Under the pieces are notes generated by a model. The model saw only the letters and a list, made by a program, of their open reading frames with translations, made no database searches and was not told the DNA's origin. From Gammaproteobacteria bacterium Ga0077554 (GTDB lineage Bacteria > Pseudomonadota > Gammaproteobacteria > Ga0077554 > Ga007554), in NCBI GenBank assembly GCA_001464585.1, contig LNFF01000008.1, positions 62,001 through 126,000 of the forward strand: DNA of 64,000 bases, written 5' to 3'. Both the position numbers and the translations under genes were made by a program. Of the stretch, positions 1 to 64,000 are shown piece after piece (the first letter of the stretch is position 1; each line of letters begins with the position of its first letter).

Positions 1-1
1 A

Positions 2-316
2 AGCCATGGTTTACATAGGAAAAATCCATTGGATTTCCTGACATGGCCACCACGTGCATGGTCTTTAATGTATGGCCATAAAGGCGTTCCTAATCGCTGG
101 CGAGTTGATAAGTATCGGCAAGTTATCACGGAACAAGGATTTAAAATGGTTACTCTCTATCCTACTGCATTGGCTGAAAAAACTGATATGGCAGCAGTAC
201 GCCCTTATCTGGCAGCCCCATTCCGTACCATTTCTGATGAAGATTTATCATGGTTAGGATTCTGGTTAGTGATTAATAAAGCAGAGACTAAAAGTGCATA
301 TCCTTCACGTCCTTGA
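2..316 (+). CDS. SAM-dependent methyltransferase-like protein, C-terminal part only
   Basis: The frame is open from the left edge, so the true start lies outside the window and about 104 residues remain. The visible part resembles the end of a class I SAM-dependent methyltransferase: a segment like 'HKGVPNRWRVDKYRQ', then a strand-helix-strand ending in 'LGFWLVINKA'. The SAM-binding motif itself is not visible, so the assignment is tentative. The stop codon lies 23 bases inside the following glycosyltransferase gene, which points to one operon and translational coupling. By context the protein probably modifies a sugar or a glycan-assembly intermediate of the exosortase-A polysaccharide pathway. 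A different small-molecule methyltransferase is equally possible. Confidence 0.5.
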   Translation, partial: SHGLHRKNPLDFLTWPPRAWSLMYGHKGVPNRWRVDKYRQVITEQGFKMVTLYPTALAEKTDMAAVRPYLAAPFRTISDEDLSWLGFWLVINKAETKSAYPSRP

Positions 317-1517
317 CCATTCCATACCGCTGCACAGCGGTTATACTTTTCGCACACGCGCGATCCTGGAGCAACAACGCGCACTGGGATGGAGCACCAG
401 CCACATTACAGGTATCAAGCATACGGTAGCCAAGACATTCGAAGAGAATATTGATGGCCTACATTTTTATCGTACGCCACAGCCGACGGGGTTAATGGCA
501 AAGCTGCCCGTATTAAATCAATGGACTGTTATTAGTACGCTGGCGAAGCGTCTGGAAGAGGTGGCGCGGGTTATCAAGCCCGACATTTTACATGCGCACT
601 CACCTGTTTTAAATGGCATAGCCGCACTGCGTGTGGCGCGGCGTTTAAATATTCCTTTAGTGTATGAGGTTCGCGCCTTTTGGGAAGATGCGGCTGTAGA
701 TCATGGCACTACCAAAGAAGATAGCATGCGTTATAAAGCGACACGTGCGCTTGAAACCTATGTTTTACGCCGTGCAGATGCCATTACCACGATTTGCGCA
801 GGGTTGCGCAACGATATTGTAGGAAGGGGTATTCCTCAAGATAAAATAACGGTTATTCCGAATGCTGTGGATTTGGAACACTTTATGGTCGGCGGTATAC
901 CTGATCAGCAACTGGCAGAAAAGTTGGGACTGAATGGCAAGCACGTATTGGGATTTATCGGTTCTTTTTATGCGTATGAAGGTTTACATTTATTGCTACA
1001 GGCTCTTCCCGACATTCTGCGCACAGTGCCGAATGCACGCATCCTGTTAGTGGGGGGCGGTATACAGGAAAACTATCTCAAGCAGCTTGCCATGGATCTT
1101 GGCATTGCGGATAAAGTTATTTTTACTGGCCGAGTTCCCCATGATCAGGTGCAACGCTACTATGACCTGGTTGATATTTTTGTTTACCCACGCTTATCAA
1201 TGCGGCTTACTGAGTTGGTGACACCACTGAAACCCCTGGAGGCTATGGCTCAAGGGCGATTGGTGGTAGCCTCCGATGTAGGTGGACACAAAGAATTAAT
1301 CAAACATGGGGAAACAGGTTATTTGTTTGATGCTGGAAATGCCCAAGCGCTGTCCAATACCATAATCAGCATGCTGAAGCAGCGTGAAAACTGGCCTGCG
1401 TTTCATGCGGCGGCACGACGCTTTGTTGAGACCGAGCGTAATTGGCCAATCAGTGTGGCACGTTACCAAGCGGTGTATGCGCAAGTGATGGCAAAAAAAG
1501 ACCCTTCCCATGTCTGA
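294..1517 (+). CDS. Exosortase A-associated glycosyltransferase (GT4, Daro_2409-like)
   Basis: This 407-residue protein should transfer a sugar from a nucleotide donor onto a growing exopolysaccharide intermediate at the cytoplasmic face. The opening 'MHILHVLDHSIPLHSGYTFR' is characteristic of the PEP-CTERM/exosortase-A-associated glycosyltransferase family (TIGR04063 as I remember it). It has the two Rossmann halves of a GT-B enzyme: 'GFIGSFYAYEGL' near residue 220 starts the C-terminal half, and 'KPLEAMAQGRLVVASDVGG' near 313-331 is the donor-binding E-x-MA-G region of family GT4. Length is normal. It overlaps the upstream gene by 23 bases and the downstream glycosyltransferase by 8, so these genes are co-translated. 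The family assignment is firm; the sugar and acceptor are unknown. Confidence 0.88.
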   Translation: MHILHVLDHSIPLHSGYTFRTRAILEQQRALGWSTSHITGIKHTVAKTFEENIDGLHFYRTPQPTGLMAKLPVLNQWTVISTLAKRLEEVARVIKPDILHAHSPVLNGIAALRVARRLNIPLVYEVRAFWEDAAVDHGTTKEDSMRYKATRALETYVLRRADAITTICAGLRNDIVGRGIPQDKITVIPNAVDLEHFMVGGIPDQQLAEKLGLNGKHVLGFIGSFYAYEGLHLLLQALPDILRTVPNARILLVGGGIQENYLKQLAMDLGIADKVIFTGRVPHDQVQRYYDLVDIFVYPRLSMRLTELVTPLKPLEAMAQGRLVVASDVGGHKELIKHGETGYLFDAGNAQALSNTIISMLKQRENWPAFHAAARRFVETERNWPISVARYQAVYAQVMAKKDPSHV

Positions 1518-2724
1518 AGCACATCCAAGGCTGGTAGTTTTCTCAACTTTATTTCCTCATCCTGGGCAACCTAATGCAGGCGTATTTATCCGTGAGAGAA
1601 TGTTCAGGGTGGGTCGGGAATTACCGCTGGTAGTTGTGGCGCCCGTGCCGTGGTTTCCTTTTCAGGGATTGATACGATACTTTCGCCCACATTTTCGTCC
1701 TGATGCGCCGCGCCATGAAATCCAATCGGGTTTCGAGGTATTTCATCCGCGTTTTTTTTCCGTGCCAGGCTTATTTAAATCATGGGATGGTTTATTTATG
1801 GCGTTGGGAAGTTTGGCAACTTTCTATAAGGTAAATCGGGATCGGGGATTTGATGTCATTGATGCACATTTTGCCTACCCCGACGGTGACGCGGCAACTT
1901 TGTTGGGTAAATGGTTTGACAAGCCAGTAACAATTACTTTGCGGGGCACAGAAGTTCCGCTGTCCCGCATTGTATCGCGGCGGCGACGCATGCTCGTTGC
2001 CTTAAGGCGCGCCGCCAGGATTTTTTCCGTTGCGGAATCATTGAAACAGCACATGGTGAGTTTAGGTGTTGAGCCTTCAAAAATACTTGTGATAGGTAAT
2101 GGCATTGACACGGAAAAATTTTATCCACTGGCTCGGCAACAAGTGCGCGAGGAATTGGGCTTGCCTGCGGAGGCGCCCATTATTATTTCGGTGGGTGGTT
2201 TGGTTGAGCGTAAAGGCTTCCATCGTGTTATTGAATGTTTGCCGGAACTATGCAAAAAATTTCCCGGATTACGTTATTTAATTGTAGGGGGCGCCAGTGC
2301 TGAAGGAGATTGGAGTGAGCGCTTGCGCCAACAGGTTGCTGAGTTAAAGCTGGAGGATTCAGTCGTTTTTTTGGGCGCCATACCTTCGGATTGCCTTAAA
2401 ATCCCTTTGTCTGCCGCTAATGTATTTGTGCTTTCCACACGTAATGAAGGATGGGCAAATGTATTTCTGGAGGCTATGGCGTGTGGCTTGCCTGTTGTAA
2501 CCACCAAAGTGGGCGGCAACGCCGAGGTGGTGGCGTCTCCCTTAGTAGGAAGTCTGGTGGCTTTTGATGATGCTGCGGCGCTACAACAGGCCATAGGGGA
2601 CGCTTTAAATAAAGAATGGGATACTTCCGCGATTATTGCCTATGCGAAAGAAAATTCCTGGGATAAACGCGTTTCTATTTTAAAAAATGAATTTTCAAAT
2701 ATATATAAAAATCAACCAATATAA
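1510..2724 (+). CDS. Glycosyltransferase family 4 protein
   Basis: A 404-residue GT-B-fold glycosyltransferase. The N-terminal half starts 'RLVVFSTLFPHPGQPNAG' and carries 'IDAHFAYPDGDAA' near 120. The C-terminal half carries 'IISVGGLVERKGFHRVI' near 220-236 and the donor-binding stretch 'NEGWANVFLEAMACGLPVV' near 313-331, all typical of family GT4. The start overlaps the preceding gene by 8 bases, and the stop directly abuts the next start codon, so it belongs to the same operon. It very likely adds one residue of the repeat unit of the exosortase-A-associated polysaccharide. Donor and linkage cannot be read from the sequence. Confidence 0.85.
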   Translation: MSEAHPRLVVFSTLFPHPGQPNAGVFIRERMFRVGRELPLVVVAPVPWFPFQGLIRYFRPHFRPDAPRHEIQSGFEVFHPRFFSVPGLFKSWDGLFMALGSLATFYKVNRDRGFDVIDAHFAYPDGDAATLLGKWFDKPVTITLRGTEVPLSRIVSRRRRMLVALRRAARIFSVAESLKQHMVSLGVEPSKILVIGNGIDTEKFYPLARQQVREELGLPAEAPIIISVGGLVERKGFHRVIECLPELCKKFPGLRYLIVGGASAEGDWSERLRQQVAELKLEDSVVFLGAIPSDCLKIPLSAANVFVLSTRNEGWANVFLEAMACGLPVVTTKVGGNAEVVASPLVGSLVAFDDAAALQQAIGDALNKEWDTSAIIAYAKENSWDKRVSILKNEFSNIYKNQPI

Positions 2725-4092
2725 ATGACAGGCTTATACACAAAGGCTATTTCAAGTTTCATATTTCCTCTTCATGAGAAATTGAAGAAGCATACTACTG
2801 TTGCTGTGCGTGACGATCTTGAAAAAACGCAATGGTGGGGGAAAGATGATCTTGAGAAGCTGCGTTTTACCCGATTACGTGAGCTGTTAATTCACGCACA
2901 ACATCATGTTCCTTATTATACTGAATTATTTTCTGAAATATCTTTTGATCCAGAGAGAATAAATTCTCTTGCGGATTTAGCACGGCTGCCTTTGTTAACA
3001 AAATCCAAAATCCGTGCGCATCTGGAACAACTGAAAGCAGATAATGCACAGGATCTAGCGCGGTTCAATACCGGCGGCTCCAGCGGCGAGCCATTAATAT
3101 TTTATATTGGAAACCAGCGCGTCAGCCATGATGTGGCGGCTAAATGGCGCGCGACACGCTGGTGGGATGTTGATATAGGTGACCGTGAAATTGTGCTATG
3201 GGGTTCTCCCATTGAGCTGAATGCGCAGGGTAGGGTGCGTTCTTTTCGTGATAAATTATTGCGAACCAAACTACTGCCCGCATTTGAAATGTCTGAGCAG
3301 AAGCTCGATGGGTTTTTGCAGGAAATACGCTCTGCACGGCCAAAAATGTTGTTCGGGTATCCTTCATCATTGGCGCTTCTTGCTTGTTATGCACAATCTA
3401 AAAATATACGAGTTGATAATCTTGGTATCAAGGTTGCCTTTGTTACGTCGGAGCGCTTGTATGATAATCAGCGTGAACAGATAGAATCCATCTTTGGTTG
3501 CAGAGTGGCTAATGGATACGGGGGACGAGATGCCGGATTTATAGCGCATGAATGTCCTGCAGGGGGAATGCATATTACTGCCGAAGACATTATTGTTGAG
3601 ATTGTTGACGAGCAGGGTGTGCCGTTACCTCCTGGCAACTCGGGAGAAGTGGTCGTTACTCATCTGGCGACGGGTGATTTTCCGTTTATTCGCTACCGCA
3701 CGGGTGACGTTGCAATTCTCAACGATAAGACCTGCTCGTGTGGCCGGGGATTACCTTTGATTCAAGAAATACAGGGCCGCACCACTGATTTTATCGTAGC
3801 CGCCGATGGCACGCTTATGCATGGCCTGGCGCTGATTTATGTGGTGCGGGATCTTCCAGGGGTTCAGCAATTCAAGATTATTCAGGAAAATCTACACGCT
3901 ACACGAATTCTATTAGTGACCGACACCACGTTTAAAGACTCGCTTATAAGCACAATAAAATCAGACGTAATGCGACGTTTGGGAAAAGATGTAAGGGTAG
4001 ATGTTGAGATCGTCACACATATTGCGAAAGAGCCATCAGGGAAATACCGCTATGTAATTAGCCATGTATCTCCTCCGGAAATACACCCTTGA
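2725..4092 (+). CDS. PaaK/CapK-like adenylate-forming ligase in exopolysaccharide operon
   Basis: A 455-residue member of the phenylacetate-CoA ligase (PaaK/CapK) branch of adenylate-forming enzymes. The phosphate-binding loop reads 'FNTGGSSGEPLIFY' near residues 113-126. A later 'NGYGGRDAGFIAHEC' near 262-276 matches the adenine-binding region, followed by 'GEVVVTHL' and 'FIRYRTGDVA', also typical. Such proteins activate a carboxylic acid as an acyl-adenylate. In capsule and exopolysaccharide clusters the acid is unknown and could be an acyl decoration of the polymer. The ATG begins on the base after the previous stop, so translation is coupled. I see no reason to call it a true phenylacetate catabolic enzyme, because no other paa gene is present. 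Confidence 0.8.
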   Translation: MTGLYTKAISSFIFPLHEKLKKHTTVAVRDDLEKTQWWGKDDLEKLRFTRLRELLIHAQHHVPYYTELFSEISFDPERINSLADLARLPLLTKSKIRAHLEQLKADNAQDLARFNTGGSSGEPLIFYIGNQRVSHDVAAKWRATRWWDVDIGDREIVLWGSPIELNAQGRVRSFRDKLLRTKLLPAFEMSEQKLDGFLQEIRSARPKMLFGYPSSLALLACYAQSKNIRVDNLGIKVAFVTSERLYDNQREQIESIFGCRVANGYGGRDAGFIAHECPAGGMHITAEDIIVEIVDEQGVPLPPGNSGEVVVTHLATGDFPFIRYRTGDVAILNDKTCSCGRGLPLIQEIQGRTTDFIVAADGTLMHGLALIYVVRDLPGVQQFKIIQENLHATRILLVTDTTFKDSLISTIKSDVMRRLGKDVRVDVEIVTHIAKEPSGKYRYVISHVSPPEIHP

Positions 4093-4126
4093 AATATAAA
4101 GGCGAAGACAAACAAGGTAAACAGCG

Positions 4127-5410
4127 ATGAGAGATATATTTGTCACTATGGTTGTTTTTGGCAGTATTCCGCTTATTTTCATGCAGCCATATATAGGTAT
4201 TTTGGTCTGGTCATGGTTGGGTTATATGAATCCGCATCGGCTCGCATGGGGGTTTTCAACCAATTTTCCTTTTGCAATGATTGTAGTTATAGTTACTGTC
4301 GTGGCGTTGCTGTTTTCTAAAGAACCAAAACGTATTCCCTGGACATCAGAAAGCAAATTATTGTTAATCTTTATTTTATGGATGTTGGTGACGACGTTTT
4401 TTTCACTTTATCCGGATCTGGCGTGGCTACAACTTGAAAAGGTCGTTAAAATCCAATTTGCGATTTTTCTTACATTGATTTTGATTAATTCCCGGGAAAA
4501 AATCCATGCACTAACGTGGGCGATCGCGCTTTCTCTGGGATTTTACGGTATTAAAGGTGGAATTTTTACTATTATAACAGGGGGTAGCTACCATGTATGG
4601 GGGCCCGAGGGAACCTTTATTGGTGGTAATAACGAGATTGGTCTTGCATTAATAATGACTATTCCATTAATGCGGTATTTGCAGCTTAATACACAACGAC
4701 CTTGGCTGCGTTATGGGCTGGTCGGTGCGATGGTGCTCACTACCGTGGCTGTCCTGGGGACACAGTCGCGCGGTGCGTTGTTGGGCATTACGGCCATGGG
4801 ACTTTTTCTTTTGATAAAGAGCCGCAAAAAATCCCTAATGATTATTTTGTTGGCGATGGCTGTTCCAGTGATGCTGTCTTTTATGCCGCAGTCATGGTTT
4901 GAACGAATGGGTACCATAAAAACCTATGAGCAGGATGCGTCTGCCTTGGGACGTTTTGATGCGTGGAAATTCGCTTTTCAGCAGGCTGTAGATCGTCCTC
5001 TTACGGGCGGCGGGTTTGAGGTATTTGCCGGTAGAATAGATGCCCACAGTATTTATTTTGAGATTCTTGGTGAACATGGATTTGTTGGCCTAATACTATT
5101 TTTATCGCTTGGAGTAATGGCCTGGCGAACCGGTAGCTGGATAATTAAAAACTGTAAGGGTCAACCAGAATTGAAATGGCTTTCTGATTTGGCGGCAATG
5201 CTTCAAGTGAGTTTGATTGGATATGCGGTCGCAGGGGCTTTCCTGGGCTTGGCTTATTTTGATATGTACTATCATCTCGTGGCTATGTTGGCAATTTGTA
5301 AGTTACTTTATCTCAAGGCTCAAGCGGGTGAAGTTGATGCGGTTCTTCAAGGTAAAGGCGCACCCTGGTTTCACCCTGGTTTAAAAGGCGGGATAATACG
5401 AAAAAAATAG
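4127..5410 (+). CDS. O-glycosylation ligase / O-antigen ligase-like, exosortase A system
   Basis: A 427-residue polytopic membrane protein with about ten hydrophobic segments. The start 'MRDIFVTMVVFGSIPLIFMQ' followed by 'GYMNPHRLAWGF' matches the exosortase-A-associated probable O-glycosylation ligase family (TIGR03097 as I remember it). A Wzy_C-type periplasmic region carries 'GTQSRGALLG' near 205 and 'DAHSIYFEILGEHGFVGL' near 305-322, where the His and the E-x-x-G pattern resemble WaaL/Wzy active regions. It probably joins or polymerises the glycan made by the upstream enzymes on the periplasmic side. It is last in the operon, 34 bases after the ligase gene. The target of transfer (protein or polymer) is not known. 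Confidence 0.85.
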   Translation: MRDIFVTMVVFGSIPLIFMQPYIGILVWSWLGYMNPHRLAWGFSTNFPFAMIVVIVTVVALLFSKEPKRIPWTSESKLLLIFILWMLVTTFFSLYPDLAWLQLEKVVKIQFAIFLTLILINSREKIHALTWAIALSLGFYGIKGGIFTIITGGSYHVWGPEGTFIGGNNEIGLALIMTIPLMRYLQLNTQRPWLRYGLVGAMVLTTVAVLGTQSRGALLGITAMGLFLLIKSRKKSLMIILLAMAVPVMLSFMPQSWFERMGTIKTYEQDASALGRFDAWKFAFQQAVDRPLTGGGFEVFAGRIDAHSIYFEILGEHGFVGLILFLSLGVMAWRTGSWIIKNCKGQPELKWLSDLAAMLQVSLIGYAVAGAFLGLAYFDMYYHLVAMLAICKLLYLKAQAGEVDAVLQGKGAPWFHPGLKGGIIRKK

Positions 5411-5469
5411 CGTTAAAATAAAGAATAGATGTGATGAGTGATCCGTATTTCTGCTACACCAGGAAAAAT

Positions 5470-5787
5470 CTATTCTGACGCCGAGGTGTTGGCACTGTTT
5501 CCCCGAACATCTTGTCCGGGGGTTTTTTCCGATAACATATAAATAAAAGCCAGCACCTGGGCCACGGCCACGTAGAGGTTAGCGGGAATCTCTGCCCCTA
5601 ATTCCAGTTGTGAGAGTACGCTGGCGAGATGTGCATCTTCGTATAAAGGAATGCCATGTTCTTTCGCCACTTTCATGATGTGTTGCGCTACATGCCCTTC
5701 ACCTTGTGCGGTAACACGGGGTGCGCCTGCGCCATCGTAACGTAATGCGATGGCGGTGGTAGGTGATGGGATGGTGTTTTCGCTCAT
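5470..5787 (-). CDS. FlhB/EscU C-terminal-domain protein (FlhX-type)
   Basis: About 105 residues resembling only the cytoplasmic C-terminal domain of FlhB-type export switches: 'TAIALRYDGAGAPRVTAQG', then 'IMKVAKEHGIPLYEDAHLAS' and 'IPANLYVAVAQVLAFIY'. The membrane domain and the autocleavage NPTH motif are absent. The ATG at 5787 was chosen because FlhB homology starts there and it overlaps the stop of the upstream fliK by four bases (ATGA); the open frame extends further upstream only over fliK. Known stand-alone FlhB C-domain proteins can partly replace cleaved FlhB in hook-length switching. Partnership with FliK next door supports a role in flagellar export specificity, although no other flagellar gene is in the window. 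Confidence 0.8.
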   Translation of the reverse strand: MSENTIPSPTTAIALRYDGAGAPRVTAQGEGHVAQHIMKVAKEHGIPLYEDAHLASVLSQLELGAEIPANLYVAVAQVLAFIYMLSEKTPGQDVRGNSANTSASE

Positions 5788-7034
5788 GCGCGGGTATCCA
5801 GTAAAGAGCGGATGCCAGCCAGGCGCGTATCGCGGGGTGGAGCGTGTGGTGGATTGCCCTGTTGACAATGCAGCGTTCCGGTAGTGAGGCCTGCCTGCAC
5901 AAGGTCGCGCTGTAACTGTTCAATATTACGCTTTGCCAGTGAGGCTGTGGTATTTTCCTCGGCCCACAGCGTTACTGAAACCTGTTGTCCCAACAGGGTG
6001 ATGCGCGCATACAGTGGCCCGAGATCACCCACTTGAAGTTCCAAGGATATGGACCAAGGTCTTTCTTGTGCCTCAGGTGTGTGCGAGCTGGTATCTTGTT
6101 CAATGCGTAACTGGATTAAATCTATGTGGTTGTCACGCCGTAGCGGTAATTCTATAACCCATAGAGGGTGCTGCTGAGGGCTGGATAAAGATGCGAGCTG
6201 GTTGACGTGTAACCGCGCCAGTGCGCCTTCGGTCTGCATCGCCAGCGCGGGGGTGGTTAGCTCGGATGCAGCGTTGAACCCCGTCGGGCTTAGGCTGGCT
6301 GCGTTGCCGGGTGCCGATGGTACGAGTATATTGCGCGAAACAGGTGATTCAGGTACGGTATTGCGGAGAACTTGTGGAGCGTCTTGTGGTTGATTCGACG
6401 GCGTTGGTGCAAGCAATGCCTCCCGCAACAACAATAACCCGGCCTTGAAGTCCAATGACAGGGATGAGCGCAGGTCGGGACTTGCTACGACGGTATTGGT
6501 TAACCTGTTTTCCAGAAACATGCCGGAGTTACCCACGGCGTGTTGCAGCCCGGTGGCAGTGGTTGCCTGCGCTGTGCTGGTGAGATTATTGAAAAGTTGC
6601 TGGGCAAGTTGCACGATAGGTTGCGGGAGAGGAGAGGATACTTTATTCGCCGCAGGATCATCAGCTAACAGCGCAATGTTCGTCAAGAGGGGGATCAGAT
6701 CAGTTTGTCGTGGCAGGGCAGTGCGTAATGCCTGGGCAATCGGATCATCTTTTACCGGCAGATTTATAGCCTTCAATACGGTTTGAGCGCCGGTGGATGC
6801 GACCTGTAATTGCAGTGACTGACCCGGCAGGGTGGGCAGCGGATGATTTGGTTGGGATTGAATATTTGCCTGGATCAAGGCGTCATTAATTTTTAAAGTC
6901 ATAGTGCCGCGCGCATCGGTGGAGATGACTATGGCATTGAGCACCTGGCCTACCTGCCAAGAGTCCATGACACTGGCAGGCGTGGGTGTAACTGTTGGTG
7001 CGGCTTGTCCAACTACGTCTATTCGCATGCACAA
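5784..7034 (-). CDS. fliK: Flagellar hook-length control protein FliK
   Basis: A 416-residue protein of low complexity in its middle (Pro, Gln, Ala, Thr rich), with a conserved C-terminal domain near residues 285-400: 'LWVIELPLRRDNHIDLIQLR', then 'WSISLELQVGDLGPLYARI' and 'VSVTLWAEE'. This matches the FliK C-terminal domain that contacts FlhB and switches the export gate from hook to filament substrates. The start is taken at 7034; an in-frame ATG two codons later (7028) is equally possible. It is followed with a four-base overlap by the FlhB-like gene. The pair sits apart from any flagellar cluster, so it may be an orphan module. Confidence 0.82.
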   Translation of the reverse strand: MCMRIDVVGQAAPTVTPTPASVMDSWQVGQVLNAIVISTDARGTMTLKINDALIQANIQSQPNHPLPTLPGQSLQLQVASTGAQTVLKAINLPVKDDPIAQALRTALPRQTDLIPLLTNIALLADDPAANKVSSPLPQPIVQLAQQLFNNLTSTAQATTATGLQHAVGNSGMFLENRLTNTVVASPDLRSSLSLDFKAGLLLLREALLAPTPSNQPQDAPQVLRNTVPESPVSRNILVPSAPGNAASLSPTGFNAASELTTPALAMQTEGALARLHVNQLASLSSPQQHPLWVIELPLRRDNHIDLIQLRIEQDTSSHTPEAQERPWSISLELQVGDLGPLYARITLLGQQVSVTLWAEENTTASLAKRNIEQLQRDLVQAGLTTGTLHCQQGNPPHAPPRDTRLAGIRSLLDTRA

Positions 7035-7180
7035 TGCCCGATTAAATTGCTTTACGAGTTAATCAGTATAGATCAAATTTATGCGCGTAAATAGATAGGC
7101 CTCAGGGATGTTGAGAATGGTTGACGAAAAATTACCATTGAAAATTGTACTTTAACCCGTTCGGCAAGCAGGTATCTACA

Positions 7181-8128
7181 ATGCAAAACCAGTTATTATG
7201 GTATACCCGCCGTGCCAGCGCTGGTGAGGGTAGTGATATGCCGGCTGAAATTAAAGGCCCTTTTCCCAGCGGCCTGGTGTCACGTTATATCTTGCTGGGT
7301 CGTGTGCTACTGACGGATGAAGTGAGTGTTGACTGCAAGATATGGCGGCCAGCGAAAGAAGTCGCAGAATTAATTCCTGAAATTATGGTTGGCGGTGCCA
7401 GCGGCCCTGTCGCCCAGGAGCGCTTGAATGCCGCCAGGCGTTGGGCTGACGAACGTCTTGCGCGTGATCGCCGTGCCGATCAACCGCCCAATCCCGAGTT
7501 TCAAAGCCGGCGTGCGGGTGAGCGCCGTCAAGCAGAGCCTGCGGTAATTGTGCAGCATCGAATAGCCAAGACCAAACGCTCAACCGAGGAAAAAAATCTG
7601 AAAACGTCGCCATCCCCACGGGGTTACGGCATGTTTATGGCGATAGGTGGCATAGGTTTGTTGCTGCTTGCATTTATTTTTGTGCCACGCGATGAAACGG
7701 AAAATACCTTGCGGGATTGCCTGGCTGCGGCGCAACCAAAAGTGGATTGGAGCGGCTGTAAAATGGAAGGAGCCCAATTGGACAAAGCGAATTTGCAGGA
7801 CGCACAGTTGCGTGAAACCATTTTAAATGGAGCTTCGTTGCAGCAAGCCAATATCAAAGGTGCTGATTTATCGTATGCCGTATTGAATTTTTCTAACTTG
7901 AGGCTGGCCGATGTGAGTGGTGCATTGTTGCAGGGCGCAAGTCTGCGGGGAGCGAACCTGGCTAATGCAAACCTGCGCGGCGCAAATCTTTCGTATGCAG
8001 ATTTTTCTGGGGCTGACCTTTCCTCTGCGGATCTTGAGGGTGCAACTCTGGATAACGCAATCTGGATTGATGAAAGCCGCTGCGCGCCGCAATCGCTGGG
8101 TCGTTGTTTGGCTGTTACATCACGTTAA
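7181..8128 (+). CDS. Membrane-anchored pentapeptide-repeat protein
   Basis: From the ATG at 7181 the protein has 315 residues. Residues 1-60 form a small domain ('GPFPSGLVSRYILLGRVLLTD') resembling GYF-like or regulator-type N-domains. A charged linker follows, then one membrane segment at about 150-169 ('FMAIGGIGLLLLAFIFV'). About 20 pentapeptide repeats of the A(D/N)LXX type fill residues 190-293 ('GANLANANLRGANLSYADFS'). Repeats of this type fold as a right-handed quadrilateral beta-helix, here probably periplasmic. Two Cys close to the repeat start and two at the end could form disulfides. It is convergent with hpnE, with three bases between their stops. Function is unknown. Confidence 0.8.
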   Translation: MQNQLLWYTRRASAGEGSDMPAEIKGPFPSGLVSRYILLGRVLLTDEVSVDCKIWRPAKEVAELIPEIMVGGASGPVAQERLNAARRWADERLARDRRADQPPNPEFQSRRAGERRQAEPAVIVQHRIAKTKRSTEEKNLKTSPSPRGYGMFMAIGGIGLLLLAFIFVPRDETENTLRDCLAAAQPKVDWSGCKMEGAQLDKANLQDAQLRETILNGASLQQANIKGADLSYAVLNFSNLRLADVSGALLQGASLRGANLANANLRGANLSYADFSGADLSSADLEGATLDNAIWIDESRCAPQSLGRCLAVTSR

Positions 8129-8131
8129 TCT

Positions 8132-9466
8132 TTATTCAGGGCGTCTAATCACCGCATGGGCGCATTGTACACCGCTACGCACCGCGCCTTCCAACGTAGC
8201 CGGATAGCCGGTATCAGTATAGTCTCCCGCTAACCAGGCGCCATGTACCGGCAGCGCTGCTGCGGGGCGCACGCTATTAATGCCCGTGCAACATGAGAAG
8301 GTGGCGCGCTTTTCCCGGATAATTACGGAATCTGCGGCGTCATGCAACGGTGCAGGCCAATCGGTAAAAATCTGGGCTAGCTCTTTTACCACACGGGCGC
8401 TCAACGCCGGGTTGCTCAGCGCCATGTGTTCACCGGGGCCACTAATCACTACCGCCATCAAACCTGCGTGCCCAGACCCATACAGCCCCCGGTCAAATAC
8501 CCACTGTGATGTCGTATCCAGTAACCCAATCATGGGTATCTCAAGTTTTATGTGGGATGGATATCGCACATACACCGTACAAATCGGTTCATGACTAATG
8601 CTCGCCAGCCGCTGAGCAATATCACGTAATGCTGCATGGGGCTCAAGCAAGCGTTGGCACGAGACGGGTGACACAGCAAGTATTACATGATCCGCAGCAA
8701 TTTCCTGAGTGGCTGTTGTTACGCCCTGCACCACGCCACTATTGATGCGTAACCCCTGTACCCGTTGATTAAGCATCACAGTACCGCCGTGTGTTTCTAT
8801 AAAATGCTGTGCTGGTGTTGGAAAAATAGCGCCCAAATCAGTTTTACAGAACAGCAGATCCGAGTCCTCACGCTGTTGGGCAAAAGCATCCTGTAACACG
8901 CGTATAAAAACCTGTGACGACGCAGTTTCCACTGGCGTATTAAGAATTGCCAGACACAGCGGTTGCCAAAGAATACGGATTAAGGAAGGGGGTTGTTTGT
9001 GCTGAACCAGCCACGCCGCTACGCTAATATCCTGCCCGATCTTTTGTTGTTGAAAGCGGGCTGTCAGTACACTGCGACACAGCGGGAGTGCAGCCAGGCG
9101 GTCAGCTATCGTCAACCCTGTCGAACGCAATAAACCCGTTATCAAATGCAACGGCGCGGGCAGGGCAGGGCAGCGAATGCGTACCTCTGGCCGATGTGGT
9201 GATTTAAGTAATAAATGCAACGGGTGGCGGTGTAGCACAGCCGTTTCAGTTACACCTGTAACGTCTAACAAACGTAATGTATCCCGATAGGCGCCGAGCA
9301 ATAAATGCTGGCCATTATCAATAAGCTGGCCATCATGCGTTACGCTGCGTGCGCGTCCTCCCAGGTGGGGTGCAGCTTCCAGCAAGGTAACCCGGACACC
9401 GTGGCAACACAACTCCACGGCGGCCGCCAGCCCTGCCCAGCCACCCCCTACGACGACGACATGCAT
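8132..9466 (-). CDS. hpnE: Hydroxysqualene dehydroxylase HpnE
   Basis: A 444-residue FAD-dependent amine-oxidase-fold enzyme. The N-terminus is a dinucleotide-binding motif ('VVVVGGGWAGLAAAVEL'), followed by 'HLGGRARSV', typical of squalene-associated FAD-dependent desaturases. HpnE reduces hydroxysqualene to squalene, the last step of the HpnCDE route that supplies hopanoid synthesis. The C-terminus has the usual 'AWLAGDYTDTGYPATLEGAV' flavin-contact region. Its start overlaps the end of hpnD by 19 bases, so the two are co-translated. The normal third partner hpnC lies about 2.3 kb upstream, beyond an inserted segment. The squalene-hopene cyclase is not in the window. Confidence 0.93.
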   Translation of the reverse strand: MHVVVVGGGWAGLAAAVELCCHGVRVTLLEAAPHLGGRARSVTHDGQLIDNGQHLLLGAYRDTLRLLDVTGVTETAVLHRHPLHLLLKSPHRPEVRIRCPALPAPLHLITGLLRSTGLTIADRLAALPLCRSVLTARFQQQKIGQDISVAAWLVQHKQPPSLIRILWQPLCLAILNTPVETASSQVFIRVLQDAFAQQREDSDLLFCKTDLGAIFPTPAQHFIETHGGTVMLNQRVQGLRINSGVVQGVTTATQEIAADHVILAVSPVSCQRLLEPHAALRDIAQRLASISHEPICTVYVRYPSHIKLEIPMIGLLDTTSQWVFDRGLYGSGHAGLMAVVISGPGEHMALSNPALSARVVKELAQIFTDWPAPLHDAADSVIIREKRATFSCCTGINSVRPAAALPVHGAWLAGDYTDTGYPATLEGAVRSGVQCAHAVIRRPE

Positions 9467-10329
9467 TTATTTTTCGCGAATTTTTTATAGCGACTTTTTT
9501 CATGGCGTGCAGTGCGCCAGGCAATCCATAATTTGCGCAACGGTGTTAATGAAATGCGCCGTTCGAGAACATTAAAGCCATCTTTTTCGATTTCTTCAAG
9601 AGTTGACAAATAAATCTCTGACATGATCAGGCCACTGCGTTGTGGATAACGGTCAATGTCTGGCAAATGCGAATAGGCTTGCGTGTAGTATTGGTGTGCG
9701 CGTTGCGCCTGAAATTTAAATAACTCACGCATATTGTCCGTGGTATGCGATTGCATAATATCTTCGGGCGTTACGCCAAAGCGTTCCAGTTCATCCAGTG
9801 GCAAATAAATGCGCCCGAGCATCGCATCTTCACGTACATCACGCAAAATATTGGTGAGCTGAAATGCCATGCCCAGGTCATGCGCATATTTAAGCGTGTT
9901 ACGGTCCTGGTAGCCAAATATCTCCACCGACATCAATCCCACAATGCTGGCGACACGATGACAATACAGCGCCAGATCGTTAAAGGACGCATAACCTTGA
10001 TGGTCTAAATCCATCTCCATGCCATTGATGATTTCCTGAAAATGTTCCTGGGGTAAATTATAAGCGGCGGTGGCAGCGGCCAACGCCTGGCCAACAGGGT
10101 GCCGCGATGTGCCCGTAAATAGCCTGCCGACTTCTTCGCGCCACCATTGCAGTTTAATGCGCGCCACATTGGTGTCTGTACACTCGTCAACGACATCATC
10201 GACCTCGCGGCAAAAGGCGTAGAGCGCAGTAATGGCTTGCCGTTGCGGGGGCGGCAAAAACAGGAAGCTGTAATAAAAGCTTGAACCGCTTTTAGCTGCT
10301 TTATCTTGGCAATATTGATCAGGAGTCAT
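9448..10329 (-). CDS. hpnD: Presqualene diphosphate synthase HpnD
   Basis: A 293-residue trans-isoprenyl diphosphate synthase of the squalene/phytoene synthase type. Both aspartate-rich motifs are intact: 'DDVVDE' near 42-47 and 'NILRDVREDAMLGRIYLP' near 160-177. HpnD condenses two farnesyl diphosphates to presqualene diphosphate, which HpnC converts to hydroxysqualene. The start 'MTPDQYCQDKAAKSGSSFYY' fits the family. The 3' end overlaps hpnE by 19 bases. Upstream lies a REP-like repeat block and the PEP-CTERM pseudogene on the other strand, which separate it from hpnC, so it probably needs its own promoter. Confidence 0.94.
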   Translation of the reverse strand: MTPDQYCQDKAAKSGSSFYYSFLFLPPPQRQAITALYAFCREVDDVVDECTDTNVARIKLQWWREEVGRLFTGTSRHPVGQALAAATAAYNLPQEHFQEIINGMEMDLDHQGYASFNDLALYCHRVASIVGLMSVEIFGYQDRNTLKYAHDLGMAFQLTNILRDVREDAMLGRIYLPLDELERFGVTPEDIMQSHTTDNMRELFKFQAQRAHQYYTQAYSHLPDIDRYPQRSGLIMSEIYLSTLEEIEKDGFNVLERRISLTPLRKLWIAWRTARHEKSRYKKFAKNKCMSSS

Positions 10330-10375
10330 CGCGGGTGTGTGTTTAAGGAAATTAATTGAAGGAAACTCTATTTAA

Positions 10376-10560
10376 GCTGTCATTTCGAGCGTAGCGAGAA
10401 ATCCTTTGCGAAGGGAGTTCAATATTATTATGGCATTACAAGATTTCTCGGCAACCGCTCCCGGCGTTGCTCTACCTCCTGCATCCCGGCAGCGTAGCGG
10501 TGTGCTCCTGCATTGCTCTACCTTCCGCCATCCATGGCGGTCGCATGCAGTCGTCCCGTT
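10376..10560. repeat. REP-like palindromic repeat block between hpnD and the PEP-CTERM gene
   Basis: The block holds a 'GTCATTTCGAGCGTAGCGAG' unit near 10380 and a second palindromic unit at about 10437-10560. The second includes the inverted pair TTCCGCCAT / ATGGCGG near 10522-10540. Its part at 10503-10544 is the reverse complement of a unit at 12328-12369 on the far side of the neighbouring gene, with one or two differences. Similar units occur near 37567 and inside the start of livF. These look like dispersed REP-type intergenic repeats. The rest of the 10330-11012 gap holds one clear promoter and no convincing gene. Confidence 0.75.
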
Positions 10561-10751
10561 GGCCGAAATGGCATATCTGAAATTGTAGCATGATACATGT
10601 TTTATACGTCCGCGATGCCTGGCGAAACTTTGTAACATTTATCAATTTCTCCATCTCGCCCAAATGAATAATCCCAGGGTGTGATTTGATCAATTTTGTA
10701 TGTGCATCAAGAGAGGCAGGAATCTTCGGATCGCGCATGAAAATTTTTTCT

Positions 10752-10780
10752 TGACTTTCTGTGAATGGGACATTATAAAA
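10752..10780 (+). promoter_or_regulatory. Sigma-70-type promoter upstream of the PEP-CTERM gene
   Basis: TTGACT at 10752-10757 and TATAAA at 10775-10780 are separated by exactly 17 bases, a near-consensus vegetative promoter reading rightward. The next gene starts at 11013, so the transcript would have a leader of roughly 225 bases. The leader has no convincing ORF. A weak AGGGA-like ribosome site lies about 10 bases before the ATG. Confidence 0.65.
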
Positions 10781-11012
10781 TAGAATCACGCTTGATCCCA
10801 CAAAGAAGGACAGGGCATGGACTGGGGGTTTGAATATCTTTTTTTCCCTTGTGGAAAATTTCAGCTTCGCGCTGGAGTTTTCTTTCCGATTTGCACGCGC
10901 CACTGCCACTCTCCTGCTTCACAACTATTCCAGCCTTCGGTATCCCCAAGGCCCGTTACGCCGTTTCTATGTCACCCCAATCCATGCAGCCATTAACAGG
11001 GAAGAATAGCCA

Positions 11013-12272
11013 ATGAAAAAGAATAGCCATAGTAGTGCCCAGACTTTCACTCACTCATCGCCTCGTATCAACACCCTTGTTGCCGCGCTAATCGCTGTTG
11101 GTTGCGCCAGTCCGGTTTTGGCCGTCGATCGCACCTGGTTCGGCGGCGCTGGCGACTGGAGCGTGAACGCTAACTGGTCGCCAGTGGGCGTACCCGTCGC
11201 GGGTGATCTGGCCATCATTAATGGGGGTACATCAACCCTCTCCTTTGCTCAGGTAGTTGCCGGGCTTACGCTTAATGGTGGGACGTTGGCAGGTATTGGT
11301 AATTTGACCCTATCGGGTTCCTCGACTTGGAATAGCGGCGCGCAATCCGGCACTGGCACCACGCAGTTCAATGGCAACCTGGCCATCTCTGGCGACGGCA
11401 ACAAGTTCATCGGTGGTAGCCGGGGAGTCAACACCGCCGGTACCACCACCTAGGGCGGCAACACGGGCGGTAACAATAACTACAACCGTATTCTCAACGG
11501 CGGCAGCGGCGGCACGATCAATAACAGCGGCACCTGGAACGACACCAACGCCTTCGCTACCTATATCGACGGCGGCATTACCTTCAACAACACCGGCACC
11601 TACAACAAGCAGGGCACTACTGTCACCACCCTCGCTGGCGCTTTTAACAACAGCGCCACCGGCACCGTCAACGTCAACAACGGTACGCTCAACATCGCCA
11701 GCAATTTCTCAAACGCTGGTGTCATCGACGTCGACGCGGGCGCCATCTTCCAGGTGAGCGCCACGAACTTCGCTAATACAGCAACCGGCGTGATCGGCGG
11801 TAACGGTACCGTGGCGACTCCGGCGTCCGGCCTGAGTAACAGCGGTGACATCGACCCCGGCAACTCCATCGGCCATCTCACCATTGACGGTGATCTGAAG
11901 CAGGCATTGACTGGCGTGCTGAACTTCGAGTTGACCGCGCTGACCAGTTTCGATCTGTTGACAGTAACGGACGATGTGATTCTGAATGGTGAAATCGCTG
12001 TGTGGAATCTGGGCTATACGCCGGTCATTGGTGACAGCTTCATGGTGATGACTTTTGACGATCGGGCTGGAACCACTTTCAGCAACCTTAGCGTCAATGG
12101 ATTTGGCTCGGGCGTGACCTTCAATGTGCTCTACAATCCCAATGACGTGACATTGCAGGTGGCTGCGGTGCCGGAAACGGAAACCTGGGCCATGATGTTG
12201 GCTGGGCTAGGTCTGGTGGGTTTCGCGGTGCGGCGGCGCAATGTGTTAGGCAGAGGAACGGCGTCCGTATGA
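11013..12272 (+). pseudogene. PEP-CTERM-type surface protein interrupted by an in-frame amber codon
   Basis: One frame runs from ATG 11013 to TGA 12270, broken only by a TAG at 11451-11453. The repeat context around it (Thr-Thr-stop-Gly-Gly-Asn) suggests a former CAG. The first part has a signal peptide (cleavage after 'ASPVLA') and a 'TWFGGAGDWSVNANWSP' motif seen in passenger-like beta-repeat proteins. Gly/Asn/Thr-rich strand repeats continue across the stop. The end has the exosortase sorting layout: a short motif, a hydrophobic stretch 'MMLAGLGLVGFAV', then Arg-rich RRR. The motif reads VPETET rather than VPEPET, which one C-to-A change would explain. Either the gene is decaying or the stop is read through. 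It lies against the hpn genes and is flanked by repeats. Confidence 0.8.
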
Positions 12273-12316
12273 CGTTAGGGTTCTTTTAGTGATGGAAACT
12301 CTGAAGTGTAACGTGT

Positions 12317-12391
12317 TGTCATTTCGACCGTAGGCGACCGCCATGGATGGCGGAAGGTAGAGCAACGCAGGAGCAATTGCCGAGAAATCTG
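12317..12391. repeat. REP-like unit downstream of the PEP-CTERM gene
   Basis: Begins 'TGTCATTTCGACCGTAGGCG', contains the palindrome ACCGCCATGGATGGCGG, continues through 'GTAGAGCAACGCAGGAGCA' and ends in 'GCCGAGAAATCTG'. It matches the inverted unit at 10437-10545 and a shortened unit at 37567-37634. The palindrome also appears at 17089-17107 inside livF. Its presence on both sides of the PEP-CTERM gene suggests the interval was shaped by recombination between such units. Confidence 0.75.
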
Positions 12392-12421
12392 TATATTAAT
12401 AAAAATCCCTGCGGTAAGCGG

Positions 12422-12502
12422 TAAGCTGCGGGGTATTTCTATGTCATTTCGAGCACAGCGAGAAATCTTAAGCAAGATCCCTCACTTCGTTCGGGATGAC
12501 AA
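12422..12502. repeat. Dispersed palindromic repeat, copy 1 (about 80 bp)
   Basis: The unit runs from 'AAGCTGCGGGGTATTTCT' through 'GAGCACAGCGAGAAATCTTA' to 'TTCGTTCGGGATGACAAT'. An inverted copy with few differences lies at about 53432-53515, and a partial copy near 37687-37745. The halves 'GTCATTTCGAGC' and 'GTTCGGGATGAC' make it roughly palindromic. Together with the unit at 12317 and a trailing 'TTTCTCACTGCGCTCGAA' near 12592, it fills most of the gene-free stretch 12273-12625. Confidence 0.7.
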
Positions 12503-12625
12503 TAAACGCAGCAAGCTGCGGGGAGAGCGTAGCGAGGGGCCCAAACCCGAAGAGATTGAATTTTTTCAATAGTTGAATCTCCAAGATTTCTCACTGCGCT
12601 CGAAGTGGCGCACAGCAGAGCTTCC

Positions 12626-13504
12626 TTATGTTTGTTTCTTAAAGCTCGCCGCCACGATCATTTTCAGCCAGTCACCCATTCCAAGGCGCGGTCTGGCAAA
12701 CACGTTGTCGTGTTGCGCCTGCAAGGCATTCAGTATGCGCAAACCACCCTGAATGGTCATACGCAATTCAAAACCAATACGCCCCGGCAACACGCTGCCT
12801 AACGGTGCGCCAAACAGCATCATCTCGCGGGTGCGGTCAATGACATGATTCATGAGTGCGCGCATCGCGGCATCGGTGTGTGCGGTGCGGATGTGTTCTT
12901 CGCTGACGCCGTAGCGTGCCATATCATCTTGCGGAAAATAAATGCGCCCCTGTTCGTGGTAATCCTGCGTTATGTCTTGCAGGAAGTTAATGATTTGCAG
13001 TGCGCTGCATACGGCGTCTGATTGCGCCAGATTCACCGGCGTGGCGAGGTTGTAAAGATAAAGTAGTAAACGACCCACTGGATTGGCAGAATAACTGCAA
13101 TAGTGTAAGACTTCGGCTTGGGTAGCATAACGATGTTTGGTGACATCCATACTGAACGCAGTGAGCAGATCATAAAAAAGTTCCAGTGGCAGGGCATGTT
13201 TTTTTATAACATCGTCCAGCGCTATAAAAATCGGATCATTGACTTTCGCACCAAGCTTGAGCGTGTCAAGGTGGCTAACATACGCGTTGAGTTGTGCAAG
13301 GCGCACAGCAGGCAGGGCATCACCTTCGTCGGCAAAATCATCGGCAGTGCGGGCAAACGCATAAATAACGCTGATGGGTTCGCGCAGGTGTTTGGGTAAA
13401 AAAACCGAAGCGACCGGAAAGTTTTCATAGTGCGAGCGCGCCATCCGCATACAATGGGCGTAGGCATCACGCAACGACATGGGGTGCGGACGGTTATTGG
13501 ACAT
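12626..13504 (-). CDS. hpnC: Hydroxysqualene synthase HpnC
   Basis: A 292-residue squalene/phytoene-synthase-fold enzyme. It carries 'ARTADDFADEGD' near 49-60 and 'QIINFLQDITQDYHEQGRIY' near 150-170, the two metal-binding Asp motifs with the divergence typical of HpnC. It hydrolyses and rearranges presqualene diphosphate to hydroxysqualene, the step between HpnD and HpnE. Its start overlaps the end of rmuC by 11 bases, so it is probably transcribed with rmuC. HpnD and HpnE lie 2.3 kb downstream on the same strand, beyond the PEP-CTERM pseudogene and repeats. HpnC, HpnD and HpnE are usually adjacent. Confidence 0.93.
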   Translation of the reverse strand: MSNNRPHPMSLRDAYAHCMRMARSHYENFPVASVFLPKHLREPISVIYAFARTADDFADEGDALPAVRLAQLNAYVSHLDTLKLGAKVNDPIFIALDDVIKKHALPLELFYDLLTAFSMDVTKHRYATQAEVLHYCSYSANPVGRLLLYLYNLATPVNLAQSDAVCSALQIINFLQDITQDYHEQGRIYFPQDDMARYGVSEEHIRTAHTDAAMRALMNHVIDRTREMMLFGAPLGSVLPGRIGFELRMTIQGGLRILNALQAQHDNVFARPRLGMGDWLKMIVAASFKKQT

Positions 13505-14771
13505 CAGGGTTTATGACTTCGACGCTGCGTACACCTTTTTCGATTTGCTCTGGTATTTCCAGTGTTTTCGGCGCGCTAATGCCCAGTTCAGTAAATTTGC
13601 GTGCGCCGGGAATAATCTGGTGTTCAAAAGAGCCGACGGCTTTGTTGTAATGTTCGAGGCTGCTGCCCAGACTTCTGCCCAGTTTAGCCAAGTGTTCTGA
13701 AAAAACACATAAGCGTTTATGCAAATCTACGCCCAGGTCACGTATCTGTTCCGCATTTTTGGCAAGCGCCTGTTGCTGCCAGCCGAAGGCGACAGCACGT
13801 AATAATGCGACAAAACTGGTGGGCGTGGCCAATATTACTTTCTGGCGTAACGCATCTTCCAGCAGGGCGCGATCTACATCCAGTGCGGCGCTGAGAAACT
13901 GGTCGCCGGGAATGAACATCACCACAAAGTCGGGGCTATTATTGAATTGACTCCAATAGCTGCGTGCCGCAAGCTCGCGCACGCGCTCACGTACCTTGCG
14001 CGCGTGGCGTGCCAGATGCACGTCGCGTGTTGCATCGTCGGGCGCTTCTACGGCGCTTAGGTAAGCATCCAGCGGGGTTTTTGCATCGACAATAATCTCG
14101 CGTCCGCCGGGCATGCGTATAATCATGTCAGGCCGCATCGCGCCATCGGTGGTGTTGGTGTGTTCCTGCTCATAAAAATCGCAGTATTCCACCATGCCCG
14201 CCAATTCCGCCAGCCGTTTCAATGTCATCTCGCCCCATTGGCCACGCACTTCCGGGCGGCGTAACGCCTGCACCAGGTTGCGTGTTTCACTGTGCAGAAT
14301 TTGTTGTGTTTGTGTCATGGTCTCCAGATGTTTGGTGATGGAGCCATACGCCTCTTTGCGCTCATTTTCAATCTGGCGAAATTGTTGCTCGGTTTTTTGC
14401 AGCGTTTCTTTGATGGGGCGCAGCAGGCTTTCAATGGATTTTTCTTTTTGTTCCAGATCGCCTTGCGCCTTGATCTGAAACTGCTTGAGGTTCTCCTGGG
14501 CGAGCTTCAGGAATTCTTCAGAGTTGCTTTTGAGCGCTTCGCTGGAGACCACCGAAAAGCTTTGTACCATTTGGGCGCGCGCATGTTCAAGCGTGACCAG
14601 TTTTTCCTGGGCAATACGCCGCTCTAATTCAAGGGTGGTTTTTAATTCAGTATTCTGTCGGGTGATTTCCAGAAACTGGCGTTGTGCGCGTTGATGTGCA
14701 ACAAACCAGCCTAAGGTGGCGGCAAGCATGGCGACAATCACCAACATGAAAAATAAAAGGAGTTCAGACAT
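13494..14771 (-). CDS. rmuC: DNA recombination protein RmuC
   Basis: A 425-residue protein with an N-terminal membrane anchor (about residues 3-23), a long coiled coil to about residue 165 rich in Gln, Glu and Lys, then the conserved RmuC domain ('RRPEVRGQWGEMTLKRLAEL', 'GREIIVDAKTPLDAYL', 'FVVMFIPGDQFLSAAL'). RmuC limits recombination at short inverted repeats, and its domain resembles restriction-endonuclease-fold nucleases; the Asp-Ala-Lys in 'VDAKTPLDAY' fits such a catalytic site. It overlaps hpnC by 11 bases. In a genome this rich in short inverted repeats its presence is fitting, but that link is inference. Confidence 0.93.
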   Translation of the reverse strand: MSELLLFFMLVIVAMLAATLGWFVAHQRAQRQFLEITRQNTELKTTLELERRIAQEKLVTLEHARAQMVQSFSVVSSEALKSNSEEFLKLAQENLKQFQIKAQGDLEQKEKSIESLLRPIKETLQKTEQQFRQIENERKEAYGSITKHLETMTQTQQILHSETRNLVQALRRPEVRGQWGEMTLKRLAELAGMVEYCDFYEQEHTNTTDGAMRPDMIIRMPGGREIIVDAKTPLDAYLSAVEAPDDATRDVHLARHARKVRERVRELAARSYWSQFNNSPDFVVMFIPGDQFLSAALDVDRALLEDALRQKVILATPTSFVALLRAVAFGWQQQALAKNAEQIRDLGVDLHKRLCVFSEHLAKLGRSLGSSLEHYNKAVGSFEHQIIPGARKFTELGISAPKTLEIPEQIEKGVRSVEVINPDVQ

Positions 14772-14802
14772 GATTATTCCATGACTTTAGCCGGGGGACG
14801 TT

Positions 14803-14940
14803 ATTCCAATTCTTGTTAAAAACACCACTTGTCATTCCGGACGCATGTGAGGAATCTTAAGGATTTCTCGCTACGCTCGAAATGACAGGTAAAATGATTT
14901 CTGCGAAAGATATAGGCATTTCTAACGAGCATTGGAATTA
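14803..14940. mobile_element. MITE-like element D, copy 1 (about 138 bp)
   Basis: The ends are imperfect terminal inverted repeats: 'ATTCCAATTCTTGTTAAAAA' on the left, and on the right the reverse complement of 'ATTCCAATGCTCGTTAGAAA'. The centre is a REP-like palindrome ('GTCATTCCGGACGCATGTGA' to 'CGCTACGCTCGAAATGACAG'). An inverted copy with about 90% identity lies at 29015-29151. There is no coding capacity, so it would need a transposase supplied from elsewhere. Its right end supplies the stop codon of the gph-like gene (TAA on the minus strand at 14938-14940). Confidence 0.72.
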
Positions 14941-15606
14941 CACAGAACGTGCCGCAATCCATTCTAAAATTTCCCGGGGATGTTGAATCATGGCGTCGGC
15001 ATTCCACAAATGCGGTTGGTCGGTTGCGTCGATGTAACCAAATAACGCGACCAGCGTGTGCATGCCAGCACTTTTGCCTGCCTCAATATCACGTTGTGCA
15101 TCGCCAATATACAGGCAGTGGCTGTTGTTGCTCCCAGATTTTTCGCAGGCATATAACATTGGTGCGGGATGGGGTTTTCGTTGCGGCGTGGTATCACCGC
15201 TGACAATACACGCGGCGCGTTGCGTGAGGCCGAGTTGATCAAGCAATGGTTCGGTTAGCCAGGCCGGTTTGTTGGTGACCACGCCCCACTTCATGCCGCG
15301 CTGTTCGATGTCTTGTAATACCTCATCCATACCGGGAAATAAGCGTGTTTCACGGGTTAGATGGTTGCGGTAAATTTCCAGAAAACGGGTGCGCAGCATG
15401 GCAAAGCGTTCGCTGTGCGGTTCATCCAGCGCCAGTTGCACTAATGCAGTTGCACCGTGTGACACGCGCGGGCGAATTTGTGAAAAAGGTAAGGCAGTTA
15501 AACCAATTTCTTCACGCACAGCATTCAGCGCAAAAGCCATGTCGGGCGCGGTGTCTGCCAGCGTACCATCCAGATCAAACAGCACGGTATGTATTGGGCT
15601 TTTCAT
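14938..15606 (-). CDS. HAD-family phosphatase (Gph/MupP-like)
   Basis: A 222-residue haloacid-dehalogenase hydrolase. The nucleophile motif is 'VLFDLDGTLADTAPD' (Asp10, Asp12), motif II is in 'WGVVTNKPAW', the Lys motif is 'QRKPHPAPM' and motif III is 'LYIGDAQRDIEAG'. Phosphoglycolate phosphatase (Gph) and MurNAc-6-phosphate phosphatase (MupP) look alike at this level, and MupP is commonly encoded next to ubiG in gammaproteobacteria, as here. I therefore do not assign a symbol. It starts 7 bases after the end of ubiG. Its stop codon lies at the end of a MITE-like element, so the last residues may have been altered by that insertion. Confidence 0.85.
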   Translation of the reverse strand: MKSPIHTVLFDLDGTLADTAPDMAFALNAVREEIGLTALPFSQIRPRVSHGATALVQLALDEPHSERFAMLRTRFLEIYRNHLTRETRLFPGMDEVLQDIEQRGMKWGVVTNKPAWLTEPLLDQLGLTQRAACIVSGDTTPQRKPHPAPMLYACEKSGSNNSHCLYIGDAQRDIEAGKSAGMHTLVALFGYIDATDQPHLWNADAMIQHPREILEWIAARSV

Positions 15607-15613
15607 AAGCGGG

Positions 15614-16333
15614 TCATGCGTCGGTACGTTCGCGTGAGCAATGAGCTAGGTAATTGACGTCGATGTCATTGCCCAGCGAATAGGTACGGGTCAGCGGGTT
15701 ATAGGTCATGCCGGTTAAGTCATGCAGCGTTAATTCCGCCGCGCGCATCCAGTTGGCAAGTTCAGAGGGGCGTATGAATTTGCTGTAATCGTGAGTGCCT
15801 TTGGGTAACATATTGAGCAGGTATTCTGCGCCGACTATCGCCAATAAATAGGCTTTGGGAGTGCGGTTCAGCGTGGAAAAAAACACATGCCCGCCGGGTT
15901 TGACCAGACGCATGCACGCTGCCACCACGGAAGCGGGATCGGGTACATGTTCCAGCATTTCCATGCAGGTGACAACATCAAACGCAGCGGGTTGCTGGTC
16001 TGCCAATTGCTCGGCGGTGATTTGCCGGTAATCTACTTCGGCACCCGACTCCAGCAGGTGCAAACGTGCCACCGCCAGCGGCGCTGCCCCGGCATCAATG
16101 CCGATGACTGCCGCGCCGCGCAATGCCATGCTTTCGGTAAGAATGCCACCGCCACAGCCCACGTCGACAACACGCTTGCCCGCCAAGGGTGCATGGCTGT
16201 TGATATAGCTGAGGCGCAATGGGTTAATATCATGCAGCGGTTTGAATTCGCTGTGCGGATCCCACCAGCGTGACGCCAGCTCTTCGAATTTGGCAACCTC
16301 GCGGGGATCAATATTTTGTGTGGTTTGGTTCAT
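15614..16333 (-). CDS. ubiG: Ubiquinone biosynthesis O-methyltransferase UbiG
   Basis: From the ATG at 16333 the protein has 239 residues, the usual length. '[20 protein letters not shown]' is the UbiG N-terminal signature, and '[16 protein letters not shown]' near 50-65 is the SAM-binding loop. '[15 protein letters not shown]' and '[15 protein letters not shown]' follow as expected. The enzyme methylates the two hydroxyl groups of the ubiquinone ring precursor. The open frame extends 16 codons upstream without homology, so the downstream ATG is preferred. It lies between the livF gene and the gph-like phosphatase on the same strand. Confidence 0.94.
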
Positions 16334-16377
16334 AATATGCCTAGAATAACATGAGACTTCATGGATTTGGCGCATTT

Positions 16378-17196
16378 TCACTCGCCAAGATAGGCGTGGC
16401 GCACTCGCGGGTTGGTTGACAAGTTGCTGGCGGTGTCGTGCAAGGTAATCAGGCCGCTTTCCATGACGTAGCCACGGTGGCTGATTTCGAGCGCAAGTTT
16501 GGCGTTTTGTTCCACCAATAAAATGGTCATGCCCTGCCCGGCGATATGTCGAATCGTTTCAAAAATCTTGCTGACCATGAGTGGCGCCAAGCCCATGCTG
16601 GGTTCATCAAGCAGGAGTAATTGCGGTTTCGCCAGAATGGCACGGCCCAAGGCGAGCATTTGTTGTTCACCTCCCGACAGCGTGCCGGCTTTCTGGTGGC
16701 GACGTTCATATAAGCGCGGAAACAGGCTGTGGATATAGTCTGTTTCACTTTTGATGGCGGCATGATCGTTACGTGTATAGGCACCCATCGCAAGGTTTTC
16801 TGCGACGCTCAGGCGGCTGAAAATGCCACGCCCCTCGGGCACCAACACCATGCCACGTCGTACGATTTCATGGGTAGGGTGGTTAGTAATGGAATGCTGC
16901 TGGTAGTGGACCGAGCCGTGTGCGGTGGGCACCAGGCCACACAGCGCTTTCAGCGTAGTGGTTTTCCCGGCGCCGTTGGCGCCAATCAGGCATACCAGTT
17001 CACCGCGTGTGATGCAGAAATCAATACCCTTGACGGCCTGCACGCCACCATACGCCACCGCCAGATTTTTTACCTCCAACAACAACCTGCGACCGCCATG
17101 GATGGCGGCCGTTCCTGCGCTTCCTGCGCCCACGGCACTTGTGCATCCTTGCACGGCGGAAGTGCTGGAAACGCAGGAGGAGTTTTCCAGCCTCAC
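16378..17196 (-). CDS. livF: Branched-chain amino acid ABC transporter ATPase LivF with repeat-derived N-terminal extension
   Basis: A 272-residue ABC ATPase, about 35-40 longer than usual LivF. Walker A '[14 protein letters not shown]', signature '[14 protein letters not shown]' and Walker B '[13 protein letters not shown]' are intact, and '[20 protein letters not shown]' marks the normal beginning at about residue 38. The preceding residues come from repeat DNA: a hairpin at 17134-17159 encodes S-A-V-Q-G-C-T-S-A, and a 'CCGCCATGGATGGCGG'-type palindrome lies at 17090-17107. The start is GTG at 17196, sharing GTGA with the livG stop, which argues that the extension is really translated. With LivG it powers uptake of branched-chain or related amino acids. 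Confidence 0.92.
17134..17159 (-). repeat. Protein-embedded hairpin repeat, copy in livF
   Basis: 26 bases with a GTGCA/TGCAC stem and four-base loop, flanked by GGCACTT and CGGCGG on the plus strand. On the coding strand it is read as S-A-V-Q-G-C-T-S-A, residues 13-21 of LivF. It differs from the lpxK copy at one loop base only. Confidence 0.85.
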
Positions 17197-18008
17197 GCGA
17201 CGCTACCGCCCAGATAGGCTGCGATGACGCGCGGGTCACGTTGTACGTCGGCGGGTACTCCTTCGGCAATTTTTTTTCCATAATCAAGCACTGCGACACG
17301 ATGGCATAAACTCATCACAAGTTTCACATCGTGTTCTATCAACAGCAGCGTTAAACCCAGCTCATCACGCAGGCGTTGCAATAATTTTTGCAACGCCACG
17401 CGTTCACTGGGGTTCATCCCAGCGGCGGGTTCATCCAGTGCCAACAGTTGCGGATCAGTCGCCAGCGCGCGGGCGATTTCCAGGCGGCGTTGATCGCCAT
17501 AAGAAAGATGCTTGGCCACGGCGCGGGCATGTTTTGCAATACCCACCACATCGAGCAATTCATGGGCGCGTTTGCGCATGGCGGCTTCTTCGGCACGTAC
17601 CGCCGGGGTACGCAGTATCGCGCCAATCACACCCGCATGGGTACGCGCGTGCCGCCCCACCATGACATTTTCCAGCACCGTCATATTAGCGAACAGGCGA
17701 ATATTCTGAAAAGTGCGTGCCAGCCCCAGCGTTACAACAACATGGGGTTTTAGTCCCTGCAAGGTATGTTCATTGAAAGTAATGTTGCCGGAGGAAATGC
17801 TGTATAAACCAGTAAGCACGTTAAACAGCGTGGTTTTTCCCGCGCCATTGGGGCCGATCAGGCCGAAGATTTCTTTGCTATGGATATTCAAGGACACATC
17901 ATTCAGCGCACTTAAGCCGCCGAAATTTTTCGTGACATTGTGGGCGCTCAATAACGCAGCAGGTAAGGCGGCGCTTTCGGGATTACTACTTGGCATCTGA
18001 AAGCTCAC
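17193..18008 (-). CDS. livG: Branched-chain amino acid ABC transporter ATPase LivG
   Basis: A 271-residue ABC ATPase with Walker A '[16 protein letters not shown]', signature 'LSYGDQRRLEIARALA' (the LSYG form is typical of LivG) and Walker B 'LLALDEPAAGMNP'. It also has the LivG-type 'FGLIGPNGAG' and 'RTFQNIRLFANMTVLENVMV' stretches. It pairs with LivF on the cytoplasmic side of the LivH/LivM channel. The N-terminal dozen residues are poorly conserved; the first in-frame ATG at 18008 overlaps livM by 23 bases. The end overlaps livF by four bases. Confidence 0.94.
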   Translation of the reverse strand: MSFQMPSSNPESAALPAALLSAHNVTKNFGGLSALNDVSLNIHSKEIFGLIGPNGAGKTTLFNVLTGLYSISSGNITFNEHTLQGLKPHVVVTLGLARTFQNIRLFANMTVLENVMVGRHARTHAGVIGAILRTPAVRAEEAAMRKRAHELLDVVGIAKHARAVAKHLSYGDQRRLEIARALATDPQLLALDEPAAGMNPSERVALQKLLQRLRDELGLTLLLIEHDVKLVMSLCHRVAVLDYGKKIAEGVPADVQRDPRVIAAYLGGSVA

Positions 18009-19074
18009 GCGAACGTTGCCGTGACGGCCATAAACCCGCAGGGCGGAAGATCATCATGATAATCAGCGCCAGGCCGAATAACAGCATGCGTAAATCTGAA
18101 GGATCGACCAGCACCGACCCAAACAGATAGCGTTGCAGATCGCCAATATAACGCAAGGCCTCAGGTAACACGGTCAACAACACGGCGCCCAGAATCACGC
18201 CTGGAATATGCCCCATGCCGCCCAGCACAATCATGCACAAAATCATGATTGATTCGAGCAGATTGAAGCTTTCGGGGCTGACGAATCCTTGCAAGCCCGC
18301 GAACAGGCCGCCGCTGACGCCGCCAAATGAAGCGCCGATGGCAAAGGCCAGCAGTTTGATGTTGCGGGTATTAATGCCCATGGCTTCAGCGGCGACTTCA
18401 TCTTCGCGGATGGCGACCCAGGCGCGGCCGATGCGTGAATTCTGCAAGCGCATGGAAATGAAAATGACCAGCAGGGTGAGGAGCAGAAACAGATAATAGA
18501 TGTTATAGCTGCCGGGAATGGCGATGCCGGCAATAGTGTGCGCTTGATTCAATGAGACGCCACCGACATAAAATGGGTCGATCAGGTTGATACCTTGCGG
18601 ACCATTGGTAATATTGATTGGGGCGTTGAGGTTGTTGAGAAAAATACGAATGATTTCGCCGAAACCCAGCGTGACGACTGCCAGATAATCGCCGCGCAAT
18701 CGTAATGTGGGCGTGCCCAACAGCACGCCAAAAAGACCGGCAACCAGCGCGCCAATTGGCAAGATAACCCAGAAAGGTAAATGCAGGCCGAAATGCGGAG
18801 ACGCGAGCAGGGCATAGCAATACGCGCCCACGGCGTAAAATGCCACATAACCCAGGTCCAGCAGACCTGCATAACCGACAACAATATTAAGCCCAAGCGC
18901 GAGCATGATGTACAACAGTGTGAAATTCAGCACCCGCACCCAACTGCGGCCCAGGCCAAGGTCGACCAGAAATGGCAGCGCGGCCAGCAGGGCGCCCACC
19001 ACCACGAAAGCAATCCATGCCGCACGGCGATCATGTTTGAAAGTGGACCAGCGCGTTGCAAAATGATTCACCAC
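17986..19074 (-). CDS. livM: Branched-chain amino acid ABC transporter permease LivM
   Basis: A 362-residue inner-membrane permease with eight or more hydrophobic segments. 'MLALGLNIVVGYAGLLDLGY' near 60-80 is the LivM family hallmark, and 'LGFGEIIRIFLNN' and 'GRAWVAIREDEVAAEAMGIN' form the EAA-like coupling loop. 'GMGHIPGVILGAVLLTVLPE' follows near the C-terminus. It forms the channel with LivH. It sits one base downstream of livH and overlaps livG by 23 bases, in the canonical order K-H-M-G-F. A short charged segment before the first membrane helix is normal for the family. Confidence 0.93.
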   Translation of the reverse strand: MVNHFATRWSTFKHDRRAAWIAFVVVGALLAALPFLVDLGLGRSWVRVLNFTLLYIMLALGLNIVVGYAGLLDLGYVAFYAVGAYCYALLASPHFGLHLPFWVILPIGALVAGLFGVLLGTPTLRLRGDYLAVVTLGFGEIIRIFLNNLNAPINITNGPQGINLIDPFYVGGVSLNQAHTIAGIAIPGSYNIYYLFLLLTLLVIFISMRLQNSRIGRAWVAIREDEVAAEAMGINTRNIKLLAFAIGASFGGVSGGLFAGLQGFVSPESFNLLESIMILCMIVLGGMGHIPGVILGAVLLTVLPEALRYIGDLQRYLFGSVLVDPSDLRMLLFGLALIIMMIFRPAGLWPSRQRSRELSDAK

Positions 19075-19075
19075 A

Positions 19076-20005
19076 TTACGCCCGTTCTACTACGCGCTCT
19101 CCGAGCAGTCCGGAAGGGCGAAACACCAGCACCAGAATCAACACCAGAAACGCAAACACATCTTGATAATGGCTGCCGAGGAAGCCGCCAGTAAGGTCGC
19201 CGATATAACCCGCGCCGAGGCTTTCGATCACACCCAGCAGCAGGCCACCGAGCATCGCTCCGGCGATGTTGCCGATGCCACCTAATACGGCCGCGCAGAA
19301 TGCTTTCAAGCCCAGCAGGAAGCCCATGTAATAATGCGCCAGGCCATAATAGGCGCCAACCATTACGCCCGCGATTGCGGCAAGCGCGGAACCCAGAATG
19401 AATGTAATGGCGATAATGTTGTTAACATTCACGCCCATTAAACTTGCTGCCTGCGGTGACTGCGCCGTGGCGCGCATGGCGCGGCCGAGCCGGGTTTTGT
19501 GTACCAGCATGATTAACCCCGCCATCAACAGCGCCGAGAAAATAAAAATGAAAATTTGCAGGTTGGAGATGGTCGCGCCGAGAACTTCATAGCGCTGTAT
19601 GGGAATAATCGGTGGAAACGAAATATATTGCCGTCCCCAGATCAACATGGCGGCATTCTGCAGCACAATGGATACGCCAATCGCCGTGATGAGTGGCGCA
19701 AGGCGCGGTGCGTGGCGCAGTGGCCGATAGGCAACACGTTCAATCACAAAACCCAGAGCCATGCACGCAGGAATGGCGGTGAGCACGCCCATGAAAACAA
19801 TCATCACACCAGGCAAGTCCAGCGTGCTGCCGATCAGCAGATTGATGACGGCCAGGCTCACCATGGCGCCGATCATGGTAATTTCGCCGTGCGCGAAGTT
19901 GATTAATTCGAGAATGCCATACACCATGGTGTAACCCAGCGCGACCAAGGCGTAGATGCTGCCGAGTACTAAACCGTTGATAAGTTGCTGGAGGAAGATG
20001 TCCAA
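19076..20005 (-). CDS. livH: Branched-chain amino acid ABC transporter permease LivH
   Basis: A 309-residue polytopic permease. 'LINGLVLGSIYALVALGYTM' followed by 'LELINFAHGEITMIGAM' is the LivH signature, and 'GRAMRATAQSPQAASLMGVN' is the coupling loop facing the ATPases. 'FCAAVLGGIGNIAGAMLGG' lies near residue 240. With LivM it makes the translocation pore. It starts 18 bases after the stop of the binding-protein gene, and LivM follows after one base, so the five genes form one transcription unit. Confidence 0.94.
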   Translation of the reverse strand: MDIFLQQLINGLVLGSIYALVALGYTMVYGILELINFAHGEITMIGAMVSLAVINLLIGSTLDLPGVMIVFMGVLTAIPACMALGFVIERVAYRPLRHAPRLAPLITAIGVSIVLQNAAMLIWGRQYISFPPIIPIQRYEVLGATISNLQIFIFIFSALLMAGLIMLVHKTRLGRAMRATAQSPQAASLMGVNVNNIIAITFILGSALAAIAGVMVGAYYGLAHYYMGFLLGLKAFCAAVLGGIGNIAGAMLGGLLLGVIESLGAGYIGDLTGGFLGSHYQDVFAFLVLILVLVFRPSGLLGERVVERA

Positions 20006-20023
20006 TATGTCTGCTCTTAAGGA

Positions 20024-21214
20024 TTACTTGGCTTCAAGTGTCTCAAGCACTTCCCATTTACCGTTTTTTACTTGATAGAGCGTAATCATTCCGTCCTTAA
20101 GATCGCCTTTCCCATCAAAGCTGATTTTCGCCGTGACGCCGTCATGGACGATGCCTGCCAGCTTGGGCAGGTATTTTGCGGGTTCGACCGAATCCGCCTG
20201 CTGCATGGCCGCGATCATGACATTTACCGCATCATAACAATATGGGGCATAGAGTTGAATCTGGCCGTATTTGGCGGTAAATCGTGTGCCAAATTCCTTG
20301 CCCCCCGGCATTTTTTCCAGGGGCAAACCGGGCAGCGAACTGTAGGCGCCTTCCGCATCGCCTGCCGCGAGTTTGATAAACTCTGGCGTGCTGCCGCCGT
20401 CACCGGTGAGAAATTTAGCGGTTAGTCCCAACCCGCGCACCTGTTTCATCATGGGTCCGCCTTGAGCATCCATGCCGCCGTAAAATAATATATCAGGCTT
20501 CACGGATTTTATTTTGGTTAAAATAGCCATAAAGTCGGTGGCTTTATCAGTGGTGAATTCGTGCGCCACAATCTGCGCACCGCCGTTCAAGACGGCTTTT
20601 TTAAACTCATCAGCCAAGCCCTGACCATATGCGCTACGGTCGTCAATGATAGCGATTTTCTTGCCGCCCATTTGATGGGTCGCGTAGTAACCCAGCACTT
20701 TGCCCTGCTGTGCATCGTTAGCCATGACGCGAAAAGCAGTTTTGAAACCTTGCGCGGTGTAGGTGACATTGGTTGCTGACGGGGAAATTTGCACGATGCC
20801 GGCATCCGAGTAAATCTTCGATGACGGGATGGTGGTGCCAGAGTTGAGATGCCCAATCACGCCTTTGACTTGCTGATCCACGAATTTCTGCGCCACCATG
20901 GTTCCCATGCGCGGATCGGCCTGGTCATCTTCGCTGATCAGTTCAAAACGGATTTTTTTGCCGCCTATTGTTATGCCCTTGGCGTTGGCTTCATCAATGG
21001 CCATTTTAGTGCCGTTTTCGTTGTCCTTGCCGAGATGGGACTGGGGGCCGGTCAGCGGTGCGGCGGCGCCGATTTTTACCACTTCTTCCCCCGCTTGCGC
21101 TGTTGCAGCCGTGCCGGGATTCGTTGCAGTGCTGGTGTTATCCTGTTTGCCACAGGCAACCATCGCCAGGCACAGCAGGGGGATAAGGTTTTGCGCAAGG
21201 CGGGAGTATTTCAT
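20024..21214 (-). CDS. Branched-chain amino acid-binding lipoprotein (LivK/BraC type)
   Basis: A 396-residue periplasmic binding protein, first gene of the liv operon. The N-terminus has a lipobox ('LCLAMVACGKQ', Cys at about 21), so it is probably a lipoprotein rather than a free periplasmic protein. An Ala/Thr-rich linker follows, then the receptor fold: 'VVKIGAAAPLTGPQSHLGKD', 'GVIGHLNSGTTIPSSKIYSD' with a Ser/Thr ligand-contact region, and 'KIAIIDDRSAYGQGLADEFK'. It captures a branched-chain or related amino acid or amide for LivHMGF. The ligand cannot be told from sequence. The 88-base upstream gap to the DUF2892 gene should hold the promoter. Confidence 0.9.
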   Translation of the reverse strand: MKYSRLAQNLIPLLCLAMVACGKQDNTSTATNPGTAATAQAGEEVVKIGAAAPLTGPQSHLGKDNENGTKMAIDEANAKGITIGGKKIRFELISEDDQADPRMGTMVAQKFVDQQVKGVIGHLNSGTTIPSSKIYSDAGIVQISPSATNVTYTAQGFKTAFRVMANDAQQGKVLGYYATHQMGGKKIAIIDDRSAYGQGLADEFKKAVLNGGAQIVAHEFTTDKATDFMAILTKIKSVKPDILFYGGMDAQGGPMMKQVRGLGLTAKFLTGDGGSTPEFIKLAAGDAEGAYSSLPGLPLEKMPGGKEFGTRFTAKYGQIQLYAPYCYDAVNVMIAAMQQADSVEPAKYLPKLAGIVHDGVTAKISFDGKGDLKDGMITLYQVKNGKWEVLETLEAK

Positions 21215-21302
21215 GATGGTTTTAATCCTGGGCGTATTGTGATGAAAATATAAAAATAACTACTTTGTGTAAACAGTGATATAAAACCCGTGAAATAATA
21301 TT

Positions 21303-21503
21303 TCATCCCATTTTTTTATTTACAGAGCAGGTATTTATGCCGAACAAAGCATAAGGGGGGCACCATCCTATAAGCCCTGTGGCAATCGGTAATAAACCAA
21401 TCCAGCCCCAGGGTGTTTGTGGGCCGATAAATACCAGGCTTACCAAACCCAAGCCTGCGACAACCCGTATTACACGTTCTGTTGAACCTACGTTTTTTTG
21501 CAT
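21303..21503 (-). CDS. DUF2892 (YgaP transmembrane-like) small membrane protein
   Basis: A 66-residue protein with two membrane segments separated by 'GPQTPW'. The start 'MQKNVGSTERVIRVVAGLGL' and the C-terminal 'GLIGWCPPYALFGINTC' are typical of DUF2892, the membrane part of YgaP-type proteins. Here it stands alone without a rhodanese domain. Two or three Cys near the end could carry persulfide or metal chemistry, but that is speculative. It lies between DAHP synthase and the liv operon on the same strand, with gaps of 18 and 88 bases. Confidence 0.82.
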   Translation of the reverse strand: MQKNVGSTERVIRVVAGLGLVSLVFIGPQTPWGWIGLLPIATGLIGWCPPYALFGINTCSVNKKMG

Positions 21504-21521
21504 GGTGATACTCCTGTTAGT

Positions 21522-22655
21522 TTATGCGGCCGCGCTGCTGGCCCTTGAAAAATCGTCGGCTAATTTTGTGCGCATTTCATAGGCTTGCCGCGCAATGTTC
21601 ACGTCTTCGAGAAAGTAAGGTAATTCCTGCAATGTCAACGCTTGCGGGCCGTCTACCAGCGCCTTGGCAGGGGCAGGGTGAAAATCTACCAGCACCATAT
21701 TGGCGCCAGCCATAATGCCCTGTGCAGTAACGTGCATGATGTCGAGGATTTTATCTGGTGCGCGTTCACGGCTGCCGACAGAGTGTGATGGGTCGATGCA
21801 CACCGGCATACGCGTCAGGCGTTTAATCGCTGGCACGTGGGAAAAATCCACAAAATTACGGTGCGGATCGCCCATGTTGGTTTTCATGCCGCGCAGGCCA
21901 AACACCACGTTACGATTTCCCTCGCTCGCCAGGTATTCTGCAGCATTGAGCGACTCTTCGAGCGTGATACCAAAGCCGCGTTTCAGCAGCACCGGAAACT
22001 CCAGTTGTCGCCCGACGATTTTCAGCAACTCAAAATTCTGGGTATTGCGTGTGCCGATTTGCAGCATGACGCCAGTGGGGTTGCCGGTGTGCCGCAACGC
22101 TTCACGGATCTCATCCACATGCGACTCGTGCGTCACTTCCATGGCGATTACTTTTATGCCGTATTTGCCTGCCAACTCGAAAACATAGGGCAAGCACGCC
22201 TTGCCGTGCCCCTGAAATGAATAAGGGTTGGTACGTGGTTTGTAGGCGCCCATCCGCGTACACACCTGGCCATTATCGCGCAACGCCTTCATCATCAGCC
22301 CAACATGCTGTGGTGTATCTACCGCGCACAGGCCTGCAAAAACATGCAGGGTATCCTGGCCAAAACGCACGCCGTTGTAATTAAAATGCGTGGCGCGGCC
22401 GTCATCTTTGTGCCGGCCCAGAATCCGGTATTCTTCGGATATCCGCACCACGCGTTCTACGCCGGACAGGGTGTTTATTTCTTCTTTCGAAAGGGGAACG
22501 GTATCGCCAATCAGATAAAGCTCGGTGAGCACTTGCTGCGTGCCAGATTCCTCATGCAATCTTACCTGAATGCCTGGCAGATGCGCGAGATACTCGATGA
22601 TGTTTTTGTAATCGACGCCTTGCTTGTCAATATTAGGCTTAAGTATGATAATCAT
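21522..22655 (-). CDS. 3-deoxy-7-phosphoheptulonate (DAHP) synthase, type I-beta
   Basis: A 377-residue enzyme condensing phosphoenolpyruvate and erythrose-4-phosphate in the first step of aromatic amino-acid synthesis. Residues 1-90 form the ferredoxin-like regulatory domain of type I-beta enzymes ('MIIILKPNIDKQGVDY'). The barrel follows with 'RMGAYKPRTNPYSFQGHG', 'QIGTRNTQNFELLKIVG', 'VLLKRGFG', 'GLRGMKT' and 'VCIDPSHSVGSRE', which provide the PEP-binding Arg/Lys and metal-binding His/Glu. The later shikimate gene aroC is 14 kb away. Family names aroF/aroG are used inconsistently for this type, so no symbol is given. Confidence 0.92.
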   Translation of the reverse strand: MIIILKPNIDKQGVDYKNIIEYLAHLPGIQVRLHEESGTQQVLTELYLIGDTVPLSKEEINTLSGVERVVRISEEYRILGRHKDDGRATHFNYNGVRFGQDTLHVFAGLCAVDTPQHVGLMMKALRDNGQVCTRMGAYKPRTNPYSFQGHGKACLPYVFELAGKYGIKVIAMEVTHESHVDEIREALRHTGNPTGVMLQIGTRNTQNFELLKIVGRQLEFPVLLKRGFGITLEESLNAAEYLASEGNRNVVFGLRGMKTNMGDPHRNFVDFSHVPAIKRLTRMPVCIDPSHSVGSRERAPDKILDIMHVTAQGIMAGANMVLVDFHPAPAKALVDGPQALTLQELPYFLEDVNIARQAYEMRTKLADDFSRASSAAA

Positions 22656-22722
22656 CGATTATTTCCATAAAATATGGGATTTTTTGCTATTGGTATTTTA
22701 AATAAAAATTATCCAGGCGCTG

Positions 22723-23265
22723 CTATTTGCTGGAGTTGGGTGCAGGGCTGGAGGGGGGTGCCTGACCGGGTAAGGCAATCCCTTCTTTTTTGAAAGCCGC
22801 TTTGATGCGCTGCTCTATGTCGGGGCCTAAGCTTTGCGCCAGTTTGCGTGCTTCCATCATGCCTTCATTAGCAATGAGCGCCATGTTGGTGATGCTTTTT
22901 TTGCCAGTGGGGCTTTGATAAAAAGCCAGGACTTCCTTCAGTTCAGCCTGTGTGAAATATTTATTGTAACTGGCCACGGTTTTTTCCGTGAGGCCACCAG
23001 GAGCATTTACTTTTTCTTTAAAAAGCGCCGTGAGATCCTTGTCAAGATTAGTATAAAAGCGCGCGGGGATCTCAGGGCGCGCTTGCTTAAGGCTATTTGC
23101 CATGTTTTGAGTAATGGCGCCCGCAATCTGCGCGGGCATATTGTCACTGCCGGTAATGTCCATCAGCTTGAGAATATCGGCTTTTTTGCCGCTGGTTAAT
23201 TCGTCAGCGTGCACAAATAGCGGCATTACGACAAGTAAAGAAACAGCCAGGGTACGAGTCAGCAT
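22723..23265 (-). CDS. DUF2059 domain exported protein
   Basis: A 180-residue protein with a signal peptide ('LLVVMPLFVHA', cleavage near residue 20). The helical DUF2059 core covers about residues 80-140: 'KVNAPGGLTEKTVASYNKYF', then 'AELKEVLAFYQSPTGKKSI'. A Pro/Ser-rich tail follows. Members are predicted periplasmic or outer-membrane-associated and are of unknown function. It is a monocistron between DAHP synthase and the divergent DUF302 gene. Confidence 0.85.
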   Translation of the reverse strand: MLTRTLAVSLLVVMPLFVHADELTSGKKADILKLMDITGSDNMPAQIAGAITQNMANSLKQARPEIPARFYTNLDKDLTALFKEKVNAPGGLTEKTVASYNKYFTQAELKEVLAFYQSPTGKKSITNMALIANEGMMEARKLAQSLGPDIEQRIKAAFKKEGIALPGQAPPSSPAPNSSK

Positions 23266-23449
23266 AAGCGCCTCATTTTATAAGGTAAATGGATGTTTTG
23301 GATGCCATAAAGCAGGCATCGCAACAGGTTAAGTGTGTTGTATGGCGAGAAAATTGTCAATAAACTCGATATTATGGACACTCTCGCAGTACACTTGTCA
23401 CAGTACATCATCCATCATCGTGCAGGCCATCCCGTAAGGAGTAAATAGT

Positions 23450-23848
23450 ATGCTGCAATCTCATAATTATGGCTTTGGAAAAATTGTGGACATGAGCGTG
23501 GAACAGGCAGAAACGCGTGTCACCGAGACGCTTAAAGAGAAGGGTTTTGGCATCCTCACGCGCATTGATGTGGCGGCAACGCTGAAACAAAAACTCGGTG
23601 CGGATATGCCACCGTATGTGATTTTGGGCGCATGCAATCCACCGTTAGCGCATCAGGTGATTACCGCTGAACCCGAGGTGGGATTGTTGCTGCCGTGCAA
23701 TGTCATTGTTTATCAGGACGCCAACCAGCAAGTGCATATTTCGGCGATGGATCCTCAACCGGTAATGAGCTTGATTGATAATGCCCAGGTCGTGCCGATC
23801 GCCCGTAAAGTGCGCGCTTTGTTGCAGGAGGCGCTGGAAGCGGTATGA
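23450..23848 (+). CDS. DUF302 domain protein
   Basis: A 132-residue soluble protein nearly entirely covered by a DUF302 domain: 'SVEQAETRVTETLKEKGFGI', 'DVAATLKQKLG', 'VILGACNPPLAHQVITAEPE' and 'LLPCNVIVYQD'. The Cys in 'GACNPP' and in 'LLPCNV' are conserved in the family. Function is unknown; members often occur near redox or sulfur genes and may bind small ligands. A ribosome site (AAGGAG at 23436-23441) precedes the ATG. It is divergent from the DUF2059 gene and monocistronic. Confidence 0.86.
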   Translation: MLQSHNYGFGKIVDMSVEQAETRVTETLKEKGFGILTRIDVAATLKQKLGADMPPYVILGACNPPLAHQVITAEPEVGLLLPCNVIVYQDANQQVHISAMDPQPVMSLIDNAQVVPIARKVRALLQEALEAV

Positions 23849-24020
23849 CACGTTAACCGATTGGTTACCCGCTTCCCAAGCCTGCAGGATATTGCAAAAT
23901 CAAGTATATTAAGTGGTATGCGCGTGTGCTATGCAGGCATGATTTTTGCTTTTCCCTGTTTTCAGATTTGAAAAATGGCGTTAGGACACCTCTAAAATCC
24001 AGCTTAAGGAATAACTCAGC

Positions 24021-24698
24021 GTGTTTGAAATTATCAAGGCGGGCGGATGGGTGATGATACCCATCCTGCTCTGCTCGGTGGTTGCGGTAGCGATTATCGG
24101 CGAGCGGTTGTGGGCATTACAGCGCAAGAAAGTATGCCCGCAACATTTGGTGCCGCAAGTCTGGCAATGGGTCAAGAATAATCAACTGGAGGGCGTGCAT
24201 ATCGCGGGCCTGATGAAGGATTCACCGTTGGGGCGGATTCTTGCGGCGGGTCTCATCAACCGTCATCAGGATCGCGCCATCATGAAAGAAAGCATTGAAG
24301 ATGTTGGTCGGCATGTAGTGTTTGATCTGGAACGCTACCTGAATACGCTGGGTACGATTGCGGCGGTGTCGCCATTATTAGGCCTATTAGGCACGGTGAC
24401 GGGTATCATTCGCTCGTTCAATGTGATTTCGGGAGCGGAAGGGATGGGTAGCCCGGCATTGCTGGCGGGAGGCATTTCTGAAGCGCTGATCACCACAGCG
24501 GCCGGTATGATGGTGGCTATCCCCAGCCTGATCTGTTACCGCTATTTCCGTGGCCGTGTCGATGAGCTGGTGGTTTATATGGAGCAAGAGGCGCTTAAGC
24601 TGGTTGAGATACTGCATGGCGATCGCGGCCGTGAGCGTGATGCGGATCCGCGTGAGCGTGATGTGGATCTATTGGTCTCAGGAAAAAAACGCGCGTGA
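24021..24698 (+). CDS. exbB: ExbB/TolQ-family proton channel subunit
   Basis: A 225-residue MotA/TolQ/ExbB protein with a GTG start preceded by AAGGA. It has three membrane segments (about 10-32, 110-135 and 155-180). 'VSPLLGLLGTVTGIIRSF' near 114-131 is the family signature lining the proton path. With ExbD it forms a proton-motive-force motor that energises TonB or a related envelope process. The GTG start of exbD overlaps its stop by four bases (GTGA). In this gene order, before msbA and lpxK, the pair is widespread in proteobacteria and may serve envelope assembly rather than iron uptake. Confidence 0.9.
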   Translation: MFEIIKAGGWVMIPILLCSVVAVAIIGERLWALQRKKVCPQHLVPQVWQWVKNNQLEGVHIAGLMKDSPLGRILAAGLINRHQDRAIMKESIEDVGRHVVFDLERYLNTLGTIAAVSPLLGLLGTVTGIIRSFNVISGAEGMGSPALLAGGISEALITTAAGMMVAIPSLICYRYFRGRVDELVVYMEQEALKLVEILHGDRGRERDADPRERDVDLLVSGKKRA

Positions 24699-25120
24699 AA
24701 TTTCGCAGCAAACATCGGGAAGAACTCGAGCTTAACCTGATACCCCTGGTTGATGTGGTATTGTTGCTGGTGGTATTTTTCATGTTGTCGACGACTTTCA
24801 ATAAAGAATCGGCGATTACCGTAGACTTGCCCGAAGCCTCGCCTGAGGTGCGCGACACACAGAAAAAAATATTGGAAATTACCATTGATGTGCGGGGTGA
24901 TTTTTATATTAATCAGAAGCGGGTGGTGAATACCCAAATTGAAACCCTGAAGCGCGCACTGGGCGCGGCAGCCGGGGAATCGCGCGACATGCCATTGCTG
25001 ATCAGTGCCGATGCCAAAACGCCGCACCAGGCCGTGGTCACAGCGATGGATGCGGCCGGGCAACTGGGTTTTGTACATTTGTCGCTGGCCACCAAGCGCA
25101 CGAATAAGGCAGCACGTTAA
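24695..25120 (+). CDS. exbD: ExbD-family biopolymer transport protein
   Basis: A 141-residue single-pass membrane protein. A cytoplasmic stretch ends in 'LNLIPLVDVVLLLVVFFML', where the Asp in the membrane helix is the protonatable residue of ExbD/TolR. A periplasmic domain follows ('VDLPEASPE', 'LLISADAKTPHQAVVTAMDA'). It partners the upstream ExbB, sharing GTGA. msbA follows after one base, so these genes are co-transcribed with the lipid A genes. Confidence 0.92.
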   Translation: MKFRSKHREELELNLIPLVDVVLLLVVFFMLSTTFNKESAITVDLPEASPEVRDTQKKILEITIDVRGDFYINQKRVVNTQIETLKRALGAAAGESRDMPLLISADAKTPHQAVVTAMDAAGQLGFVHLSLATKRTNKAAR

Positions 25121-25121
25121 C

Positions 25122-26948
25122 ATGAGCGCTGATCTAGCTGATCCAAACGGGAAATCCCCTGATTTAAACGGGCAACGCCCTGCAAAAAGCGCCGCGATGG
25201 TTTACCGTCGCTTGTTGAAATACGCAGTGCCGTACTGGAAACGCTTTTCCGTGGCAGTCATTGCCATGGTATTTTTTGCCGCCACCGACACTGGTTTTGC
25301 GGCGCTGATGCAACCCATGCTGGATGGCAGTTTTGTCAAGAAAGACCCCGCTACCATCAGCCTGATTCCCCTGATGATCATCGGCCTGTTTTTGGTGCGC
25401 GGCGTGGCTGGTTTTTTGTCTTCTTATGGCATGGCTTGGGTAGGCAGACAGATTATTAATGACATGCGGCGGCAAATGTTTAATCATCTGTTGCGCTTGC
25501 CCGCTCCTTTTTACGACAGCAACCCTTCCGGGCAATTGATTTCAAAATTGATCTACGATGTAGAGCAGGTTTCACAGGCCTCTACCAATTCTGTCACCAT
25601 TATTATCCGCGATACACTCACCGTTATTGGCCTGTTGTCCTGGATGTTTTATCTTAACTGGAAACTGGCGCTGATCTTTCTGGTGATTGGGCCGTTCATT
25701 GCAATTTTGGTGGTCTATGTGAACAAGCGTTTTCGCCGCATTAGCGCCAGCATCCAGAACAGTATGGGCGGTGTCACGCAAGCGGCCGAAGATGCCATTC
25801 AAGGGCAACGCGTCATCAAGATTTTTGGTGGCCAGACATATGAAGCTGATCGCTTTGAGGAAATCAATGAAGCCAATCGTCGGCAAAATATGAAAATGAC
25901 AGCCACGCGTGAAGCAAGCGTGCCGTTTATTCAGTTTCTTGCCGCCTGCGCTTTAGCCGGCATCGTTTATCTGGCAACGCTCGACTCGATGCTGGCAACC
26001 ATTACCGTGGGGACGTTCATGTCATTTATTGTGGCGCTGATGATGTTATTGGCACCCATCAAACGCCTCACCACCGTGCATTCATCCATTCAGCGCGGCA
26101 TTGTTGCCTCTGAAAGCATTTTTGAGTTGCTGGATCGTGATCTTGAAAAAGACACCGGCAAAGTACATATGCAGCGCGCGCGGGGCGTTGTCGAATACAG
26201 CAATGTTTCATTTACCTACGATGCGGCAAAGGGCAGGGTGCTGGAAAACATCAGCTTCAAGGCTGAGCCGGGCCAAACCATCGCGTTCGTGGGGCGTTCT
26301 GGCAGTGGCAAGTCTACCCTGGTAAGTTTGTTGCCGCGTTTTTATGATGTGCAGATGGGAAGTGTGAGTATTGATGGGCACGATATTCGTGAAATCACCC
26401 TGGATAATCTACGTGATCAGGTGGCGTTGGTCGGCCAGGATGTGACACTGTTTAATGACACGATCGCCAATAATATTGCCTATGGATCGTTGCACAAAGT
26501 CACGCAGGATGACATTGTGCATGCGGCTGAATCTGCTCACGCCATGGAATTTATTCGCCAGTTACCGCAAGGCTTGCAAACCATGATTGGCGAGAAGGGC
26601 GTGTTATTGTCAGGCGGACAGCGGCAGCGTTTGGCCATCGCCCGCGCCTTGCTGAAAGATGCGCCGATCCTGATTCTGGATGAAGCCACCGCGTCGCTGG
26701 ACACCGAGTCAGAGCGCTATATTCAGGCGGCATTAATTCAATTGGTGCGCAATCGCACCACGCTGGTGATTGCGCATCGTTTATCTACCATTGAACGCGC
26801 CGACATGATTATTGTGATGAACCAGGGCAGGATTGTCGAGCAGGGAAAACATGCTGAATTGCTGGCGCGCGGCAGTCATTACGCCAGTTTGCATCGCATG
26901 CAATTTGCAGCGTCCCCTATCATTGTCCCAGCCAGCTCCCTTGTGTGA
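25122..26948 (+). CDS. msbA: Lipid A export ATP-binding/permease protein MsbA
   Basis: About 608 residues from the ATG at 25122, one base after the exbD stop. An N-terminal exporter domain with six helices is followed by an ATPase with Walker A 'GRSGSGKSTLVSLLPRFYD', signature 'LSGGQRQRLAIARALL' and Walker B 'ILILDEATASLD'. MsbA flips lipid A-core across the inner membrane. The neighbours lpxK and kdsB support this over a generic exporter role. The frame is open further upstream inside exbD, but that part has no homology. The N-terminal 25 residues are more polar than usual. Confidence 0.92.
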   Translation: MSADLADPNGKSPDLNGQRPAKSAAMVYRRLLKYAVPYWKRFSVAVIAMVFFAATDTGFAALMQPMLDGSFVKKDPATISLIPLMIIGLFLVRGVAGFLSSYGMAWVGRQIINDMRRQMFNHLLRLPAPFYDSNPSGQLISKLIYDVEQVSQASTNSVTIIIRDTLTVIGLLSWMFYLNWKLALIFLVIGPFIAILVVYVNKRFRRISASIQNSMGGVTQAAEDAIQGQRVIKIFGGQTYEADRFEEINEANRRQNMKMTATREASVPFIQFLAACALAGIVYLATLDSMLATITVGTFMSFIVALMMLLAPIKRLTTVHSSIQRGIVASESIFELLDRDLEKDTGKVHMQRARGVVEYSNVSFTYDAAKGRVLENISFKAEPGQTIAFVGRSGSGKSTLVSLLPRFYDVQMGSVSIDGHDIREITLDNLRDQVALVGQDVTLFNDTIANNIAYGSLHKVTQDDIVHAAESAHAMEFIRQLPQGLQTMIGEKGVLLSGGQRQRLAIARALLKDAPILILDEATASLDTESERYIQAALIQLVRNRTTLVIAHRLSTIERADMIIVMNQGRIVEQGKHAELLARGSHYASLHRMQFAASPIIVPASSLV

Positions 26949-26955
26949 TGCAGGC

Positions 26956-28077
26956 ATGCGGCGGCTAGATTATTATTGGTATCACAAACATCCGCTGGTG
27001 ATGTTACTGGTTCCCTTATCATGGCTGTTTTGTATGGTGGGTATTCTGCGGCGCAAAGCCTATCAGGCACATCTGTTAAAAGTAACCCGGCTGCCTGTAC
27101 CCGTGATTATCGTGGGTAACATTAGCGTGGGTGGTACGGGTAAAACGCCTTTGGTCGTGTGGCTGGTAGATTTCCTGAAACAGGCGGGGTATAAGCCCGC
27201 CATTATCAGTCGTGGTTATGGCGGAGCCGCGCAGAAATGGCCGCAGCGCGTGCTGCCAGACAGTGATGCTGCATCAGTAGGTGATGAAGCCGTGCTGTTG
27301 GCGCGGCGCTGTGATTGCCCGATGGCCGTTGCCCCCAACCGTGTTGCAGCCGCGCGGATGGTGCTGGAAAATAACGGATGCGACATCATCGTGTGTGATG
27401 ATGGATTGCAACACTACGCATTGGCACGGGACATCGAAATTGCCGTGATTGATGGTGTGCGGCGCTTTGGCAATGGATACTGTTTGCCGGCTGGCCCATT
27501 ACGTGAGCCGCCGGACCGTTTGGACGGTGTAGATTTTGTGGTAGTGAACGGCGAGGCTACCGGAACTATAAACCAGGCGGCGGTTCTTGCGGAACCCTTC
27601 GCTTACGCTCTTCCCTGCGCTCACCGCACTTGGGCATCCGCCGTGCAGGGATGCACAAGTGCCGCCAGAGGCAGGAGGCCGAAAGCGGCCTGCCCGACGC
27701 AATTTTCCATGCGTCTTCATCCTGGTGCGTTGCGGCAGGTAAATGGTGATAATAAAATCTGCGATCTGGATGTGTTTCACGGACAGGTTGTGCATGCGGT
27801 GGCTGGCATTGGCCATCCCGCGCGGTTTTTTCAGTATTTGAAAGGATCAGGGATAGAAATTATAGAACATGCATTTCCTGATCATCATCCGTTTACAGCG
27901 CAGGATATACAGTTCGGCGATGATGCCAGCGTAATAATGACAGAAAAAGATGCAGTCAAATGCCGCGATTTTGCGCGTGAAAACCATTGGTATATGCCAG
28001 TTGATGCGCAGTTGGATTCTGAATTTGGCGAACGCCTGCTGAAGCAATTAAAAATGAGGAAGGTAAGCAATGGATAG
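26956..28077 (+). CDS. lpxK: Tetraacyldisaccharide 4'-kinase LpxK with an internal repeat-derived insertion
   Basis: A 373-residue lipid A kinase; about 330 is usual. '[20 protein letters not shown]' near 55-75 is the Walker A region, followed by 'IISRGYGG', '[11 protein letters not shown]' and '[20 protein letters not shown]'. LpxK phosphorylates the 4' position of the lipid A precursor. Between 'VDFVVVNGE' and '[16 protein letters not shown]' there are about 40 extra residues (roughly 213-255) of unusual composition. They are encoded by palindromic DNA at 27600-27710 containing the same hairpin as in livF and hprK (27638-27663). The frame stays open, so the protein is probably made. The stop overlaps the next gene by 8 bases. 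Confidence 0.92.
27638..27663 (+). repeat. Protein-embedded hairpin repeat, copy in lpxK
   Basis: The same 26-base unit on the coding strand, stem GTGCA/TGCAC, read as S-A-V-Q-G-C-T-S-A at about residues 228-236 of LpxK. It is nested in a larger palindrome at 27626-27662 (GCACTTGGGCATCC pairing with GGATGCACAAGTGC, one mismatch). Confidence 0.85.
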
Positions 28078-28249
28078 AAAATTACTCGATATTCTGGTGT
28101 GTCCGCTATGCAAAGGGCCATTAGTCTACAAAAAAGCAGCAGAAGAATTGATTTGCAAGCCAGACCGTCTGGCGTACCCCATCCGTGATGAAATACCCGT
28201 GATGCTCGAAGAAGAGGCGCGTCATGTCGGTGCAGAGGAAGAAATCTGA
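28070..28249 (+). CDS. UPF0434/Trm112-family protein (YcaR-like)
   Basis: A 59-residue protein starting '[20 protein letters not shown]'. The Cys pair CPLC (residues 11 and 14) and '[13 protein letters not shown]' near 34-46 match the short Trm112-like UPF0434 family, regularly found between lpxK and kdsB. The ATG overlaps the lpxK stop by 8 bases, with AGGAAGG upstream as ribosome site. The kdsB GTG follows on the base after its stop. Trm112 proteins activate methyltransferases in eukaryotes and archaea; the role of the bacterial short form is not settled. Confidence 0.9.
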
Positions 28250-29014
28250 GTGATTTTTTGCGTCGTCATTCCAGCACGTTATGCCTCCAGCCGCTTGCCA
28301 GGCAAGCCGTTGCTGGACATTGCGGGTAAGCCGATGATCCAGCATGTTTATGAGCGTGCTGTGCAGAGTGGCGCAACAGAAGTGGTGATTGCCACGGATG
28401 ATGAACGTATCCGTCAAGTGGCCGCTGATTTTGGCGCACTGGTGTGCATGACAGCCGCGCACCATCCCACCGGTACCGATCGCCTCGCTGAAGTGGCACG
28501 CTTACGCGGCTATACCAGCCAACATATTATTGTTAACCTGCAAGGCGACGAACCCCTCATGCCGCCTGCGTTGATTCGGCAGGTTGCTGAAAATCTGCAA
28601 TCCCACCCGCAGGCCAGCGCAGCTACTTTATGTGAGCGTATCACCTCATCCGCAGAATTGTTTGATCCGCATCTGGTGAAAGTCGTCATGGACAAACAGA
28701 GTTACGCGCTGTATTTCAGCCGTGCCCCGATACCGTGGGATCGTGACGCCTTTGGCCAGACGCCGGATGCAGCCAACGGATTACCCGCGCGTTCGGAGCA
28801 TTACCGGCACATCGGTTTGTATGCCTACCGCGCGGAATTTTTGCAGGATTATGTGCAATGGCCTCCGTGTATTATTGAACAAACTGAATCATTGGAACAA
28901 TTGCGTATCTTATGGAATGGGCACACACTACACGTTGCCGAGGCACTGGAAAACCCCGGCATTGGTGTTGATACAGCAGAGGATTTGGCACGGGTGCAGC
29001 AGCTTCTGAAGTGA
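28250..29014 (+). CDS. kdsB: CMP-Kdo synthetase (3-deoxy-manno-octulosonate cytidylyltransferase) KdsB
   Basis: A 254-residue nucleotidyltransferase. 'VVIPARYASSRLPGKPLLD' at the N-terminus is the CTP-binding loop, followed by 'TDRLAEVA', 'NLQGDEPLMPPALI' and 'HIGLYAYRAEFLQDYVQWPP'. It activates Kdo as CMP-Kdo for LPS inner core synthesis. The GTG start immediately follows the stop of the UPF0434 gene. KdsC of the same pathway is encoded at 42411. Directly after its stop lies a MITE-like element. Confidence 0.95.
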   Translation: MIFCVVIPARYASSRLPGKPLLDIAGKPMIQHVYERAVQSGATEVVIATDDERIRQVAADFGALVCMTAAHHPTGTDRLAEVARLRGYTSQHIIVNLQGDEPLMPPALIRQVAENLQSHPQASAATLCERITSSAELFDPHLVKVVMDKQSYALYFSRAPIPWDRDAFGQTPDAANGLPARSEHYRHIGLYAYRAEFLQDYVQWPPCIIEQTESLEQLRILWNGHTLHVAEALENPGIGVDTAEDLARVQQLLK

Positions 29015-29151
29015 TAATCCCCATGCTTGTTAGAAGCGCCTATATCTTTCTCAAGATCATTTTATTGTCATTTCGAGCGTAGCGAGAAATCCTTAAGATT
29101 CCTCACATGCGTTCGGAATGACAGGTGTTGTTTTTAACAAGAATTGGAATA
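29015..29151. mobile_element. MITE-like element D, copy 2 (about 137 bp)
   Basis: Reverse-orientation copy of the element at 14803-14940, with similarity continuous from end to end. The terminal inverted repeats are 'CATGCTTGTTAGAAG' on the left and 'TTAACAAGAATTGGAATAA' on the right. The centre is 'GTCATTTCGAGCGTAGCGAG' to 'GCGTTCGGAATGACAG'. It sits between the kdsB stop and the phosphatase gene and adds a strong hairpin to the transcript. No coding capacity. Confidence 0.72.
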
Positions 29152-29256
29152 AAGACAGGGATTATGCTTAAAAAATTGTGGCGACTATTTAGCCCTAAAA
29201 AAGTGGAGCTGCAAAATCTCACCGACTTAAATAATAAACGTGCATTGGAGCAAAAA

Positions 29257-29736
29257 ATGGTACGTGTTCTTTTTGTTTGCATGGGCAATATTTGTCGTTC
29301 TCCCACCGCAGAAGGCGTGTTTCAATCATTGTTGAAACAGCACGCTCTCGAAGAGATGGTCGGGGTTGATTCGGCGGGTACACATGCCTATCACATTGGT
29401 CATGGCCCTGATCGGCGCTCCCAGGCGGCGGCATTGCGCCGTGGCGTTGATATCAGCACGCAAAGTGCGCGCCGTGTTGAAGTGGCTGATTTTGAAATGT
29501 TTGAATATGTGCTGGCGATGGACGAAGAAAATATGGCGGCATTGCATGAAATTTGCCCGCCAGAATATCGGCATAGAGTGCAGCTTTTTCTCGCATACGC
29601 CCCGCATTTAAATATAAGGGAAGTGCCGGATCCTTATTATGGAGGATTAAACGGCTTTGAGCGTGTGCTGGATTTAATTGAGGCCGCCGCGCAGGGGCTG
29701 GTGGATGACATCAAGCGCAAACACTTGCCCACCTGA
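29257..29736 (+). CDS. Low-molecular-weight protein-tyrosine phosphatase
   Basis: A 159-residue enzyme with the P-loop 'VLFVCMGNICRSPTAEG' (Cys8, Arg14) at its very start and the general-acid loop 'VPDPYYGGLNGFERVLDLIE' near 125-145. Bacterial members dephosphorylate tyrosine kinases that control exopolysaccharide export, or other phosphotyrosine proteins. The ATG at 29257 is chosen because it has GGAG six bases upstream and gives the family length. An ATG at 29164 in the same frame would add 31 basic residues. It lies between kdsB and the convergent rne gene. Confidence 0.88.
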   Translation: MVRVLFVCMGNICRSPTAEGVFQSLLKQHALEEMVGVDSAGTHAYHIGHGPDRRSQAAALRRGVDISTQSARRVEVADFEMFEYVLAMDEENMAALHEICPPEYRHRVQLFLAYAPHLNIREVPDPYYGGLNGFERVLDLIEAAAQGLVDDIKRKHLPT

Positions 29737-29775
29737 ACCCGAGATTGGCGCGTGCCATTCATGATATGAATAAGA

Positions 29776-29798
29776 GTGGGCACACAAGGCGTGCCCAC
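29776..29798. terminator. Hairpin between the convergent phosphatase and rne genes
   Basis: GTGGGCAC (29776-29783) and GTGCCCAC (29791-29798) pair perfectly with a 7-base loop, in the 73-base gap between two convergent stops. A T-rich stretch follows on both sides (TCTTATT on the minus strand, ATTTTACT after a short gap on the plus strand). It may act as a bidirectional terminator. Confidence 0.5.
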
Positions 29799-29809
29799 GC
29801 TGCGGGATT

Positions 29810-32644
29810 TTACTCTGCGTTTGATGAATCTTTAACGCTTCCTGCTATCGGTGGCGTAGATTCAACTGACGCCGACTCGGGACGCGGCCGGTAAGGATTG
29901 CTGCGCGGTGGGTAGGGGGGTAAGCCACCGCCCGGTTTTTCTATGCCCGACACTGTGCTGGCGCTTTCATTGATACTGGCGATGGTATTGGTGCGGGGTT
30001 CCGGTGTTGCAGCAAGCGACGCGCTGGAGTTCACGCCTGCATTTTCATTAGGCGCGCTGTCCAAGGATGCACGAGGAGTCTCGTCAGAGGGGGCTCGCGG
30101 CACTTGTCCATGCGTGGACGGCGCAGGTTGTTGAGCTTCCCTCTCCTGCGTTGGCGCAACATTTGGCATGGCAGCGGGGCTGCTGGTATGAGAGATTACT
30201 GCTGGTTCTGAAGAATGCTCATCCTCATGCGCGTCTGCCCCCGCAGTGCTGAAAACACCTGAGGATTCCGCTGATTTGTTATCATTGCTGGGGCTGCGTC
30301 CATCTTTACGACGGCGCCGTCCACCGCGTCGACCGCGTCGACCGCCGGGGCGTGTACCAGCCGGTCGGGGTGTAAATCCAATACCCTCATCAGCCGGTGC
30401 CACATTCTCGCCTTCAGTAACAACCTCAGCCATCACCGCCGGGCTTGTTTCACCTATGAGAATAACATCTGCGGGGCGCGCCTGGGCGATAGGCTGCGGC
30501 AGGCGCGGTGCCTGTTGCTCTTCTTCCGCAGCAGGGTGTGCGAGGCGTGCCAAGGGAGTGGGAGGAGGTAACATCATGCTGGAAGAAGCAGCCACTGCAG
30601 AGGGACGTGCAGGCGGGGTAGACGCTTTCATGGCTGGCATAGGTGCATTTGCTTTGGGTGCCGCCACCCCCGCCGCTTCGGCGGAAGGTTGTTGTGGTTG
30701 CTTGCGGTCTTCCCCGGATGCGCGAGGTGGCCGATTGCGTGGGTTGTCACGCCGCGGTTTGTTTTGCCCCTGCCCCTCACTTTGGCCCTGTTTTTGATTA
30801 TTAGGGTTGGTTTGAGTGCGTGATTGCTGTTCACTGCGCGGTGGCCGTGAAGCTTGCTTCTTGTGCGGCTCTGCCCTGCGGCGCGGCGCTACGGTTTCGT
30901 CTGTGCTAATAGAGGTCGTCGAGGGCTGGCTGCCCCCAAATAAATTCGCCCACAGACGTTTGATAAAACCACCTTCCGCTGCTTTAGAGTGCGCTTCTGT
31001 TACAGGCGCGGACGTGGTGGGCATGGGCGCAGGTGTAGCAGGTATAACGCCCTTCACGGCAGGCTCTTCCGCGATGACCTTTTTAGCGGTGGTGTCTTGG
31101 GCCGTTACTGTTTCCGGTGCGGTCATCAGTTGATAACTGGCAGGTGCGGCGCCGTCGCGTGACATTTCTTCGACCTCATCGGCGCGCAAACGCTTCACTT
31201 CATAATGCGGCGTAACAAATGCCGGATTGGGAATCAGCACCACGCGGGTGCCATGACGTGCTTCTGCCATGCTGATAACACTGCGTTTTTCATTCAGCAA
31301 GAAACTGGCAACATCCACTGGCACTTGTACGATCACTTGTGCGGTGCGGTCTTTGGAGCCTTCTTCTTCGATAAGTCGCAAAATCGACAGCGCCAATGAT
31401 TCCACGGTGCGGATATGGCCGTGACCCTCGCAGCGCGGGCACACTATTTCACTGAATTCGCCGAGTGATGGACGCAGGCGCTGGCGTGACATTTCCAACA
31501 AACCGAAGCGTGAAATGCGCCCGATCTGCACGCGCGCGCGATCCATTTTCAGCGCGTCTTTCATGCGATTTTCCACTTCACGCTGATTGCGTGCCGGGGT
31601 CATATCAATGAAGTCGATAACTACCAGACCACCCAGATCACGCAGACGCAACTGGCGCGCAATTTCATCGGCTGCTTCCAGATTGGTGTTCAGCGCGGTT
31701 TCTTCAATATCACTGCCTTTGGTGGCGCGTCCGGAATTGATGTCGATGGCGACCATCGCTTCGGTGTGATCAATAACAATGGCGCCGCCGGAGGGCAGGC
31801 GCACTTCGTGCTGAAATGCGGTTTCGATCTGGCTTTCAATCTGATAACGTGAAAACAATGGCACGCTATCCTGATAAAGTTTGATCTTGTTGATGTTCTG
31901 CGGCATCACCTGCTGCATGAAGTCGCGGCCCTGTTGGAACACCGCCGGGTCGTCAATCAGGATCTCGCCAATATCCTGGCGAAAATAATCGCGGATAGCG
32001 CGAATGATAATGTTGCTTTCCTGGTAGATCAGGAAGGGCGCGGCCTGCTCGCGTGACGCTTCTTCAATGGCGGTCCACAAGCGCAGCAGATAGTCTAAAT
32101 CCCACTGCAATTCTTCGCCGCTTTTACCTACCCCGGCGGTACGCACGATTAAACCCATGGTGTCGGGAATGGCCAGGTCAGCCATAATGTCGCGTAATTC
32201 GCTGCGGTCTTCGCCTTCAATACGGCGCGATACGCCACCGGCACGCGGATTGTTGGGCATTAACACCAGATAACGTCCGGCCAGGCTGATAAACGTGGTT
32301 AGCGCGGCGCCTTTATTGCCGCGTTCTTCCTTGTCGATCTGCACCATCACTTCCTGGCCTTCGCGCAACACGTCTTTAATGTTGACGCGGCCGCCTTCGG
32401 CAGTGCGGGAGAAATAGCTTGGGGAGATTTCCTTTAGCGGCAAAAAGCCGTGGCGCTCGGAACCATATTCAACAAATGCGGCTTCCAGGCTAGGCTCGAT
32501 GCGGGTAATTTTACCTTTGTAAATGTTGGATTTTTTCTGCTCTCTTGAAGGTGTTTCAATATCCAGGTCGTAAAGTTTTTGCCCATCAACCATCGCTACG
32601 CGCAACTCTTCTGGTTGCGTAGCGTTTATTAACATTCTTTTCAT
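29810..32644 (-). CDS. rne: Ribonuclease E
   Basis: A 944-residue endoribonuclease and degradosome scaffold. The start '[20 protein letters not shown]' is canonical. An S1 domain covers about 37-120 ('[19 protein letters not shown]'), the catalytic DNase-I-like domain carries '[12 protein letters not shown]' near 300 and '[20 protein letters not shown]' near 345, and the zinc-link '[12 protein letters not shown]' lies near 404-415. The C-terminal 400 residues are disordered, rich in Pro, Ala, Arg and Gln, with Arg-rich patches ('[17 protein letters not shown]') for RNA binding. A copy of the dispersed hairpin seen in livF, lpxK and hprK lies at 30099-30123 within this tail, in another frame. 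A 1-kb gap precedes the gene. Confidence 0.95.
30099..30123 (-). repeat. Protein-embedded hairpin repeat, copy in the rne tail
   Basis: A 25-base unit with the stem changed on both sides to GTCCA/TGGAC, and the conserved GGCACTTG and ACGGCG flanks. It is read in a different frame from the other copies (S-T-H-G-Q-V-P-R) within the disordered C-terminal tail of RNase E. Five of 26 positions differ from the livF copy. Confidence 0.65.
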
Positions 32645-33666
32645 GTGTTGTTATATCTCGCATGCTCGACCACTGGCACGGTATGGAGTGCGTGGAGTCA
32701 GGCTGAACCAGGGCGCGATACGGACGGATTAAGCGCATTGATGAGATATACAATGGCCAGAGCAGCGGGAAAAAAGCATTCCTGATGATTTTTGCGTTTG
32801 CATTGCTTCGTCTTTGCCTTTTAACAGGTAAAGGTACAGGGCAAGCGACAAGCGCTATACCCTTAAGACAGCAAGATGAAACCAAAAAACCATGTTTCAG
32901 GTTTTTTGCCGCAAAATCAACATGGGGCGAGGGTGAAGTATTTCCATCTGACCTTGCGTGACTCATCAAGAGTCGTCAGGCCAAATGGTTTCAACCCTGC
33001 CGCCACACAATCCCCCGGTTATCGGGTGCCCTTTTACTGGGCGTGGATTGTGTGCTTAAGAATTACTTTACACGCGCTGGCGTATATCAATCGTTTACGC
33101 ATCAACCCGACAGCGACTCGCCTGAAAATCAGCGCGGCTCGATCTGGGCGCTTCTGGAGATTTGTTAAAGCTGTCTGCGCGGCGCTCTTATCTGTCCCCG
33201 GAGTTGCCGGGGGTGCGCTACCGCCACTCTATGCAAGGTGGAGGAGCGCGCCGCATTCTCAGCCAGATCAAATCTCTACAAAACACCGGTCACTGCATGT
33301 CGTGGTGTGAGAGCATATTTTTTACCGCTCATTTAAAGGGTTGAGCGATATTAAACCCATGTGAAGACCTGACATTCTGGTTTTAGCGGTCTTCGTTGCT
33401 TTTTAATAAATGATGAAACCCATCTGTGGTGCGTGAAATCGCTTATTTCCCAACGCCAAGACATTGGGGAGTATAATTCTAAAACCGGGTAACCCATTGC
33501 TTCTTAGCTGTTGGAACCCGTCGGGATATTTCCAGCGACCTGTCCAGCGTTCTGTCACCAGAGTCCGCGCATCCTAATACAAGCGAACACGCATATTACG
33601 ATCATACTATAACATGTTTACAAAAAGCATCAATATCTATCGATAAACTGTTATTATTGTAACTCT
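32645..33666. other. Gene-free 1-kb interval between divergent rne and rluC; structured leader candidate
   Basis: No convincing protein gene lies here; open frames in it show no homology. RNase E leaders are often long and fold into hairpins that let the enzyme control its own mRNA. A branched structure can be drawn at 33177-33254. The outer arms are GCGGCGCTC and GAGCGCGCCGC. Inside are a perfect CCCCGG/CCGGGG hairpin at 33196-33212 and a CCAC/GTGG hairpin at 33224-33241. It would lie about 530-610 bases before the rne start codon. Alternatively it is part of a small RNA on the plus strand ending at the terminator-like hairpin at 33363. Confidence 0.4.
33363..33404 (+). terminator. Terminator-like hairpin upstream of rluC
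   Basis: GAAGACC (33363-33369) and GGTCTTC (33388-33394) form a seven-base stem, followed on the plus strand by GTTGCTTTTTAAT. A terminator here, with no annotated gene upstream on this strand, raises the possibility of an unrecognised small RNA transcribed rightward from the rne-rluC interval. The stem is short and its 18-base loop weakens the call. Confidence 0.4.
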
Positions 33667-34650
33667 ATGACGATATCTCCACAGCCTAAAACCGCCCCCG
33701 CCCCGCGTATTCTTGAAGTTGATGCTTCCCACGAAGGTCAGCGTATAGACAATTTTTTGATGACGTCCCTCAAGGGCGTCCCCAGAAGTCATATCTATCG
33801 CGTGCTGCGCACCGGTGAAGTGCGGGTCAACAAAGGTCGCATTAAACCCACTTACCGCGTGCAGGAAGGGGATTTGGTGCGTATTCCGCCCATTCATACC
33901 GCCGAGCCTGGCGCGGCGCCGAATCCCGGTGCGCGCGTTCTTGATTTGATCTCCAAAAGCATTATCTATGAAGATAAGGGTTTGATTGTTATCAATAAAC
34001 CCCCGGGGATCGCCGTGCATGGAGGCAGCGGATTAAGTTATGGGGTGATTGAGGCGCTGCGCATTGCGCGACCTGATGTGCCTGATCTGGAGCTGGTGCA
34101 TCGTCTCGACCGGGAAACCTCGGGTTGTTTGATGATCGCCAAAAAACGGAGCGTGCTGCGCGGCTTGCATGACCTGCTGCGCGGTGACCGGGAGGACAGT
34201 GGCGCCGTAGACAAGCGCTATCTGGCCCTGGTGCAGGGGCGCTGGGAAGGGGGGCGGCAAACGGTGGATGCCAGCCTGCTCAAGAATCAGCTCAGCTCGG
34301 GCGAGCGCATCGTGCGCGTGTCCGACACGGGCAAGGCGTCCACCAGCCTGTTTCAGCCGCAGGCTATTTATGCGCAGGCGAGCCTGGTGGAAGTGCGGCC
34401 GCTGACAGGCCGTACCCATCAGATTCGCGTGCATGCGGCGCACATTGACCGCCCGATTGCCGGTGACGATAAATACGGCAATGAGGATTTTAACAAGCGT
34501 ATGGCGACGCTGGGTTTGAAGCGGCTGTTTCTTCATGCGCATTCGCTGTCGTTTGAATTGCCGGATACCGGGCAGCAGATCAGCGTGAGCGCGCCGCTGG
34601 ACGATGAATTGAAAGCAGTGTTACAACGCGTGTCGCAACATCCCCCATGA
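33667..34650 (+). CDS. rluC: 23S rRNA pseudouridine synthase RluC
   Basis: A 327-residue RluA-family enzyme. An S4 RNA-binding domain ('EGQRIDNFLMTSLKGVPRSH', 'VRVNKGRIKPTYRVQEGD') is followed by the catalytic domain with 'LELVHRLDRETSGCLMIAKK' near 140-160, where the Asp in HRLDRETSG is the nucleophile, and 'RPLTGRTHQIRVHAAHIDRP' near 240. RluC converts three uridines in 23S rRNA. Its position divergent from rne is typical of gammaproteobacteria and supports the choice over RluD. The next gene overlaps by four bases (ATGA). Confidence 0.92.
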   Translation: MTISPQPKTAPAPRILEVDASHEGQRIDNFLMTSLKGVPRSHIYRVLRTGEVRVNKGRIKPTYRVQEGDLVRIPPIHTAEPGAAPNPGARVLDLISKSIIYEDKGLIVINKPPGIAVHGGSGLSYGVIEALRIARPDVPDLELVHRLDRETSGCLMIAKKRSVLRGLHDLLRGDREDSGAVDKRYLALVQGRWEGGRQTVDASLLKNQLSSGERIVRVSDTGKASTSLFQPQAIYAQASLVEVRPLTGRTHQIRVHAAHIDRPIAGDDKYGNEDFNKRMATLGLKRLFLHAHSLSFELPDTGQQISVSAPLDDELKAVLQRVSQHPP

Positions 34651-35321
34651 GTGTGCCGTTTAAATTGCTGGTGTTTGACTGGGATGGAACCTTGATGGAC
34701 TCCGAGGCGCGTATTGTGACCAGTTTTAATGCCGCGATGGTTGATGTGGGCGCCGCACCGCTGCCCGATGCCGTAGTGCGCGATATCATTGGTCTGGCGT
34801 TGCCGGAAGCGCTCCAGCAGTTGGTGCCGGATGCCGACAGTGCCTTGCAGCAGCGTGTAATAGAACGTTATCGCCATCACTATTTGTATGCGAGCCAGAT
34901 TCCCTCGCAATTATTTCCCGGCGCGGCCGATACTGTATGGGAATTGCGCCAGCAAGGTTATTTGCTGGCCGTGGCCACCGGCAAGGGGCGTCGTGGGCTG
35001 GATAGTGTGTTGGTGGAAACCGGGTGCGCAGATTTTTTTCATACCACCCGTTGCGCTGACGAAACCTTTTCCAAACCCCACCCGCGAATGTTGCTGGAGA
35101 TCATGGACGAACTTGAAGTTGATGCCGAAGACACCCTGATGATCGGTGATACTGAATACGATATGCGCATGGCGCAAAATGCAGGCACCGCCGCACTGGC
35201 AGTGAGTTACGGCACCGGTTTTACGAACGACGCGCCGCAGCGTTTGCTACAATGGGGCGCGCTGGCGTGTGTTGATAGCATTGATGAACTAAGGGAGTGG
35301 CTGCGCGTACACGCAACCTGA
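34647..35321 (+). CDS. HAD-superfamily hydrolase (phosphoglycolate phosphatase-like)
   Basis: A 224-residue phosphatase with 'LLVFDWDGTLMDSEARI' (Asp10, Asp12), 'LLAVATGKGRRGLD', 'ADETFSKPHPRMLLEIMDEL' and 'TLMIGDTEYDMRMAQNAGT', the four HAD motifs with a C1-type helical cap. The substrate is unknown; genes of this type frequently follow rluC. Start overlaps the rluC stop by four bases, and the S49 peptidase gene follows after 35 bases. Confidence 0.87.
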   Translation: MSVPFKLLVFDWDGTLMDSEARIVTSFNAAMVDVGAAPLPDAVVRDIIGLALPEALQQLVPDADSALQQRVIERYRHHYLYASQIPSQLFPGAADTVWELRQQGYLLAVATGKGRRGLDSVLVETGCADFFHTTRCADETFSKPHPRMLLEIMDELEVDAEDTLMIGDTEYDMRMAQNAGTAALAVSYGTGFTNDAPQRLLQWGALACVDSIDELREWLRVHAT

Positions 35322-35356
35322 ACACGCAATTTTTATAAGTTAAAGAGACACATTAC

Positions 35357-36424
35357 ATGTCAGACAATACTCAAGGGCCGCCTAACATGGATCCTGTCAA
35401 ACCCGAAGACAAATGGACAACCACTCAGCCATCGCAGGCGCGCACCACCGCTGGCGCAAAAGAGGGTAGTCCGGAATGGGAACGGGATGTTCTTAAAAAA
35501 TTGGCATTTTCCGCCGTGGATGAACAACGTCGTACACGCCGCTGGAGTATCTTTTTCAAAGTGCTGATGTTCGGTTATTTGTTTACGTTGCTGTATCTTT
35601 ACCTGCCATCCATGGATCACGGTGGCCTGGAAGGGAGCAAGAAACACACGGCATTGGTAGAAATCAATGGCGCCATTGCCGCCGATTCTGAAGCGAATGC
35701 TGACAGCATTATTACTGGCCTGCGCGATGCATTTGAAGACGCCAATACCGCTGGCGTAATCATCCGCATTAATAGCCCCGGCGGCAGTCCGGTGCAGGCG
35801 GGATATATCAACGATGAAATCAAGCGTCTACGCGGCCTGCATCCTGATACTCCCCTGTATGCAGTGATTACCGATATTTGCGCATCCGGGGGTTATTACA
35901 TTGCGGCGGCGGCTGACAAAATTTATGCTGATAAGGCCAGTCTGGTAGGTTCCATCGGCGTGATTATGGATGGCTTTGGTTTTGTTGATACCATGAAGAA
36001 GCTTGGTGTGGAACGCCGTTTGTTGACGGCTGGTGACCACAAGGGTTTTCTTGACCCATTCTCACCCGAAAAACCTGAAGAAGTCGCGCACGTTAAATCG
36101 TTGCTGGATAACATTCATCAGCAGTTTATTACGACCGTGAAAAAAGGGCGCGGTGATCGTTTGAAAGAAGATAAAAACCTGTTTAGTGGTTATATATGGA
36201 CAGGTGAGCAAGGCCTGCAACTGGGGTTGGTGGATGCCTTGGGCAGCAGCAGTTATGTTGCGCGTGAAGTCATCGGCGCTGAAGACATAGTTGATTTCAG
36301 CCAGCAGCCCCCGTTGTTCCAGCGCTTTGCCGACCGTCTGGGCTTGGCGATGGCCAAAGCGGTTTCATCAGCCTCGACGGCAAGTTTAAAAAGCGCACAG
36401 GATTTGGCCGGTAGTATTAAATAA
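35357..36424 (+). CDS. sppA: S49-family inner-membrane peptidase (SppA-like)
   Basis: A 355-residue serine protease with a cytoplasmic N-terminal 60 residues, one membrane anchor at about 66-83 ('FFKVLMFGYLFTLLYLYL') and a periplasmic S49 domain. 'RINSPGGSPVQAGYINDEI', 'ITDICASGGYYIAAAAD' (probable nucleophile Ser177), 'ASLVGSIGVIM' and 'LTAGDHKGFLDPFSP' (probable general base Lys229) match the short, single-domain form of signal peptide peptidase. It degrades signal peptides or other membrane peptides. It follows the rluC-HAD genes on the same strand and precedes aroC by 18 bases. Confidence 0.9.
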   Translation: MSDNTQGPPNMDPVKPEDKWTTTQPSQARTTAGAKEGSPEWERDVLKKLAFSAVDEQRRTRRWSIFFKVLMFGYLFTLLYLYLPSMDHGGLEGSKKHTALVEINGAIAADSEANADSIITGLRDAFEDANTAGVIIRINSPGGSPVQAGYINDEIKRLRGLHPDTPLYAVITDICASGGYYIAAAADKIYADKASLVGSIGVIMDGFGFVDTMKKLGVERRLLTAGDHKGFLDPFSPEKPEEVAHVKSLLDNIHQQFITTVKKGRGDRLKEDKNLFSGYIWTGEQGLQLGLVDALGSSSYVAREVIGAEDIVDFSQQPPLFQRFADRLGLAMAKAVSSASTASLKSAQDLAGSIK

Positions 36425-36442
36425 CAAAAAAGATTAAGCGTC

Positions 36443-37552
36443 ATGTCAGGAAATACTTTCGGAAAATTGTTTACTGTCACCTCGTTTGGTGAGAGCCACG
36501 GCGCGGCGCTGGGTTGCATCGTTGACGGCTGTCCGCCGGGCATGGCATTAAGCGAAGAAGACTTGCAGGGTGATCTGGATCGGCGCAAGCCCGGTACTTC
36601 ACGCCATACTACGCAACGCCGTGAAGATGATTGCGTGAAAATTTTGTCAGGTGTGTTTGAAGGCCGCACTACCGGCGCACCGATTGGTCTGGTGATACAC
36701 AATACTGATCAGCGCTCAAAAGATTACGACAAGATTAAAGATCAATTTCGCCCCGGTCATGCCGACTATACCTATCAGCAGAAATACGGTTTTCGGGATT
36801 ATCGGGGAGGAGGGCGTTCCTCAGCGCGTGAAACCGCCATGCGTGTGGCGGCAGGCGGCATCGCTAAAAAATATCTGGCGGAACGCTATGGTGTTGCCAT
36901 ACGTGGTTATCTGTCACAGCTTGGCCCGATCAAGATTGAAAATTTTGACTGGGACGAAGTAGACAATAACCCGTTCTTTTGCCCGGATGCCGCTAAAGTG
37001 CCGGAAATGGAAGCGTACATGGACGCGCTGCGCAAAGAGGGCGACTCGATTGGCGCGCGCATCAATGTCGTCGCCAGCGGATTACCGCCGGGCTGGGGCG
37101 AGCCGATTTTTGATCGCCTCGACGCCGATATCGCCCACGCCTTGATGAGCATTAACGCCGTCAAGGGCGTAGAAATTGGCGCCGGGTTTGCCAGCATTGA
37201 GCAGAAGGGCACGCAGCACCGCGATGAAATTACGCCACAAGGTTTTTTGAGCAATAACGCCGGCGGCATTCTCGGTGGCATTTCTTCCGGGCAGGATATT
37301 ATTGCCAGCATCGCGCTCAAGCCTACCTCCAGCATTCGCCTGCCGGGGCGCAGTGTCAATGTGCGCGGCGAAGCGGAAGAGGTGGTCACACACGGTCGCC
37401 ATGACCCGTGTGTAGGCATACGCGCCACGCCTATCGCTGAAGCCATGCTGGCGATCGTGTTGATGGATCACATGCTGCGCCACCGCGCACAGAATTGTGA
37501 TGTGGTGTCGGCAACACCTGTTATTCCTGCAACAGCAAACTCATCTCGATAA
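36443..37552 (+). CDS. aroC: Chorismate synthase AroC
   Basis: A 369-residue FMN-dependent enzyme that eliminates phosphate from EPSP to give chorismate. '[20 protein letters not shown]' at the start, '[20 protein letters not shown]', '[17 protein letters not shown]' and '[20 protein letters not shown]' are the family signatures, with the catalytic His and Ser/Arg residues present. Length is normal. The ribosome site is weak. A repeat-rich gap follows before the MFS transporter. Confidence 0.95.
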
Positions 37553-37566
37553 ATTTCTCCCTGCGC

Positions 37567-37745
37567 GTCATTTCGACCGAAGGCGACCGCCATGGAAGTT
37601 AGAGCAACGCAGGAGCAGTTGCCGGGAGAAATCCTTGTCTCAAGTCTCGAGTCTCGAACGAAAGTGAGAGAACTTTGAGAGATCTTCATAAGATCCCTCA
37701 CTACGTTCGGGATGACAGTTATTCTTTGCGGTCGAAATGACAACA
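37567..37745. repeat. REP-like repeats between aroC and the MFS gene
   Basis: Two tandem units. 37567-37634 is a shortened version of the 12317 unit, starting 'GTCATTTCGACCGAAGGCG' and retaining 'GAGCAACGCAGGAGCAGTTG'. 37687-37745 is a version of the 12422 unit ('GATCCCTCACTACGTTCGGG', ending 'GGTCGAAATGACAAC'). The units pair with each other as large inverted repeats. They fill almost all of the 221-base gap. Confidence 0.7.
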
Positions 37746-37773
37746 TATCAACATATCAATTTGCGGTTTCTTT

Positions 37774-38904
37774 ATGCCCTATTGGCGCTTATCAGCGTTT
37801 TATTTAATCTTCTTTTCATCGCTGGGTACCATGCTGCCTTACTGGGGGCTGTATCTCGAGTCGCTGGGCTTTAAGCCCGCGCAGATTGGCGAATTGATGG
37901 CGCTGGTTATGGCCACTAAAATCATCTCACCCAATGTATGGGGCTGGATTGCCGATCACACGGGCAAACCAATGGCGATTGTGCGTCTGGGATCGCTGGC
38001 CGCTGCCGTGGCGTTCAGCGCCGTGCTTTTTGGGCATAGCTTCCTGTGGCTGGCGGTGGTGATGACCGTATTCAGCTTTTTCTGGAACGCGTCCTTACCG
38101 CAATTTGAAGCCACTACATTCAGCCACCTCGGCAATCAAGCGCATCGTTACAGCTCCATTCGTCTGTGGGGTTCAATTGGTTTTATCCTGGCGGTGACCG
38201 TGCTCGGCTCTATTTTTGAGGCAGTGGGTATCGGCGCGTTGCCTGCGATTTTGTTGACCTTGATGATCGGCATCTGGCTGATGAGCTTGCTGGTGCCGGA
38301 GCGTGAATCGCCAGTGATTTCAGATCACCTGCCATTACGTGAGGTGCTGCGGCGCCCGGAAGTGATTGCTTTGCTGGTGGTATGTTTTTTGATGCAAGCC
38401 AGCCACGGCCCGTATTACACGTTTTACTCAATTTATTTAGAAGGCCACGGTTATTCCCGCACTCTCATCGGTTGGCTGTGGGCGCTGGGGGTGATCGCCG
38501 AAGTGCTGGTATTCATGTTCATGCACCGTCTGGTGCCGCGCTTTGGCCTGCGTAATATCTTTCTTGCCAGTTTGTTATGTGCGGCACTGCGCTGGGCGCT
38601 CATCGGCTTGTACGTAGATAATCTGCCTATCATGATTTTCGCGCAAACACTGCACGCCGCCAGCTTTGGCATTTACCATGCTGTTTCAATTCAACTCATC
38701 CACCAATATTTTACAGGACGCAACCAGGGGCGCGGCCAGGCGCTCTACAGTAGCCTCAGTTTTGGCGCGGGTGGTGCGGCGGGCAGTCTTTACAGCGGCT
38801 ATATGTGGAGCAGTGCCGGGCCATTGGCTACGTATTTCCTGGCGGCGATTATTGGCGCCGTCGCATTTTTAGTGGCGTGGCGTTCAGTACGTATTGAGTC
38901 TTGA
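37774..38904 (+). CDS. MFS transporter (HcaT/PPP-type)
   Basis: A 376-residue, twelve-helix major facilitator. The opening 'MPYWRLSAFYLIFFSSLGTM' and 'LPYWGLYLESLGFKPAQIGE' match the phenyl-propionate permease/MFS_1-like family (HcaT, YcaD-like). 'NVWGWIADHTGKPMAIVRLG' is the loop 2-3 motif, and 'RYSSIRLWGSIGFIL' is typical for the group. The substrate is unknown. The adjacent aroC does not indicate an aromatic cargo by itself. Downstream it runs directly into an IS110-like remnant. Confidence 0.87.
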   Translation: MPYWRLSAFYLIFFSSLGTMLPYWGLYLESLGFKPAQIGELMALVMATKIISPNVWGWIADHTGKPMAIVRLGSLAAAVAFSAVLFGHSFLWLAVVMTVFSFFWNASLPQFEATTFSHLGNQAHRYSSIRLWGSIGFILAVTVLGSIFEAVGIGALPAILLTLMIGIWLMSLLVPERESPVISDHLPLREVLRRPEVIALLVVCFLMQASHGPYYTFYSIYLEGHGYSRTLIGWLWALGVIAEVLVFMFMHRLVPRFGLRNIFLASLLCAALRWALIGLYVDNLPIMIFAQTLHAASFGIYHAVSIQLIHQYFTGRNQGRGQALYSSLSFGAGGAAGSLYSGYMWSSAGPLATYFLAAIIGAVAFLVAWRSVRIES

Positions 38905-38911
38905 TGTCTAT

Positions 38912-39318
38912 TTGGGGTCTACCATAGACTCGGCGCTGGCGCAAAACATCGGCAGCATGCCGGGGTTTGGCGACACCACTATGGCAGAACTAGGGGGCGG
39001 GCCTCGGCACGATTGAGCGTTTTGACACCGAGGCCGGGCTGGTCTTGTAGGTGGGTAGGGCGACCCTGGACAACCGTTCAGGCAAAAAGACCGGTGCCAA
39101 GGTATCACTGCAGGTTAATACCCGCGCCAAGGCGGCCATGAGGGGGGCGGTGGCACGGCATAGCCCCTCTCACGCGCTTGCTATGACAAGAAGCGCGCAG
39201 AAGGAAAAAACATAACCCGGCCATTCGTTCCTTGGGTCGCCATCGGGCGCGGGTGATCTGGCCTAGGGTGAAACCGGGGAAGTCCTACGAAATCCGTGAA
39301 AAAAGCATGAAAATTTAA
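38912..39318 (+). pseudogene. Degraded IS110-family transposase C-terminus
   Basis: Piecewise translation gives a Transposase_20 (IS110/IS1111) C-terminal domain: 'QNIGSMPGFGDTTMAELG', then after a frameshift in a G-run near 38990-39000 'LGTIERFDTEAGLVL', a TAG at 39048-39050, 'VGRATLDNRSGKKTGAKVSL', 'NTRAKAAMRGAVARHSPSH', and after shifts near 39177 and in an A-run near 39206 'HNPAIRSLGRHRARVIW' ending in a TAA at 39316. The helix-hairpin-helix-like 'GSMPGFGDTT' and the R/K-rich end are family features. The N-terminal DEDD part is missing. It marks an old insertion boundary just before the transferred ABC transporter. Confidence 0.72.
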
Positions 39319-39327
39319 ACGGGATGT

Positions 39328-39349
39328 TCACGTCTTGATTTTTGACATT
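39328..39349. repeat. 22-bp direct repeat, left copy
   Basis: Starts TCACGTCTTG and ends TTTTTGACATT; perfectly repeated at 42283-42304 in the same orientation. The two copies enclose the three-gene ABC transporter. I recall similar strings beside REP-associated Y1 transposases in other proteobacteria, but cannot verify this here. Confidence 0.8.
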
Positions 39350-39499
39350 CTTTGCTTAAAACAACTGCTGAATATTCCTGCGGACACCATAATATAATAT
39401 TAAATTATAATTTAAGAATATATTATTACTTTTTATTCTAAGTTAACTCCCCTATAGTTCGCTCCACATGCATTACACAACTCCAAGGAGATTAGCGAT

Positions 39500-40522
39500 A
39501 TGCGTTGGCGGTTATTAGCAGGGTTTTATAGCGTGATTCTGTCACTCGCAACGGGTTCGCCCGCCTTCGCGGATACGGTTATACGCGTCGGGCATCTTCC
39601 CAATCTCACCCACCCTCAGGCGCTGGTGGGGCGGGCGACAGGTGAATTCGAAAAAAATGCCGGAGCCAAGGTTGAATGGACGGCGTTTAATGCAGGCGCA
39701 TCCGCCATGGAAGCCTTGCTGGCAGGCGAGCTGGATCTTGCCTATGTCGGCCCCAGCCCCGCGCTCAACGTCTATGTCCGCTCCAAGGGTCGGGTGTTGC
39801 GCGTCGTTGCCGGTGCGGCCAGTGGCGGCGTAGCGCTGGTGGTGCGCAAGGATGCGGGCATTCGCAACCCGGCTGATCTGAAAGGCAAGCGGGTAGCGGT
39901 GCCGGGGCTGGGCAATACCCAGGATGTCGCGCTGCGTTCCTGGCTCAAGGCCAAGGGTCTGGATAGCGGCGTGCAGGTTATGCCGGTCAAAAACCCGGAA
40001 ATTTTTACCCTGTTCCGGCGCAAGGAACTGGACGCCGCCTGGGTGCCCGAGCCATGGGCCACGCGTCTGATACAGGAAGCCGGTGGCGTATTGTTTGTGG
40101 ACGAAAGAGACTTGTGGCCGGAGGGCAAATTTCCCTCCACCCTGCTGGTCGTCCGCACTGATTTTCTGGTGAAAAACCGTGCCTTGGTTAAACGCTTTGT
40201 CGCCACCCACATCGGTTTGACAGAAGCGATAGTCCAGAAGCCTGACGAGGCCAAGCGCAACATCAACGCGCAGTTGACCAAGCTGATGGGCAAACCCCTG
40301 CCCGCAGCGCTATTGGATGAAGCCTTTAGCGGCATCGCCGCCACTTACGATCCCATCCCCGGCGCACTGCTGAAAGCTGCCAGACAGGCTTGGGAATTGA
40401 AGTATCTGCCGGGTGCCCAACCACCCGATGTGGCACCCATTTTTGACCTGTCACTGCTCAATGAGGCGCTGCGCGAACGCGGCAAACCCCTCATAGCTGT
40501 CCCCGCTACAGTCAAACGCTAA
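39500..40522 (+). CDS. ABC transporter substrate-binding protein, aliphatic sulfonate/taurine type
   Basis: A 340-residue protein with a signal peptide (cleavage near 'TGSPAFA'). The SsuA/TauA/NMT1-type fold shows 'VIRVGHLPNLTHPQALVG', 'VEWTAFNAGASAMEALLAGE', 'LDLAYVGPSPALNVYVRSKG', 'DLKGKRVAVPGLGNTQDVAL' and 'AAWVPEPWATRLIQEAGG'. It should bind a sulfonate or a related anion for the ATPase and permease encoded next. Nitrate/cyanate and pyrimidine-precursor binders share the fold, so the ligand is open. AAGGAG lies 9 bases before the ATG. An AT-rich stretch at 39385-39450 probably holds the promoter. Confidence 0.87.
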   Translation: MRWRLLAGFYSVILSLATGSPAFADTVIRVGHLPNLTHPQALVGRATGEFEKNAGAKVEWTAFNAGASAMEALLAGELDLAYVGPSPALNVYVRSKGRVLRVVAGAASGGVALVVRKDAGIRNPADLKGKRVAVPGLGNTQDVALRSWLKAKGLDSGVQVMPVKNPEIFTLFRRKELDAAWVPEPWATRLIQEAGGVLFVDERDLWPEGKFPSTLLVVRTDFLVKNRALVKRFVATHIGLTEAIVQKPDEAKRNINAQLTKLMGKPLPAALLDEAFSGIAATYDPIPGALLKAARQAWELKYLPGAQPPDVAPIFDLSLLNEALRERGKPLIAVPATVKR

Positions 40523-40543
40523 CACTGGATCAGGAGAAGCGCG

Positions 40544-41323
40544 ATGCCCAAGGTAGAGATCAACGGCGTATCCCAGGTATTCTGGTCGCAATCCGGCGCA
40601 GTGCAGGCGCTGGCGGAGACGTCACTGTCGATAGATGAAGGCGAATTCGTCTGTATCGTTGGCCCGTCGGGTTGCGGTAAATCCACCCTGCTGAACCTGG
40701 TCGCAGGGCTGGCAAAGCCGGACACCGGTCAAGTGATCGCAAATGGCAAACCCGTGACCGGCCCCGGCCCCGACCGCGTGGTGATGTTTCAGGAATCCGG
40801 CCTTTTTCCGTGGCTTAACGTCCTGCAAAACGTCATGTTCGGGTTAAAGATGGCCGGCGTGCCCGAGCCGGAAAGGCGTGAACGTGCCGAAAAGCTGCTG
40901 CACATGGTGCATTTGTCGCGCTTCACCCAGGCATGGGTGCATGAACTATCGGGCGGCATGAAACAGCGCGTGGCTCTGGCGCGGGCATTGGCACCGAACC
41001 CTGACATCCTGCTCATGGACGAACCGTTTGCCGCGCTGGACGCCCAGACGCGGGACATGCTCCACGACGAACTGGAAGACTTGTGGGCGAGCACCCGCAA
41101 AACCGTCATCTTCGTAACCCACAATGTGCGCGAAGCAGTGCGGCTCGGCACCCGCGTCATCGTCATGACCGCCCGTCCGGGCCAGGTAAAGAACACCTAT
41201 GAAATTGACCTGCCCCGTCCCCGACATATTGAGGACATTGGACTGGTCAAAATCGCGGCGACCATCCGCGATGACTTGCGTGACGAAGTGTTACAGGCCA
41301 CCCACGAGGAAGGAATAGACTGA
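40544..41323 (+). CDS. ABC transporter ATPase, sulfonate/nitrate type (SsuB/TauB)
   Basis: A 259-residue ATPase with Walker A 'GPSGCGKSTLLNLVAG', Q-loop 'MFQESGLFPWLNVLQNVMFG', signature 'LSGGMKQRVALARALA', Walker B 'ILLMDEPFAALDAQTRDML' and H-loop 'VIFVTHNVREAV'. The 'FPWLNV' Q-loop and 'LDAQTR' D-loop are typical of the SsuB/TauB/NrtD group. It starts 21 bases after the binding-protein stop. Its stop TGA overlaps the permease ATG (TGATG). All three genes form a compact cassette. Confidence 0.92.
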   Translation: MPKVEINGVSQVFWSQSGAVQALAETSLSIDEGEFVCIVGPSGCGKSTLLNLVAGLAKPDTGQVIANGKPVTGPGPDRVVMFQESGLFPWLNVLQNVMFGLKMAGVPEPERRERAEKLLHMVHLSRFTQAWVHELSGGMKQRVALARALAPNPDILLMDEPFAALDAQTRDMLHDELEDLWASTRKTVIFVTHNVREAVRLGTRVIVMTARPGQVKNTYEIDLPRPRHIEDIGLVKIAATIRDDLRDEVLQATHEEGID

Positions 41324-42165
41324 TGAATACCGTTGCGCACCAAGAATCATCTGCAGCGCTCACCGCTATCTCGCATGCCAGGGCGCGCAAAGACCGGCTC
41401 GACCGCTGGCGCATTTATGCTATGCGTGTGGCATTTTTTGCATCCCTGATTGGCCTGTGGCACACATTGGTGTGGCTGGAAGTATGGGATGAAATGATTT
41501 TTCCCTCATTGCCGCAGGTAACAGAAACATTGTGGCTTGGCATAAGCGATCAATCGCTGCCGACCGCCATCGCTATCAGCATGCAACGGCTACTGATCGG
41601 GTATGGACTGGCGCTGTGCATCGGCATACCGCTCGGCCTGTTGCTGGGCCGCGTGCGCTGGTTGAACGAGACGGTTGGGATGCTTGCGATGGGGCTACAG
41701 GCACTGCCGAGTATTTGCTGGCTGCCTCTGGCGGTGCTGTGGTTCGGCCTGGGCGAGAGCGCGATGATCTTTGTGGTGGTGATGGGCGCCGTCATGGCGC
41801 TGACCCTGTCGACACGCGACGGGGTCAAAAACCTGCCGCCACTTTATATGCGGGCGGCCCATGTGCTGGGCGCCAGCGGCTGGCGGCTGTACGTCCATGT
41901 GATGTTGCCTGCCACGCTGCCCGCCGTACTGACCGGAGCAAAGCTGGGCTGGTCGTTTGCCTGGCGCTCATTGATGGCCGCTGAGCTGCTGCTGGTGGGG
42001 GTGGGTCTGGGCTCATTGCTGGAACGAGGCCGCGAACTGCACGATATGTCGCTGGTGGTGGCGGTGATGATGGTCATCATGTTCGTTGGCCTGATGACCG
42101 ATCGCTGGCTGTTCAGCCGTCTGGAACAACGGTTCGTCCATCGCCGCTGGGGAACAGCGGCATGA
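41323..42165 (+). CDS. ABC transporter permease, sulfonate/nitrate type (SsuC/TauC)
   Basis: A 280-residue inner-membrane permease with six hydrophobic segments starting at about residue 33. 'LGLLLGRVRWLNETVGMLAM', 'ALPSICWLPLAVLWFGLGES' and the EAA loop 'LYMRAAHVLGASGWRLYVHV' are characteristic of the SsuC/TauC/NrtB group. It forms the pore of the cassette. No desulfonating oxygenase (ssuD, tauD) accompanies it, so a substrate other than sulfonate is possible. A strong hairpin follows the gene. Confidence 0.9.
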   Translation: MNTVAHQESSAALTAISHARARKDRLDRWRIYAMRVAFFASLIGLWHTLVWLEVWDEMIFPSLPQVTETLWLGISDQSLPTAIAISMQRLLIGYGLALCIGIPLGLLLGRVRWLNETVGMLAMGLQALPSICWLPLAVLWFGLGESAMIFVVVMGAVMALTLSTRDGVKNLPPLYMRAAHVLGASGWRLYVHVMLPATLPAVLTGAKLGWSFAWRSLMAAELLLVGVGLGSLLERGRELHDMSLVVAVMMVIMFVGLMTDRWLFSRLEQRFVHRRWGTAA

Positions 42166-42178
42166 CACCCTGCATCTG

Positions 42179-42209
42179 GATCATGCCTGGAAAGGCTCCA
42201 GGCATGATC
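42179..42209 (+). terminator. Strong hairpin after the ABC transporter operon
   Basis: GATCATGCCTGGA (42179-42191) and TCCAGGCATGATC (42197-42209) make a perfect 13-base stem with a 5-base loop, beginning 13 bases after the permease stop. There is no strong T-tract, only CTGCTTTACGTT further on. It probably stabilises or terminates the transcript. Confidence 0.6.
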
Positions 42210-42282
42210 AGGCTGCTTTACGTTGCTCAATTACACAAATCCTATCGATTTACCAACATACCGGTCACTCGTGCTCGTGGGG

Positions 42283-42304
42283 TCACGTCTTGATTTTTGA
42301 CATT
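42283..42304. repeat. 22-bp direct repeat, right copy
   Basis: Identical to 39328-39349 in sequence and orientation, and here preceded by GTGGGG. It closes the roughly 2.98-kb segment carrying the ABC transporter. About 105 bases separate it from kdsC. Confidence 0.8.
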
Positions 42305-42410
42305 ATGCGTTCAAGCAACCCATCTTTACAATGTCGATGGCGTAAAGCAAGGCATCAAAGCCCGCGTGCCTATATAATAAAGCCAGGGTTTTAAAAAATC
42401 AGGAAAATTC

Positions 42411-42947
42411 ATGCAAGACATACTCGCAAAAGCGGCGCACATCAAGCTGGTGATTTTTGATGTGGATGGTGTACTCACCGATGGCAGTTTGTATTATGAC
42501 GCGCAAGGCCGCGAGCTTAAGGTGTTTCATTCGCGTGACGGCCATGGCATGAAAATGCTGCAAAATACCGGTGTGGAAGTTGCTGTAATTACCGCGCGCA
42601 CGTCTGAAGCGGTGTCGCACCGCATGACGGGGCTGGGCATCAAGCATGTGTATCAAGGCCAGCAAGATAAATATGCAGCGTTTCAAAACCTGCTGGTTAA
42701 GCTTGATCTTGACGCCAGCCAGGTGGCGTATGTGGGTGATGACGTGATTGATCTGCCGGTGATGTTGCATGTGGGGTTGGCGATTGCGGTTCAGGATGCG
42801 CATTCGCTGGTAAAGCACCATTGCCATTGGCAAACGCCGAGCATGGGTGGGCGCGGCGCGGCGCGCGAGGTGTGTGAGTTGATTATGGAAGCGCAACACA
42901 CCCTCGACGCGCAATTGCGCGTTTATCTGGCGCCTGAGCCTGTCTGA
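42411..42947 (+). CDS. kdsC: Kdo-8-phosphate phosphatase KdsC
   Basis: A 178-residue HAD phosphatase without cap domain. 'LVIFDVDGVLTDGSLYYDAQ' near 14-33 carries the nucleophile Asp, 'VAVITARTSEAVSHRM' is motif II, and 'VAYVGDDVIDLPVML' is motif III. It removes phosphate from Kdo-8-P before KdsB acts. It begins the kdsC-lptC-lptA-lptB-rpoN order common in proteobacteria. The usual partner kdsD is not upstream; the ABC cassette and direct repeat are found there instead. lptC follows after 8 bases. Confidence 0.94.
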   Translation: MQDILAKAAHIKLVIFDVDGVLTDGSLYYDAQGRELKVFHSRDGHGMKMLQNTGVEVAVITARTSEAVSHRMTGLGIKHVYQGQQDKYAAFQNLLVKLDLDASQVAYVGDDVIDLPVMLHVGLAIAVQDAHSLVKHHCHWQTPSMGGRGAAREVCELIMEAQHTLDAQLRVYLAPEPV

Positions 42948-42955
42948 TACTTCAT

Positions 42956-43543
42956 ATGGATATCATAAAGAATAATTGGCGCTGGGGATTGGTTGTGCTG
43001 GCGCTTGCCGCGCTGGCGGCCTTGAGTAACTGGTTACAGCAGTCGGCGGAACAGGCGGCACCAGCACGCGCCAGCAGTGAGCGCCATGATCCGGATTTTT
43101 ATCTGAAGGATTTTACCCTCACCACCATGGATAAAACCGGCGCGCCGCGCAATCGCCTCGAATCTCCTTACATGGTACATTATACAGATGATGATACTTC
43201 TGAAGTGACCACGCCACGTATGCAAGTTTTTAGAAAGGATGCGCCGCCTTGGCATATTGATGCAGGGTCGGGGGTGATACTCTCTGAAGGAAAAACTGTA
43301 CTGTTGCGTGATGGCGTCGTAATCAGCCGGAACAATCCGCAAAATGGACAGCACACTACGCTCCGCACCCCGGATTTAACTGTCACGCCCGATAGCGAAT
43401 CTGCCGAAACTGCCAGCCCGGTGAATTTTACTGACAGCGCCGGCAATGTCGTCGATGCCGTTGGCATGCGCGCTAATTTCAGGGATGAGCGCCTGGAATT
43501 GCTTTCGCAGGTAAGAGGAAAATATGTTTCAACAAAGAATTAA
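42956..43543 (+). CDS. lptC: LPS export protein LptC
   Basis: A 195-residue bitopic protein with one N-terminal membrane helix at about residues 8-26 ('WGLVVLALAALAALSNWLQ'). A periplasmic beta-jellyroll follows: 'DPDFYLKDFTLTTMDKTGAP', 'RLESPYMVHYTDDDTSEVT', 'GVILSEGKTVLLRDGVVI' and 'TPDLTVTPDSESAET'. It receives LPS from the LptB2FG complex and passes it to LptA. Low sequence conservation is normal for the family; gene order makes the call firm. The end overlaps lptA by 20 bases if lptA starts at its first ATG. Confidence 0.9.
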   Translation: MDIIKNNWRWGLVVLALAALAALSNWLQQSAEQAAPARASSERHDPDFYLKDFTLTTMDKTGAPRNRLESPYMVHYTDDDTSEVTTPRMQVFRKDAPPWHIDAGSGVILSEGKTVLLRDGVVISRNNPQNGQHTTLRTPDLTVTPDSESAETASPVNFTDSAGNVVDAVGMRANFRDERLELLSQVRGKYVSTKN

Positions 43544-44117
43544 TGCAATGCGGATTTGTCTGGCGGCCTGCCTGTGCCTGATCGGGCTGTGGCCGCTCAC
43601 CAGCGCCGCAATGACGGGCGATAAAGAACAACCCATCACCATTGAAGCGGACCGCGTCGATATCGACGATAAAAAAGGTGTGAGCATCTACCAGGGCAAA
43701 GTGCGTGTGACGCAGGGCAGCATGGTGATGACAGCCGACACCGTAACTACCCACGCGGTGGGTGATAAGCAGGCCAGGCAGCGCGAGCTGGATAAAATAA
43801 TTGCCGTGGGTGCGCCTGCGCATTTCCGTCAGTTACTCGATACCAAAGATGCCAAAACCGGCAAGAATGAAGAAATGCGCGGCCAGGCGCTACGCATCGA
43901 TTATTTCGCACGGGAAGAGCGCCTGGTATTGCAAGGTGGCAGCCATATATGGAAAGAGGGCGATGAATTTTCCGGAAATGTTATTGAATATGACGTTGCC
44001 CAGGAAACGGTAAAGGCCGCGATGGGAAATGTTGGGGGACAGGCAGGGGAGGGTCCCCCGGAGCGGGTGCATGCAGTGATTCAACCGCGCCGCAAAAAAG
44101 ACGCCAAGGCGCCATGA
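43524..44117 (+). CDS. lptA: LPS transport periplasmic protein LptA
   Basis: A 197-residue protein with a signal peptide ('ICLAACLCLIGLWPLTSAA', cleavage near 30) and an OstA-type domain: 'QPITIEADRVDIDDKKGVSI', 'YQGKVRVTQGSMVMTADTV' and 'ALRIDYFAREERLVLQGG'. It bridges LptC and the outer-membrane LptD. The first ATG at 43524 overlaps lptC by 20 bases; an alternative ATG at 43548, after the lptC stop, is equally reasonable and still leaves a complete signal peptide. lptB follows after 24 bases. Confidence 0.91.
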   Translation: MFQQRINAMRICLAACLCLIGLWPLTSAAMTGDKEQPITIEADRVDIDDKKGVSIYQGKVRVTQGSMVMTADTVTTHAVGDKQARQRELDKIIAVGAPAHFRQLLDTKDAKTGKNEEMRGQALRIDYFAREERLVLQGGSHIWKEGDEFSGNVIEYDVAQETVKAAMGNVGGQAGEGPPERVHAVIQPRRKKDAKAP

Positions 44118-44141
44118 GTTTTTTTCTGTGAGCCTCATGCC

Positions 44142-44867
44142 GTGAGTGTTTTAATCGCACATGATATTGCCAAACGCTACCGCTCGCGCAATGTCGTGAA
44201 TGGCGTATCGCTGGAAGTGAACAGCGGTGAAGTGGTCGGCCTGCTAGGGCCCAATGGCGCGGGCAAGACCACCTGCTTTTACATGATCGTGGGTCTGGTG
44301 CCGTGTGAAAGTGGCGCCATCACCCTGGATGGCGCGGACATCACCCACTATCCCATGCACGCCCGGGCGCGTATGGGGGTGGGCTATCTGCCTCAAGAGG
44401 CCTCGGTTTTCCGTAAGCTTAGCGTCGCTGATAACATTCTGGCGATTTTGCAAACTATTGCGGGATTAAGCCGCGCGCAGCAGCAGGAACATCTGGAGCA
44501 ATTGCTTCAAGAACTGCATATCGGCCATATCCGCACCAGTTTAGGCATGAGCTTGTCAGGCGGTGAACGGCGCCGGGTTGAAATAGCACGGGCGTTGGCG
44601 ACCCGGCCGCGTTTTATTTTGCTGGATGAGCCTTTCGCTGGTGTCGACCCTTTGTCCGTCATTGATATTCAGAACATAATTAACCACTTATGCGCAAAAG
44701 GCATTGGCGTGTTAATTACTGACCACAATGTGCGCGAGACGCTTGGTATTTGCGGGCGTGCCTATATCATGAATGCAGGCACTGTTATTGCAGCCGGTTC
44801 ACCGGATGATATTATTAATAATCAGGAAGTTAAAGATGTTTACTTGGGGCAGCAGTTCCAATTGTAG
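44142..44867 (+). CDS. lptB: LPS export ABC ATPase LptB
   Basis: A 241-residue ATPase with a GTG start. Walker A '[20 protein letters not shown]', '[19 protein letters not shown]', signature '[16 protein letters not shown]', Walker B '[16 protein letters not shown]' and '[19 protein letters not shown]' are the LptB hallmarks. It drives LPS extraction with LptF/LptG, which are not in the window. rpoN follows 99 bases later, as in most proteobacteria. Confidence 0.95.
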
Positions 44868-44966
44868 CAAGCGTGGCAAAACGGGTTACACTACACTAAC
44901 TCCCCCATTGAGATCACGGCGTGATATATTACTCGGATTACCTGCTGGATCGTCCCTTTTATTAAT

Positions 44967-46562
44967 ATGAAACAGTCACTTCAACTTCGGCTTGGGCAGC
45001 ATCTTACCATGACGCCCCAACTGCAACAGGCGATCCGCCTGCTGCAGTTGTCTACGCTTGAACTGCAAACCGAGGTGCAGCAAGCTTTGGAAGCGAATCC
45101 CCTGCTGGAGCTCGCCGAAGAAGGGGAGCCCGAATCCGTGGCGGCTTTCGAGCAGGAAATGCAATCCTCGCTTCAAATGGTTGAAGATTTGCTGCAAGCC
45201 GCAGAACATTCTGAAGCCCAGGAATACATGTCCACCGAAATTACCGGTGGCATTATGGACAACATGTCCACGACGTCTACAAGTGCTGACAACGCCGACC
45301 TGCCCAATGGTGGCCTGGATGGAGAAAGGCACGAAGCTGACGTGGGTATGCAGCTCTCCGAAATTCCTGATGACCTGCCGGTCGATAGCTCGTGGGATGA
45401 AATTTATGATTCCCTGCCGCAGACATCCAGCGGCGATCAGGATGGGCGTGAATACGAAACGCAGGGAGAATCGCCCGCAGCATTGTACGATCATCTGACA
45501 TGGCAGATGCGCATGACGCCCTTTAGCGAAACCGATGCAATTATTGCCACCGCTATCATTGATTCAATTAATGATGATGGCTATCTGACCAGCTCCCTGG
45601 AAGATATCTGGACCAGCCTGAAACAGGATCTCGACATAGATCTGAGCGAAGTGAAGTCGGTATTACAGCATGTGCAAACTTTCGACCCGCCGGGTGTGGC
45701 TGCCCGTGACTTGCGTGAATGTTTATTAATCCAGCTACAGCAATATGCGTCATCCACCCCGTGGCGCGAACAGGCCATGCACATCGTGCGGGAACATCTG
45801 GATCTATTGGGAAGCCATGATTACGCACAGTTGATGCGCCGCATGAAGGTGTCCCAGCCAGAACTGGCACAGATTAATGGCCTGATTCAAAAATTAAATC
45901 CCCGCCCCGGCAGTCCTTATTCCAGCAACACCTCCGAATATGTCATTCCTGATGTGTTCGTCAGAAAAAAACGCGGTGTATGGCGTGTCGAACTCAACGC
46001 AGAAGCCATGCCGCGAATCCGCATTAATTCCCAATATGCGGGCTTGATCAAGCGTGCCGACAACAGCACTGACAATACCTATTTAAGAAATCATTTGCAG
46101 GAAGCGCGCTGGTTTATCAAAAGCCTGCAAAGCCGTCATGAAACATTGTTGCGTGTCGCATCATCCATTGTGGAGCGCCAGCGTGCCTTTCTTGACCATG
46201 GCCCCGAAGCCATGAAGCCCTTGGTATTGCATGATATTGCTGAGGTGGTGGGCATGCATGAATCAACCATTTCGCGGGTGACTACGCAGAAATATATGCA
46301 CACGCCGCAAGGGATTTTTGAGCTTAAATATTTCTTTTCCAGCCATGTGTCCACGGCAGAGGGCGGCATGTGTTCCGCCACTGCAATACGTGCCTTGATC
46401 AAGAAATTGGTGGCTGCGGAAAATCCGCAAAAACCGCTCAGCGATAGCCAGCTTGCCGATCTTCTTGCGCAACAAGGCATCAATGTAGCGCGCCGCACGG
46501 TGGCGAAATACCGTGAAGCATTGACGATCGTGCCTTCCAGTGAGCGGAAGCGATTAACCTGA
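44967..46562 (+). CDS. rpoN: RNA polymerase sigma-54 factor RpoN
   Basis: A 531-residue sigma factor. Region I is Gln/Leu-rich ('[20 protein letters not shown]'), region II is acidic (about 60-170), and the core-binding and DNA-binding domains follow. '[20 protein letters not shown]' near 410-430 is the helix-turn-helix, and the RpoN box '[12 protein letters not shown]' lies close to the C-terminus. It reads -24/-12 promoters activated by enhancer-binding proteins; a good match occurs in this window at 63027. The next gene would normally be hpf, but a MITE-like element lies there instead. Confidence 0.96.
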
Positions 46563-46606
46563 TTATTTTTCAGTAACATTCCTGTCAGGGTGAGGGGGAT
46601 GTTTTG

Positions 46607-46750
46607 AAGGGCGCCTCTATAAATGCGATCAAGGTGCGAGGGCAAGGCGAAAATAGGCGAAAAAGCGGAGTGTACACGTAGTACATGAGCATTTTGAGCC
46701 TATTTTCAACGCAGCCATCGCGGCTTCAGCGAATTTATAGAGGTGCCCTT
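46607..46750. mobile_element. MITE-like element B (144 bp) between rpoN and ptsN
   Basis: Terminal inverted repeats of 21 bases match at 19 positions. The left end is AAGGGCGCCTCTATAAATGCG (46607-46627, with one further base beyond the 20-base core); the right end at 46730-46750 is its near-complement with an A in place of the second G-block base. The interior includes further inverted pairs ('AAAATAGGC' / 'GCCTATTTT'). No coding capacity. It occupies the site where hpf usually sits. Confidence 0.75.
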
Positions 46751-46842
46751 AAATCAAGCAAAGGAATGCCACGGTGATGTAAGTTAACACATTCCCCTGC
46801 ACAGCTTAATGGCGTGCTTTGGATGAGGTATTGCGAAAGAAC

Positions 46843-47337
46843 ATGCAAATAGCAGATTTAGTAACACCCGAACGTGTTGCCTGCAGCGCTAAAATAAGCA
46901 GCAAGAAACGCGCGTTTGAATTATTGGCTGAATTGCTTGCTAAAAATCAGCAGGGATTAAGCCAGGCAGAAATCATGGACAGCTTGCTGGCGCGTGAGCG
47001 TCTGGGCAGTACGGGTTTAGGGCACGGTGTGGCGATCCCGCATGGCCGCAGTAAAAAATTGAGCCGCGCCATCGGCGCTTTTGTGCAGCTTGAAAAAGGC
47101 ATAGACTTTGATGCCATTGATAACCAACCGGTAGACTTGTTATTTGTGCTGCTGGTGCCAGAGCAATGCACTGACGAGCACCTGCAAGTGCTGGCAAGTC
47201 TGGCCGAGATGTTGGGTGATGATCTCATGCGGGATAAACTGCATGCAGCCAAAAGTTGTGAAGAATTATGCGGGTTGATGGGGGCTTCTGTTGCGCAGGC
47301 GCCAGGCATTGATGCACCCCGTGCCCCACATGCCTGA
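46843..47337 (+). CDS. ptsN: Nitrogen PTS EIIA component PtsN
   Basis: About 164 residues from the ATG at 46843; a TTG 24 bases earlier is in frame but less likely. 'LLARERLGSTGLGHGVAIPH' carries the phosphorylatable His, and 'AIGAFVQLEKGIDFDAIDNQ' with 'LFVLLVPEQCTDEHLQVLAS' completes the EIIA-Ntr fold. The protein regulates potassium, nitrogen and stress functions according to its phosphorylation state. About 12 extra residues at the C-terminus ('PGIDAPRAPHA') are unusual. hprK follows after 5 bases. Confidence 0.92.
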   Translation: MQIADLVTPERVACSAKISSKKRAFELLAELLAKNQQGLSQAEIMDSLLARERLGSTGLGHGVAIPHGRSKKLSRAIGAFVQLEKGIDFDAIDNQPVDLLFVLLVPEQCTDEHLQVLASLAEMLGDDLMRDKLHAAKSCEELCGLMGASVAQAPGIDAPRAPHA

Positions 47338-47342
47338 ACCTT

Positions 47343-48419
47343 ATGCCTACCTCCCTTTCAACGCGCATATTATTTGATTTTCACCGCGAAAAACTTGCGC
47401 TGGAATGGTTGGCGGGCCACTCGGGCGGGGAGCGGCCCATTAATGTATGCAAACAGCCCCCAGCCACAAATTTCGCCGCGCAGGGATGCGCAAGTGCCTT
47501 GGGCGCAGGATGCGCAGGAGCGGCCTCTGCCTCGCCATCGTTAGGCGCGCCATCCAAAACTCCTGAAAATAGGGCGCTGATCGGGCGGCTTAATCTTATT
47601 TATCCTAACCTGATCCAGGTATTGGGTATTTCAGAATTGGCATATCTGGCAGGGCTGGGCAAAAACTCGCATGAGGACGCATTGCGGCAGTTGTTTGAGA
47701 GTAAACCTGCCGTTGTCATAATCGCCGATAAGCAGCATGCTTCCCCGGTGCTGGCCACTGAATTGATTCACTATGCCGAACGCAGTGGCACGCCGCTGCT
47801 TGCTTCCCTGTTGTCCAGTGATGCAATAATTAATCATCTGCATTATTATTTGGCTAATTTGCTGGCTGATAAAGTCGTATTGCATGGCGTGTTTATGGAG
47901 GTGTTAGGCATAGGCGTGCTGCTTACCGGAGACAGTGGGGTAGGAAAAAGCGAGTTGGCACTGGAGCTGGTGAGCCGCGGAAACCGTCTTATTGCCGATG
48001 ATTCGCCCGAGTTTTCATGCATTGCACCTGATACCTTAAATGGCACCTGCCCAGCATTATTGCGGGATTTTCTTGAAGTACGAGGATTGGGTGTATTGAA
48101 TATCCGTGCCATGTTTGGCGACAGTGCAATCAAGAATAATAAATATTTGCGGCTCATTATTCATCTCAAACAAATGAGTGATGAAGAGGTGCGCAATATG
48201 GACCGTTTGCAGGGTAATCATAGTACGTGCAGGATTTTAGAGGTTAACGTGCCGCAAACCGCCTTGCCCGTGGCGCCGGGCCGCAATCTGGCGGTGCTGG
48301 TTGAGGGGGCGGTGCGCAACCATATATTATCTTTCAGCGGTTATAGTGCCGCGAGTGATTTTGCGGAACGGCAACGCCAACATATGGTACAGGCAAGCGA
48401 TGAAACTGCTCATAGTTAG
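47343..48419 (+). CDS. hprK: HPr kinase/phosphorylase HprK with repeat-derived insertion
   Basis: A 358-residue bifunctional enzyme; about 315 is usual. 'VLLTGDSGVGKSELALELVS' near 190-210 is the P-loop, and 'LEVRGLGVLNIRAMFGDSAI' near 245-265 is the HprK signature. It phosphorylates or dephosphorylates Ser46 of HPr, encoded at 49816. In the N-terminal domain, between 'LAGHSGGERPI' and 'RALIGRLNLIYPNLIQVLG', about 40 extra residues rich in Ala, Gly, Ser and Pro (roughly 34-77) are encoded by repeat DNA holding the hairpin at 47474-47498. The frame is open, so the protein is probably functional. The end overlaps rapZ by 20 bases. Confidence 0.92.
   Translation: MPTSLSTRILFDFHREKLALEWLAGHSGGERPINVCKQPPATNFAAQGCASALGAGCAGAASASPSLGAPSKTPENRALIGRLNLIYPNLIQVLGISELAYLAGLGKNSHEDALRQLFESKPAVVIIADKQHASPVLATELIHYAERSGTPLLASLLSSDAIINHLHYYLANLLADKVVLHGVFMEVLGIGVLLTGDSGVGKSELALELVSRGNRLIADDSPEFSCIAPDTLNGTCPALLRDFLEVRGLGVLNIRAMFGDSAIKNNKYLRLIIHLKQMSDEEVRNMDRLQGNHSTCRILEVNVPQTALPVAPGRNLAVLVEGAVRNHILSFSGYSAASDFAERQRQHMVQASDETAHS
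47474..47498 (+). repeat. Protein-embedded hairpin repeat, copy in hprK
   Basis: A 25-base unit with the stem changed on both sides to GCGCA/TGCGC, read in the same frame as A-A-Q-G-C-A-S-A at about residues 45-52 of HprK. The flanking AAGTGCC and CGCCG are conserved with the livF and lpxK copies. Confidence 0.82.
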
Positions 48420-49248
48420 TGGATTATCCGGCTCAGGCAAGAGTATTGCGCTTCATGCGCTGGAAGATCTGGACTATTACTGCATTGACAATCTTCCCAT
48501 GGAATTATTATCCGCTTTTGCGGCGCAGATGAGCAGTGCCAAGAGCCAGTATCACGATGCGGCCGTGGGTGTGGATGCGCGTAATCTTGCCACTGATTTT
48601 CAGGATTTCCCGCAAATTATCAGCAACATCAAGCAAGCTGGATTGCAATGTGAAATATTTTTCCTGGACGCAGATGATGGTACGTTGTTCAAACGATTTA
48701 GCGAAACCCGGCGTAAACACCCCCTGACCCGCATGGATGTATCGCTGGCGGAAGCGATACGTGCCGAGCGTAGATTGCTCGAACCCATTGCCGCGCTTGC
48801 AGATTGGCATATTGATACCAGCCGGACCAATATCCATCAATTGCGTAGCTTGATCCAATCGCGTGTGGCACGGCAAATTGCGCTATCGCTGTCTTTTGTA
48901 TCCTTTGGCTATAAGCATGGCATGCCGGTGGATGCTGATTTTGTGTTTGATGTGCGATGCCTGCCTAATCCACACTGGGAACCGCCAATGCGGTTATTGA
49001 CGGGGCTGGACTCGGATGTTGTACATTTCCTGGAGAGCCACTCCATGGTCGAGCAGATGTTCAGTGATATTAAAAAGTTTCTGGAAACCTGGATTCCCCA
49101 GTTTGAAGCGGAAAATCGCAATTATGTAACGGTTGCTATTGGGTGTACCGGTGGTCAGCATCGTTCTGTTTATCTGGTGGAACGGTTAGCGGCTTATTTT
49201 TTGCGTACTCGACCGAATGTGTTGAGGCGCCATAGAGAGTTGGCTTGA
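48400..49248 (+). CDS. rapZ: RNase adapter protein RapZ
   Basis: A 282-residue protein with P-loop 'LLIVSGLSGSGKSIALHALE' at the N-terminus, 'DYYCIDNLPMELL', and the C-terminal domain 'FGYKHGMPVDADFVFDVRCL', 'NPHWEPPMRLLTGLDSDV' and 'VTVAIGCTGGQHRSVYLVER'. RapZ binds nucleotide and amino-sugar metabolites and guides RNase E to small RNAs that control GlmS in enterobacteria; RNase E is encoded in this window. The ATG at 48400 was chosen by homology, although the frame is open upstream inside hprK. It ends overlapping the EIIA gene by four bases. Confidence 0.94.
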   Translation: MKLLIVSGLSGSGKSIALHALEDLDYYCIDNLPMELLSAFAAQMSSAKSQYHDAAVGVDARNLATDFQDFPQIISNIKQAGLQCEIFFLDADDGTLFKRFSETRRKHPLTRMDVSLAEAIRAERRLLEPIAALADWHIDTSRTNIHQLRSLIQSRVARQIALSLSFVSFGYKHGMPVDADFVFDVRCLPNPHWEPPMRLLTGLDSDVVHFLESHSMVEQMFSDIKKFLETWIPQFEAENRNYVTVAIGCTGGQHRSVYLVERLAAYFLRTRPNVLRRHRELA

Positions 49249-49634
49249 TGATTGGGTTATTGATAATTACACATAATAACATCGGCGCTGAGTTGATTGA
49301 GACCGCCACCGCGATGTTGGGCGTGTGTCCCGTGATGGTAGCTGTGCTTTCAGTAAAGCCTGACAGTGACCCTGATGCAGTATTGCGTGAGGCGCAACAT
49401 TCTATAGTTGGGCTTAACAGGGGCGCGGGGGTGCTGGTATTGACGGATATGTATGGTTCTACCCCGAGCAATATTGCTGCTCATCTTGTTAATGAAAAGC
49501 AGGTAAAGGTTGTTGCGGGTATAAATTTGCCAATGTTGGTGCGGGTGCTTAATTATCCACAACTTGATCTGCATCAATTAGCGGATAAAGCATTGAGCGG
49601 TGGCCGTGACGGTATTTTATTATGCAAGCCATGA
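49245..49634 (+). CDS. PTS EIIA component, mannose family (ManX-type, stand-alone)
   Basis: A 129-residue EIIA-Man domain. 'MIGLLIITHNNIGAELIETA' carries the phosphorylatable His9, and 'GVLVLTDMYGSTPSNIAAHL' near 68-87 is the family signature. No EIIB, EIIC or EIID gene is nearby. In proteobacteria that lack sugar PTS, this protein with HPr, HprK and EI forms a regulatory phosphorelay. The start overlaps rapZ by four bases. Immediately after the stop codon lies a MITE-like element. Confidence 0.9.
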   Translation: MMIGLLIITHNNIGAELIETATAMLGVCPVMVAVLSVKPDSDPDAVLREAQHSIVGLNRGAGVLVLTDMYGSTPSNIAAHLVNEKQVKVVAGINLPMLVRVLNYPQLDLHQLADKALSGGRDGILLCKP

Positions 49635-49796
49635 GTGTCGTGAATCAGGAGTATCGGAACATGAAACGGCGTCTTTTTTCGCCATACGTCGTTGCAACCC
49701 CTTGCCGCACAATGAGTGCGGCGGCGGGTCTGCGCCTGGTCTGGCAAAAAAATCCATCCGTTTCATCCTGTTCCGATATTCCTTATTCACGACACT
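49634..49796. mobile_element. MITE-like element C (163 bp) between EIIA and HPr genes
   Basis: 28-base terminal inverted repeats (49634-49661 and 49769-49796) differ at only two positions. The left end begins AGTGTCGTGAATCAGGAG and the right end is the complement of AGTGTCGTGAATAAGGAA. The similarity continues, with a two-base gap, into ATGAAACGG. Inside is a smaller hairpin (GCCGCAC / GTGCGGC near 49704-49722). There is no coding capacity. It begins on the last base of the EIIA stop codon. Confidence 0.75.
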
Positions 49797-49815
49797 AGCG
49801 GAGGCGTGATTTTTC

Positions 49816-50085
49816 ATGGTACGTAAAGAAATTATTATAATTAATAAACTGGGTTTACATGCCCGTGCCGCTTCCAAGTTTGTGATTCTGGCATCAGGGT
49901 TTAAAAGTGACATCCATCTGGCGCGTGGCGTGCGTGAAGTGAATGGTAAAAGCATTATGGGTGTAATGATGTTGGCCGCAGGCCGTGGCACATCAGTTAC
50001 ACTGACAGCAGAAGGCGAAGATGAGCAGGCCGCCGCACTGGCATTGGAGAACCTGATTAACGAGCGTTTTGGTGAGGATGAGTAA
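49816..50085 (+). CDS. ptsH: Phosphocarrier protein HPr
   Basis: An 89-residue protein. 'INKLGLHARAASKFVILAS' carries the EI-phosphorylated His15, and 'EVNGKSIMGVMMLAAGRGT' carries the Ser46 region targeted by HprK. It passes phosphate from EI to the EIIA proteins and is modified by HprK, both encoded nearby. GGAGG about 12 bases upstream serves as ribosome site, just outside the MITE. EI follows 83 bases later. Confidence 0.95.
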   Translation: MVRKEIIIINKLGLHARAASKFVILASGFKSDIHLARGVREVNGKSIMGVMMLAAGRGTSVTLTAEGEDEQAAALALENLINERFGEDE

Positions 50086-50168
50086 GGATTAGTTGTATGT
50101 AGATTCTGGATACGTCAGAAGTTCGATAAGCAATAACCATTTTTCCACAGGATGGTGATTTTAGGATT

Positions 50169-51905
50169 ATGGGACTGATACTGACAGGGGTGGGTGTATC
50201 AAAAGGGATTGCTATCGGCAATGCCTGCGTGTTGAACCGTGATCAGTTTGAGATTAATGAATATGTTCTGCCCAAGCATCTTGTTGCTGAAGAAGTGGCG
50301 CGATTTCGGCAGGCGTTAGCCACCGCCAAAAAACAACTTAAAGAAATACATCGCAAAATCCCCCGTAACACTCCGATTGATATTGCCTCTTTTCTCGAAA
50401 CGCACGTATTGATGCTGGATGACAGTGCGTTATCTGATGTTCCTGTAAGGCTGATAAAAAGTCAGCAATGCAATGCGGCGTGGGCATTGAAGCAGCAACG
50501 GGATGCCCTGGTAGGTGTATTTGAAGCCATGGATGACCCCTATTTGCGCACGCGTAAAGATGACATTGATCATGTGGTGCATCGTATACTGCGTATATTA
50601 CTCAACCATGCACCCCAACCTTTTGAGGCTTCGGATAATCGCCTTGCTGGCTGTGTCATGGTGGTGGGAGATTTATCACCGGCCGATTCGCTGTTAATGC
50701 ACCAGCAAGGCATCGCCGCTTTTGTGACGGAGTCGGGTGGAGTGACTTCCCATGCGACGATTCTGGCGCGCAGTCTGGGCATTCCTGCGGTTGCCGGTGT
50801 GCGGCATGCCCGGCGTGATATTCCGCACAATGCTGTCGTGGTCATTGATGGTCAGCAAGGCTTGGTGCTGGTCGATCCTGATGAACATGCATTACGTTAT
50901 TTTCGCGCCAGGCAACGTGAAGAAAAGCGGTATGTTACGCAGCTTGCCAAGCTCAAGGATCAGCCTGCTGTTACCCGTGATGGCGTGACGATTACGTTGC
51001 AGGCCAATGTCGAATTGCCCGACGATCTGCATGCCCTGAAGCGCGTGGGTGCAACTGGTGTGGGTTTATACCGCACCGAATTTCTGTTTATGAACCGTGC
51101 GCAGTTGCCCAATGAAGATGAACAGTTGCACGCCTATTTGCATATTGTGCGCGGTATGAAAGGTGCGCCGATTACCATTCGCACCCTTGATTTGGGCGCT
51201 GACAAAATGTTGAATGGCTATCGCATTGGTATGCAGGGCGCGACTAATCCGGCCTTGGGGCTGCGTGCGGTACGCTTATGCTTAAAAGAACCATCGTTAT
51301 TTCGCACCCAGTTGCGTGCGATTCTGCGGGCTTCAGCGCACGGTGCGGTGCGCATGATGATTCCCATGTTGTCTGCGCCGCATGAGCTGGCCCAGGTGAT
51401 GCATCTGGTGGATCAGGTAAAGCAGGAACTCAAGGAAGAGGGACGTAAATATGATGAAAAAATGCCGATTGGAGGTATGATTGAAGTGCCTGCCGCCGCA
51501 TTGATGGCCGATGTTTTTGCGCGTCAACTGGATTTCATGTCGATCGGCACAAATGATTTGATTCAGTACGCGCTGGCGACGGATCGTATTGATGAAGCCG
51601 TCAATTATCTTTATAACCCCCTGCATCCGGGGGTGCTGCGCTTGATCGATATGACCATTAGCGCCGGACGTGAGGCGAACACACCGGTCGCCATGTGCGG
51701 TGAAATGGCGGGTGATAAGCGTTACACACGATTGTTGCTGGGAATGGGGCTTAACCAGTTCAGTATGCATCCCGCGATGCTGCTGGAGATCAAGAGCGTT
51801 GTTCAGGCAAGCAACCTGGCTGAATTGAGAAAAATGGCGCGTAAGGTATTGAGATGTTCAGATCCCGATGAGATTAATGCCCTGGTAGACAAGATGAATG
51901 CGTGA
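50169..51905 (+). CDS. ptsI: Phosphoenolpyruvate-protein phosphotransferase (PTS Enzyme I)
   Basis: A 578-residue EI. The N-terminal HPr-binding domain is followed by 'GVTSHATILARSLGIPAVAG' near 190-209 with the phosphorylated His, the linker, and the PEP-binding barrel with 'GVGLYRTEFLFMNRAQLPNE', 'IRTLDLGADK', 'MIPMLSAPHELAQVM', 'DFMSIGTNDLIQYALATDR' and 'PVAMCGEMAGD' with the catalytic Cys. It starts the phosphorelay to HPr. No GAF domain is present, so it is PtsI rather than PtsP. The gene ends the PTS cluster. Confidence 0.95.
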   Translation: MGLILTGVGVSKGIAIGNACVLNRDQFEINEYVLPKHLVAEEVARFRQALATAKKQLKEIHRKIPRNTPIDIASFLETHVLMLDDSALSDVPVRLIKSQQCNAAWALKQQRDALVGVFEAMDDPYLRTRKDDIDHVVHRILRILLNHAPQPFEASDNRLAGCVMVVGDLSPADSLLMHQQGIAAFVTESGGVTSHATILARSLGIPAVAGVRHARRDIPHNAVVVIDGQQGLVLVDPDEHALRYFRARQREEKRYVTQLAKLKDQPAVTRDGVTITLQANVELPDDLHALKRVGATGVGLYRTEFLFMNRAQLPNEDEQLHAYLHIVRGMKGAPITIRTLDLGADKMLNGYRIGMQGATNPALGLRAVRLCLKEPSLFRTQLRAILRASAHGAVRMMIPMLSAPHELAQVMHLVDQVKQELKEEGRKYDEKMPIGGMIEVPAAALMADVFARQLDFMSIGTNDLIQYALATDRIDEAVNYLYNPLHPGVLRLIDMTISAGREANTPVAMCGEMAGDKRYTRLLLGMGLNQFSMHPAMLLEIKSVVQASNLAELRKMARKVLRCSDPDEINALVDKMNA

Positions 51906-51998
51906 GCTTGATCCTGCAATTTAAAAAATGTAACTTTTATTTCCAATTCCTCTGCATTTTTCATACACTTGCGGTCATCAACCAAAAAAAGCTGAACG

Positions 51999-53369
51999 AT
52001 GACTGAGTCCTCTCCCCAAGAAACACGTCAAGGACGTATCAAGACCCTTACCGCCGCGCTGGCGACAGCGCTGCAAAGCGGGGTGTTGGTCAACGTCCGT
52101 AAAATGCTTAACAGCCTGCACCCAGCGGAAATCGCGCGGCTTCTGGAGTCCCTGCCGGCGCGTGAGCGGCGTTTGGCGTGGGAGCTGATTGAGGCTGATC
52201 TTGAAGGGGACGTGCTGTCTTATGCCAGTGACGAAGTGCGTGCGCTGCTCATACGGGAAATGGATGCGCAAGAACTGGTAGCGGCGACGGAAGGGCTGGA
52301 CACCGACGATCTGGTGGATATTTTGCAGGACTTGCCGGATGTGGTTATCCACACCGTGTTGCAGTCCATGGACGAACAGGATCGTCATCGTGTGGTGTCC
52401 GCATTGTCTTATCCCCAAGACACTGCCGGTGGATTGATGAACACCGATACTATCACGGTACGTCCTGACGTGACGCTGGATGTGGTGTTGCGCTATCTGC
52501 GCCAGCGTGGCGAAATTCCTGAGACCACCGATAGCCTGATCGTAGTGACGCGTGCCGACCAATACATTGGCCTGTTATCCCTGGCCACACTGCTGACGCG
52601 GGATCCCGCGTTCACAGTTGCCGAAGTAATGGTGCGTGATGTGGCGGGCATTCCCGCCACCCTGCCTGCCACTGAAGTAGCGCACCTGTTTGAACAGCAT
52701 GACTTGATCTCTGCGCCGGTTGTTGACGTTGATGGTAGCCTGTTAGGCCGCATCACCATTGACGATGTGGTGGACGTGATCCGTGATGAAGCCGAGCATT
52801 CCGTGATGAGCATGGCGGGTTTGCGCGAAGAAGAAGATATTTTTGCGCCGGTCATCGCCAGTGCGCGGCGGCGTGGTGTATGGCTGGGTATTAACCTTGC
52901 CACGGCATTTCTGGCGTCATGGGTGATTGGCCTGTTTGAAGCCACGCTCCAACAAATCGTCGCGCTTGCGGTGTTGATGCCAATCGTTGCGAGCATGGGT
53001 GGTATCGCCGGCAGTCAAACCATCACCCTCGTGATACGCGGCATGGCGTTGGGCCGTGTCGGGGTTGCCAATGCGCGTCAGTTGGTAATGAAAGAACTTG
53101 CCGTGGGTGCATTGAATGGTGTGCTATGGGCCCTTGTAGTAGCAGCCGTGGCCACTCTATGGTTCCACGATTACAAGATCGGCGCCATCATTGGCGCCGC
53201 CATGATCATTAACCTGGTAGTGGCCGCTTTGACGGGCGCCGTGCTGCCTTTGATAATACGCAGAATGGGCGCAGACCCCGCATTGGCGGGCACGGTAATT
53301 TTAACCACCGTCACCGACGTGGTTGGATTCATGGCTTTTTTAGGCCTGGCAACGATATTTTTGCTGTAG
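51999..53369 (+). CDS. mgtE: Magnesium transporter MgtE
   Basis: A 456-residue divalent-cation channel. The N-domain ('NSLHPAEIARLLESLPARER') is followed by a CBS pair from about 135 ('LSYPQDTAGGLMNTDTITVR' to 'LLGRITIDDVVDVIRDEAEH') and five membrane helices from about 285 ('RRRGVWLGINLATAFLASWV', then 'VLMPIVASMGGIAGSQT', and 'ADPALAGTVILTTVTDVVGF' with the pore Asp). The cytoplasmic part closes the pore when magnesium is high. Association with the end of the PTS block is common. A strong hairpin lies 18 bases after the stop. Confidence 0.94.
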   Translation: MTESSPQETRQGRIKTLTAALATALQSGVLVNVRKMLNSLHPAEIARLLESLPARERRLAWELIEADLEGDVLSYASDEVRALLIREMDAQELVAATEGLDTDDLVDILQDLPDVVIHTVLQSMDEQDRHRVVSALSYPQDTAGGLMNTDTITVRPDVTLDVVLRYLRQRGEIPETTDSLIVVTRADQYIGLLSLATLLTRDPAFTVAEVMVRDVAGIPATLPATEVAHLFEQHDLISAPVVDVDGSLLGRITIDDVVDVIRDEAEHSVMSMAGLREEEDIFAPVIASARRRGVWLGINLATAFLASWVIGLFEATLQQIVALAVLMPIVASMGGIAGSQTITLVIRGMALGRVGVANARQLVMKELAVGALNGVLWALVVAAVATLWFHDYKIGAIIGAAMIINLVVAALTGAVLPLIIRRMGADPALAGTVILTTVTDVVGFMAFLGLATIFLL

Positions 53370-53386
53370 GAGATAATGCCGGAAAG

Positions 53387-53416
53387 CGTGCCGTGGAAAA
53401 GAGGTTCCACGGCACG
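53387..53416 (+). terminator. Perfect 12-bp hairpin after mgtE
   Basis: CGTGCCGTGGAA (53387-53398) and TTCCACGGCACG (53405-53416) pair perfectly around a six-base loop. There is no T-tract directly after it. It is likely a transcript 3'-end or stabilising structure. A second GC hairpin followed by TTTTTATTT lies at 53504-53530 inside the dispersed repeat and may be the actual terminator. Confidence 0.6.
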
Positions 53417-53431
53417 TTGCATATGAAAAAT

Positions 53432-53530
53432 TAATTGTCATCCCGAACGAAGTGAGGGATCTTGCTTAAGATTCCTCACTGTGCCCGGAATCACACAGAA
53501 ATACCCTGCAGCTTGCTGTGGGGGTTTTTA
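53432..53530. repeat. Dispersed palindromic repeat, copy 2, carrying a terminator-like end
   Basis: Inverted copy of the 12422-12502 unit: 'TTGTCATCCCGAACGAAGTG', 'GATCTTGCTTAAGATTCCTC' and 'AGAAATACCCTGCAGCTTGC'. Its end forms a CCCTGCAGC / GCTGTGGGG pairing followed by TTTTTATTT (53504-53532), which on the plus strand looks like an intrinsic terminator for mgtE. Confidence 0.65.
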
Positions 53531-53596
53531 TTTGGATGCGCTTTCATCGCGCCAATTAATGCGTCTTCACCTTAGATTTACTAATTTACTACGTAC

Positions 53597-53932
53597 TCAT
53601 TGGAATTGATGCGTCTTCACCTCGCCGCGCTGGCGGTGGGCGAAATCCTGTAACTGCCGACGCGCCGCGTCAAAAGCATCACGTATGGCCACATACAGAT
53701 CTTCATGGGATTCCCGCTTCACCACCAATTCTGAACCCGGCACCGTTAAGTCGATGCGCACGTTATACAGTACGCCCTGATGTTGATGGCGGTGCGGTGC
53801 TTCAACCAGGACGCGGCAGCCCATGATCTTGTCATAAAACGTATCCAGTTTAGCGGCTTTTTCGCGAATTGATTGATCTGCTATCTCCGAAAGAGAAACA
53901 TCACGCGCTGTGATCTGTAACGGTAATTTCAT
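53597..53932 (-). CDS. hpf: Ribosome hibernation promoting factor HPF (short form)
   Basis: A 111-residue protein of the HPF/RaiA fold: 'LQITARDVSLSEIADQSIRE', 'KAAKLDTFYDKIMGCRVLVE' and 'DLYVAIRDAFDAARRQLQDF', ending in a basic 'RQRGEVKTHQFQ' tail. It binds the 30S subunit and promotes 100S dimers in stationary phase. In most relatives hpf lies between rpoN and ptsN; here it is about 7 kb away and on the opposite strand, directly beside a MITE-like element. Confidence 0.93.
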   Translation of the reverse strand: MKLPLQITARDVSLSEIADQSIREKAAKLDTFYDKIMGCRVLVEAPHRHQHQGVLYNVRIDLTVPGSELVVKRESHEDLYVAIRDAFDAARRQLQDFAHRQRGEVKTHQFQ

Positions 53933-53950
53933 ATTGATCTCCTTGAGTGT

Positions 53951-54128
53951 TAGGTTCTGTTGACATTCTGAATCTACTGCGGCTGTGTAGGGTCAAATAC
54001 CGCAAAGCGTACTCCTTACAGACGACTTAACGTACTGCAAGTACGCCTGCGTCATCCTCCAGTCCGTGCACTTTGCGGTATTTGACCCTACGCACCCTCG
54101 CTACGATCCAGAATGTCAACAGAACCTA
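53951..54128. mobile_element. MITE-like element A (178 bp) with perfect 20-bp inverted ends
   Basis: TAGGTTCTGTTGACATTCTG at 53951-53970 is exactly complementary to 54109-54128. An inner inverted pair (53985-54008 with 54071-54091, GTAGGGTCAAATACCGCAAAG-like, one base beyond the limit omitted) makes the whole element a long hairpin. Both outer ends are TA, which fits a TA-target transposon (IS630/Tc1 type). There is no coding capacity. It sits 19 bases upstream of the hpf start codon and so may supply or disturb its promoter. Confidence 0.82.
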
Positions 54129-54633
54129 GCAAAGATGTGTTGGTAAATCGCTTGAACATATAAAAGATCCATGCAATCAGCAAGACGGTGCGGCTACCCA
54201 TATCATTTATCGGATCATTTCATCTATTTCAATAAGCCCTCCAGTGACTTCCTCTTTACCCCCAATCCCCTTTTAATCTAAGTTACTCTAATTACAGGAA
54301 ATGCACAAATATTTAGGGATCGCTCAGGTTCGTATAGGGCATGAGCATCTACGATCAGTATGGATTAAATCAAGCATCCAGGCAACGGTGAATTTTTAAC
54401 TAATATGTTTTCAACGATATGAATAATATAGACAATCTTTAGGGTGGAAAGTTGCTTTGAACTGCCGTAAAGTAATTGGAAATGGGTGAATAATGTCCCC
54501 TCCCTGACCCACTCAAGCCACCTTGACGTGAGCCGATACATAACTTGAATTGAAGCGTGCCTTGAGCTATAACATCATTTAACAAGGTCAGGATCACGCA
54601 CGGCATACTTTATTAATAAAGAGGGGAGGAGTA
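54129..54633. other. Gene-free interval upstream of the DUF6763 gene
   Basis: About 500 bases, AT-rich, with no open frame of interest, no clear repeat and no RNA gene that I can recognise. The last 20 bases hold a strong ribosome site (GGGGAGGAG) for the following gene. The promoter of that gene must lie here, but I cannot single one out. Confidence 0.4.
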
Positions 54634-54930
54634 ATGACAACATCTTTTGAACCTGTAATAGGTGAATGGTATAAAACGCCTGAAGGCGCAGTCTTTGAAG
54701 TAGTCGCCCTTAACGAACATGATGGCACGATTGATGTGCAATACGCGGATGGCACAGTCGGGGAGTTTGACGCCGAAACATGGGGAATGCTGGAGGTGAT
54801 GAGCACTGTAGCGCCCGCGGATGCGGCGGCTGAGTATGACAATATGGGCAGTGATGATTTGCATAGTATTGAAGAGTTGGACGGGATCCGTGAAGATTGG
54901 ACGCAAAATAGTTTTGATGATTTTGACTGA
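54634..54930 (+). CDS. DUF6763-like small acidic protein
   Basis: A 98-residue, strongly acidic protein. 'TTSFEPVIGEWYKTPEGAVF' and 'VVALNEHDGTIDVQYADGTV' form a small beta-barrel-like region (about 5-50), and 'EFDAETWGMLEV' matches the family. The rest is an acidic, flexible tail ending 'SFDDFD'. I recognise this as the DUF6763 family, of unknown function and found mainly in gammaproteobacteria. A very good ribosome site precedes it. It is monocistronic. Confidence 0.78.
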   Translation: MTTSFEPVIGEWYKTPEGAVFEVVALNEHDGTIDVQYADGTVGEFDAETWGMLEVMSTVAPADAAAEYDNMGSDDLHSIEELDGIREDWTQNSFDDFD

Positions 54931-55086
54931 ATAATACAGTGGTTTTCAAGATTTTTACGATGCCAAAAAGTATTTTGTAACAATTATGTAGCATAAATGC
55001 CTTAAAAGTTACTCTATCCTGTCATCTTATATTCATGGTCATGTGCGAAACTCCTGCTCATTCTGTGGGCAACATGAGATATCGCT

Positions 55087-57564
55087 ATGCGCCGTGCTCC
55101 TTACTCTTCCTTGCTGTGGCCACTGCCATCGACCACACGCACCGTGTCCGAAATACCACCCTGCCACCGTGCCGCACGTGCGGCGCTTGGAGTGAGTGAT
55201 GCATCCCCGGAAATGTATGCTGCATCGCTACCGTTTGCACCGGGTGATACCACTGCGGGATCTGAAAGTGAATTGCAAACTGCGGTGCTGGGTAACGAGC
55301 ACAATGTTGATCTGCCACTGCACATCCGCAACTCCAATTTTTTCGCTAATGTCATAAAGCACGCACTGGCGCGCGAGACGCCGAAGAAAGCCATCACCGC
55401 CATTGAAACTTATCTCACTGAGAACCCCAGCCAGGTCTGGGAAAACAGTTGGATACGCTTGCCGTTAAAACAGCTCAACTCGTTCGCGTTACGTGTGTTG
55501 AACGAGGATATGCGCGCCGATCGTTCTGATGCAGGTAGTGCGCCGCGCGACGACAAGCACAAGTTCTTTCTACGTGATGAATACGGTACGGAGCACGTGC
55601 GCCTGCCCATCAGCTATCTGCTCAAGTTGACGCTGGCACAGCTACTTGGCACCCGCGAGCGTGTGCCAAGCACTATCTACCACACCGCTTATCGCCTGAT
55701 GGACCACTACATCAACGACAACTGCTCTCCGGAAACATTGTCGTTTTATGTGACGACTCTGTCACCAGAACATGGACAGGGACACGCGGTCGCGCGCGAG
55801 ACGGCCAGGCGTTTCCTCCTGACACATCTGTTGTTGCAGTACGCTGATGAAGCTTTCGGCTTGCGCGCAACTGGTCAACAGGCGCTGGCATATTACTCGC
55901 CGCTGCCCCCGTTGCGCCAGAAACAGTTGAACAACTGCGTTTCTGACGCGCTGTATCGTGACCTGTTTTGCAGCCCGTGCCTGTCGGGTTGGGATCGCGG
56001 TGAGGAAAAATACCGCTATATGCGCCTGTGTCATGAAGTGTTGAGCCGCAGTCAGCTCAACGCCATCACCAAGCTACGCGATGCAGGCATCATCACCCGC
56101 AATCTGGTTGTGCTTCCCAACACCTCCAACGTGAGCCTGTCCAACAACGGCACGCACATCAGTCTGGGCAGTCTGCGTTTGAAACAGGCACTGGAAGATC
56201 CTGGATCCGGCTTCGGCGCGCGTCAGGAAAAGTATTTTTCCGATCTGGCCATCAAGATCGTGGAACATTTCCTGCCGCTGTTTGTGGGTACCTACACTGC
56301 CGCGCCGCAACGCTTGGCCTTCTCTGATTTCCATCCTGAAAAAGTGTTGGGCTTCTTGCCGCATCAACTGGACTTTACGCAACTGCGCATGCTATGGAGT
56401 GGCTGGAAGGAGAAGGCCGACCTGAAATTTTTCGGTTACCCGCTCACGCCGCTTGGCCCCACATGGCTCGACCGTACGTTGGCGCGCACGCTCAGTCTGG
56501 GCGGTGACTTTGTGCCTGATATGCGTCTGCTTGACTATTTGGTTGCGCTGGGCAGCACCGATCAGAGTACAGCATTAAACGGCATGCCTGGCAACAGTGA
56601 GCGTTTGAAACTGGATCTTGCCGACATGGGTGTGTTCGATGCGCGCATGTCGTTCTACATGCTGTATAAACCACGCGAACATGCGCAGGTGGGGTTTTCT
56701 GGTTTTGAGGGGCGTTACTACAGTCAGTTCGCGAGCTTTTCCGGCGACATGAGTCACGCCGTGCAAATGCAGGCGCTGCTCAGCGCGCTGGCCTATCACT
56801 ACATCCTGCAAGGCACCACGCAGCATGTTCATGTGCCCGACACGCGTACGGTAGAAAGCGAGCGACGCCAGATCATGTTCGCGACTGCCATGGGCTTGCC
56901 GCATTTCTACGTGCGCAAGGACACCGCCAACACGTTCCTGAAAGAGATACTCGCATTTACCACTAAGACACGTCCTAGCCGCCGTTACCGTGCCTATCTG
57001 AAAGTTGATCTTGCCGACTATCGTCTGGCACTGTTGAAAAAAATGACCGCCGACGCCCCGGCATTGATTGAAGCACATGGTGCACAGGCCACAGTTGACG
57101 ACGCACGTCGACGCATCGAATTTCCGGGCGAGAGTGCAGCAGGGCGGATAACCGCTGCCATCCTGGCGCAAACCGGCGCGAAATCGCCACAGCATTTGAG
57201 CGCGCCGGAGTTCAATCGCGCCGCTGAGGATTACTATCGTGGCCCGTTGCACGAAGGGTTTTTGCATGAGGCACTGGCATTCCTGCATGAAGATCTTCAT
57301 GGGCTGGAAACCGATCCATGTATTGATCCCGCCCATAGACAAGCGCTGCGTCACACGCTGGTGCATTCAGCGCCGACAGAATTCCTGAAAAATGTGGAAG
57401 GGGGTGTACTACGTGCCACGTTGCCGCTCCATGAATTGCAGACGCTCATCGATTTGTTATTGATCACCGTCGACCGTGATGCACAGCGTGCGCAGAAAAA
57501 TATTGACACTTCAACTAACGGGAGTACGCATGCTGCATCAGTATGTAGATCGGGCCACGGGTAA
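55087..57564 (+). CDS. Large protein of unknown function, first gene of the PSD/Lgt-like operon
   Basis: An 825-residue protein that I do not recognise. It has no membrane segment and no clear signal peptide. The first 60 residues are low-complexity; folded-looking, mostly helical sequence begins near 80 ('LHIRNSNFFANVIKHALARE'). Notable stretches are 'IISYLLKLTLAQLLG'-like helices near 180-200, 'VVLPNTSNVSLSNNGTHISL' near 340-360, 'FEGRYYSQFASFSGDMSHAV' near 540-560 and 'MFATAMGLPHFYVRKDTANT' near 598-617. The PSD gene starts 35 bases before its stop, so the two are translationally coupled. By context it should act with a phospholipid decarboxylase and a membrane acyl- or diacylglyceryl-transferase-like protein. 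The ATG at 55087 has a poor ribosome site, so the true start may be later. Confidence 0.75.
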   Translation: MRRAPYSSLLWPLPSTTRTVSEIPPCHRAARAALGVSDASPEMYAASLPFAPGDTTAGSESELQTAVLGNEHNVDLPLHIRNSNFFANVIKHALARETPKKAITAIETYLTENPSQVWENSWIRLPLKQLNSFALRVLNEDMRADRSDAGSAPRDDKHKFFLRDEYGTEHVRLPISYLLKLTLAQLLGTRERVPSTIYHTAYRLMDHYINDNCSPETLSFYVTTLSPEHGQGHAVARETARRFLLTHLLLQYADEAFGLRATGQQALAYYSPLPPLRQKQLNNCVSDALYRDLFCSPCLSGWDRGEEKYRYMRLCHEVLSRSQLNAITKLRDAGIITRNLVVLPNTSNVSLSNNGTHISLGSLRLKQALEDPGSGFGARQEKYFSDLAIKIVEHFLPLFVGTYTAAPQRLAFSDFHPEKVLGFLPHQLDFTQLRMLWSGWKEKADLKFFGYPLTPLGPTWLDRTLARTLSLGGDFVPDMRLLDYLVALGSTDQSTALNGMPGNSERLKLDLADMGVFDARMSFYMLYKPREHAQVGFSGFEGRYYSQFASFSGDMSHAVQMQALLSALAYHYILQGTTQHVHVPDTRTVESERRQIMFATAMGLPHFYVRKDTANTFLKEILAFTTKTRPSRRYRAYLKVDLADYRLALLKKMTADAPALIEAHGAQATVDDARRRIEFPGESAAGRITAAILAQTGAKSPQHLSAPEFNRAAEDYYRGPLHEGFLHEALAFLHEDLHGLETDPCIDPAHRQALRHTLVHSAPTEFLKNVEGGVLRATLPLHELQTLIDLLLITVDRDAQRAQKNIDTSTNGSTHAASVCRSGHG

Positions 57565-58549
57565 CGTGTGTACCGAAACCTTGTTCGCCGATCGTTGGGT
57601 GAACTTTCTTTATTCCACTGCGCGCGAGAATGCGCCAGCGCTGTTTCGCGCGCTCACCGGGCAACGCGTGTCGAGCTTGCTGAGCTATCTTAACTACGAC
57701 TTTGCGCCGGGTGCAAAGTTGTCTGGGCAGAGCCGATTTTTGCGCGATCTGGGCGTGAACTTGTCTGAGTGTGTGGACACCCCAGAAACACTCGACACGC
57801 CGCGCAAGATTTTTGAACGAAAAATCCGTTACTGGGACAGCCGTCCGATGCCGGGCGATCCGCGTGTGGTGGTGTCGCCAGCCGATGCCAAAGTTCTGAT
57901 GGGATCACTGGCGCAACACTCCGCGCTGTTCATCAAGGACAAGTTTTTCAGCTACGAAGAATTGCTGGGAACGGACAAGACGGATTGGCTGTGTGCCTTC
58001 GATAGCGGCGACTTTGCCGTGTTCCGACTCACGCCCGACAAATACCACTACAACCACACGCCAGTCGCGGGCGTGGTGCGCGATTTCTACGAGATTCCCG
58101 GGCATTACCATTCCTGCAATCCGAGTGTGGTGGTGTTGCTGGCGACACCTTATTCCAAGAACAAACGCACCGTGACCATTATCGACACCGACATACCCGG
58201 CGGAACGAATGTGGGCTTAGTGGCGATGATCGAAGTGGTGGCACTGATGATCGGTGAAGTTGTGCAAGCTTACAGTGCAGTTCAATATTACGAACCGCGT
58301 TCGATAGTTGTGGGTGATTTTCTGCGGCGTGGCGCGCCAAAAAGTTTATATCGTCCCGGATCAAGTACCGACGTGTTGCTGTTTCAAGCGGGGCGTATGG
58401 CATTCGATGCCGATTTGGTGCGCAATCTCAGCCGTCACGATGCAATCAGCCGTTTTTCTTACGGCTTTAGCGCACCGTTGGTGGAGACGGATATAGGGGT
58501 GCGTGCGTCGATTGGCCGTGCGGTGGATAGCGACACAGATTTTTGGTAA
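57530..58549 (+). CDS. Phosphatidylserine decarboxylase-family proenzyme
   Basis: A 339-residue member of the PSD family. The catalytic elements align: Asp119 in 'VVVSPADAKVLMG', His173 and His176 in 'TPDKYHYNHTPVAGVV', and the self-cleavage site Gly277-Ser278 in 'LYRPGSSTDVLLF', where Ser would become the pyruvoyl group. PSD converts phosphatidylserine to phosphatidylethanolamine. The N-terminal 85 residues are not typical of housekeeping Psd, and hydrophobic anchoring is weak. The ATG at 57530 has GGGAG upstream; the open frame extends 18 codons earlier. It is coupled to the unknown upstream gene and followed 18 bases later by an Lgt-like gene. This may be a second, specialised PSD. Confidence 0.88.
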   Translation: MLHQYVDRATGNVCTETLFADRWVNFLYSTARENAPALFRALTGQRVSSLLSYLNYDFAPGAKLSGQSRFLRDLGVNLSECVDTPETLDTPRKIFERKIRYWDSRPMPGDPRVVVSPADAKVLMGSLAQHSALFIKDKFFSYEELLGTDKTDWLCAFDSGDFAVFRLTPDKYHYNHTPVAGVVRDFYEIPGHYHSCNPSVVVLLATPYSKNKRTVTIIDTDIPGGTNVGLVAMIEVVALMIGEVVQAYSAVQYYEPRSIVVGDFLRRGAPKSLYRPGSSTDVLLFQAGRMAFDADLVRNLSRHDAISRFSYGFSAPLVETDIGVRASIGRAVDSDTDFW

Positions 58550-58567
58550 TAACCGGGAGGATTCATC

Positions 58568-59617
58568 ATGCTTGAAACATTGTTTATCATTGCACTTGCT
58601 GTGGTTTTGTTCGCATTGTTGAGTTGGGGCTTTCGCACCTTGCCGGAAGAACGTTGGCAAATTGTAGCGACGATACCGCTGATAAAGGAAAGCGGGCGCT
58701 GGCGCGGCCTCAATCTTACCTACTACGGTGTATTTTCCGCGACCGCACACGTGCTGTCGGTGGTGGTGTTTTTCATTTTATTTGCGGCGATTCGCATCCC
58801 TGCCACTGCTACACTGGCGCTGGCTGCGCTAACGCTTGCAGTGTGCGTACCGGCATCACGTTGGGTAGCACGCGTGGTCGAAAAGAAGCCCCACACTTTT
58901 TCCATGGCAGGCGCATTTTTCGTCGGCGTCGTAGTGTTCCCGCCATTCGTATGGTTGATCAATGTCACCCTAGGTCAGCATCTTGGTTTCACGGTCGACT
59001 ATCTGCCAGCCATGGCGGCTATCGTGGTGGCTTACGCTTTTGGTGAGGCGTTGGGCCGCCTGGCCTGTATCAGTTTCGGTTGCTGCTATGGCAGAGCACT
59101 GGATCAAACGCATCCACTGGCTCAGAAACTTTTCGCACGCTGGCATTTCATCTTTCATGGTGAAACCAAAAAGATCGCCTATGCCGCTGGTCTGGATGAA
59201 ACCAAGGTCATCCCGGTGCAAGGTCTAACCGCTGTACTGTACGTTCTGACCGGATTGTTGGGCATGGCGTTGTTTTTGGCGGGTCACTACGCGGCGAGTT
59301 TCATTACTACCATGCTGATTACGCAACTGTGGCGTGTTTTTTCGGAAACCCTGCGTGCTGATCACCGTGGCGGTGGTGTCTTGTCGGCCTATCAAATCAT
59401 GGCGCTTGTGGTATCGGCGTATGCTGTGGTGCTGAGTGTGTGGTTTGTTGACGCCGCGTCACCGCATGCAAACTTAGCCCTTGGATTGAGCGCGCTGTGG
59501 CATCCCGCTGTGCTGCTCATTCTGCAAATGCTATGGCTGGTGATTTTTATCTACACCGGACGTAGCGCCGTGACCGAAGCACATATGTCATTCCGTGTGT
59601 GCCGGGAAAAAATATGA
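58568..59617 (+). CDS. Prolipoprotein diacylglyceryl transferase (Lgt)-like membrane protein
   Basis: A 349-residue membrane protein with about eight hydrophobic segments. 'AFGEALGRLACISFGCCYGR' (157-176) aligns with the Lgt signature GRxGNFxNGExxG. The Arg is kept, but both Asn and the Glu are replaced, giving the Cys-rich GRxxCxxxGCCYG variant. 'VIPVQGLTAVLYVLTG' (214) corresponds to the Lgt HPxQLYE segment without the His, and 'LWRVFSETLRADHRGGG' (254) to the FRxxVEFxR segment. It therefore belongs to the Lgt superfamily but probably has a different substrate. The start has GGGAGG upstream, 18 bases after the PSD stop. It closes the operon. Confidence 0.78.
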   Translation: MLETLFIIALAVVLFALLSWGFRTLPEERWQIVATIPLIKESGRWRGLNLTYYGVFSATAHVLSVVVFFILFAAIRIPATATLALAALTLAVCVPASRWVARVVEKKPHTFSMAGAFFVGVVVFPPFVWLINVTLGQHLGFTVDYLPAMAAIVVAYAFGEALGRLACISFGCCYGRALDQTHPLAQKLFARWHFIFHGETKKIAYAAGLDETKVIPVQGLTAVLYVLTGLLGMALFLAGHYAASFITTMLITQLWRVFSETLRADHRGGGVLSAYQIMALVVSAYAVVLSVWFVDAASPHANLALGLSALWHPAVLLILQMLWLVIFIYTGRSAVTEAHMSFRVCREKI

Positions 59618-59642
59618 TTTTTTTTGAGTGTTCACAATGTGC

Positions 59643-60356
59643 TTATTTCTTCACGGGCTCTAAAGCGTGCAGCCAGCGGCTGTAAAGCATATCTGCCACC
59701 TTGTGTAATTCGCTGATACGCGCCTGCAATTTATCAGTCATTTGATCTGCGCTTTGTACAGTGGCTGAAGGGCTGGCAAGCTCATGCGGTGAACTGCACG
59801 CCCATTCCCTTACCATGTCGGTCGTCATTTCTACGTGGCATTGCAAGCCCAAGATGTTATCAATGACAAACGCCTGATTGGCACAATGCTGGCTTTGCAA
59901 AATGCGTGTCGCGCCTTGGGGGATAGTGAATGTCTCGCCGTGCCAGTGAAACAATAATAGGCGTTTAGGAAGACCCTTAAACCATTCCTGCGCCACCTCA
60001 TTATCCACTTGTTCAGCATCAAGCCAGCCGATTTCTTTCACGGGATTAGTGGTAACTTTACCGCCGAGTGCCTTGCTGATGAGCTGTCCACCCAGGCAAT
60101 GACCCAGCACCGGCATACCGATTGCGGCCGCCTGGCGAATCAATGTTAGTTCCTGATCAATCCACGGTAGCGGGTCATTCACACTCATGTTGCCACCCAT
60201 AAAAACCAGGCCACTGGCGTTTTCTATAGTCTCAGGCACGGCATCGCCTTGGTCGATGCAGACCATGGCATAAGGGATGCTGCGCTGCTCTAAAAAATCA
60301 GCAAGATAGCCTGGGCCTTCGTGCTCAAGATGGCGAAAGATATAGATAGGTTTCAT
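59643..60356 (-). CDS. Class I glutamine amidotransferase-like protein
   Basis: A 237-residue single-domain protein of the GMP-synthase-like amidotransferase group. The triad is complete: Cys87 in 'VLGHCLGGQLISKALGG', and His174 and Glu176 in 'GLQCHVEMT'. 'PIYIFRHLEHEGPGYLADFL' at the start is typical for stand-alone amidotransferases that act on glutamine-like or polyamine substrates. The synthase partner and the true substrate are unknown. It follows mobA by 15 bases on the same strand and ends the molybdenum-cofactor gene group. Confidence 0.85.
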   Translation of the reverse strand: MKPIYIFRHLEHEGPGYLADFLEQRSIPYAMVCIDQGDAVPETIENASGLVFMGGNMSVNDPLPWIDQELTLIRQAAAIGMPVLGHCLGGQLISKALGGKVTTNPVKEIGWLDAEQVDNEVAQEWFKGLPKRLLLFHWHGETFTIPQGATRILQSQHCANQAFVIDNILGLQCHVEMTTDMVREWACSSPHELASPSATVQSADQMTDKLQARISELHKVADMLYSRWLHALEPVKK

Positions 60357-60371
60357 GGCGTATGTTTCAGA

Positions 60372-60959
60372 TTATGCGATATCTTCGGTAGAATTAATGT
60401 TTTTAAATGCCTGCGGCTGGTCTGAAAAATCAGCCAAAGCGAGGCGGCGGCTGCGCATCCAGAGTTCGGTTTTATTATGTCCACGTTGAATGGATTGCAG
60501 GATATCTTCAGCAAGATCACTTTGTAACAAGGCAACTACAGGCTGCATCCGCGTGCCATCATGCGCCACTGCAACTTCGGCGTGTGTTTGTGTGAGCGCG
60601 GCCGCCAGACGTGCTACCAGGTCATAGGGTAAATACGGTGAGTCGCAGGGCACTATCAGCACATAGTCAGTTTTTGCCGCGAGTAACGCACTGGCGATGC
60701 CTGCCAGTGGCCCGGCCTGACCGGGTGCGGTGTCCTGGATGACAGGATAGCCGAACGCGCTGTACTGGCCAAGATTACGGTTGGCATTAATAATGAGGGT
60801 GCCGACCTGCGGCGTGAGGATGTCAACCACATAAGTGATCAACGGCTTGCAGTGTAATGCTATTAAACCTTTGTCGGCACCGCCCATACGGCGTGCCTGG
60901 CCGCCTGCGAGAATGGCGCCAGTAATATTTTCGCGGGAAATTTTATGCAAGGAGTTCAT
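60372..60959 (-). CDS. mobA: Molybdenum cofactor guanylyltransferase MobA
   Basis: About 195 residues from the ATG at 60959. 'ITGAILAGGQARRMGGADKG' is the GTP-binding loop, with 'LPYDLVARLAAAL' and 'VPCDSPYLPYDL' the metal-site region and 'FKNINSTEDI' the MobA C-terminal 'N(I/V)NTPEDL' motif. It adds GMP to molybdopterin to make the guanine-dinucleotide form used by nitrate, DMSO and formate enzymes. The start overlaps moeA by 17 bases, so it is co-translated. The further upstream frame has no homology. Confidence 0.93.
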   Translation of the reverse strand: MNSLHKISRENITGAILAGGQARRMGGADKGLIALHCKPLITYVVDILTPQVGTLIINANRNLGQYSAFGYPVIQDTAPGQAGPLAGIASALLAAKTDYVLIVPCDSPYLPYDLVARLAAALTQTHAEVAVAHDGTRMQPVVALLQSDLAEDILQSIQRGHNKTELWMRSRRLALADFSDQPQAFKNINSTEDIA

Positions 60960-62220
60960 TAAACGGAATAAAGCTGACCATTTGTCCGCGTTGCACAGTG
61001 GCGTCTTCTGCAATACAGACCAAGCCATGTGCCCAACTGATAGACGTCAGTGCAGCGGAACCTTGATTGGGATAAATCACCGCGCCAGTAATGCCTGCGG
61101 CGTCAGTGTATAAGCGTGCGCGCAGGTATTCACGGCGATTGCCCTTTTGCAACCAATCAAAATCGGCACGTACCAAAAAAGATTGCGGTAAGGTTTTAAC
61201 CATTCCCTGGCAGCGCAGAATGAACGGGCGCGCAAACAGGCAGAAGGTGGCGAATACCGATACGGGATTACCGGGCAGGCCAAAAAAAGGTGTTTTATCA
61301 ACATGGCCAAAAGCCAGGGGTTTGCCCGGCTTCATGGCAATGCGCCACATTTCGAGGCGCCCCAGCGCTTCAACAGTGGCTTTGACGTGATCTTCATCGC
61401 CCACTGAGACGCCGCCACTGGTAATGATGAGATCGCTTTGCTGTGCGGCAGCCGCCAATACCGTGCGAGTGGCGGCAAGGTTATCAGGCACGATGCCAAA
61501 ATCAATTATCTCACAGTGCAGTGTATGCAGCAGACTTGTCAGAGTATAGCGGTTGGCGTTGTAGATTTTCCCGGGTGCCAAGGGTGTATTGGGTTCGGTC
61601 AGTTCATCACCGGTACAGAAAATGGCGACACGCAAGGGGCGATATACCGGTAATTGCGCAACGCCAATAGACGCTGCAAGTCCCAAATCTTGCGGGCGCA
61701 GTTTTATGCCTGCATCAAGAATGGTAACGCCTGATTTAATGTCTTCACCGCGTGCGCGGATATTCTGCCCGGCGTGCAGTGGGGGCGAAATAATGACGGC
61801 ATCGCCCTCCACGCGGCAATGTTCCTGCATCACCACGCAATCTGCACCAGGGGGTATCGGTGCGCCGGTAAAAATACGTGCGGCTGTGCCAGGGGTCAGC
61901 GCCTGGCTGGTTTGTCCGGCGGCAATGCGTTGTGAAATACGCAGTCGTGTGTCGCTGTCAGCAGAAAGATCATCACTGGCAAGTGCATAACCATCCATGG
62001 CGCTGTTGTCAGCGGGAGGTACATTAAGGGTAGATATTTGTGGGCGCGCCAGGACGCGGCCTAGTGCGCGGGAAATCTCAAGATCTTCAATGTCAGTAAG
62101 AGGTGCAGCTTTGCTTAATATAAATGCCAGAGCATCATCTACGCTCATGAGTTTCTGGGCAGGGTTGGCTTGCGCTGCGTTACTTCCTTGTGCGTTCGCG
62201 TAACAGGTATCTTTGGTCAA
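60943..62220 (-). CDS. moeA: Molybdopterin molybdenumtransferase MoeA
   Basis: A 425-residue enzyme. 'SRALGRVLARPQISTLNVPP' with 'DNSAMDGYALASDDL' near 70-82, 'AARIFTGAPIPPGADCVVMQ', the MPT-binding domain with 'LIITSGGVSVGDEDHVKATV' near 265-285, and 'KPGKPLAFGHVDKTPFFGLP' are all conserved. It inserts molybdate into adenylylated molybdopterin. The first 25 residues are an unusual Asn/Ala-rich stretch without homology; the ATG at 62145 ('MSVDDALAFI') may be an alternative start. moaB precedes it by 4 bases. Confidence 0.94.
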   Translation of the reverse strand: MTKDTCYANAQGSNAAQANPAQKLMSVDDALAFILSKAAPLTDIEDLEISRALGRVLARPQISTLNVPPADNSAMDGYALASDDLSADSDTRLRISQRIAAGQTSQALTPGTAARIFTGAPIPPGADCVVMQEHCRVEGDAVIISPPLHAGQNIRARGEDIKSGVTILDAGIKLRPQDLGLAASIGVAQLPVYRPLRVAIFCTGDELTEPNTPLAPGKIYNANRYTLTSLLHTLHCEIIDFGIVPDNLAATRTVLAAAAQQSDLIITSGGVSVGDEDHVKATVEALGRLEMWRIAMKPGKPLAFGHVDKTPFFGLPGNPVSVFATFCLFARPFILRCQGMVKTLPQSFLVRADFDWLQKGNRREYLRARLYTDAAGITGAVIYPNQGSAALTSISWAHGLVCIAEDATVQRGQMVSFIPFNELLA

Positions 62221-62224
62221 TGCA

Positions 62225-62755
62225 TTATCCTTTCTTGAGCCGTGGCATCAGCTCAACAAAATTGCAAGGCCCATGGCGGTTGTCAAGCTGATATTTTAGA
62301 ATGTGATTCCAGGCGGTGTGACATGCGTTGGTAGATCCTGGCATGCAGAATATGAAAGTACCATTAGCGATTCCCGCCAGGGCGCGTGATTGCAAGGCCG
62401 AGGTCTGCACTTCCTGATAAGACACGCTGCGAAACATCTCGCCAAAACCGGTTATTTCCTTATCCAGTAACGGTAAAATTGCTTCGGGGGTCACATCGCG
62501 CCAGGTAATCCCAGTGCCACCCGTAATCAAGACCACGTCAACAGCAGGCGCTACGATCCAGCGTGACACCACAGCGCGAATTTGATAAATATCATCAGCA
62601 CTAATGATTTTTTCGACCAAGCGATGACCCGCGCCCGTCAGGCACTCTGCCAAGGCTTTTCCCGAGGTATCAGTTTCTTCAGTGCGCGTGTCAGAAACAG
62701 TTAACACGGCGATATTAACAGGTATGAATTCCTGATTTTTAGCGGGTTTGGGCAT
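62225..62755 (-). CDS. moaB: Molybdenum cofactor biosynthesis protein MoaB
   Basis: A 176-residue MogA/MoaB-fold protein. 'IAVLTVSDTRTEETDTSGKA' near 14-33 and 'VDVVLITGGTGITWRDVTPE' near 72-91 are the molybdopterin-binding loops, with 'MPGSTNACHTAWNHILKYQL' near 138-157. It adenylylates molybdopterin or has a related role before MoeA. It is first of the moaB-moeA-mobA run. Divergent from it, across 347 bases, is the sigma-54-controlled NasT-like gene. Confidence 0.93.
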   Translation of the reverse strand: MPKPAKNQEFIPVNIAVLTVSDTRTEETDTSGKALAECLTGAGHRLVEKIISADDIYQIRAVVSRWIVAPAVDVVLITGGTGITWRDVTPEAILPLLDKEITGFGEMFRSVSYQEVQTSALQSRALAGIANGTFIFCMPGSTNACHTAWNHILKYQLDNRHGPCNFVELMPRLKKG

Positions 62756-62924
62756 AAGTAAGGTTCCGGGAGGCTTTCAGTATTATACGTATTCCGTAAT
62801 AACTGTGCTAAAGGATTATCCGGAAGCCAGCGAATGGACATTTCATATTGAAACTAATCGCCATTTTAGGATGTGGTGCATAAGATAGAAAATACGCACC
62901 GTAATAGATCATTGCTTGTTGAAT

Positions 62925-62941
62925 ATCACCAAAAAAGTGCA
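62925..62941 (+). promoter_or_regulatory. NtrC-like binding site upstream of the sigma-54 promoter
   Basis: ATCACCAAAAAAGTGCA matches the NtrC consensus TGCACC-A-N3-TGGTGCA at 10 of 14 defined positions, with both half-sites recognisable. It lies about 86 bases upstream of the -24 element, a usual enhancer distance. A further TGGTGCA half-site is at 62874-62880. This is a pattern match only. Confidence 0.5.
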
Positions 62942-63026
62942 CAGATCGCCACATAGCTTAATGAAGTCCCCTTAATATTATATTTTAAATTTTTGAATTA
63001 AATGGATAATAATTATTTTTTTGAAA

Positions 63027-63042
63027 TGGCATGCTCTTTGCA
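63027..63042 (+). promoter_or_regulatory. Sigma-54 (-24/-12) promoter
   Basis: TGGCATGCTCTTTGCA fits the consensus TGGCAC-G-R-N3-TTGCW at all positions except the sixth and eighth, with the required GG and GC dinucleotides at correct spacing. The transcription start would be near 63053, about 50 bases before the NasT-like gene. RpoN itself is encoded at 44967. The remainder of the 62756-63102 gap is AT-rich with no gene. Confidence 0.78.
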
Positions 63043-63102
63043 TTGGTTGAATGCATATGAAAAAATTTCAGTAATATAAAACGAATTGAAATCGAGGCGG
63101 GA

Positions 63103-63681
63103 ATGAAGCTGCGTATCATGTTAGTTGATGCTGATCCGCAGCGGATGGACTTGCTGATGAATACGCTACAAGAGGCTGGGCACTGGGTTGCAATGTGTGG
63201 CGATGAGACGGGAAATCTTTGTGAACACGTACGGGAAATTCAACCTGATGTGATTATTATCGGTACGGATTCACCTACACGCGACACATTGGAGCATTTG
63301 TGTGTGATTGACCGTGATGAACCCCGTCCCGTAGTGATGTTTACCCATGATAACGATACACAGAAAATGCGTGCAGCGCTACGGGCTGGTGTCAGTGCCT
63401 ATATCGTGGATGGGCTGACTGCGTCACGTGTGCAATCTATTATTGATATCGCAATTGCGCGTTTTTCGGAATATCAAATCCTTAAAAATGAATTGGAAAA
63501 AGCGACAACTACACTTGCTGAACGAAAACAGATTGAGCGCGCCAAAGGTTTTGTAATGAAGCAGCGTGGTTGCAGTGAAGATGAGGCATATCGATTAATG
63601 CGCAAAATGGCCATGAATAGCAACAAAAAATTGGTTGAAATTTCAGATAATATTAATACGGCAGCCGATATTTTTTCGTGA
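63103..63681 (+). CDS. nasT: NasT-like ANTAR-domain antitermination regulator
   Basis: A 192-residue protein with a receiver-like N-domain and a C-terminal ANTAR domain near 130-190 ('LAERKQIERAKGFVMKQRGC', 'SEDEAYRLMRKMAMNSNKKL'). It closely resembles NasT: 'IQPDVIIIGTDSPTRD' aligns with NasT PDVxLIDTESPGRD, and 'RPVVMFTHDND' and 'GVSAYIVDGL' follow. The residue at the receiver phosphorylation site is Gly54 instead of Asp. NasT works by RNA binding and release from its inhibitor NasS, not phosphorylation, so this may be tolerated. No nasS is adjacent. The gene is downstream of a sigma-54 promoter and upstream of cyanase. Confidence 0.87.
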   Translation: MKLRIMLVDADPQRMDLLMNTLQEAGHWVAMCGDETGNLCEHVREIQPDVIIIGTDSPTRDTLEHLCVIDRDEPRPVVMFTHDNDTQKMRAALRAGVSAYIVDGLTASRVQSIIDIAIARFSEYQILKNELEKATTTLAERKQIERAKGFVMKQRGCSEDEAYRLMRKMAMNSNKKLVEISDNINTAADIFS

Positions 63682-63766
63682 TTTTTCTCCATGTATATCC
63701 CAAGCCTGTAAAATGCTTTAGCGGTTAGAAAAAATTATGAATATATCATTGGTAGGAGAGAATCCT

Positions 63767-64000
63767 GTGAGCAGTAGAGGTGTCTACGAAAAAATTTTCT
63801 CCAGGAAAGTTGCTAAGCACCTAAAGTGGAGCGATGTGGCCGCCAAGGTCGGTCTGAGCAAGGAATGGGTGACTGCAGCCTGCCTTGGACAGATGGCGTT
63901 GAGCCATGAACAAGCTGCTGTGGTTGGCGAGATATTCGACCTGACTGAAGAGGAAAAGCAGTGGCTGAAAGTCGTTCCCTACAAGGGCTCCCTGCCCACC
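63767..64000 (+). CDS. cynS: Cyanate hydratase (cyanase) CynS, N-terminal part
   Basis: The frame runs off the right edge after about 78 residues of an expected 150. 'LKWSDVAAKVGLSKEWVTAA' is the helix-turn-helix-like N-domain, followed by 'CLGQMALSHEQAAVVGEIFD' and 'WLKVVPYKGSLPT', all matching cyanase. The enzyme converts cyanate and bicarbonate to ammonia and carbon dioxide. The GTG at 63767 is preferred because AGGAGAG lies just upstream; an ATG at 63737 is in frame but lacks a ribosome site. It is 85 bases after the NasT-like gene and probably shares its sigma-54 promoter. The catalytic Arg, Glu and Ser lie beyond the edge. Confidence 0.9.
   Translation, partial: MSSRGVYEKIFSRKVAKHLKWSDVAAKVGLSKEWVTAACLGQMALSHEQAAVVGEIFDLTEEEKQWLKVVPYKGSLPT

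Follow-up and report, generated by a model that had tools for sequence, protein, structure and literature searches.

Lgt transfers diacylglycerol from phosphatidylglycerol to the thiol of a cysteine, PSD decarboxylates an amino acid that is linked to a lipid and has a free amine, and glutamate-cysteine ligase (GCS) forms amides at the amine of an amino acid. Lipids free of phosphorus are found in anoxic environments poor in this element, and the described pathways closest to the one proposed below are the phosphate-regulated ones of ornithine lipids (OlsBA/OlsF), betaine lipids (BtaA) and glycolipids (Agt). These resemble it in proposed role and in association with phosphate genes but share none of its enzymes; the present cassette would instead draw on the chemistry of Lgt, PSD and a GCS-like enzyme. 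A sulfate-reducing desulfovibrio replaces phospholipids under phosphate limitation, and some phosphorus-free lipids are known to be made by sulfate-reducing relatives (PMC5193443). The three genes considered here form a strictly conserved, undescribed system of three enzymes, which is most likely a lipid pathway linked to phosphate stress. All three enzymes are members, or probable members, of known superfamilies. Their combination and the family of the large protein are new with respect to the libraries and papers searched, and a search of the literature found no paper joining these families or using a GCCYG motif in this sense.

The cassette was analysed in its window, by which we mean the whole stretch of 64,000 nucleotides, and its features are collected in Table 1. 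The initial annotation had described a tightly coupled operon, with an overlap of 35 bases between the first gene and the PSD gene and a gap of 18 bases before the Lgt-like gene, and both figures agree with the ORF coordinates. The overlap with the large-protein gene arises because the PSD starts at the ATG (MLHQY...) that is conserved in homologues and preceded by a ribosome-binding-like GGGAG, rather than in the longer GTG frame.

Table 1. Features of the cassette in the window
Feature	Position	Strand	Remarks	Basis
Large-protein gene	55087-57564	+	ATG start, 825 aa	ORF
PSD-family pyruvoyl decarboxylase proenzyme	57530-58549	+	longer GTG frame from 57476	PF02666
Predicted PSD self-cleavage site	G295-S296, longer-frame numbering	+		GS(S/T) site, triad conservation
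Lgt-like integral membrane protein	58568-59617	+	349 aa, invariant GRxxCxSxGCCYG	PF01790, model, conservation
Pho-box-like pair CTGTCAT-CTTA-TATTCAT	55019-55036	+	68-51 bases before first start; weak, not significant alone	

The three-gene operon is a real, strictly co-conserved cassette. Co-conservation had been named as a check on the initial reading, and profile searches with the three proteins of regions extracted around 58 loci, from Desulfobacterota plus a few Gammaproteobacteria, recovered the order large protein, PSD, Lgt-like protein on one strand in 58 of 58, the sole absence of the Lgt-like gene being at L014, where the contig ends. Amino-acid identities among these loci fall to ~40%, and the shared order and strand are far beyond chance. 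Order and strand are kept even at the four loci where extra genes stand between the members (L008, L090, L088 and L104). The distances of the three genes co-vary (r 0.66-0.74), and in each of the three gene trees the copies from Gammaproteobacteria group as a single clade. No fourth conserved gene was found among the cassette neighbours, which vary, and no match was found that would place the cassette on a plasmid.

A genome scan with the large protein returned 17 relatives, mostly Desulfobacterota (Geomonas, Citrifermentans, Geobacteraceae and Desulfobulbaceae). By profile search it is present in ~44 of 395 genomes of that phylum and in 3 of 369 Gammaproteobacteria, the window's own genome included. 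It is absent from one of two genomes of the same genus and from all five of the same family that were checked, so its distribution is patchy, as would result if the unit were transferred horizontally. At one locus, in a Geobacter sp. MAG (L020:7296-11902), the large and Lgt-like genes each lie in two frames, from either decay of the cassette or sequencing errors. Two further Desulfobacterota genomes retain short remains of the large gene (G391:C247:6258-6434 and G756:C1:3048051-3048146), possible traces of a lost cassette. A 390-aa match at L025 was rejected as a chance helical match to what looks, by eye, like a TPR-repeat protein.

The large protein had been said to match nothing known, and no Pfam, NCBIfam or PDB sequence match was indeed obtained. 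Nor did it turn out to belong to a known family with an unrelated role, an outcome that the initial annotation had named as fatal to its reading. The protein is soluble by hydropathy, and its AlphaFold model has a mean pLDDT of 74 and a pTM of 0.79, with a central region of low confidence. When this model was compared with the PDB by Foldseek, no match reached E<0.001, and the sole coherent group was glutamate-cysteine ligase (best E 0.3, probability up to 0.57; unrelated long matches had probabilities of at most 0.06). This group consisted of the E. coli enzyme (1v4g, 2d32 and 2d33, target TM ~0.4), that of Francisella (3nzt) and the bifunctional Pasteurella protein (3ln7); a viral fold library gave probabilities of at most 0.08 throughout.

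The motifs of the family point the same way. G58-x-E60-x-E62, D211..E216, H357 and E541-x-R543 are invariant in 57 of 57 sequences, and GshA homologues carry G-x-E-x-E, D..E, H and E-x-R in the same order, a correspondence that is one of motif order and not of superposition. In GshA these are residues that we take to form the metal and nucleotide sites, and E60, E62, D211, E216, H357 and E541, with R543, are candidate metal ligands of the large protein. The likeness to the GshA (PF04262)/GCS2 superfamily lies in the weak but selective fold resemblance of the model and the ordered invariant motifs, and it is on these that we consider the protein to be, probably, a divergent GCS-like ATP-dependent carboxylate-amine ligase. 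The differences are considerable: GshA has ~520 aa against 825, and the large protein has an extra helical C-terminal region and a large invariant insert with C298/W302/C315/H316. Sequence profiles detect no similarity to the GshA/GCS2 families: hmmscan of 16 family members against Pfam at E<=10 gave no significant similarity to GCS, and hhalign against profiles derived from PF04262 and PF04107 gave no support, although some of the GCS2 rows may be wrong ORFs. Neither GshA (PF04262) nor GCS2 (PF04107) was found in the window genome (G000). The protein had been suggested to be a substrate, a synthase or a scaffold. An enzyme is now the more likely of these, and a substrate or scaffold the less likely, because there is no transmembrane segment, 138 positions are at least 98% identical over 57 sequences, and the invariant set resembles metal ligands.

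The second protein matches PF02666 at 2.5e-34 (119.2 bits against a cut-off of 22), and the claim that all catalytic residues are present holds for the self-cleavage triad: D90, H144 and S254 of the E. coli enzyme (PMC7952604) correspond to D137, H191 and S296 in longer-frame numbering. D137 and H191 are found in 57 of 57 sequences, G295 in 56 with one gap, and S296 in 54. What the protein shares with Psd is therefore the PF02666 domain, the D-H-S triad and the GS(S/T) cleavage site; what sets it apart is an atypical N-terminus, the replacement of Tyr137 by Arg and the lack of conservation of Asp142. Every NCBIfam PSD equivalog remains below its cut-off (best 129 against 371 bits). The best solved relatives by profile are true lipid PSDs, and PSD-fold tryptophan decarboxylases are also found. 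In E. coli PSD the phosphate is contacted by Y137, S166 and the V167 backbone, and arginine at the Tyr137 position is a variant found in 15% of true PSDs (PMC7952604). The cassette protein has Arg184 in place of Tyr137, and Ser166 is retained as S213, so the substrate may still carry a phosphate, and this possibility is the weakest point of the phosphorus-free lipid model set out below.

The third protein scores 25.0 bits against PF01790 (LGT), just over the cut-off of 24.9, and its AlphaFold model (pLDDT 88, pTM 0.88) is that of an Lgt fold: Foldseek matched it to E. coli Lgt (5azb) with E 7e-4 and probability 1.00, the next match having 0.16 and no other reaching E<0.001. The GRLACISFGCCYG motif reported for this protein was recovered, with its Cys/Gly/Tyr core invariant across relatives and C167, C172 and C173 present in 56 of 56, and the histidine of HPxQLYE is absent as stated, a non-His residue occupying its place (VIPVQ). 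By a motif alignment made by eye, the likeness to Lgt extends from the fold to the donor site, Y26, R143, G154, R239 and E243 of the E. coli enzyme being Y53, R164, G175, R256 and E260 here, whereas H103, N146 and E151 are replaced in the aligned members and the triple-Cys GCCYG motif is found instead. In E. coli Lgt, R143 and Y26 contact the phospholipid donor, H103 is essential with a proposed role on the peptide side, and E151 is also essential (PMC4728403). The protein is not filed as a prolipoprotein Lgt because of these three replacements. It may still transfer diacylglycerol, and the residue pattern fits a protein in which handling of the diacylglycerol donor has been kept and the acceptor changed. 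An altered donor is also possible, because E151 binds the donor too in Lgt, and without N146 and E151 the reaction itself could differ.

Both of these proteins are paralogues, because a housekeeping PSD and a canonical Lgt are encoded separately in the window genome. The existence of a second psd had been raised as a question, and one is present, scoring better than the cassette PSD; a separate PSD is likewise found in 17 of 17 relatives checked.

A link between the cassette and genes of phosphate starvation was not foreseen in the earlier reading. Genes for the Pst transporter or PhoU are found at most ~8 kb from 13 of 58 cassette loci against 1 of 40 control regions (Fisher p=0.004), a comparison in which the cut-offs for scores were chosen after an initial inspection, L014 and L015 are close relatives, and the controls, 618 kb against 930 kb of cassette regions, come from elsewhere in mainly the same genomes. 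Directly adjacent genes encode, among others, two alkaline phosphatases and four regulators that match the PhoB equivalog. In Citrifermentans bremense (L008) the operon itself takes in genes for PhoU, a PhoB-type regulator and a histidine kinase, all in its own orientation. Counting against the link, about three-quarters of the loci, the window's among them, have no phosphate-uptake gene nearby. A scan for Pho boxes across the loci found some good sites (L014, L106, L016 and the window), but over the family the signal is weak, at most suggestive, with no strand bias (p=0.16). A neighbour count for NCBIfam PhnC was dropped, having been inflated by cross-hits of generic ABC ATPases.

Genes for known phosphorus-free lipids were also compared. 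OlsF-like genes occur in six cassette genomes and in four of these are at most ~18 kb from the cassette; the architecture of acyltransferase plus OlsB domain was checked in L100 and elsewhere judged by ORF length. The L100 gene (L100:3140-5041), an acyltransferase/GNAT fusion of the ornithine lipid synthase type, lies a few genes upstream of the cassette. OlsB-domain genes are found in ~11 of 40 cassette genomes against 4 of 39 others, and BtaA-type DUF3419 is nearly absent from both. The idea that the cassette replaces ornithine- or betaine-lipid genes was discarded, as no clean exclusion was seen.

Any account of function starts from what is directly established, namely the obligate co-occurrence and order, the paralogy, the Lgt fold class, the PSD self-cleavage residues and the enrichment of phosphate genes nearby. 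The dedicated membrane-lipid pathway suggested at the outset stands as the leading model, its lipid chemistry being inferred. We tentatively favour a three-enzyme pathway, active in the phosphate-stress response, to an amino-acid-derived diacylglycerol lipid or an aminoacylated aminolipid, and regard it as quite possible, at somewhat less than an even chance. The Lgt-like enzyme would move the diacylglyceryl group of phosphatidylglycerol onto a small amino acid as acceptor and release glycerol-1-phosphate, the return of which from the donor would suit phosphate saving. Cysteine is the natural guess for the acceptor, being the residue whose thiol Lgt lipidates and the amino acid that GCS ligates. 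The pyruvoyl group of the PSD paralogue would then take the alpha-carboxylate off the lipid amino acid to leave a phosphate-free, PE-like head group, to the amine of which the large soluble protein would ligate a carboxylate, such as glutamate, at the expense of ATP. Ligation is placed after decarboxylation because a PSD-type Schiff base needs a free amine; the substrates, this order of transfer, decarboxylation and ligation, and the product are guesses. Flipping would be needed, because Lgt acts at the periplasmic face and ATP-dependent ligation is cytosolic. The most specific version, in which the Lgt paralogue acts on the free amino acid to give S-diacylglyceryl-cysteine from phosphatidylglycerol, PSD decarboxylates it and a GCS-like cap is optional, would yield a phosphorus-free thioether aminolipid; in this exact form it is decidedly improbable.

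The same proteins can be read in other ways. The PSD, with its catalytic residues all kept and R184 and S213 as plausible phosphate contacts, might supply PE or an analogue of it locally, and the ligase-like large protein, which could act on an amine, might add an amino acid to give N-aminoacyl-PE, the Lgt-like protein using this lipid or recycling diacylglycerol. Every genome checked already has a housekeeping PSD to make PE, however, and the phosphate-stress neighbours speak against a phosphorus-rich product; we consider this reading unlikely. The solubility of the large protein and the PSD-fold tryptophan decarboxylases among the solved relatives would suit a soluble small molecule, a free amino acid or dipeptide being decarboxylated in the manner of PsiD and joined to a second unit by the ligase, with the Lgt-like protein anchoring the product in the membrane or exporting it. 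This, too, we think unlikely, for true lipid PSDs are the best solved relatives, the lipid-donor residues are kept in the Lgt-like protein, and no transporter or regulator is constant beside the cassette. The Lgt fold and family score also bring to mind protein modification of the lipoprotein type, with the Lgt-like enzyme lipidating a protein and the ligase and decarboxylase acting on its peptide end. The aligned members lack the essential H103 of the peptide site, however, no gene for a substrate protein is conserved with the cassette, and the window genome has its canonical Lgt, all of which make such a role very improbable.

As a strictly conserved set of lipoprotein-, PE- and probable glutathione-type enzymes that often lies near phosphate genes, the cassette suggests that Geomonas, Citrifermentans and similar soil and sediment bacteria make a new lipid or conjugate. 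It also offers an experimental handle on a protein family outside all Pfam and NCBIfam models, and on why an Lgt paralogue swaps His, Asn and Glu for three cysteines. Were the thioether aminolipid to prove true, it would represent a new chemical route to phosphate-saving membranes, drawn from enzymes of lipoprotein, PE and glutathione synthesis.

In the window, a small DUF6763 protein is encoded directly upstream of the cassette (54634-54930), outside the conserved unit. Downstream, on the minus strand at 60372-62755, are likely molybdenum cofactor genes (MobA-, MoeA- and MogA-like by eye), and these are followed at 63103-63681 by an ANTAR-type response regulator.
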